This document shows, piece by piece, positions 1 through 22,755 of a DNA stretch of 22,755 bases (position 1 is its first letter; each line of letters begins with the position of its first letter). The stretch spans positions 616-23,370 of IMG/VR virus record IMGVR_UViG_3300030098_000739; one strand, given 5' to 3'. Origin of the DNA: a virus. The position numbers were made by a program, and so were the translations under genes. Below the pieces are notes generated by a model. The model did no database searches. It saw only the letters and a list, made by a program, of their open reading frames with translations, and had not been told where the DNA came from.

Positions 1-1669
1 CACTCGATAAACCAATTTTTAATTCTTTGGTTGCGCCTCTAACAATATCAAACATTGTAAACTTGCCAGAACCACCTCTATTTCGTGACCACACTATACC
101 TGGAGTAAAGCCAACTCCAGTAACGCTTTGCGTTGCCTCTGTCCCAGTGTAATCGACAGAATTGTAATGTTTTTCAGGTTGGTTTGCTAAAGCGGGTGAT
201 ATACTAGATTCTTTATAGTTAAACGCCGCTAAAGCTCTATAACCAGATGGAGGTGTGTAGTAAAAATCTTCTCCTATACCCCCGTTTCCTTGAGCAGTAA
301 CTGCACCAGCAAAAGAACTATCCTGTCCAAAATTCCAAACGGACGTAAAATCTAAGTCCCCGTTTTGAAAAAAGTGCCACATTGCATCTGTATCTAGGCC
401 AGTTATTTGCGAACCTACAGCGGAGTTGTTTTTGTAAAACTGCAAAGTTCCGTTGTCAGCGTCAAATGCAATTCCAATAATGTCCCCTGAAGTAAAAGTA
501 GCTAAACTAGACTGCAAGTTAGAGTTGTTATTTCTAATTGAACCACCATCGCTATAACCCCAGCCGTTTGTGGTAATTGATCCTTTTCCCAAAACCTCGG
601 CATATTCTTTTATAACGCCTACTTCTGCAACTGATCCAATCGCTGCTGTGTGCCGAACTTCAGCATACCATTTTCCGTTTGTCATATGATGAGTGCTAGG
701 CACAAACCTTGTTTCGTAATTAGATCCAGAAGATGGAGTTGATATTTTTAAATTACCCTCAGTAAAGGTTACATCACCACAGAAGTAACCTAACGGATTT
801 AATGTTGAGTAGTTTCGGGTTGGAGAATCCAAAACTTGGTCTGTGGCAGCCAAAGCACTTGCAACTGTGAAGTTGTTGCCCTGCCCAGAGGTATCAGCAC
901 CAAGGCTGGAGCTATTAGAAAAATTTAACTTGAACCCATTAGTTCCATAAGCAGAGCCAGTGTACTCTTTAGGAACCCAAACACCGTTTTTAAACTCTCC
1001 TACATCCGTAGGATCAACCGCAGCACCATCAAAAAAATGAACTTCTGCCATATATCCATTAGTTGAATCAGTGCTGCCTTGAGGTGATCCGTAGCCAATA
1101 AAATGATAGTTACTACTGTTATTGATTGTTGATTGAGCATCTTGATCAGGATAAGTGGTGGTTCTGAAACTGGTTATTTTTGTTCCATCTTGATAGACTT
1201 TAATTCTATCTGAACTTGTTGCTTGAGTTGAATCTGCGATTACATGAATGTGCGTCCACGCCCCAGTATCTCTTAACGCTGTGCTTGTCCAAACTTGCTT
1301 TATACTAACGCTAGGCGAAAGCACGGTTTGAAAAACAAAGTTTATAGATCCATAAGCATTATTTGCATTTGTAGTTCCTGGTTCATGAGTATTGTCTTGT
1401 TGTATTGAAAGACCTGACTCTATGCTTTGTGGAAGGCCGCTTGAAACAGTATTAGCTGAACTAAACAAAGCCATGTCGTTCATTACGTTTGATCTTTTTA
1501 TCCAGCCACACCATGTGAATGTTCTTCTGTTTCCTGCGGAAGAGTTTTGCAAGGAAAGATATTGCGCTCCATCAGCACTGTTGAAGCGTAAAGATTGCTC
1601 TAACTTGTAAGTATAAAGGTCAGCGGCGGAAAAAAACTGTAACCCACCTGCGCCAAACGGTCCTGACAT
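1..1669 (-). CDS. LamG/SPRY-domain tail fibre or receptor-binding protein (3' end outside window)
   Basis: My translation gives about 556 open residues from the ATG at 1669 to the window edge, so the C-terminus is missing. The start has AAGGGG five bases upstream. Residues about 20-220 look like a concanavalin/LamG-type beta-sandwich (motifs 'FTWCGWIKRS', 'WTHIHVIADST', 'KVYQDGTKI', 'YMAEVHFFDG'). Residues about 330-440 look like a SPRY domain ('GKWYAEVRHT', 'WGYSDGG', 'GDIIGIAFDADNGTLQFYKN'). A later segment ('PGIVWSRNRGG', 'FDIVRGATKEL') resembles a repeat seen in many marine phage fibres. It is the last gene of the fibre cluster here and starts 9 bases after the 269-residue fibre-like gene. 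Binding of a host surface glycan or protein is inferred from the domain types; the ligand is unknown. Confidence 0.8.
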   Translation of the reverse strand, partial: MSGPFGAGGLQFFSAADLYTYKLEQSLRFNSADGAQYLSLQNSSAGNRRTFTWCGWIKRSNVMNDMALFSSANTVSSGLPQSIESGLSIQQDNTHEPGTTNANNAYGSINFVFQTVLSPSVSIKQVWTSTALRDTGAWTHIHVIADSTQATSSDRIKVYQDGTKITSFRTTTYPDQDAQSTINNSSNYHFIGYGSPQGSTDSTNGYMAEVHFFDGAAVDPTDVGEFKNGVWVPKEYTGSAYGTNGFKLNFSNSSSLGADTSGQGNNFTVASALAATDQVLDSPTRNYSTLNPLGYFCGDVTFTEGNLKISTPSSGSNYETRFVPSTHHMTNGKWYAEVRHTAAIGSVAEVGVIKEYAEVLGKGSITTNGWGYSDGGSIRNNNSNLQSSLATFTSGDIIGIAFDADNGTLQFYKNNSAVGSQITGLDTDAMWHFFQNGDLDFTSVWNFGQDSSFAGAVTAQGNGGIGEDFYYTPPSGYRALAAFNYKESSISPALANQPEKHYNSVDYTGTEATQSVTGVGFTPGIVWSRNRGGSGKFTMFDIVRGATKELKIGLSS

Positions 1670-1678
1670 ACTTACCCC

Positions 1679-2488
1679 TTATGAAAAGTTTAGTTGTGGT
1701 GTGCCAAGAAGAATCTCACCTGCGGCTTTAACAATGTAAGGCACAACATCCACTGCATTAGCTGTAGTTGAAAGCGCAAGTGTGTTAAGACCGCCTGCTG
1801 TAAAGTATTGACTTTCTAAACTAAGCGTTCTGTTTCCCGTGCCATCTTGCACAAACACAATAAACCCTGACTGCCCCACCTGCTCAGTCGTTGGGTTTGC
1901 TAAAGTAACATTGCCTGTAAGTGTTAACACAAAGTTTTGATTTGCTTGAAAATCCAACGTCACACTGCCTGTATTTGTTGTGTCTGTGTCAGTGGTCGCT
2001 AATGCGGTTCCTGTTATAGTTACACCTGTTGACGTAGCTGATACTTTGTTTACACCGCTAACAGAAAGATTTTGAGGTGATAAGTCAGTGACTGCGGCTC
2101 CAGAGCCTGCGCCATCGCAAAAGATGGTAGCAGTGTTGCCGTTTGGAACAGTGACATTGGCTCCTGAACCTTGAGTAAATATAACGCTTTGACCTGAGTT
2201 GTTTACAACAAAATACAACTTATCAGCATCATTTGGTGAAACAGTAATAGTGTTTGTGCCACTTGGCGAACCAGCAAGAACTAAAACTTTGTTTAGCCCA
2301 TCTGATGTTTTGTCACCATTTAAAGTGGAAAGCGTGGTTGTTGTGCCAGTTAGGCTTAAAGATAAAACGCCGTTGATTGCTTTATCAATAATCTCAAGAT
2401 TTACATTTGTTGTAGCACCCCAAGCACCAGCTTGTTCACCACTGCCTATAAGTTCTATGCCATTATTGTTTGTATAGGTACTTGCCAT
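1679..2488 (-). CDS. fibre-like virion protein, 269 aa
   Basis: The product is rich in Thr, Ser, Asn, Gly and Val with an alternating beta-strand pattern and no charged core, as in phage fibre shafts. The N-terminal segment (residues 1-40, 'YTNNNGIELIGSGEQAGAWG' then 'INLEIIDKAI'-like text) resembles the head of other phage fibre-type proteins and may be the particle-attachment part. The C-terminal half has 'GSVTLDFQANQNFVLTLTGN' followed by a hydrophobic end. The start at 2488 follows directly on the TAA of the repeat-protein gene, with AAGGTGG as ribosome-binding site inside that gene's last codons. No enzyme motif is visible. A fibre or baseplate-associated role is inferred from composition and position between two other fibre genes. 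Confidence 0.6.
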   Translation of the reverse strand: MASTYTNNNGIELIGSGEQAGAWGATTNVNLEIIDKAINGVLSLSLTGTTTTLSTLNGDKTSDGLNKVLVLAGSPSGTNTITVSPNDADKLYFVVNNSGQSVIFTQGSGANVTVPNGNTATIFCDGAGSGAAVTDLSPQNLSVSGVNKVSATSTGVTITGTALATTDTDTTNTGSVTLDFQANQNFVLTLTGNVTLANPTTEQVGQSGFIVFVQDGTGNRTLSLESQYFTAGGLNTLALSTTANAVDVVPYIVKAAGEILLGTPQLNFS

Positions 2489-3334
2489 TTATACCACCTT
2501 GTCTAGCCATGTTTCCACATTACCATTTCCTGAGATTTCTGTCCATGTATCGCCAGTATGAGTGATTGGAGTCCATGTATCACCGCTATGTGTTATCTGC
2601 ACCCACGAATCTCCTGTGTGTGTAATTTGTGTCCAAGTCTCAACTGTTCCTGTATCAGGGTCAATCCGCACCCATAATATCTCACCAGGGGTGGTTTGTA
2701 CAAATGAGAAAATAATTTCTGCTGTACCAAGAAGAGTTTTGTTCGCAGCAACGGTCTGAATGAACGAAAAGTCCATTGACGCACTGTCAAGCCTTACACG
2801 AGCAGGAACAGTGGTTTGAGTGAAGTTAAAGTTCAGCGTAGAGCTTGCAGGAGATATTCTTGAACCAGTGGTAGTCTGGGTAAAGTTAAAATCTTGTGTT
2901 GATACTCCAGATGCCACTTTTACAGGAACTGTGGTCTGGGTAAAATTAAAGTCTTGCGTTGATACCCCAGACGTCACTTTTATAGCGTCCGATGTTTGAT
3001 CAAACTGTGATATGACCGTTCCGCTTGCGGTAAGAATAGCACCCTGAACTGTTGTTTGCGTGAAAGCAAACTCTATGTCTGCAACCCCCACCATAATTCC
3101 AGAAGCAATATTCGTCTTAGTTGCCGTGCCAATCATGTGGGACACTGCGGAGAATGTCCCGTTGGCTGCGCTGGTTTGCGTGAAGTTGAAATCTAATGTG
3201 GCAGATTCGGGGCGAATGCGAGTTTGGGTGGTGGTTTGCGTAAAGTTAAAGTCTAAGCTGGCTGAAGCCTCAACTATAGATTCTGTCTGACCAACCGAAA
3301 TCGGTACTTCTGAAATGGAAAATGCGCCGATCAT
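2489..3334 (-). CDS. repeat-rich fibre-type protein with F-x-F-T-Q-T-T repeats and C-terminal Trp repeats
   Basis: Residues about 25-235 hold nine recognisable units spaced about 20 residues apart, each centred on a strand such as 'LDFNFTQTT', 'IEFAFTQTT' or 'MDFSFIQT'. The C-terminal 55 residues switch to a second repeat of about 10-11 residues: 'WTQITHTGDS', 'WVQITHSGDT', 'WTPITHTGDT', then 'WTEISGNG'. Such regular beta-rich repeats fit a shaft or fibrous adhesin. The gene lies between the 80-residue gene and another fibre-like gene. The start at 3334 has only a weak upstream purine stretch (AGGATAAAGACGG). I do not recognise a named family. A fibre role is inference; a host-exposed decoration protein is the alternative. 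Confidence 0.6.
   Translation of the reverse strand: MIGAFSISEVPISVGQTESIVEASASLDFNFTQTTTQTRIRPESATLDFNFTQTSAANGTFSAVSHMIGTATKTNIASGIMVGVADIEFAFTQTTVQGAILTASGTVISQFDQTSDAIKVTSGVSTQDFNFTQTTVPVKVASGVSTQDFNFTQTTTGSRISPASSTLNFNFTQTTVPARVRLDSASMDFSFIQTVAANKTLLGTAEIIFSFVQTTPGEILWVRIDPDTGTVETWTQITHTGDSWVQITHSGDTWTPITHTGDTWTEISGNGNVETWLDKVV
2881..3000 (-). repeat. two adjacent 60-bp repeat units inside the repeat protein gene
   Basis: The segments 2881-2940 and 2941-3000 align without gaps. In the first 42 bases they differ at six positions (offsets 5, 11, 17, 26, 32, 34). Five of the six fall on third codon positions of the minus-strand frame; the sixth exchanges Ala and Thr. Both encode a unit with 'STQDFNFTQTT'. 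The rest of the gene holds more diverged copies of the same 20-codon period. Confidence 0.85.
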
Positions 3335-3370
3335 CCGTCTTTATCCTATTGGTCAGGTTGAACGGAAAGG

Positions 3371-3613
3371 TTATGATTTCCAGTAAGTACGCCCAGCAGC
3401 AGCTACAGAATTTACACGAGTTAAGTCCTTGCCTGCGGTTTCCCACTTGTCGTCAATGACTTCCAGTTCAAGCATCATAACAATATTTCCGACTAGTTGT
3501 TTTTTTTCATTTTCGTCTACCCCAGCCGATTTTTGACCAGCTATAATGCTTTCAATCATATCACATTGATGAAGCAGTCTAACGTAGTCTCTATCAATTT
3601 CTTTTACCGCCAT
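3371..3613 (-). CDS. hypothetical 80-aa protein in the fibre cluster
   Basis: This is a small charged, probably helical protein with no signal peptide or membrane segment. Helical stretches are 'DRDYVRLLHQCDMIESIIAG' and 'KKQLVGNIVMMLELEVI', ending in 'AAAGRTYWKS'. The start at 3613 is strong: AAGGAG lies eight bases upstream, inside the last codons of the fibre gene (Glu-Gly-Asp-stop), so the two are likely translated together. A helical partner directly behind a self-cleaving fibre could be a small assembly factor, but nothing in the sequence proves that. I do not recognise the family. Confidence 0.65.
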   Translation of the reverse strand: MAVKEIDRDYVRLLHQCDMIESIIAGQKSAGVDENEKKQLVGNIVMMLELEVIDDKWETAGKDLTRVNSVAAAGRTYWKS

Positions 3614-3616
3614 AGT

Positions 3617-6076
3617 TTAATCTCCTTCTAATTCGGTAATCTTTGCCTGTAAACTTTCAACTTTTGCGCTTAATTCTTGAACAGCTTTAACCAAAATTGG
3701 GTAAGTATTCATAGGCGTAGCTTCTAATTTTTCAGGATTTGAATAATCAACTAATCTTGTTCTATTTGTAGAACCGAAAGTCATTTCAACTTCATGTAGC
3801 TCTTGAGCTATGAAGCCTACTTCTTTTCGTCCATGCCAAGTTCCATCGCGCTTATTCCAAGTGAAATTAACAGGTCTTAACGCTTTGATAAAGTCCAAAC
3901 CTAAATCAGTGTCTTCTATAGCTGTTTTATCACGTTCATCGGACAAGGAAGTTATGGAGGTTTGCTGACACCGCAGTGTCGCCACACTAGAATTTCCTAA
4001 CGTAATTTCATTTGAAACGCTTGTAGAAGAAGGAACTGCGCCTGCACCAATACAAGTAAGATTACTGCCACTATGCGCGGTTGTGTTGTCCTGATTTCCT
4101 ACACAAGTAATATTATCTCCTGAATAGTTATAGGCCGAGCGATAACCAATAGCGACTTGATTGTCTCCGTTTTGATTATTGTACCCCGCAGTTTGCCCTA
4201 GATATACACAATAATTTGCACCTAAAAGATTATATCCTGCGGCAGTTCCAATGACTACGTTTCGTACACCTGTTGTGTACTGACCAGTCATACACTCAGT
4301 CCCAATGGTTACATTAAAATCCCCTGTTCCAGATTTGTAATAGGCTCTATACCCTATCCCAACATTATAATTTCCATTAGTTCCGCTATTAAGCTCTCCA
4401 GCCTGATAACCAATCATTACGCCGTAATCGCCATTGGACTCTGCCTGATATCCCACGCACACATTACCCGTAGCAGTTGTTAGCTGTAAATCTGCGCCAC
4501 GCCCTACTAAAGTATTATTATCACCCGTTGTTACGACTTCACCGGCGGAATAACCAATTGCTACGTTGCCCTCCATGCCGTTATTAGCAGAGGCACTGTA
4601 TAACGAATAACTACCTACGGCTGTGTTATAATTTCCTGCTTCTCTACCACTACGATATCCTAGTACAACATTATGAGAAGACGTCCCTACGTCACGAAGG
4701 GCTTCACCACCAATGCCTATGTTGCTGTCACCAGTTGTTGCGTTGTAAGCAGTTCTATACCCACCTAAATATACGTTTTGTGTGCCACCGCCGTTTGCGC
4801 TAGGACTTGAATCTGTTTGATACCCCACAGAAAAAGAATAGTCTCCTCCCTCGTATCCAGCTTGATATCCTATAGCTATGCGATGAAAGGCATTGTAGTT
4901 ATAACCTGCCTGCCGTCCTATACCTATGCTGTAATCTTGTGATGTTATTCCTCTGTTAGCGTCGTATCCTACTGAAACATTGTAATCACCCTGTACTATG
5001 TTTCTTCCAGCATACGATCCCATACCAGCGTTGCCTGTGCCAGTTGTGTTTTCATAACCACTATCATATCCCATGTAGTTATTGTGCGCCCCACTGGTCG
5101 TATCTCTAAGTGAACCTTTTCCTATACCGTGATTGTATGACCCAGTGCCTCCAGTTGATGTAGAATATTGTGGCCCTGTTTCTGAGCCTATGTAAACATT
5201 GTAACCCCCTGAAGTTACGTTTTGACCCGCTTTGTGTCCTACAGCAACATTATCAACACTAGTTGTTTTCATCAAAGAGTAGTTACCTACCGCTACATTA
5301 TGGTATCCAATAAGAGCCTCGGATAAACTAAAAGCACCTACTGCTACATTTCCTGTCGGAGTAACTTGTGTGGAAGCAAACTTATTTAAAGACATAGCAC
5401 CAATTGCAATATTAGGTGTAGCGCCTTGATAGTCTGCGCGTTGATTTTTTAATGCACCTGGGCCAATTCTAATATTGGCAAATTGAGAATCATTTCCACT
5501 AATAGCGGAGGACATTAAATTCACAAGACCGCCAAAACTCTCTTCCGGCAGTGTGACAAAAATATCCTTGGAACCAGCACCCCAGTTTACAAATCCATCT
5601 GTAAAAGTAAGAGCATCGTTATCTGCAAAAGTTCCTGGCTCTCCAGTGGAGTTGTTTGCTTGACTATCTGAACTTACAACTAAATTGTTTTGATCGGTGA
5701 CTGACGCAACAACCATAGGGTAATCATTTATACTACTACCTCTAATTCGCATTCCTGCAACTATTGTTCCGCTGTTGCCATCGACCACTAAATCGGTGCT
5801 ATTTTGCACCGCTCCATTTGCATTAGCCGTTGCTGTCGTAGTGTTACTGCTTTTTAAAACTAATTCTCTAGATAAAGTTGTTCCAGAAGCGGTGTATTTA
5901 CCAATCCCTATTTCAAAATCAGTGCCGTCAGTACAACAATAGTAACAATAATTACCATCACCAACTTCAGCAAAGCTATCAAAACCAGTAACCGCACCAG
6001 CCAAAGTATATGTGCCTGTGCCAGTTGTCGTGGTGGTTTCTTTTACCCTATCTGCAAGAACAAAATTTTGAGTCAC
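3617..6076 (-). CDS. tail fibre/spike with YadA-like beta-roll repeats and C-terminal S74 intramolecular chaperone
   Basis: The 819-residue product begins with a module ('[20 protein letters not shown]' onward) typical of phage fibre N-termini. Residues about 190-700 carry many short repeats of the type 'NVAVGxxSL', 'YNxxIGYxAG' and 'GNYNxxVG', as in trimeric YadA-like heads. The last 108 residues are an intramolecular chaperone of the endosialidase/S74 peptidase type. It opens with 'SDERDK' near residue 712, followed by 'LRPVNFTWN' and 'GFIAQEL', and ends in a coiled coil. In that family the Ser of the SD pair and the nearby Lys drive self-cleavage after trimer folding. The start is GTG at 6076, two bases after the preceding stop, with only a weak GAAG upstream. 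An odd 'YCYYCC' cluster lies near residues 43-48. Confidence 0.88.
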
Positions 6077-6077
6077 G

Positions 6078-6506
6078 TTACTTCAATTCGATTGTTAAAT
6101 TGTTTGCATTAACTCTGAAGATATCGCCACTTTCAATAGTCTTGTTTGCGTCTAGCGCACCTACAAACAAGATATTGCCTGAAGAAGCAGCATCAACGAT
6201 AAACGCATGTGTAATTGTGTTATTCGTCCCACCAGATGCAGGGAAGGATACATCAGCAGCATTTTTAGCTGTCTGTGTATCTGCACTACTTGACGTAACA
6301 GTCCAACCAGACGCTGCAATCTGCTGTCTTGCATAGTTGGTAAAATTAGCTTCTGTTACACTTCCGGCCTCAGCGTCAGAAACTGCGGTAGCTAACCCTA
6401 GATAAATGCTGTCACCAGGGGTTGAAAAAGAACCAGCGTTATTTTTGAAAATAAAGTTTAGTAACTTATTCTCAAGATAAGTGGTTGCTGCATTACTTGT
6501 TGCCAT
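6078..6506 (-). CDS. conserved phage structural protein, 142 aa
   Basis: The N-terminus '[14 protein letters not shown]' followed by '[16 protein letters not shown]' and 'NYARQQI' matches, from memory, a family of small virion proteins (pattern LENKLLxxxF ... YLGLxT ... YARQ) found near tail or fibre genes in many phages. The rest is beta-rich and Thr/Ser/Ala-rich, with no catalytic motif. The start at 6506 has TAGGAG about six bases upstream. The gene sits between a connector-type gene and the large fibre gene, with its stop two bases before the fibre's GTG. A tail or fibre-attachment role is inferred from place and family resemblance, not shown. Confidence 0.65.
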
Positions 6507-6515
6507 TTTTTACTC

Positions 6516-7163
6516 CTAAGTCCTTGGCCTATCAGGTAAGCCTCTGCGATATGCGTCAGAGTTCTCTCTGGCTTCCGCCAAGTCTTTCAAACGCTGAATT
6601 TCCTGCATAAATCTTTGCCCATACAGTTGCATCATATCAGCTTCGCCTTTCATGTAAGTATACGCCTCTACTAAAGAACCGTAAAGAAGTGCGTTTGGAG
6701 CATCGGTGCTTAACCATGTTGTGCCACTGTCAGAACCGGCAGTTAAGCTAACAGGGCGATAATAGTAGTGAAGTTCAACTGTATAATTTTGGTCAGGAGT
6801 TGGACTAACAATATAGTTGTCAACATCAAAAACAGCATAATACTTTGGTCTACCTGTTGCTCCAGAATCTATTGTGTATTGCTGCACAAAGTTAACATCT
6901 TTTTGAAGCAAAAATTCTTTGTTTAAAGCTGTTGTGATTTGAAAAGAAAAAGACGCTAAGTAATCAGTCGGCAGTGTTAGATAAGGATCGTCTACAGTAA
7001 GAGCGGATGTTGCGTTTTTACGAAACAACTCCAAATCCACCATAGTGAAAATACGATCTTCTGCACCACGAATAAATACAGGCAAATTCGTTACAAAAGA
7101 TGTCTCAGTGTTTTCACAAAAATCTTGTATAGCTTGTTTTAGTTCTGCGTATGTAAATGACAT
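6516..7163 (-). CDS. head-tail adaptor/connector-type protein, 215 aa
   Basis: The product starts with a helical segment ('TYAELKQAIQDFCENTETSF' onward) and has 'LPVFIRGAEDRIF' and 'LPTDYLASFSF'. A beta part at residues 104-137 ('GRPKYYAVFD', 'PTPDQNYTVELHYYYRP') is followed by a helical C-terminus rich in charge. This arrangement is typical of a widespread marine phage protein annotated as adaptor or tail tubular protein. The same G-x-P-x-YY ... P-x-P ... L-x-YYY layout occurs in the 221-residue protein at 8402-9067, which suggests a shared fold. The start at 7163 has AGGTAAC just upstream. A role in closing the head or joining the tail is inferred from family resemblance and neighbours. Confidence 0.7.
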   Translation of the reverse strand: MSFTYAELKQAIQDFCENTETSFVTNLPVFIRGAEDRIFTMVDLELFRKNATSALTVDDPYLTLPTDYLASFSFQITTALNKEFLLQKDVNFVQQYTIDSGATGRPKYYAVFDVDNYIVSPTPDQNYTVELHYYYRPVSLTAGSDSGTTWLSTDAPNALLYGSLVEAYTYMKGEADMMQLYGQRFMQEIQRLKDLAEARENSDAYRRGLPDRPRT

Positions 7164-7175
7164 GTTACCTGCTAA

Positions 7176-7829
7176 CTATACTATTGTAATGTTTCCAACC
7201 ATGCTGCTATGAACAGTACACTGATACACTAGCGAAGTGTCACTAGGCTCGTGCGGCACAATAAATTGAGTCAGCCCAGTGGTACTATTGTAATTGTCTG
7301 TAACCCCTGTTGTAAAAGCAGAGCCACCATCAGATGTTCGTATCTGCAAAGGATGGCTACTAACATAGGAAGTGTTGTCGATTAAATATGTATGACCTTT
7401 GTAAAAAGTAAAGTTAGGGTTGTTACCAGCAGTAGCACCTGGACCAGAAAAGGTGTAAGCAGAACCTGTGGCTGCTGTCGTTGTGTATGTGGTTGTTGGA
7501 CCGCTAACTTCATCATTAAGCCTTATCCAATTGCCACCGTGAGCAAAATACAAACCACCAGTTGCGTGAACATGAGCAACTGCGCCATGATAGGTTGATG
7601 CACTGGGTAGATCACTCAAAGCAGCATAATAAAAAACTATTTTGTTTGCTCCAGAACTAACATCTAAAAGACCGTTTGCATCTATAATGTCGGTCAACAC
7701 ATTAGAACTGTTTCCTAACGCGGCATAGATTTCATCAAAATTATCGTTAATTTTATCTGCACCTACACGCAGGCTATCACCTGTGCCATCATTAGCGGAT
7801 GTTCCAATTCCTACGGTTTGCTTTGCCAT
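7176..7829 (-). CDS. virion-type protein with cupredoxin-like C-terminal domain, 217 aa
   Basis: The N-terminal part (residues 8-38, 'GTSANDGTGDSLRVGADKIN' then 'DNFDEIYAALG') is a module common in phage virion proteins. Residues about 65-105 form a second small segment ('TYHGAVAHVHATGGLYFAHG'). Residues about 110-217 look like a cupredoxin beta-sandwich: 'NFTFYKGHTYLID', His159 in 'SSHPLQI', and the end 'LVYQCTVHSSMVGNITIV' with Cys204, His207 and Met210. The His ... Cys-x2-His-x2-Met set is that of a type-1 copper site, with the C-x2-H-x2-M spacing known from amicyanin. Copper binding is inference. The gene sits between two virion-protein genes and starts at 7829 directly after the previous TAA, with GAGG upstream. 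Confidence 0.7.
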   Translation of the reverse strand: MAKQTVGIGTSANDGTGDSLRVGADKINDNFDEIYAALGNSSNVLTDIIDANGLLDVSSGANKIVFYYAALSDLPSASTYHGAVAHVHATGGLYFAHGGNWIRLNDEVSGPTTTYTTTAATGSAYTFSGPGATAGNNPNFTFYKGHTYLIDNTSYVSSHPLQIRTSDGGSAFTTGVTDNYNSTTGLTQFIVPHEPSDTSLVYQCTVHSSMVGNITIV

Positions 7830-8402
7830 TTAAGCCTCGTCATATGTACTGCTTGTGGAATCAAGTGTAACACTTGTTGCATCAAAGGTCGATGCTGTTG
7901 TCACTGTTGCCGTTCCCGCTCCAACGGTCGCATGGTCACCACCGCCTCGTGCACCACCGGCTGTCGCTCCACTGCCGGTAATCGCAACAGTATACGAATT
8001 ATCATCGACAACCGTGATTGTGTAGCCTGTAGCTTTTTCAAGATTAGTTTTTGTAAAACCATCAAATCCCTCCACTTTACGAAAAACAACAGCATCAGAT
8101 GTACTGCGACCATGAGAAGGCTCAAATACTGTAACTACACTAGAGCCTGAAGTTCCAGATTGAAACGGATTCCTGATCAAAAGTCTTTGAACAGGATCCT
8201 CAGTCGTAGTGTCTGGCCTAGGATCGCGTAACGCTTGTGGATCAACAACCTTTCTTCTAGGCTCTAATTGTGGGTGTTTTTCTTCATATTCATCTGAACC
8301 AACTTTAAAGCCGTTCCATTCGGTTTTCATGTCTCGTAAACGATAACGAAAACCAGAACGATCTGATATGCCATATGCATTTTTACCAGAGGCAAAAGCC
8401 AT
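7830..8402 (-). CDS. conserved virion structural protein, 190 aa
   Basis: The N-terminal third is polar and contains 'FASGKNAYGISDRSG', 'EWNGFKVGSDEYE' and 'HPQLEPRRKVVDPQALRDPRP'. This pattern resembles a conserved protein of uncultured marine phages found next to connector genes. The middle, with 'TVFEPSHGRSTSDAVVFRKV' and 'GYTITVVDDNSYTVAI', looks like a compact beta domain, and a Gly-rich stretch near residue 150 precedes a Thr/Ser-rich end. The start at 8402 overlaps the upstream stop (TAATG) and has GAGGGTG just before it. No enzyme motif is seen. A neck or tail component is inferred from position between two connector-type genes. Confidence 0.68.
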   Translation of the reverse strand: MAFASGKNAYGISDRSGFRYRLRDMKTEWNGFKVGSDEYEEKHPQLEPRRKVVDPQALRDPRPDTTTEDPVQRLLIRNPFQSGTSGSSVVTVFEPSHGRSTSDAVVFRKVEGFDGFTKTNLEKATGYTITVVDDNSYTVAITGSGATAGGARGGGDHATVGAGTATVTTASTFDATSVTLDSTSSTYDEA

Positions 8403-9067
8403 TACACCCTCAAATATTGAATATCAGGCTGTAGTTTAAGAGACACCCTATCTTCATCCTCATCAGCGGCTCGTTGAAACTCTTCTTCATAAACAGTTTT
8501 TAACAACTGAACCAGTTGAGGATTCTTTTTCAATGCAATGTAGTATGATAATCCAGCAACCGCGCAAGGCAGAAAACGAAAAGGAAGATCTACATCGTTA
8601 GTAAGCGTATCGGCATCCTGTATTCTTTGAACATAGTAATACACTAACTGATCAGTGCTGTTTTCTGGTGTAGGCCACAAAGTTATTTGAGGGGTCGTTT
8701 GTCTGTTAAAATAATATTGACTAGGACGCGCTTGTGTTGCTTTGTCTGGAACAGACAGATAATCTCCTCGACTAATTTTCATAATATTAAAATCAGTGCT
8801 ACTTCTTCTAACGACCACCTCAAGTAAATCAACAACATCCGTTGTTAATGTCTCTGTAGCTTGGCCTTTTGTTAAGGTTATTGTGTTCTGTTGAACAGTC
8901 CAAAGATTAACGCCTCTGTTTGCCCAGTCAGCAAACATGAGATTCATAGAACGGCGTGCAGTACGCGCATCGTAACCAGTGCGAAGTTCTAACCCACACC
9001 TTTCATATGCCTCTTCTATAATGTCTGAAACATCGAGAGCGAAGTCTCTTGAGTTTGAAGTAGCCAT
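8402..9067 (-). CDS. head-tail connector (P22 gp4/T7 gp11-like), 221 aa
   Basis: The sequence has 'DVSDIIEEAYERCGLELRTG', 'ARRSMNLMFADWANRGVNLW', a central beta part, and 'ARPSQYYFNRQ', 'ITLWPTPENS', 'LVYYYVQRIQDAD', 'DLPFRFLPCAVAGLSYYIA'. These are the marks of a common phage connector or packaged-DNA stabilisation family that binds below the portal and forms the neck of short-tailed phages. I chose the ATG at 9067 rather than the GTG one codon earlier, because the ATG overlaps the upstream stop as TGATG and has GAGGAAG at a good distance. It may be a distant relative of the 215-residue adaptor at 6516-7163. The family assignment rests on motif memory, not on a search. Confidence 0.75.
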   Translation of the reverse strand: MATSNSRDFALDVSDIIEEAYERCGLELRTGYDARTARRSMNLMFADWANRGVNLWTVQQNTITLTKGQATETLTTDVVDLLEVVVRRSSTDFNIMKISRGDYLSVPDKATQARPSQYYFNRQTTPQITLWPTPENSTDQLVYYYVQRIQDADTLTNDVDLPFRFLPCAVAGLSYYIALKKNPQLVQLLKTVYEEEFQRAADEDEDRVSLKLQPDIQYLRV

Positions 9068-9744
9068 CACTCTTCCTCATTGTAAAGGTTATCAAATATC
9101 CTATTCACATCTAGTGTATAGTCTAAATCACTTTTTGAATAGTGTACATGTTGAGAAGGCTTAAAGTGTGGCGCACCTTCGCCTGTCTCAAACCAAGCAG
9201 GGTGTGTAACCCTTACACGATTATTGGGCAAGGCAACAATGTTTCCTGTCCATTCACCAGCATCAAGAAGTTGCAAAACATGACTTTGCTTATGTTGCGC
9301 TGGGTCATCTGCTATTTCGGACTCGGAGTAATCTACTGTAAACAGGTACTTTGCAGGAAAGAACTCACTGTCTATTTTAGCCAACCAAGGGCAGGGCGTA
9401 GCTCGGTCTATCACATAAACAGCGTGATTATGCGATGAACAATCCCAAGGTTGAGCATCATATGTGTTCATAGGTTCAGGCCATTCCTCTAAAGGTATAT
9501 CAGCAACTAGAGCGGTTATGGGCATCCTAGCCCACATTGCACCTCCATGTACCGTATCTTCCTCTTCACCTTCTGCTTCACTTCCAGTAAATATAACTTG
9601 GAAACTCAGACATCTGTTAGGCATGGACGTTACGCCAACGACCATCGCGTGCAAAAACTCACCATGATAGTCCTCATGGTTATGAGTATACTCGCGCCGC
9701 ACCCATGCCTTAAAGTAGGGAACGTTGCTATATAAATATGGCAT
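9067..9744 (-). CDS. conserved marine phage protein of unknown function, 225 aa
   Basis: The start 'MPYLYSNVPYFKAWVRREY' and later 'GEFLHAMVVGVTSMPNRCL', 'GAMWARMPITALVAD', 'QPWDCSSHN', 'KYLFTVDYS', 'HKQSHVLQLLDAGEWTGN' and 'LPNNRVRVTHPAWF' match a protein I recognise from many uncultured marine phage genomes, where its function is not known. It is a soluble mixed alpha/beta protein rich in Trp, His and aromatic residues, with no signal peptide. It overlaps both neighbours (TAATG with the 73-residue gene's stop region, TGATG into the connector gene). An assembly or minor virion role is likely from its location; nothing catalytic can be seen. Confidence 0.7.
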   Translation of the reverse strand: MPYLYSNVPYFKAWVRREYTHNHEDYHGEFLHAMVVGVTSMPNRCLSFQVIFTGSEAEGEEEDTVHGGAMWARMPITALVADIPLEEWPEPMNTYDAQPWDCSSHNHAVYVIDRATPCPWLAKIDSEFFPAKYLFTVDYSESEIADDPAQHKQSHVLQLLDAGEWTGNIVALPNNRVRVTHPAWFETGEGAPHFKPSQHVHYSKSDLDYTLDVNRIFDNLYNEEE

Positions 9745-9965
9745 TAGGCTTTAGATACTTTGTATCCTAGCTTTTTAGCAGCGGCACGAAGTTGTGCAAC
9801 AGTCATCTTTTTGCCACCAGTAGAACCGCCTTTTTTCATCATCCGCATCTTTTTGCCGCCCGTTGCGCCGCCTTTAGCCATTCTTCTGACTTTACCACCA
9901 GCACGGTAGCCTTTTTTCTTCATTACTTTACCACCAGCACGGTAGCCTTTTTTCTTCATTGCCAT
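9744..9965 (-). CDS. tiny Lys/Gly-rich protein built of repeats, 73 aa
   Basis: The protein starts Met-Ala, then has the 12-residue unit 'MKKKGYRAGGKV' twice, identical also at DNA level, then two looser units ('MAKGGATGGKKMRM', 'MKKGGSTGGKKM'). It ends in 'TVAQLRAAAKKLGYKVSKA', which resembles a SAP/Rho-N-type helical tail. It is strongly basic. The start at 9965 has AAGGAGG upstream, next to the TAA of the preceding gene. Met codons at the head of each unit could serve as internal starts. It is the last member of a run of basic mini-proteins. Nucleic-acid or packaged-DNA binding is a guess from charge; the function is unknown. Confidence 0.65.
   Translation of the reverse strand: MAMKKKGYRAGGKVMKKKGYRAGGKVRRMAKGGATGGKKMRMMKKGGSTGGKKMTVAQLRAAAKKLGYKVSKA
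9889..9960 (-). repeat. perfect 36-bp tandem duplication
   Basis: The bases 9889-9924 and 9925-9960 are identical. The period of 36 keeps the reading frame and duplicates the 12-residue unit 'MKKKGYRAGGKV' at the N-terminus of the 73-residue protein. Absence of any difference, even at wobble positions, points to recent slippage or unequal exchange. Confidence 0.95.
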
Positions 9966-9975
9966 AATTACCTCC

Positions 9976-10356
9976 TTATGACTGTGTTACTGCGCCCTTT
10001 GTGCGCTTTCTACGGTTAGACATTATCACACCGCAACCTCTTGCAACAGCGGTTCCTGGAATCTTTTTACCTCTAAATTTACGTTTAGAAGTTGTTTCAA
10101 CTACACCGCCTGAATTAAGGTTACGAACCTTTGCTCTTTTAGTGTTAGCAACTACTGTTTGACCTTTACTACCTGCTTTTTTCTTTTTACGAGCAGTTTT
10201 TGCACGTTCTTGTTTTGAAAGACTTTGAGCTTTTTTGCGCGGCAAACACCTGTCAGGGTTCTTCTTATCTTTAGACGTACCACATTTACCCTTAATGCTT
10301 CCATCAGAGCCAATGCGAACCCAGTCCTGTTTTAGCCATTCTTTAAGCTCACCCAT
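9976..10356 (-). CDS. basic conserved phage protein with Cys motif, 126 aa
   Basis: The N-terminal half has 'LKEWLKQDWVRIGSDGSIKG' followed by 'KCGTSKDKKNPDRCLPRKKA', 'SLSKQERAKTARKKKKAGSK' and 'GQTVV'. I recognise this pattern from many large phages and some other viruses, without a known function. The two Cys residues 13 apart could bind metal or form a disulfide. The C-terminal half has 'NSGGVVETTSKRKFRGKKIP' and 'ARGCGVIMSNRRKRTKG', which share the GG-x-V and RGCG-x-V pieces with the protein at 15811-16149. It is strongly basic. Its ATG overlaps the stop of the upstream gene (TAATG). DNA or RNA binding is inferred from charge only. Confidence 0.7.
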   Translation of the reverse strand: MGELKEWLKQDWVRIGSDGSIKGKCGTSKDKKNPDRCLPRKKAQSLSKQERAKTARKKKKAGSKGQTVVANTKRAKVRNLNSGGVVETTSKRKFRGKKIPGTAVARGCGVIMSNRRKRTKGAVTQS

Positions 10357-10580
10357 TACTTGCCCTTTCTTTTACCGCCCTTAGACTTCTTGGCATAGTT
10401 TGGGTCTTTACAATACTTTGATGCAGCAAGATTTGCGTATGCGCTTGGGTATGTATCAAATGTGCGCTTTGCCCAAGCCTTACCCTCTGGACATATTTTG
10501 CTGCCCTTAGACTTTTTAGAAACCTTACCACCTTTTTTATAATAGGTGAGTCCTTTTGGTGTACCGCTACGCTTTTGCAT
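10356..10580 (-). CDS. basic small protein with CPEGKxWAKRxFDxYPSAYAN motif, 74 aa
   Basis: The core 'CPEGKAWAKRTFDTYPSAYA' with a second Cys in 'ASKYCKD' is a conserved motif I have seen in small proteins of many phages; no function is known to me. Lys-rich tails flank it: 'YYKKGGKVSKKSKG' before and 'AKKSKGGKRKGK' after. The 'KGGKV' piece echoes the repeat in the 73-residue protein. The start at 10580 lies 14 bases inside the preceding 43-codon gene. The Cys pair is 27 residues apart and could bind metal. A role in DNA condensation, packaging or host takeover would fit the charge, but none is shown. Confidence 0.7.
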   Translation of the reverse strand: MQKRSGTPKGLTYYKKGGKVSKKSKGSKICPEGKAWAKRTFDTYPSAYANLAASKYCKDPNYAKKSKGGKRKGK

Positions 10581-10698
10581 TTTTTCTAGACTTTCTCAAA
10601 ACATTAGTGAGAGTTTTGGCTTGTTTAGCATGTAATTTAGATGCTTTTTTCAAGCCTTTTACAACTTTTCTGACTTTATTTCGGCTTGTTTTTCTCAT
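10567..10698 (-). CDS. very small Lys/Arg-rich protein, 43 aa
   Basis: My translation of the minus strand from ATG 10698 gives 'MRKTSRNKVRKVVKGLKKAS' followed by 'KLHAKQAKTLTNVLRKSRKN' and 'AKA', then TAG at 10569-10567. The ATG overlaps the TGA of the preceding 51-codon gene (ATGA) and its end overlaps the next gene by 14 bases. This tight coupling on both sides, and composition like its neighbours, support a real gene. The upstream purine stretch (AAAGAGAAAGAA) is only a weak ribosome-binding site. The product is probably one amphipathic basic helix. Function unknown. Confidence 0.6.
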   Translation of the reverse strand: MRKTSRNKVRKVVKGLKKASKLHAKQAKTLTNVLRKSRKNAKA

Positions 10699-10850
10699 TT
10701 CTTTCTCTTTCTTTTAGAGGCACAATGTGCTCTTTCGCTAAAACCACGGGGGCGTTTACAGTTTATCTTGGCTTTTCGCTTCTTGCTCCACTTTTTCTTC
10801 TGTGGGGGCTTGGAGATTTGGCTTGCGAGTTGTCCACGCGATATTGTCAT
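10695..10850 (-). CDS. hidden 51-aa basic Cys protein overlapping the upstream gene
   Basis: From ATG 10850 the minus strand reads 'MTISRGQLASQISKPPQKKK', then 'WSKKRKAKINCKRPRGFSER', then 'AHCASKRKRKK' and TGA. A strong AGGAG stands seven bases before the ATG, inside the coding part of the membrane-protein gene that ends at 10756, so 95 bases are read in two frames. The piece 'CKRPRGFSERAHCASK' resembles a compact conserved motif of small phage proteins (Cys pair 12 apart, aromatic-Ser between). The stop overlaps the next ATG. The good ribosome site, motif and coupling make it credible despite its size. Function unknown; nucleic-acid or metal binding is possible. Confidence 0.72.
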   Translation of the reverse strand: MTISRGQLASQISKPPQKKKWSKKRKAKINCKRPRGFSERAHCASKRKRKK

Positions 10851-11019
10851 TAACCCTCTCCTGTAGGTAATAGTCCCAAAGTTCTGCTAATAATTTATGG
10901 TTTTGGTCTACCTTAACGGAAATAACAGCAGTTTCTGTTTTTAACTCAACAACAGAAAAAGCTATCCAACTAATAAACGCAAGGCTTGCGCCACTAATTA
11001 AGGTGCTTATGTTTAACAT
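10756..11019 (-). CDS. small single-pass membrane protein with coiled-coil-like tail, 87 aa
   Basis: Residues 5-25 ('STLISGASLAFISWIAFSVV') form one hydrophobic segment. A polar helical tail follows ('VISVKVDQNHKLLAELWDYY') and a charged end ('EEKVEQEAKSQ'). I use ATG 11019, which has GGAGG five bases upstream, rather than the GTG two codons earlier. The start overlaps the Lys-Cys-stop of the basic 94-residue gene by seven bases. The shape (one N-terminal membrane anchor plus soluble helix) is seen in some holin-accessory and spanin-type proteins, and also in uncharacterised phage membrane proteins. No specific assignment is possible. Confidence 0.62.
   Translation of the reverse strand: MLNISTLISGASLAFISWIAFSVVELKTETAVISVKVDQNHKLLAELWDYYLQERVNDNIAWTTRKPNLQAPTEEKVEQEAKSQDKL
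10858..10862 (-). promoter_or_regulatory. ribosome-binding site of the hidden 51-aa gene
   Basis: AGGAG on the minus strand, seven bases before ATG 10850. It lies inside the codons for Gln-Glu-Arg of the 87-residue membrane protein, so translation of the small gene begins within the larger one. Confidence 0.7.
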
Positions 11020-11297
11020 TTCCACCTCCGCCTTGCCTGACGTAAACGGCTGTTGGGATTCTTAGCCGCTTTAGGAAACTTCTTCATTTGACCTGCGCTA
11101 CGCGCACAAAACGATTTGCGCCTTTTAGCGGCGGCAGAACCTTTTTTAACTTTGCCAGTCACTGCGGTTTTAAGTTTAGAACCAGGGTTTTCTCGCCTAT
11201 AACGAGCAACACCAGCCTTAGTCATTCCCGCTCCACTTTTAGTAGAGCGGAAATACTTTTTGGTTTTGGGTGGTTGCTTGTCTCTTTTACGAGCCAT
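11013..11297 (-). CDS. basic DNA-binding-like phage protein with RRKSFCAR motif, 94 aa
   Basis: The protein is almost entirely Lys, Arg, Ala and Gly. It contains 'STKSGAGMTKAGVARYRREN', 'PGSKLKTAVTGKVKKGSAAA', 'KRRKSFCARSAGQMKKFP' and ends in 'RLRQARRRWKC'. This succession is a recognisable conserved family of small phage and virus proteins (I believe a DUF family; I cannot confirm the number). The function is unknown. I chose ATG 11297; a TTG four codons earlier overlaps the previous stop and is less likely. The upstream purine stretch (TTTGGG) is weak. It is the first of a run of basic mini-proteins that ends at 9744. Confidence 0.72.
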   Translation of the reverse strand: MARKRDKQPPKTKKYFRSTKSGAGMTKAGVARYRRENPGSKLKTAVTGKVKKGSAAAKRRKSFCARSAGQMKKFPKAAKNPNSRLRQARRRWKC

Positions 11298-11301
11298 ATT
11301 A

Positions 11302-11577
11302 CTACCCAAAGAAAGCGGTTATTGAGTCCACGTTTGTCAATGTAACATGACAACCGTCTTCAAATATAATTCCGTGATCAGGAATAGTGATTTGAGTGTC
11401 ATCACCAGCTACAAACGTCATAGTCAAAAGTGTTGTGCCAGAGCCACCACCGCTTCTAAAAACAGCCGCTGGAGAACCACTACCTGCTGAACGCACAACA
11501 AACGATTTTAATCGGGTTCTACCACCAATTAGAGTTCCTGTTGACGTAGCGGTTTTTGCAAAAATAGAAGCAGCCAT
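11302..11577 (-). CDS. small beta-rich structural-type protein, 91 aa
   Basis: The product has 'IFAKTATSTGTLIGGRTRLK', 'SFVVRSAGSGSPAAVFRSGG' and 'DDTQITIPDHGIIFEDGCHV', a strand-rich pattern that fits a small virion decoration or tail component. There is no membrane segment. The start at 11577 has AGGAGG six bases upstream, right after the stop of the 161-residue gene. From memory, similar 90-residue proteins ('GGRTRLKxxxVxxxGxxGxxxFRDGG') are found beside capsid genes in marine phages. A capsid-surface role is inference. Confidence 0.65.
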   Translation of the reverse strand: MAASIFAKTATSTGTLIGGRTRLKSFVVRSAGSGSPAAVFRSGGGSGTTLLTMTFVAGDDTQITIPDHGIIFEDGCHVTLTNVDSITAFFG

Positions 11578-11589
11578 ATCAGCCTCCTA

Positions 11590-12075
11590 TTAAGCAGTTG
11601 GTGAATCAGAAGCAATACCAAAGAACTTTAGAGCAATGACCGCGCCACCTGTGCCTGCTGCACCAGAAATTACAAGTTCAACTTCGTCAGCTGTTTCCGT
11701 AGCCTTAGTAGTAGCACCACCAGACATACCAAGAACACCGTTACAAGGGAAGAAACCTTTAAATCCTGTTGAGTCAATAGCAACAGTAATATTGTCTACA
11801 AACCCATCTGTGTCTGCATCTGTACCGATATCAACAAGATTAACTGAATTTGCTGCGGCACTTGTTACTGTGATGGCAACACCCATAGGAATAAAGTTAG
11901 ACGGGATTCCGATTGATGATTCTTTATGATCTGTGCCACTCGCAGCGACTGTAATTGAAGTGCTGTAGGTAGACAAAGTCATTTCATTGGTAAGAGCACC
12001 TGTGGTGGTGTTCTTAATAATAGTTTTAAACCCGTTCTCTGAACGAACAGGACCGTTAAAAGTAGTATTAGCCAT
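11590..12075 (-). CDS. structural-type protein just downstream of the capsid gene, 161 aa
   Basis: The sequence begins 'MANTTFNGPVRSENGFKTII' and is otherwise Thr/Ser/Gly/Ala-rich with alternating strands ('STSITVAASGTDHKESSIGI', 'MGVAITVTSAAANSVNLVDI', 'AVIALKFFGIA'). This composition is typical of virion surface proteins. I use ATG 12075, since AGGAG stands six bases before it; a second ATG two codons earlier overlaps the ribosome site. It is the first gene after the capsid terminator. A decoration or head-fibre role is inferred from position and composition. Confidence 0.68.
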   Translation of the reverse strand: MANTTFNGPVRSENGFKTIIKNTTTGALTNEMTLSTYSTSITVAASGTDHKESSIGIPSNFIPMGVAITVTSAAANSVNLVDIGTDADTDGFVDNITVAIDSTGFKGFFPCNGVLGMSGGATTKATETADEVELVISGAAGTGGAVIALKFFGIASDSPTA

Positions 12076-12131
12076 GTGCATCTCCTGTCGTGGCTAGTGT
12101 CAACCCCCCAATGGAGTTGTCAGGATAATTA

Positions 12132-12160
12132 ACTATACACAAAAAAAGGGCGACTGCAAA
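12132..12160 (-). promoter_or_regulatory. possible sigma70-type promoter overlapping the capsid terminator
   Basis: On the minus strand TTTGCA (12160-12155), 17 bases, then TATAGT (12137-12132; five of six to TATAAT). The -35-like box lies in the terminator loop. It could restart transcription of the genes below the terminator. The match is moderate and unproven, and the host's promoter rules are not known. Confidence 0.25.
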
Positions 12161-12170
12161 GCCGCCCTTT
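12141..12170 (-). terminator. rho-independent terminator after the major capsid gene
   Basis: The minus strand reads AAAGGGCG, a ten-base loop, CGCCCTTT, running into a tract of seven T (12147-12141). The eight-base stem is perfect (12145-12152 with 12163-12170). It stands about 22 bases after the capsid gene's stop. The T tract exists only in the minus direction, so it serves the late operon. Placement behind the capsid gene is like the T7 late terminator after gene 10. Confidence 0.88.
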
Positions 12171-12192
12171 AGTCCCTTGGGAGGAAAATATC

Positions 12193-13104
12193 TTATGCGC
12201 CTGGTGAACCAAACACACAACGAGGGTCTGAGAACCCGAAGCTATAACGCTCACGAGCCTTAAACCGCATGTTTCCAGTATCAAAGTCTGCTTCCATCTG
12301 TGTTGATAAAGGCACACGTTCAAAATGAAGGAAACCACGCGGAGCATCTGTCAACAAGAAGAAAGCATCCGTGTCTGTAAGGAAGTCGTTGATGGCATAA
12401 CCATCAGGCAACATTCCCATAGAACGAAGTGCATTTATGTCGTTGTCAGCAGTCCCCACACGAAGATTTGAAACCAACAGACGCTCGGCTACAAACTGTA
12501 GCTGACGAGGTACAATAAGTTTCAATCCGCGTAAAGCAACCCTCATGCCACGCTCGTCAACAAAACCAGCGATGTTGATAAGAGCGTCTTCCAAAGAAGT
12601 TTCGTTCAAATCAGCAGCAGTTGATGGTTCGTTGGCAAATGTGCCACCGTTTGTCAGGGGATGAGAAGCATCACACAAGGCAACACCGTCACCGCCAGCA
12701 TTTGCGCCAGCACTAAAAGCATTGTTTAAGATAGATGCAGCTTTAACCTGCTTTGTGTGCGCCATTGAACGAGCAAGAGCACGCGTGTAGCGACTTGACA
12801 GACGATCATAAAGATTGTCCTCAACAGCCTCTTCAGTAATGCTGAAAGCCAGTGCAATGGTTTCGTGGTTGTACCGAGCAGTAAATGCTTCATTGGCATC
12901 GTCAAAACTAACCGCAGAACCCTCTGCTTTAGTTGGTGCTGAACCAAACCCTGATAGCATTACCTCCTCTTCAAATGCACGATCTGAAGACTCGGTGGTG
13001 AAAATTTCGGCGTGCTGGTTTTCATACCTGTCATACTCCATTCCAAACAGAGCATTTAGGCCAGGCTCCAGCTCTTTCGCCAGTTGTGCGCGAGAAATAG
13101 CCAT
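12193..13104 (-). CDS. major capsid protein (HK97-fold, Mu gpT-like family), 303 aa
   Basis: The protein has the usual length and marks of a family of phage major head proteins: 'YDRYENQHAEIFTTESSDRA', 'EEEVMLSGFG', 'FSITEEAVEDNLYDRL', 'YTRALARSMAHTKQVKAASI' then 'LNNAF', 'LCDASHPL', and a C-terminal strand region 'FKARERYSFGFSDPRCVFGS'. It forms the icosahedral shell. No protease gene or long N-terminal delta domain is visible; a separate scaffold gene lies upstream. The start at 13104 has AAGGAGG 8-9 bases upstream. A strong terminator follows the gene, which fits its need for high, separately controlled expression. Confidence 0.85.
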   Translation of the reverse strand: MAISRAQLAKELEPGLNALFGMEYDRYENQHAEIFTTESSDRAFEEEVMLSGFGSAPTKAEGSAVSFDDANEAFTARYNHETIALAFSITEEAVEDNLYDRLSSRYTRALARSMAHTKQVKAASILNNAFSAGANAGGDGVALCDASHPLTNGGTFANEPSTAADLNETSLEDALINIAGFVDERGMRVALRGLKLIVPRQLQFVAERLLVSNLRVGTADNDINALRSMGMLPDGYAINDFLTDTDAFFLLTDAPRGFLHFERVPLSTQMEADFDTGNMRFKARERYSFGFSDPRCVFGSPGA

Positions 13105-13116
13105 AACTGAGCCTCC

Positions 13117-13761
13117 TTATACGCCAGTCGTAGAAACAGTGCCCTGTGCAATGCTACCGTTAGGAGCATTGAAGTGGTTGTTTATACGAACGATTAATGG
13201 GATGCCAGCAGCACTAAAATCTGAGTTTTCTGGGTCATCGAGAATACCCATAATACGCAGAGCATGTGTGTTGGTGGCAGCGACGGTGTTCAGATCCGCA
13301 GTCGCAGAAGAAATACCTGTTGTGGTAGAACCGCTGTTACCTGTTGCAAGCTGAATGTTTGCAAACACCGCTGTACGAAGTTCTGCTTCAGTATCGTTAG
13401 AAGCCTGTACATTGGATGTCGCAATGGTAAACAACATTGCAGGATCATCATACAGAAAAGCCCTGACGGGGAAATTAGAATCCGCACCAGAACCAGGCCA
13501 GAAATTAGAGAAAACCGTTTCTCCAGTGGTAGAACTGACATATTCGCATCCGTTGAACACACCCACGATTGAAACCGTGCCACCAGCGGCAGCTTGTAGG
13601 TCATCAATCACTCCAGCGGCAAGCGGTATTACAGGCATGCCTTGGAAGATTGGGTTGGAGTTGTCAGATGCAATGCGATACTCAGTTGTACCAATGGAGG
13701 CTGGGGCTGACCCTAGCATGCCATATGGTCTTAGACCAAAGGCTCCATTTGCATTTGCCAT
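13117..13761 (-). CDS. capsid-associated/decoration-type protein, 214 aa
   Basis: The N-terminus 'ANANGAFGLRPYGMLGSAPA' followed by 'EYRIASDNSNPIFQGMPVIP', 'VGVFNGCEYVSSTTGETVFS' and 'NFWPG' matches a protein I know from many marine phages, always beside the capsid gene and usually annotated as hypothetical or structural. It is beta-rich and soluble. The start at 13761 has GAAGGAG about nine bases upstream. It lies between the 154-residue gene and the major capsid gene. A role on the capsid surface or as a minor capsid protein is inferred from gene order. Confidence 0.7.
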   Translation of the reverse strand: MANANGAFGLRPYGMLGSAPASIGTTEYRIASDNSNPIFQGMPVIPLAAGVIDDLQAAAGGTVSIVGVFNGCEYVSSTTGETVFSNFWPGSGADSNFPVRAFLYDDPAMLFTIATSNVQASNDTEAELRTAVFANIQLATGNSGSTTTGISSATADLNTVAATNTHALRIMGILDDPENSDFSAAGIPLIVRINNHFNAPNGSIAQGTVSTTGV

Positions 13762-13779
13762 GAGAATAACTCCTTCTCA

Positions 13780-14244
13780 CTATGAATCAGAGTCGTTTTT
13801 ACGACCTCCGAAAGTTACACGACTTTGCCTATCGTTAGTAATAGGCATCGAAGGATGTTGCTCCTTCATTAAGTCCTGATCCACAGCAGACATTTGTTCA
13901 CGAGTCCGTCCTCGGTAGTATTCGGTTCTTTCCTGCGCTGTCTCTTCAGGGATTCTTGCCAGCATTAATCCACCGTGTCCAATAACACCAGTATGTGATC
14001 CTTCGTCAATTACAGCATAATCAGTTTCAGAATACTCATCGGCTCTGACAGGTTCCCATCCTTCACGCATTTTCGCATGGACGTTAATCTTATCGTCATC
14101 ACCTCTAAGTGCTGTCCGAATCCAACGATGCCTATATCCGTCTGGAGCATCTGGTGCCTCTAACCGACTTGGCGGTGCCCAAGGCTTTCTGCGCGATGTT
14201 TTTTCGCGGGTTTCATTAGACCGTGGTTTTCTTGTCTCACTCAT
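13780..14244 (-). CDS. conserved phage protein between scaffold and capsid genes, 154 aa
   Basis: The protein is polar and charged. It contains 'RRKPWAPPSRLEAPDAPDGY' followed by 'RHRWIRTALRGDDD', then 'REGWEPVRADEYSETDYAVI', 'GVIGHGGLMLARIPEETAQE', and ends in 'EQHPSMPITNDRQSRVTFGG'. I recognise this pattern as a highly conserved marine phage protein found in head gene blocks; its function is not known to me. It has no membrane segment or catalytic motif. The start at 14244 lies three bases after the scaffold stop with AAAGGA nearby. Co-conservation with scaffold and capsid genes suggests a head assembly role. Confidence 0.7.
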   Translation of the reverse strand: MSETRKPRSNETREKTSRRKPWAPPSRLEAPDAPDGYRHRWIRTALRGDDDKINVHAKMREGWEPVRADEYSETDYAVIDEGSHTGVIGHGGLMLARIPEETAQERTEYYRGRTREQMSAVDQDLMKEQHPSMPITNDRQSRVTFGGRKNDSDS

Positions 14245-14247
14245 AGC

Positions 14248-15144
14248 TTAGTCCTTTACATACTTAGCGTATTCTTCAAGTGGAACACCAAGTTTTTTAG
14301 CTATAGCTACCTGTGAAGGTGACAACTTGACGGTCCTGCGCCCCTGTTTTGTACTGCGAGATGCGGAGGTAGAAGCAGCGGCGACCTTTTGACCTCCCTC
14401 GTTTTCTTTCGATCCCAACTCTTTCGGGAACCGTTCCCTAAGACGAGAGTCTAATTGAGTATAGTACTCATCTTCTGTCCCGTCAAACCCTTCAGTTATT
14501 AATTGCCTATCTATGACATATGCGGCTTGGGTCATAATCTCGTCATCACCAAACCATTCATTCTTTTCTGCCCACTTTTGCGCCTTCGGGTCTGGAGCTG
14601 CCGTCTGCGGTGCAGCACTGGGTTGAACCTGATTATCAGGGGCGGGGGCTGTGACTGTTGCGTCTTCTTCTTGTCGTTGTTTTGCAAGTCTGTGCCTCTC
14701 TTGTTCTATGGCAATCTTTGATAACGCCTGTTGCGCATCAAACATTTTTTCAACATCGCCACGGTCATGAGCGTCTTTATAAGCCGCTTTAGCCTGTGAC
14801 AGTTGACTTTCAATTCGTGTGCCATACTCAGTAATAAACCCACTATCAAGATTTTTAAGACGAGACTGTAGTTGTTCGTTCTCTTCTTTGAGCTTTTCAG
14901 CAAGACGAGTTGCCTCGTCTTTGTCTCGCTCTGCAAACCTGTACTTTTCAGTTAGCTTTTTAATACGTTTTTGAACACCCTTACTATAGTTATCCAGTTC
15001 ACCATCAGATGAAGTTGTAGTATCGCTAACTTCAACATCATCCGAAACATCAGTTTCCGAAACAACTTTTTTAGGCTCGTCATCAAGAGTAACTTCGACA
15101 TTCTCTTCTTCCACGACCTGTGCTTCAGCTTCAGCTTCTGCCAT
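14248..15144 (-). CDS. capsid scaffolding protein, 298 aa
   Basis: The N-terminal 60 residues are very acidic (Glu/Asp/Val). Residues about 60-155 form a long charged helix or coiled coil ('YSKGVQKRIKKLTEKYRFAE', 'LAEKLKEENEQLQSRLKN'). A Pro/Ala/Gln linker follows, and the C-terminus is a basic stretch then a short helix ('LSPSQVAIAKKLGVPLEEYA'), like the capsid-binding end of phage scaffolds. I chose ATG 15144: AAGGAG stands six bases before it, whereas the ATG six codons upstream lies inside the end of the co-chaperonin gene with no ribosome site. The place just before the capsid genes agrees with the assignment. Confidence 0.78.
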   Translation of the reverse strand: MAEAEAEAQVVEEENVEVTLDDEPKKVVSETDVSDDVEVSDTTTSSDGELDNYSKGVQKRIKKLTEKYRFAERDKDEATRLAEKLKEENEQLQSRLKNLDSGFITEYGTRIESQLSQAKAAYKDAHDRGDVEKMFDAQQALSKIAIEQERHRLAKQRQEEDATVTAPAPDNQVQPSAAPQTAAPDPKAQKWAEKNEWFGDDEIMTQAAYVIDRQLITEGFDGTEDEYYTQLDSRLRERFPKELGSKENEGGQKVAAASTSASRSTKQGRRTVKLSPSQVAIAKKLGVPLEEYAKYVKD

Positions 15145-15154
15145 CTCATTCTCC

Positions 15155-15616
15155 TTAGACATGCTTTACATCATCTGGTTCAAGTATTGTCGCGATAACC
15201 TCATCATCATTGATTATACGCACTTCACCACCATCAATCTTAAATCTAGAACCAGCGTATCTGCCAATGCATACCCACTGACCCTCCTCACACCAAGGCT
15301 TTGGTTTCTCACCAAACTTGCCAGGGTCTTGATAGGCCAAAGGCCCTAGTTTTAAGACATACGCAACAACGGTGGCTAATGCCTCGCGTTCACGCGCTTG
15401 ATCTGGAAGGTAAATACCACCGTCTGTTTTAGCCTTGCCAGCGTAAGGCATAACAAGGATTCGCCAACCTGTTGGCTGCGGTAGTCGCTCTGTTAAGGAT
15501 TTATCTATTAAACTGGGGTCAAGAACCCTATCTGTTTGTTCAACATAAGCCTCTTTGGCAGAGGGTTTGTCTTTTGCCTGCGCGATGTGATCAGGAACGT
15601 ATAAAGTCTTCGGCAT
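15155..15616 (-). CDS. phage GroES-like co-chaperonin (cpn10), 153 aa
   Basis: Residues about 48-147 follow the cpn10 fold: 'PTGWRILVMPYAGKAKTDGG' then 'IYLPD', 'ATVVAYVLKLGP', 'EEGQWVCIGRYAGSRFKI' and 'VRIINDDEVIATILE'. Residues 59-78 are the mobile loop, with Ile68-Tyr69-Leu70 in the place of the hydrophobic tripeptide that docks on GroEL. A longer insert (residues 90-110, 'GPLAYQDPGKFGEKPKPWCE') lies where GroES has its roof loop, and the first 45 residues are an extra N-terminal extension. In T4 the analogous gp31 replaces host GroES to fold the capsid protein. Its position before scaffold and capsid supports the same task here. No GroEL gene is present, so host GroEL would be used. Confidence 0.85.
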   Translation of the reverse strand: MPKTLYVPDHIAQAKDKPSAKEAYVEQTDRVLDPSLIDKSLTERLPQPTGWRILVMPYAGKAKTDGGIYLPDQAREREALATVVAYVLKLGPLAYQDPGKFGEKPKPWCEEGQWVCIGRYAGSRFKIDGGEVRIINDDEVIATILEPDDVKHV

Positions 15617-15803
15617 CGTCTATATGTTTCTCCAGCAGGGATTTAATCTCTTCTTTAGCGTAGACAAGGCCCTGTACCTCACCTACTAGCCGCTGGTATT
15701 GCTCAAAGTTTTGAACACCACCAGATGTAAGCATATCTGCAATTTGCTCTTCGCGTTTTGCAAGTAAGTTATAAACATGTTTTGAAAAGTCTGCAACATC
15801 CAT
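15591..15803 (-). CDS. conserved small helical phage protein, 70 aa
   Basis: The product 'MDVADFSKHVYNLLAKREEQ' continues with 'IADMLTSGGVQNFEQYQRLV' and 'GEVQGLVYAKEEIKSLLEKH'. It is all-helical and resembles a small protein (pattern NxxQYQxLVGxxxGL) conserved in phage head gene blocks. I prefer ATG 15803; a GTG twelve codons earlier would lie inside the preceding gene. The only nearby ribosome-like site is CAGGAA, about 15 bases upstream, which is long, so the start is uncertain. The end overlaps the co-chaperonin gene by 26 bases. Function unknown; a small capsid assembly partner is possible. Confidence 0.65.
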   Translation of the reverse strand: MDVADFSKHVYNLLAKREEQIADMLTSGGVQNFEQYQRLVGEVQGLVYAKEEIKSLLEKHIDDAEDFIRS

Positions 15804-15810
15804 TGTACAA

Positions 15811-16149
15811 TTAAAATGTTCCTGCAAACTTTTTGCCACGAACTACGGCACCACAACCTCGGCTCATGCCAGAGGCTTCTACACCGCCGCCAGCACGAAA
15901 AGTCTTTACTTTTTCTGGCCTTTCTTTGAAAAGATCCGATTCTGCAATCTCTCTTACATCATCATCATCTGAACCGGCAAGTTCTTCCAACTCTATAATT
16001 CTTGGCTCTTTGCTTTCAACTTCTCCACCTGCATCAAACTTAACGATGCCGCCAGATGCCTTGCGCAATGCCTTGAAATCTTCCCCAGTAATCTTGTCTC
16101 TGGGTTCAGCCGCACGAGCAATCTTCATTTGTTTTTCTGTTAACGCCAT
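15811..16149 (-). CDS. small conserved protein with GGxVE and RGCGAV C-terminal motif, 112 aa
   Basis: The N-terminus is helical ('TEKQMKIARAAEPRDKITGE'). Two 'GG' pieces follow ('KFDAGGEVES', 'FRAGGGVEAS'), separated by a very acidic stretch with four Asp in a row. The end is 'SRGCGAVVRGKKFAGTF'. The RGCG-x-V piece also occurs in the 126-residue basic protein, and the end 'KFAGTF' is like 'NFKGIF' and 'NFKGVF' at the ends of two small proteins near the portal gene. I know similar C-termini from small proteins of marine phages, without a function. The start at 16149 has TAGGAG nine bases upstream. Confidence 0.68.
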   Translation of the reverse strand: MALTEKQMKIARAAEPRDKITGEDFKALRKASGGIVKFDAGGEVESKEPRIIELEELAGSDDDDVREIAESDLFKERPEKVKTFRAGGGVEASGMSRGCGAVVRGKKFAGTF

Positions 16150-16158
16150 AACGCACTC

Positions 16159-16542
16159 CTATTTTTTAAAGAACTTGGTTGCTGCACGGGTTCCAAACGA
16201 AGCCGATACAATAATTCCTAATGTATACCTATAGTATTCTGGCATAGTATCCAACGCTGTGAAACCAGCAGAAACGATTTCTCTACCCCACTCACCACAG
16301 AAGGCTAACACAAGTGGCACCGAAAACAAAATTGTAAGCCACTCGTCTTTCCAAGATGAGGCTGAAGCGTCAGCCATTTTAAGATCCCAGTCGATCTCTC
16401 CTGTGGCCTTTTTTTCCATTATCGTAGCTTCAGCCTTGGCTTTAGCTACCTTTGCGCCTGTTATGGCTTTCTTTTCTTCCGCTTTGCCTTGTAGCCATGT
16501 TCCAGCTAGATTAGCTACAGGTCCTATAAGAGCTTGTATCAT
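16159..16542 (-). CDS. holin-like membrane protein (GTA/3TM-holin type), 127 aa
   Basis: An amphipathic N-terminal helix and a long Lys/Ala-rich helix (residues 18-50, probably cytoplasmic) precede hydrophobic segments at about 68-84 ('EWLTILFSVPLVLAF') and 103-119 ('YYRYTLGIIVSASFG'), with a weaker hydrophobic stretch between. The layout and the Trp-rich 'SSWKDEWLT' piece are like the three-segment holins that release phages and gene transfer agents. The start at 16542 overlaps the stop of the upstream gene (ATGA) and has GGAG upstream. It lies among other small membrane genes. No endolysin is visible nearby, so the lysis role is inferred only from the membrane layout. Confidence 0.65.
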   Translation of the reverse strand: MIQALIGPVANLAGTWLQGKAEEKKAITGAKVAKAKAEATIMEKKATGEIDWDLKMADASASSWKDEWLTILFSVPLVLAFCGEWGREIVSAGFTALDTMPEYYRYTLGIIVSASFGTRAATKFFKK

Positions 16543-16745
16543 TCAATGAACTCCAAGATTTCACCGTTTAACATCATTACTTTAAACTGTTTACAAGACC
16601 ACTTCTGGTCAAAGTTATTGGAGTGGCCTACGTTGCGTTTTATTTTACGTCTTACAGCCAAGCACTCTGACAAAGACTTATATGGTGTGTATTCAGTTTT
16701 TTCGCCGCCCATCATTAACAGTAATACAAATGTAACCTCAACCAT
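16539..16745 (-). CDS. small protein with hydrophobic N-terminus and Cys pair, 68 aa
   Basis: The first 13 residues ('MVEVTFVLLLMMG') are hydrophobic and may be a short signal or anchor. The rest is polar with Cys28 in 'KSLSECLAVRRKIKR' and Cys51 in 'KWSCKQFKV'. The 72-residue protein at 17136-17354 has the same layout (S-[LF]-[ST] ... Cys, then Cys 23-24 residues later), so the two may be paralogues. An exported, disulfide-linked protein is plausible. The start overlaps the end of the 132-residue gene by eight bases. Function unknown; an accessory lysis or envelope-protection role fits the neighbourhood but is unproven. Confidence 0.6.
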   Translation of the reverse strand: MVEVTFVLLLMMGGEKTEYTPYKSLSECLAVRRKIKRNVGHSNNFDQKWSCKQFKVMMLNGEILEFIE

Positions 16746-17136
16746 CGCTGTTGCGCAACTTCTCTATGTTTTCTTCTATAGTTGTAATACGTTTTTCATA
16801 AAACTCTAAGGTAAGTTTCTGTTGTTGATCATAAGGTGCTTTACCATCTTCGATTTGAGTCTGTAGTTTTTCAAACTCTAAGGCTAAATGTTCAATCAAC
16901 ATGAACTGTTCTGAGTCAGCTGGCAGGCTGCCCATTTCGCCACGAGGCCATTTTATACGAAACTCTGTGTTATGCTCAACATCAGATTCCATCATTGTGA
17001 TATTGGTTTCAATTTGGTTTAAGCGTTCTATAATTCCAAAATACGCCCAAGTAGCTAATGATGCCGCTGCAACCATAGATATGATGTTGCGTAAGGGTAG
17101 TGCTACTTCTGTATTTTCATTCAACTTTGCTGGCAT
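16738..17136 (-). CDS. conserved single-pass membrane protein with coiled coil, 132 aa
   Basis: Residues about 15-36 ('LRNIISMVAAASLATWAYFG') form one membrane segment. A long polar helical domain follows with 'IERLNQIETNITMMESDVEH', 'TEFRIKWPRGEMGSLPADSE', 'QFMLIEHLALEFEKLQTQIE', 'APYDQQQKLTLEFYEKRI'. I recognise it as a highly conserved protein of uncultured marine phages, function unknown. The order anchor-then-coiled-coil would suit an inner-membrane spanin, and it lies next to holin-like genes and two small putative exported proteins. That reading is inference. The ATG overlaps the upstream TAA (TAATG). Confidence 0.65.
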   Translation of the reverse strand: MPAKLNENTEVALPLRNIISMVAAASLATWAYFGIIERLNQIETNITMMESDVEHNTEFRIKWPRGEMGSLPADSEQFMLIEHLALEFEKLQTQIEDGKAPYDQQQKLTLEFYEKRITTIEENIEKLRNSDG

Positions 17137-17354
17137 TAATCACACACTTCTTTCCCAGCACAATCTTTAGGAAAACATTGAATATTCATCTTAAAATACT
17201 CGTTGTTGTAGTTGGCCTTCCACATATCTTTTTGTAACAAATGGTAACATTGTTCTTGTGTGAAAGATTGTTGCAAAACTATTTGGTTTCCAACGTATAC
17301 CCATTCGGCACCCGTATGACCCCACATAGAGATAACAAGAACAAACTCTTTCAT
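17136..17354 (-). CDS. small putative exported Cys-rich protein, 72 aa
   Basis: The N-terminus 'MKEFVLVISMWG' is hydrophobic with one Lys, like a short signal or anchor. The body has Cys36 in 'SFTQEQCYHLL', Cys60 in 'IQCFPKDC', Cys65 and Cys71 near the end ('CAGKEVCD'). Four Cys residues in a probable export context suggest disulfides. It shares the two-Cys layout with the 68-residue protein at 16539. The start overlaps the holin-like gene's TGA (ATGA) without a clear ribosome site, so it probably depends on translation of that gene. Function unknown. Confidence 0.6.
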   Translation of the reverse strand: MKEFVLVISMWGHTGAEWVYVGNQIVLQQSFTQEQCYHLLQKDMWKANYNNEYFKMNIQCFPKDCAGKEVCD

Positions 17355-17557
17355 TTTTCTGAGTTAAGCCATACCGCCAGACTGCCTGTCATGGCCCCCG
17401 TGACCACCGATATCAGCGAAGCCTGTTGAGTTGTTAAATCAGGCTGTGAAAGTGCCCATTCTATGCATCTAATGTACACACCTGTCATGCAGAGCATCAT
17501 GAATCTTGGCAATATTTTAAGTTCTAACAGTTTTCTAGCAACGTCTTCTGCACTCAT
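17351..17557 (-). CDS. holin-like protein with two membrane segments, 68 aa
   Basis: Hydrophobic segments lie at about 17-35 ('PRFMMLCMTGVYIRCIEWAL') and 47-64 ('SLISVVTGAMTGSLAVWL'), joined by 'SQPDLTTQQA' and ending in 'NSEK'. Size, two membrane helices and a charged N-terminus fit small phage holins, and I recall near-identical second helices in marine phage proteins annotated as holins. The start at 17557 overlaps the stop of the upstream gene (TAATG). With the 127-residue protein the window holds two holin candidates; which one makes the lesion, or whether one is an antiholin, cannot be read from sequence. Confidence 0.65.
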   Translation of the reverse strand: MSAEDVARKLLELKILPRFMMLCMTGVYIRCIEWALSQPDLTTQQASLISVVTGAMTGSLAVWLNSEK

Positions 17558-18003
17558 TAGTCAAACATCCCCTTTAACCAAGCCACCCAAGCAACCAAGC
17601 CTGCCACCATTGAAGCGACTAATAGACCCGCTACGCCTAATCCTATTGTTTCTGCAAGTTCTGCTCTTCTGCGTCTAGCCAGTTCTTCTCTTACCCTACG
17701 TTCTTTTCTAGCGTCTGCTTGAAACTTCTGCCAGTCGTGCCAAAGTCCAGGCCTGCCTGTATAGATCATAATCTGTTTTAACTGTTGCTCTTTTTGCCGA
17801 ATGCTTTCCAGAGCCATAAACTCTTCTAAATCAGATGAACGAACTCCAGACTTCTTTTTCTTATTGCCTTTTCGTTGCAGTTCCTCCTTTGCTATAACAA
17901 AATCTGATATAGCTCTTCCTGCTTTGGCTATGTCCCCAGTATTCTGAACAGCCTTCTTAATAATTGTAAAAGCAGCATTTGCAGCCGCGAGTTCCGCCAG
18001 AAT
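17557..18003 (-). CDS. conserved phage membrane protein with probable ATT start, 148 aa
   Basis: The open frame continues 62 codons upstream of the first ATG (17817), back to the portal's stop. That stretch is clearly gene-like: 'ILAELAAANAAFTIIKKAVQ', 'TGDIAKAGRAISDFVIAKEE', 'LQRKGNKKKKSG'. The later part has 'LEEFMALESIRQKEQQLKQI' then 'MIYTGRPGLWHDWQKFQ', a basic helix, and a membrane segment at about 118-143 ('IGLGVAGLLVASMVAGLVAW'). I recognise this whole pattern as one conserved phage protein of unknown function. The best start is ATT 18003, with GGGAG eight bases upstream; CTG 18000 is second. The gene lies in the portal's frame, so readthrough of the portal TAG is a weaker alternative. 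Confidence 0.75.
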   Translation of the reverse strand: MLAELAAANAAFTIIKKAVQNTGDIAKAGRAISDFVIAKEELQRKGNKKKKSGVRSSDLEEFMALESIRQKEQQLKQIMIYTGRPGLWHDWQKFQADARKERRVREELARRRRAELAETIGLGVAGLLVASMVAGLVAWVAWLKGMFD

Positions 18004-18011
18004 TTTAAAAT

Positions 18012-18016
18012 CTCCC
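18012..18016 (-). promoter_or_regulatory. ribosome-binding site for the ATT-initiated gene
   Basis: GGGAG on the minus strand, overlapping the last base of the portal's TAG stop and eight bases before ATT 18003. No ATG, GTG or TTG lies in frame at a fitting distance, so the site argues for an unusual start codon. Confidence 0.6.
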
Positions 18017-20499
18017 TAGCCACGCCTCATCGCCATTTCTCGCTGGGTTTGAATGCGCTCTCTGTTTACATCCGCCCTATCTTCTGCGATCTCCTCTTGG
18101 AGTTCGATACGCGCCGCGTCAGTCATGGCTCTTTGTTGGAGTTTCTGACGTTCTAAGTCCAACTCAGCAGCATCCTGTTGCGCTCTGCGCTGGGATTCTG
18201 CGGCCTTAATAGCAAGTTCTTGTTCTCTAATAGCCACAAGCGGGTCTTGCTGTCCTTGTGCAGGAGCAAGCAGTTGAATTATTTCCTGAGTAAACTGCGC
18301 TTCGTATTGCGCTACTCTGGACTCAATAGTTGCTTCATCCATCATCTGGGACTCTTGCATGGCTTGCTGTGCCACCATTGGGTCAACCGCTCCCATCTGT
18401 GCCGCCAACATGGCTTGCTGTGCTTGAGCCTGTTGTTGTTGTACTTCCTGCATCACAGTTAAACGTGCTTTCATAGACACATGATCTTGTAGATGAGCTA
18501 TGAATATAGCATAAATATTCGGGCTTGCGGAGACAATCGGCAGTTTCATAAACAAGATATGCGCCTGAATATGAGCGTCATGGTCTTGCTCTTGGAAAGC
18601 ATTCACAGTCTCGCCCTGCAAAGCCTTGGCGTTCTCTATGCTTGGGCTTGTTGGCTTTGGCTCTGGTTTTGGAGGCAGTATCTCATCAATGTTCTGCACT
18701 TCCAATGCCTGATACATTCTCTTGTACGCGGCATGCAGATTGTGAATCTGCGGATTAGACTGTGCCAACTGTAGTTGTGTCTGTGCTAGTGTAACACGCT
18801 GTGACATCGAGAAGATGTTCGGGTCAGAGACTGGCAGAACGTCTACACGCCCATCAAAGTCCTGCGCCTTTATCTCAGATGGTGCGCCAGCTACCTCATA
18901 TGGGTACACAGGCGGCAGGTTTATAGACAATATTCTTGCAAGTAACCGAAACTCGTTTCTCTGTGCGTAGTGAAGACGCTTGTGTATAGCAGACATAACC
19001 TTCATGCCGCGCTCAAGCAGAGCAACAGTTGTGCCCACGGGCATGTCACCGCGTTGTCCACCTTCACCTAGTTGCTGGTCTGCAATAGAAACAAACCTGC
19101 GTCCGCCCTCAATCAAACTACCCAGCAAGGACGCTAGTGTGCCTGACGGCTCCTTGAACGGCAGAGGAATGATAGAGTTACGGATGTCACCACCTGGTGC
19201 GTCAATATCGCGAAACTCTCCAGGGGCTAACGGTTCGTCATCGTTACGAATCCTGATACCGCGTGCTTTGAAACCAGACGGTAGATTGGCAAGTGTGCCT
19301 GCATCTATCAACTGACGAAGAATGCTAGTCGCTGCGCGGCCTAATCCGCCAATCATGTGAATTAGGCCAAAGCCATAGAAACCTAGACCAGGTAGGAACT
19401 TGTAATGCACAAAATACTGACGCTTGATTTTGGCTGGGTCGCCTTGGTCGTAGTTCCTGATGATTGACAAAATCTCACCAGAACCGTGGTCTAGCGTTAC
19501 AATGTAAGGCAGTTTGATACCTGTTGGCACGCCATCTGGACCTGCGTCCTCAAAACCCTCAAGGTCTAGGTCAACGTGAAACTCAAGAATGGTGTGCGTA
19601 TCATCCTTATATCCACGGCTTACGCCCTCTATTTCGTCCACCTTATCCTTAACGATATCATCCATTTCATCGTCTGCGGATATCTCTACATCTCTATAAA
19701 CACCTGCAACCTGTAGTTTGCGAACCTGATTGTCATCCATTCGCAGTACATGCGTAACACGGGGCGAAGTGGCTAAATCAGTAGCAGAGTATGGCACAAC
19801 CAAGTCTTCGGCTGGTACAAAGGCAGATACAGCACGGTTTTTGGACTGGTCAAAGTATACTTTCTTGAATGTAGAACCAGACAAGGGCAGATAGAACAAC
19901 ATCTGGTCTGTGTCAGGGTCAAACTCCTCCATGACCTCAGTAATCTGATAGTTCATGAAGTTCTTAACACGGCTTGCCTGCGCTTCTTTTTCAGCCGTCT
20001 TTGAACCTATAACCTGTGTTTTTACAGGACCGCCAGCAGGCAGTAGTTCCTTGTAAGACTGCGCCTGAAACTGTGTGACAGATTCAGCAATAAGAGGATG
20101 AGTTACACCAGATGCACCCTCAAACGGCTGTGTGCGCTCCTGATACTTGATGCCAAGAAGGTCTAAACCTTTTGTGTATGCCTCTTTCCACTCTTCTCTT
20201 GATTCCTTGTCGTCTTCATAAGCGGCACGCAAATCGCTGGAAATCTCACCAAGAACACCGTCATCAATGACTTCTGCCAAGTTGGCATCATGGTTGTACG
20301 GTTCGGCCTCGACAGCCATACCATCGCCGTCTTCAAGTCCGCCCATAAGAGCCTGTATCATGGCACTGCCATCAGGCTGTTGCATGACCTCCGCGCCACC
20401 AGCAAAGTCCTGTGGTTGCGGAACTTCTACGCTCATTCCCTCTGGAGCTTCAATACCAGAGTCCGTCAAGCTGCCCATAGGCTGTGGAGGTATCGCCAT
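18016..20499 (-). CDS. portal protein (long, P22/T7-like type), 827 aa
   Basis: The portal forms the dodecameric channel through which DNA enters the head. Family marks are 'SSDLRAAYEDDKESREEWKE' then 'AYTKGLDLLG', 'PFEGASGVTHPLIAESVTQF' then 'QAQSYKELLP', 'IRNDDEPLAPGEFRDIDAPG', 'LPFKEPSGTLASLLGSLIEG', and 'QLGEGGQRGDMPVGTTVALL'. The first 60 residues are a Gly/Pro/acidic extension. From about residue 685 a Gln/Ala/Met-rich part is followed by a long charged coiled coil ending 'QTQREMAMRRG', likely the barrel or crown helix. It is longer than typical portals of 500-700 residues. The start at 20499 overlaps the upstream TAA and has AAGGAG eight bases before it. TerL is three genes upstream, the usual order. 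Confidence 0.85.
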   Translation of the reverse strand: MAIPPQPMGSLTDSGIEAPEGMSVEVPQPQDFAGGAEVMQQPDGSAMIQALMGGLEDGDGMAVEAEPYNHDANLAEVIDDGVLGEISSDLRAAYEDDKESREEWKEAYTKGLDLLGIKYQERTQPFEGASGVTHPLIAESVTQFQAQSYKELLPAGGPVKTQVIGSKTAEKEAQASRVKNFMNYQITEVMEEFDPDTDQMLFYLPLSGSTFKKVYFDQSKNRAVSAFVPAEDLVVPYSATDLATSPRVTHVLRMDDNQVRKLQVAGVYRDVEISADDEMDDIVKDKVDEIEGVSRGYKDDTHTILEFHVDLDLEGFEDAGPDGVPTGIKLPYIVTLDHGSGEILSIIRNYDQGDPAKIKRQYFVHYKFLPGLGFYGFGLIHMIGGLGRAATSILRQLIDAGTLANLPSGFKARGIRIRNDDEPLAPGEFRDIDAPGGDIRNSIIPLPFKEPSGTLASLLGSLIEGGRRFVSIADQQLGEGGQRGDMPVGTTVALLERGMKVMSAIHKRLHYAQRNEFRLLARILSINLPPVYPYEVAGAPSEIKAQDFDGRVDVLPVSDPNIFSMSQRVTLAQTQLQLAQSNPQIHNLHAAYKRMYQALEVQNIDEILPPKPEPKPTSPSIENAKALQGETVNAFQEQDHDAHIQAHILFMKLPIVSASPNIYAIFIAHLQDHVSMKARLTVMQEVQQQQAQAQQAMLAAQMGAVDPMVAQQAMQESQMMDEATIESRVAQYEAQFTQEIIQLLAPAQGQQDPLVAIREQELAIKAAESQRRAQQDAAELDLERQKLQQRAMTDAARIELQEEIAEDRADVNRERIQTQREMAMRRG

Positions 20500-20642
20500 T
20501 ACTTAGTCTCCTTGCTACCTTTGCCTGTCTTTTTGGTAGGAGTTACTTTTTTAACCTTGATAGGCTTTTTCATGTAAATGCCTTTGGTGTACTCATTCAG
20601 GATGTGCGCACCAAGGTCATATTTGAAAGGATCGCTGGACAT
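20499..20642 (-). CDS. 47-aa protein between C-tagged gene and portal gene
   Basis: My translation from ATG 20642 gives 'MSSDPFKYDLGAHILNEYTK', then 'GIYMKKPIKVKKVTPTKKTG', then 'KGSKETK' and TAA. The ATG overlaps the TGA of the upstream gene (TGATG) with AAAGGAG seven bases before it, and the TAA overlaps the portal's ATG, so coupling on both sides supports a real gene. The N-terminal half ('LGAHILNEYTKGIYM') resembles short conserved stretches in phage packaging regions, and the second half is Lys/Thr-rich and probably disordered. Function unknown. Confidence 0.65.
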   Translation of the reverse strand: MSSDPFKYDLGAHILNEYTKGIYMKKPIKVKKVTPTKKTGKGSKETK

Positions 20643-20667
20643 CAGAAAACTCCTTTAAAATTGTCTA
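20640..20667 (-). repeat. 28-bp junction repeat, copy 1
   Basis: Matches 20882-20909 at 27 of 28 bases. It covers the last six codons of the 80-residue gene ('DNFKGVF' end), its TGA, the overlapping next ATG, and the AAAGGAG ribosome site for that next gene. Confidence 0.95.
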
Positions 20668-20884
20668 AATTAACTACACCGCCGTTACGAAACTCATAAA
20701 ACAAACCTGGACTATCTATGCCGATTGTAAAAACTTGGATATCCCCTGTTTTGCGCCCTTCTCTGAGGTCAGCTTTATATCCCGCACCTTTTAAAATTTT
20801 TTGTGTCTGTCGTGCAGTAATTTTACCTTGTGCATAGTCAGATAAAGCATCTTGAACTCGTTGACTGTATTTATCTTCAGCCAT
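20642..20884 (-). CDS. small protein with GGVVNLDNFKGVF C-terminus, 80 aa
   Basis: The first half is helical ('EDKYSQRVQDALSDYAQGKI' then 'TARQTQKILKGAGYKADLRE'), and the second half is strand-like ('GDIQVFTIGID', 'GLFYEFRNGG'). The last 13 residues, 'GGVVNLDNFKGVF', match the end of the next gene upstream ('GGSVNIDNFKGIF'), though the rest of the two proteins is not clearly alike. The start at 20884 is coupled to the upstream stop by TGATG, with AAAGGAA before it. I do not recognise a family. The segment 'TARQTQKILKGAGYK' weakly resembles a SAP-like helix pair. Confidence 0.68.
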   Translation of the reverse strand: MAEDKYSQRVQDALSDYAQGKITARQTQKILKGAGYKADLREGRKTGDIQVFTIGIDSPGLFYEFRNGGVVNLDNFKGVF

Positions 20885-20909
20885 CAGAAAATTCCTTTAA
20901 AATTGTCTA
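20882..20909 (-). repeat. 28-bp junction repeat, copy 2
   Basis: Second copy of the junction repeat (27 of 28 identical to 20640-20667), at the end of the 68-residue gene. The single difference changes Val to Ile in the tag and AAAGGAG to AAAGGAA in the ribosome site. Confidence 0.95.
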
Positions 20910-21090
20910 TGTTTACACTGCCGCCTTCAGCCAAGCCTTTAATGCCCTTTTTTTTCAATAACCTTCTAACTTTAGCTGGACTCATGTTTTCTGTGTCCAT
21001 GCCTAAAATTTCATCTGCTCCTCGTTTTTCACCAGCCCTCAAAAGGTCATCTGCTAACTTGTTTGAAGCCTTTTCATCATCTACACTCAT
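20884..21090 (-). CDS. small protein with GGSVNIDNFKGIF C-terminus, 68 aa
   Basis: The protein is charged and helical ('DDEKASNKLADDLLRAGEKR' then 'GADEILGMD', 'SPAKVRRLLKKKGIKGLAEG') and ends in 'GGSVNIDNFKGIF'. The start is ATG 21090, which overlaps the terminase TGA (TGATG) and has AAGGAG eight bases upstream, formed by the terminase's own Lys-Glu codons; a TTG just upstream is rejected. The helical segment near residues 37-53 could be a small SAP-like nucleic-acid binding motif. Directly after TerL and two genes before the portal, a packaging accessory role is possible but not shown. Confidence 0.66.
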   Translation of the reverse strand: MSVDDEKASNKLADDLLRAGEKRGADEILGMDTENMSPAKVRRLLKKKGIKGLAEGGSVNIDNFKGIF

Positions 21091-22550
21091 CAATAATACT
21101 CCTTCTTCCTAGGATACCAATCGGTGTTGTCGTTTTCGCCTTCTAGTTCAAGAAAGCCGCCCTGCCTAAACCGTATCAAAGCCATCGTCATGCTATCAAC
21201 AAAATCGTCATGCTCTCCATGTGGAAATGCAAGACATTCTTCGATAACCTCCTCAGAAAACTTCTGTTCAGGTGCCCACACCATCCCTGCTTCAAACAAA
21301 GGAGCAACTGTGTGCATACGCGTTATCTTATCACGACCTTTGCTTGGTGTATAGTTCATCACAGGTATACCTGCTGCACGCAACTCATCAGTCAAAGGCT
21401 GACCCGTGGCCTTCGCCTCGATAATCACCATGTCTGGTTCCCAATATTCGTACTCTTCTGCCGCCACAACCTTGAGTTCTGGGAAGTTCCAGCGGCCTCT
21501 GTGAGCATCCATCAAGATGACGTTGTCGGCTCCTGTCTCTTCGTTTGTGAAAACGCCCCATGTCGTAATAGCAGAGTAGTCGGCAGTTTCTTTTTTGCTG
21601 AACGCCGTGTCATATGATTGAATGATGTACTTTACAGGCGGGATTTCTTCTTTCTCCCATATCATCCACCACTCTTTCTTGACGATTGCGCCCTCTGTAG
21701 CCGTAGGGTTTTGTTGCCACTGCGCATTCCATTTGGCTAAAGGCAAAGATGCCTTGACCTTCACCAGATCATCCTTGTTCCAGAACTCAGGCCATAGGGG
21801 CTTGTCAGAAGGTAGGATGGCAGGAAACTCTATGACCTCCCACTCGTCCGCCATTGTGTCTGTGCCTTGCATTTTTATGACCTGACCCGTCAAATCCTTC
21901 ATGCCCCAGCGTGTCATAACGATAATTATCGCTCCACCAGGCTGTAAACGCTGTCGAGGACCTGATGTATACCACTCAAACGCGTTATCAAAGGCTGTAG
22001 ACGACAAAGCGTCCTGTTCCGAGTGCGGATCGTCAATAATCAGCAAATCTGCACCGCGTCCAGTCATTGCAGCACCCACACCAGCGGCAAAATACTCTCC
22101 ACCAACGGATGTCCCCCACCTTCCAGCGGCTTTATCGTCTGATTTTAGCTTTGTATCAGGAAAAACAGTGCAATAATCGGGCGTATCAATCAAATCTCGC
22201 ACTTTTCTGCCAAATCTGACCGCTAATTCGGTGTTATGAGTGGCCTGAATGATTTTTAGCTTCGGATTTCGCCCCAAAAACCACGCTGGCATCAAATATG
22301 ACGCAAATTCTGACTTAGAATGACGCGGTGGCATGTTCACAATCAGCCTTTTTAGCTTGCCTTGCGCCACTTCTTCTAGTTTTTCAGCGATTATGCGGTG
22401 GTGACGACCCTCAATGAAGCCATCATACACATGATGCACAAACGGCATGAACTCTTCACGAGCTTGTTCTCGTATGTGCAGCTTTACATTCTGTTGTTGC
22501 AGAGCAAGTATCTCACGAGCTACTTCCTCTGGTATTGTTTCAAGACTCAT
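21090..22550 (-). CDS. terL: terminase large subunit, 486 aa
   Basis: This is the DNA-packaging motor ATPase and nuclease. The Walker A-type loop is 'PPRHSKSE' (residues 74-81), Walker B 'LLIIDD' (169-174) followed by 'PHSEQDA', and the coupling region has 'IIIVMTRWGMKDL'. The nuclease domain (RNase H-like) shows Asp314 in 'QSYDTAFSKKETADYS', Glu378 in 'VIIEAKATG', and 'HDDFVD' (447-452). Length is normal for the family. I use ATG 22550; a TTG seven codons earlier is possible but neither has a good ribosome site, and the ATG overlaps the end of the upstream gene by 11 bases, so coupling is likely. No small terminase is recognised in the window. Confidence 0.93.
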   Translation of the reverse strand: MSLETIPEEVAREILALQQQNVKLHIREQAREEFMPFVHHVYDGFIEGRHHRIIAEKLEEVAQGKLKRLIVNMPPRHSKSEFASYLMPAWFLGRNPKLKIIQATHNTELAVRFGRKVRDLIDTPDYCTVFPDTKLKSDDKAAGRWGTSVGGEYFAAGVGAAMTGRGADLLIIDDPHSEQDALSSTAFDNAFEWYTSGPRQRLQPGGAIIIVMTRWGMKDLTGQVIKMQGTDTMADEWEVIEFPAILPSDKPLWPEFWNKDDLVKVKASLPLAKWNAQWQQNPTATEGAIVKKEWWMIWEKEEIPPVKYIIQSYDTAFSKKETADYSAITTWGVFTNEETGADNVILMDAHRGRWNFPELKVVAAEEYEYWEPDMVIIEAKATGQPLTDELRAAGIPVMNYTPSKGRDKITRMHTVAPLFEAGMVWAPEQKFSEEVIEECLAFPHGEHDDFVDSMTMALIRFRQGGFLELEGENDNTDWYPRKKEYY

Positions 22551-22755
22551 TTCTATATGGCTGAAGAACAAACGGACTTATATCGCCAACCTGTTGTGGT
22601 GTATAGAAGGGTGAGAAGCGGGTATCACCCACACCTGAACCCGTTTGAAAACCTCCCCCTTCTTCTTCACCCGTTGGCTGGCACACACCGTCAACCATCT
22701 TATAACCAGCAGGACATGGATCTGTCGGAGACTTCTGTGCAGTAGCAGAACCGCC
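22540..22755 (-). CDS. C-terminal end of an unknown upstream protein
   Basis: The minus frame from the window edge gives 71 residues before TGA 22542-22540. Pieces are 'SPTDPCPAGYKMVDGVCQPT', 'GEEEGGGFQTGSGVGDTRFS' and 'PFYTPQQVGDISPFVLQPYR'. The 'CPAGY-x-MVDGVC' piece is a short two-Cys motif that I recall as a repeated element in Pro-rich marine phage proteins. The rest is Gly/Pro-rich and likely extended. The gene is open at the window edge, so its size and start are unknown. It overlaps the terminase start by 11 bases, which places it in the same operon. Confidence 0.65.
   Translation of the reverse strand, partial: GGSATAQKSPTDPCPAGYKMVDGVCQPTGEEEGGGFQTGSGVGDTRFSPFYTPQQVGDISPFVLQPYRNES

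Follow-up and report, generated by a model that had tools for sequence, protein, structure and literature searches.

A predicted cupredoxin domain with a conserved type-1 copper ligand set at the C-terminus of a marine phage virion protein

Locus and gene organization

The window, meaning the whole stretch of 22,755 nucleotides that was analyzed, corresponds to positions 616-23370 of a 25,622-base IMG/VR virus record. Its source is taken to be a pelagiphage-like short-tailed phage, because its terminase (55-63% identity) and capsid (65-71% identity) are related to those of pelagiphages HTVC027P and HTVC023P, seawater phage 023Pt_psg01 and phage DSL-LC04, and because two genes near the one described here encode SU10-type adaptors. 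That gene is open reading frame P0001 (Table 1). Its bounds in the preliminary description, 7176-7829, were borne out; it is read from 7829 to 7176, and the corresponding plus-strand frame is interrupted by many stops.

The N-terminal module had been described as a common virion-protein head and was identified as such by a match of Pfam T4_gp9_10_N (PF07880) to residues 3-61 (E 1.1e-8, above cut-off); T4 gp10 was matched to the same head in a PDB search (E 1.2e-6). The tail fiber family PHROG 9729 matches residues 67-129, and the end of PHROG 677 ('baseplate wedge tail fiber protein connector') aligns with residues 101-217 at E 7.5e-47. PHROG 677 and the window protein share two matching stretches, the best of them covering positions 297-409 of 412. 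The middle of PHROG 677 is missing in the window protein, which is therefore a shorter relative. With its gp9/10-type head and C-terminal domain the protein belongs among the gp9-type connectors of PHROG 677, although it is half their length, comes from a putative pelagiphage-like short-tailed phage and lies beside adaptor genes. PHROG 677 is without copper annotation in PHROG.

Table 1. Features of the P0001 locus, in coordinates of the window
Feature	Position	Strand	Basis or remark
ORF P0001, 217 aa: head, middle segment and C-terminal predicted cupredoxin domain	7176..7829	minus	
Residues 1-61, T4 gp9/10-like N-terminal virion head	7647..7829	minus	PF07880
Residues 62-108, middle segment common to phage tail fibres	7506..7646	minus	PHROG 9729
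Residues 110-217, predicted cupredoxin domain	7179..7502	minus	AlphaFold2, fold and profile matches
His159 codon, first predicted copper ligand	7353..7355	minus	CAT and CAC both used in relatives
Cys204 codon, predicted copper ligand	7218..7220	minus	Translation, conservation
His207 codon, predicted copper ligand	7209..7211	minus	Translation, conservation
Met210 codon, predicted axial ligand	7200..7202	minus	Translation, conservation
Upstream neighbour, PHROG 28581 protein	7830..8402	minus	
SU10-type adaptor protein	8402..9070	minus	PF24175, E 7e-15
Downstream neighbour, second SU10-type adaptor protein	6516..7163	minus	PF24175, E 1e-27

Among near relatives drawn from the best 80 loci, the PHROG 28581 neighbour adjoins the gene in 68 of the 71 with room upstream, and the downstream adaptor adjoins it in 51 of the 67 with room downstream. 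In HTVC023P and HTVC027P the two neighbour genes are directly adjacent and the cupredoxin gene is absent. Searches of whole records located the domain in one of four relatives searched, 023Pt_psg01, where the counterpart of the adaptor at 8402..9070 has a cupredoxin domain fused at the portal-adaptor N-terminus. The cupredoxin-type domain of this portal adaptor (L429:2694-3791, MW574966.1) has HQIAF in place of HPFxI and keeps CTAHSGM.

Two other genes of the window were noted. The protein encoded at 9067-9744 (minus strand) matches PHROG 3704 'ferredoxin' (E 1.1e-26) and no Pfam family, and its HTVC023P relative is annotated PurM; both names look doubtful. The gene at 3617-6076 (minus strand) encodes a tail-spike-like protein of 819 aa that has many repeats of the AVG/AIG type and ends in an S74 chaperone.

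Copper ligand set and domain structure

A complete type-1 copper ligand set had been proposed from His159 in 'SSHPLQI' and from the C-terminal end YQCTVHSSMVGNITIV, which holds Cys204, His207 and Met210. All four residues were read in the translation, where the C-x2-H-x2-M spacing and the His-to-Cys distance of 45 are both correct and the cupredoxin pattern His...Cys-x2-His-xn-Met appears in the right order and spacing.

AlphaFold2 modelled the whole protein from 71 aligned rows with a mean pLDDT of 71.7; values in the C-terminal domain were mostly 76-94. A fold search with this model placed cupredoxins among the leading PDB matches with TM-scores that were low because the N-terminus was poorly predicted, and the domain was then modelled alone (residues 110-217; 56 rows; mean pLDDT 91.3, pTM 0.84). 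The domain is predicted to form a Greek-key beta-sandwich of the cupredoxin superfamily. In domain numbering, the Cys-His-Met loop lies between strands 90-95 and 102-107, and strand 52-55 begins shortly after His50 (= His159); Cys204, His207 and Met210 occupy the end of the last-but-one strand and the loop that follows it. The best Foldseek rows in the PDB were rusticyanin, pseudoazurin, plastocyanin, AcoP and laccases (E about 1e-3 to 1e-2, TM about 0.5). The VIA comparison gave Z 10.7 to 2dv6_A (2.2 Å over 94 residues, 17% identity) and Z 9.2 to rusticyanin 2cal (2.5 Å over 93 residues); only its top rows carry weight, because by VIA's own note a Z of 7-8 may reflect a common arrangement. 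Among predicted viral structures the best rows were cyanophage tail-fibre connectors and fibres (TM up to 0.87). Structure prediction and comparison with cupredoxins, the check first suggested for this protein, thus yielded a predicted cupredoxin fold in which ligand placement agrees by topology. Profile alignments shift by two residues at His159, pairing its Pro with the Pro of known cupredoxins, and because of this slip the register of His159 is assigned from topology and conservation.

The best structural match is the N-terminal cupredoxin domain of three-domain copper nitrite reductases (2dv6, 6tfo); that domain, however, is part of an enzyme, and the sequence searches showed no kinship to it.

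Ligand retention and sequence kinship

Free loss of the ligands in homologues had been named as the observation that would speak against a copper site, and the relatives retain them. All four are present in 80 of 80 near relatives (best 80 loci, 88-98% identical) and in 55/55 distinct domains from these loci. With the Cys loop (pattern YQCTxHx[AGS]M) or an HPF pattern as seed, scans found the set in 166/168 and 82/83 distinct full-span domains, respectively, among the matches listed; since each was selected by its own pattern, these scans test only the remaining ligands. A further scan used a first-strand motif that contains no ligand: its 80 loci left 49 distinct domains after removal of 31 duplicates, and 49/49 carried all four, in a sample that leans to the seed's kin because it holds the best 80 of 303 relatives. 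Looser relatives are under-sampled throughout, as every scan comprised the best 80 matches. Rows with a gap at a ligand column were set aside (four in the Cys-loop set, five in the HPF set); these comprised ends of loci, more distant copies matched in part, and one ligand-less copy in L116 (309-410). The counts exclude S-CAM1 (L091) along with other reference rows.

The rest of the domain drops to 33-62% identity while the ligands stay. They are among the 12 invariant columns of the 56-row domain alignment, whose rows came from scans each part-seeded by the ligand set. Across 67 distinct genes of near relatives (from the best 80 loci), synonymous variation is seen at both His codons and at the Cys codon. 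Compared with the window, the domain has a dN/dS of about 0.04, similar to the rest of the protein, a value that is rough because dS near 2 is saturated.

Departures from the ligand set were also seen. Two longer relatives (L207:872-2806 and L281:3271-5139) have C-x2-H-x2-Q instead of C-x2-H-x2-M, as if with an axial Gln; a Met-to-Gln swap of this kind occurs in copper proteins, e.g. stellacyanin. In L116:3215-5302, tandem domain copies without all four ligands stand beside a copy that keeps them. S-CAM1 has a truncated copy in which HPFEI is present and the Cys loop is missing, preceded by a YQCTAHPNM end.

A profile of 71 rows of relatives, searched against the PDB at E up to 10, matched 30 distinct sequences. 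Twenty-eight were blue copper proteins (plastocyanins, amicyanins, azurin, pseudoazurins, auracyanin or copper nitrite reductases) and two were unrelated; the top match, at E 5e-4, was 2vmj, a nitrite reductase engineered with an amicyanin loop. A 12-row profile gave a similar picture. At a lax limit of E 10, the NCBIfam matches among the 71 rows were to amicyanin (40), halocyanin (16) and plastocyanin (11), and PF00127 matched 32 of the 71; the best E values in these comparisons were 1e-5 to 1e-4. The likeness to amicyanin noted at the outset is borne out in the loop spacing and is also seen in the NCBIfam matches of the relatives (40/71).

The window protein itself matched no copper family in Pfam and gave no NCBIfam match of any kind at E up to 10. 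It falls outside amicyanin TIGR02657, for which the best E among relatives is 1.1e-5, and had no match to PF00127 at the gathering score. As modelled, it is cupredoxin-like yet not filed as an amicyanin. The tail spike of P-SSM2 passes the curated PF00127 cut-off (23.3 vs 21.2 bits), so that databases already hint at a cupredoxin in some members. With TIGR02657 and PF00127 the domain shares the predicted cupredoxin fold and the Y-x-C-T-x-H-x2-M loop with amicyanin spacing. Those proteins are free periplasmic carriers, whereas the copper site predicted here lies in a domain of a virion protein, and the first ligand stands here in HPF/HPL, in contrast to the Asn found in the place of Pro in aligned known members.

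Distribution in phages and bacteria

A search with the domain alone matched 328 of 50,697 phage records, named as Synechococcus (248), Cyanophage (50), Prochlorococcus (25), Marine (4) and uncultured (1). The domain ends no more than 5 residues from the C-terminus in 40/55 complete ORFs. PHROG 677 matched every one of the 54 ORFs scanned for families (one 1276-aa ORF was left out), many of which also match other tail-fibre or baseplate families; a gp9/10 head was present in 26, collagen repeats in 3 and an S74 chaperone in 2. The module mostly caps the C-terminus of tail-fibre connectors and fibres in marine cyanophages and pelagiphage-like phages. Since connectors, fibres and a portal adaptor all carry it, the domain is, as judged from sequence comparison, a mobile add-on module that moves between virion proteins. 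The analysis suggests that many ocean phages carry predicted copper sites on their tails. In Prochlorococcus phage MED4-213 a 1610-aa protein (L089:422-5252) has two cupredoxin-type domains flanking a putative subtilisin-type protease.

Relatives were also found in bacteria. Among 51 pattern matches in genome contigs one was a relative, a 133-aa Bacteroidetes lipoprotein, and 15 of 296 Bacteroidota genomes contained relatives; a plasmid search for relatives gave no match. Thirteen Bacteroidota domains from 12 loci carry H...C-x2-H-x2-M (11) or C-x2-H-x3-M (2), so that the HPF...C-x2-H-x2(3)-M domain of the phage proteins recurs in 13/13. Unlike the phage proteins, these are cellular and have a lipoprotein-like signal and other partner domains. 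Several start with such a signal; two that were scanned contain CHRD repeats, and other relatives have what look like fasciclin-like repeats. In the lipoprotein-like proteins L336-L346, CHRD or fasciclin-like repeats are followed by a domain of the cupredoxin family at the end. PF00127 matched 0 of the 3 Bacteroidota relatives examined. The 13 Bacteroidota rows did not form one group in a poorly resolved tree of 90 domains (116 columns).

Function and alternative explanations

Judged from the modelled fold and the retained ligands, the C-terminal domain is very likely a genuine cupredoxin whose type-1 copper site is functional. The gp9/10-type head would display this domain on the virion, in the tail or head-to-tail region. 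We infer that the site binds copper and is loaded outside the cytoplasm: the protein would be made copper-free in the cytoplasm, and copper would be taken up after lysis or in the host envelope. The exported compartment is where cupredoxins usually acquire copper, and an extracytoplasmic copper domain would fit the exported look of the Bacteroidota relatives, several of which start with lipoprotein-like signals. Once filled, the site could stiffen a solvent-exposed tail domain and could help contact with the host envelope during adsorption. The chain as a whole, i.e. a true cupredoxin with an intact type-1 set, displayed on the virion, loaded with copper outside the cytoplasm and having a stiffening or adsorption role in a wide sense, is reasonably likely to hold. 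That adsorption or stability is the main role of the copper site is proposed tentatively, as possible but somewhat doubtful.

It is improbable that the cupredoxin fold is a mere spacer or adhesive beta-sandwich, its four residues kept for folding and free of metal in the virion. The ligand-less tandem copies in L116 and the truncated copy in S-CAM1 agree with such a use and indicate that the fold is usable without the site; the module is also positioned like other add-on surface domains (cf. the Ig-like domains on other virions). Against this, the ligand-blind scan (best 80 of 303 relatives) shows four polar or sulfur residues, correctly ordered and spaced, unchanged in 49/49 distinct domains, and in the rare cases of a swap Met is replaced by Gln, as known in copper proteins. 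The existence of ligand-less copies and of close relatives without the gene means that the cupredoxin site is not essential to the pelagiphage-like type.

Another metal at the site, most likely zinc picked up in assembly, or else Fe or Ni, would make it a structural clamp. Virions are assembled in a cytoplasm with little free copper and zinc can sit in Cys-His-His sites, but the conserved Met (82/83 and 49/49 among the matches listed) fits copper and not zinc, the profiles are kin to copper carriers and the Bacteroidota relatives look exported; we consider this explanation very improbable. The same low probability is given to a redox switch or electron carrier, in which a redox change at the host surface, or the quenching of light-made oxidants, would alter or protect the tail. 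Known type-1 sites are one-electron redox centres, and all 328 domain-carrying records, bar one 'uncultured', are from Synechococcus or Prochlorococcus phages or marine sources. The window protein, however, is without an enzyme domain or a partner protein, and the module occurs in unrelated tail proteins, so that a self-contained add-on fits better than a wired redox device. A chance motif is rejected by the ligand conservation and by the finding that H-x(30-60)-C-x2-H-x2-M arises in 28 of 200,000 shuffles of the protein's residues (1 Cys, 8 His and 2 Met).

The preferred reading, a virion-displayed cupredoxin domain with a probable type-1 copper site, can be extended to marine tailed phages at large. 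These would carry interchangeable tail copper modules shared with exported bacterial cupredoxins; the filled site would be needed for infection, either to touch surface proteins that handle copper or to preserve the tail in sunlit water; copper would limit infectivity, and phages would form a moving marine pool of copper. This extension is unlikely as it stands.

If the preferred reading is true, abundant marine phages would carry a conserved type-1 site on their tails that links their adsorption or stability to copper chemistry, and copper would join the debate on phages as trace-metal ligands. The C-terminal region of PHROG 677, whose annotation so far reflects only where it sits in the virion, gains an identity as a predicted cupredoxin. 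No description of a cupredoxin as a phage virion part was found in the open-licence literature within the terms used, and the available portions of PMC9602691, PMC9605863 and PMC10665884 contain nothing on a virion cupredoxin. Well-described metals in phage tails are few, and iron in T4 fibres is the case discussed in the available text of PMC11705849, where iron-binding HxH tail fibres of T4 and marine phages are proposed to aid adsorption (Ferrojan/Trojan horse). As presented there, iron sits on HxH pairs of trimeric fibres, whereas the site predicted here is a Cys-His-His-Met set in a folded cupredoxin. Cyanophages also have a cupredoxin gene in PetE, the plastocyanin that the available part of PMC3037559 places among photosynthesis genes for the infected cell; unlike PetE, the present domain belongs to tail proteins. 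The same portion of that source reports 41 proteins detected for S-SM1. The gp9 of S-SM1 carries the cupredoxin domain.

Follow-up and report, generated by a model that had tools for sequence, protein, structure and literature searches.

Why should two neighboring small viral proteins that have little similarity over most of their length end in the same short peptide? The question arose from a sequence-only reading of a 22,755-nucleotide stretch of DNA (hereafter the window), which makes up most of a 25.6-kb virus record. The window carries a podovirus structural module, and its kin at the DNA level are the pelagiphages HTVC023P and HTVC027P. On the minus strand the gene order is terL, genes for 68-, 80- and 47-aa proteins, portal and, later, a 112-aa gene, a groES-like gene, a scaffold-like gene and capsid, with the following features.

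21090-22571, minus strand: terL (terminase large subunit); its end RKKEYY encodes an AAGGAG Shine-Dalgarno sequence, with a TGATG junction
20884-21090, minus strand: 68-aa tagged protein (MSVDDEKASNKLADDLLRAGEKRGADEILGM...), directly after terL, ending EGGSVNIDNFKGIF
20887-20925, minus strand: tag GGSVNIDNFKGIF of the 68-aa protein
20893-20898, minus strand: AAAGGA Shine-Dalgarno sequence in the tag codons (K-G) of the 68-aa gene, serving the 80-aa gene; TGATG overlap
20642-20884, minus strand: 80-aa tagged protein (MAEDKYSQRVQDALSDYAQG...), ending NGGVVNLDNFKGVF; third position of a tagged-type gene in the terL-portal interval
20645-20683, minus strand: tag GGVVNLDNFKGVF of the 80-aa protein
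20650-20656, minus strand: AAAGGAG Shine-Dalgarno sequence in the tag codons (K-G-V) of the 80-aa gene, serving the gene at 20499-20642, whose ATG overlaps the stop (TGATG)
20499-20642, minus strand: 47-aa gene that follows the tagged pair and is itself untagged; an AAGGAG Shine-Dalgarno sequence comes, without the tag, from its end KGSKETK
18016-20499, minus strand: portal protein, downstream of the tagged cluster; position conserved in relatives
15811-16149, minus strand: 112-aa tagged protein between portal and groES, with the long-form tag RGCGAVVRGKKFAGTF
15814-15897, minus strand: long-form tail RAGGGVEASGMSRGCGAVVRGKKFAGTF of the 112-aa protein
15155-15616, minus strand: groES-like gene, from its position and the annotation of the HTVC023P counterpart
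14248-15162, minus strand: scaffold-like gene, from its position and the annotation of the HTVC023P counterpart
12193-13104, minus strand: capsid (Pfam Phage_capsid_4)

Analysis of the window confirmed that the adjacent 68-aa and 80-aa proteins have a common end, GG-x-V-N-x-D-N-F-K-G-[VI]-F. The 112-aa protein, named as a third carrier of a related end, does terminate in such a form and has a homologue in locus L159 (13635-13970) that ends RGCGAVLKGKKFSGTF. The 126-aa protein at 9976-10356 had also been counted among the carriers. It contains GGVVE and RGCGVIM internally, as described, but it ends in TKGAVTQS and was dropped from the set. The portal was matched by its counterpart in the Roseobacter phages CRP-901/902, which is termed "head to tail connecting protein". 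Elsewhere on the minus strand of the window there is a long fiber-like protein with many VAVGxxAG-type repeats (3617-6076), the end of which we take to resemble an intramolecular chaperone, and a protein composed of [LQE]DFNFTQTT repeats with near-repeats of TGDTWTxITH at its end (2489-3334). A very basic small protein with KKGYRAGGKV repeats (9744-9965) adjoins small basic proteins of the phrog_27331 and phrog_23735 types.

Form, extent and modularity of the tag

The consensus of the tag comprises GG-x-[VI], a Gly/Arg/Lys-rich linker (often RGxGxAxxG) and [KNR]-F-[K,S,A]-G-[VIT]-[FYS] at the extreme C-terminus. The sequence-only reading had proposed a motif search with a count of families, and we carried this out on fetched loci, mostly marine viral, using the expression GG.[VILMA].{0,28}[FY][KRSATQN]G..$. 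This search identified 117 tagged ORFs among 11,318 distinct ORFs, in a sample that was partly fetched by tag search and is hence tag-enriched, compared with 1 of 12,445 when the same DNA was read backwards. The terL-centered sample, in the collection of which the tag played no part, contributed 26 tagged ORFs by itself. A strict DNA pattern for GGKFKG[IVM]xx followed by a stop matched 59 viral contigs, nearly all at genuine ORF ends, with apparent chance matches in L060, L061 and L069. The same pattern gave 10 stretches across 84,980 bacterial and archaeal genomes; in two of them TGG stands in place of the stop, and the remaining eight appear to be chance matches. Positions that the search left free were also conserved, with R at -9 in 84/117 ORFs and F, S, Y or K at -1 in 114/117. 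The observation is thus real and broader than first stated.

The tagged proteins are small (median length 95 aa) and strongly basic, with a median pI of 10.2 compared with 8.0 for untagged coupled ORFs of 45-200 aa, a comparison set that may include some chance ORFs. The suggestion that related ends occur in other marine phages was borne out, and the carriers include gp51 of the cultured pelagiphage HTVC023P, accession QGZ17680.1, which ends GGGAAVRGMGFKGVF. No credible relative was found among cultured phages by tblastn with the 68-aa and 80-aa proteins or with a 64-aa tagged protein. Searches of the same phages with bare tag peptides (21 and 23 aa) gave no match, which says little given that a low-complexity filter is a possible cause. 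No significant Pfam family was identified for the tagged proteins tested, AlphaFold models of two window proteins were of low confidence throughout (mean pLDDT 55 and 58, from a shallow 3 and 5 sequences), and no description of the tag was found in the literature searched. A 37-aa untagged, very basic ORF (MNVSRETLKKKKPKGKLVVNRFSKILAPGKKRTTRI..) lies within or after tagged genes in two loci (L093 5097-5210 and L145 5195-5308).

The N-terminal parts of the tagged ORFs fell into 52 clusters (BLAST E<1e-4, GG segments trimmed), which match different PHROGs or none. That the tagged proteins are one family, homologous over the whole length, is barely credible and at this sensitivity refuted, even though some tagged proteins have N-domains in common and single-linkage clustering with internal GG segments kept merged 37 proteins. 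Full-length homology, which had been set against the idea of a tag at the outset, was not found; nor was the ending absent from close relatives, which carry it.

The window proteins themselves illustrate this modularity. Residues 1-72 of the 80-aa protein are 85-86% identical to longer proteins in L006 and L010, with divergence from the GG onwards; these relatives run about 60 residues further and have their own tags, IALRGNNFKGVF and GRGGKFKGIS. The 68-aa protein is likewise related to 191-193-aa proteins that end RGMGAALRGGKFSGVK, again diverging from the GG, and to proteins of L015 and L016 with the ends SLDNFKGSF and GTENFKGIF. The 191-193-aa relatives (L010 2023-2601 and L006 278-850) are mosaic-like, with segments separated by GG, and have an internal AKFKGF piece ahead of the final tag.

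Two N-domains were found both with and without the tail. The QAVAIALSKAGK domain (MPLKKGKSxKxISENIxTEMxAGKPQKQAVAIALSKAGK) matched 455 cultured phage records of other groups and was untailed in 5/5 of those phages inspected; in PB1, MyoSmar and phiEap-2 it lies near head genes, and marine versions add GG.V..RFSPIARPQRFxGxF. A weak match (E 0.01) linked this domain (L133 6708-6944 and relatives) to the N-terminus of phrog_3778, a family of head maturation proteases, and for this reason the domain may be one of head assembly. A profile of the QAVAIAL domain also aligned to a designed TAL effector over 18 residues only, a hit that we attribute to chance. As for the phrog_27331 domain, the copies in the window (10356-10580) and in HTVC027P have no tail, and those of HTVC023P gp51 and L024 have one. 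Taken together, about 50 N-terminal clusters, one N-domain with different tails and N-domains with and without the tag support the view, put forward in the sequence-only reading, that the tag is an exchangeable C-terminal module. Tag similarity across families within one genome was not above chance (p = 0.115) and so gives no indication that the tags are co-adapted to a partner specific to each genome.

The location of tagged genes was analyzed in 80 terL loci picked by terL similarity, regardless of the tag. In 63 of these terL abuts portal, and 17 have inserted genes. By manual count, the strict tag was present in 16 of the 24 genes inserted between terL and portal, and five more had a variant end (e.g. 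GGKVRIF or GGIVSLLGKD). The end of the insert in L084 and L085 (GGGKVRIF) keeps the GG piece and has lost FKGxF; the same holds for GGIVS[LI]LGKD in L128 and L150, where the next start no longer overlaps. Relatives in which portal adjoins terL mostly carry no tagged insert, which makes the system dispensable in them. Where a tagged gene of the tag-selected loci could be assigned a position, this was in most cases the terL-portal interval, the place right after portal or the stretch from portal to groES. HTVC023P gp51 is an exception, its gene being close to the one for an endolysin-like peptidase M15 (gp49) and distant from terL and portal. Genes for terL 89-91% identical to that of the window flank quite different tagged genes (L077-L082), and the gene set therefore turns over fast while the tail stays.

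Tag codons and the ribosome-binding site of the next gene

The sequence-only reading had overlooked a second role of the tag codons, which also form the Shine-Dalgarno sequence of the overlapping next gene. The last codons of the 68-aa and 80-aa genes are TTT AAA GGA GTT/ATT TTC TGA, the next ATG overlaps the stop (TGATG), and the AAAGGA in each serves as the Shine-Dalgarno sequence of the following gene at normal spacing. In tagged genes the FKG codons usually contain AAAGGA or AAGGGG, with the next start on the stop codon (TRATG). This raises the question of whether the common peptide is just a common ribosome-binding site. The FKG glycine codon was GGA/GGG in 66 and GGC/GGT in 14 of the tagged genes with a TRATG overlap, compared with 3 and 7 in tagged genes without overlap and 62 and 359 for other glycine codons in the same tails (P about 1e-32). 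The codons are therefore tuned for a Shine-Dalgarno sequence where one is needed.

Overlap of stop and start with an intragenic Shine-Dalgarno sequence has been shown experimentally to couple translation (PMC6728339). The tagged junctions resemble such termination-reinitiation pairs (TRATG/ATGA) in having the start on the stop codon and a Shine-Dalgarno sequence inside the end of the upstream gene, and their translational dependence is predicted. They differ in that the terminal peptide of ordinary pairs varies, whereas tagged junctions keep one peptide, even without coupling.

Could the peptide be a by-product of translational coupling, such that a Shine-Dalgarno sequence near an overlapping start happens to encode FKGxF? 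The restriction of the GGA/GGG bias to TRATG overlaps would fit this, as would the position of most FKG tags exactly at TRATG junctions and the coincidence of the drifted L128 and L150 tags with a lost start overlap. However, among 362 TRATG junctions, those bearing a Shine-Dalgarno sequence ended in [FY]xG.. in only 1/118 cases without GG.V compared with 28/118 with GG.V, many of the other 90 GG.V junctions being terL ends, whose sequence has GGFI-like stretches. The tag also persists with neither Shine-Dalgarno sequence nor overlap, mostly with GGC/GGT codons, in L024, L029, L030, L067, L083, the 112-aa gene of the window and the KFSGTY group; L029 and L067 have RGMGAAT[KQ]GGKFKGVF, TAA, then AAATAAACG, and L083 has KKFAGTY, TTTGCTGGTACTTAT. 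Neighboring genes give Shine-Dalgarno sequences with other peptides (RKKEYY, KGSKETK), and GG.V and the R at -9 fall outside the Shine-Dalgarno sequence. Coupling as the sole cause of the common end is thus distinctly unlikely and, on these comparisons, largely refuted. Since the end is kept without a Shine-Dalgarno sequence, is near-absent at comparable junctions and varies in its codons, the sequences indicate that the peptide is constrained as a peptide and that the same bases carry a second signal.

Two further explanations were weighed against a peptide that docks. Short similar DNA at the 3' end (GGNGGN...AARTTYAARGGR...TRATG) might act as a recombination joint that drives swaps of small genes, with the peptide as a passenger; the 68-aa and 80-aa proteins do lose their homology to relatives at GG, near-identical terL genes have entirely different tagged neighbors, and the register in which a gene end joins the next start is always the same. 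Against this, tags with the same last eight residues in different families have on average 58% of codons in common, only 5% of such pairs are identical at all eight codons, and both AGY and TCN codons are used for terminal Ser. These differences, together with the variable spacing of the motif, point to selection acting on the peptide and not to recent copying of DNA, and a joint would leave the tag unexplained where no gene follows closely; we regard this explanation as rather unlikely. Similarly doubtful is a nucleic-acid-binding or DNA-condensing tail of RGG-like type, by which the proteins would coat head DNA or act on nucleic acid of the cell. The high pI, a mean tail charge of about +3 in 16 residues and the recurrence of RGG and RGMG elements are in keeping with it, and binding to nucleic acid would be just as feasible for a Gly/Lys/Arg-rich tail. 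The most constant part, however, is the terminal F-x-G-x-[FYS], which is typical of recognition of a terminal carboxylate and not of charge alone, and the short form of the window, NxDNFKG, carries little positive charge.

A candidate docking tag and its known counterparts

From position, composition and analogy we infer that the tail is a docking tag that recruits variable basic proteins to a common head or portal partner, a proposal to which we give about an even chance. The routing of tagged proteins to the capsid or portal, which the sequence-only reading had raised, is plausible as the leading reading because most of the tagged genes with an assigned position flank terL, portal or groES and the tagged proteins are strongly basic. 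The tail is attached to dozens of apparently unrelated small basic accessory proteins encoded in the head-assembly region of pelagiphage-like podoviruses, and under the docking proposal it would bind each variable protein to one common partner in head assembly (portal, scaffold or tail nozzle), with the docking site most likely at or near the portal. The basic bodies would be packaged into the virion together with the DNA, and their ejection into the host is possible. A tagged gene could be inserted at the terL/portal junction or behind another tagged gene with the following translation unbroken.

The closest likeness is to the capsid-targeting sequence (CTS) of T4. T-even internal proteins are diverse and have only this sequence as a common element, and the T4 CTS alone routes proteins into the prohead (PMC3012670, PMC9026906). 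Like the CTS of IPI, IPII and IPIII, the tag is a constant short peptide on diverse small accessory proteins at variable loci, with one tail type on about 50 N-terminal clusters. In contrast, the CTS is N-terminal, about 10 residues long and cleaved by the gp21 prohead protease, while the tag is at the extreme C-terminus with no cleavage known, and no protease was identified; the tag codons also double as a ribosome-binding site, unlike those of the CTS. By analogy, the tag would work like a targeting sequence, but it is not a member of the T4 CTS family, because the CTS is N-terminal.

The genes for T7 gp7.3 and gp6.7 lie just upstream of the portal gene, and tagged genes were likewise found immediately upstream of portal. 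These T7 products are small virion proteins ejected with the core, and they resemble the tagged proteins in size; T7 has one each of gp7.3 and gp6.7, whereas the tagged set consists of changing families with one common end. In gp7.3 the nozzle anchors a C-terminal loop (residues 84-98), and the basic N-terminus follows the DNA (PMC11784390). In a profile search of PDB sequences, the two window families (profiles A2 and A3) gave no significant match.

Combining these elements, we tentatively propose a dual-coding cassette, possible though short of probable, in which a C-terminal docking tag would load changing small basic proteins into virions of marine podoviruses and its codons would also form the following gene's ribosome-binding site. 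New cargo could then be inserted between terL and portal already tagged, with portal expression undisturbed. If this is true, tag codons that serve as a ribosome-binding site would clearly exemplify how a translation signal and a terminal peptide can evolve as a single module, and the tag would offer a natural C-terminal means of loading cargo. SAR11/pelagiphage-type phages would have a general address label that sends variable small proteins to the virion, a counterpart of the T4 internal-protein system; any metagenomic protein bearing the tag would be predictable as virion cargo, and dozens of unannotated small gene families would gain a function at once.
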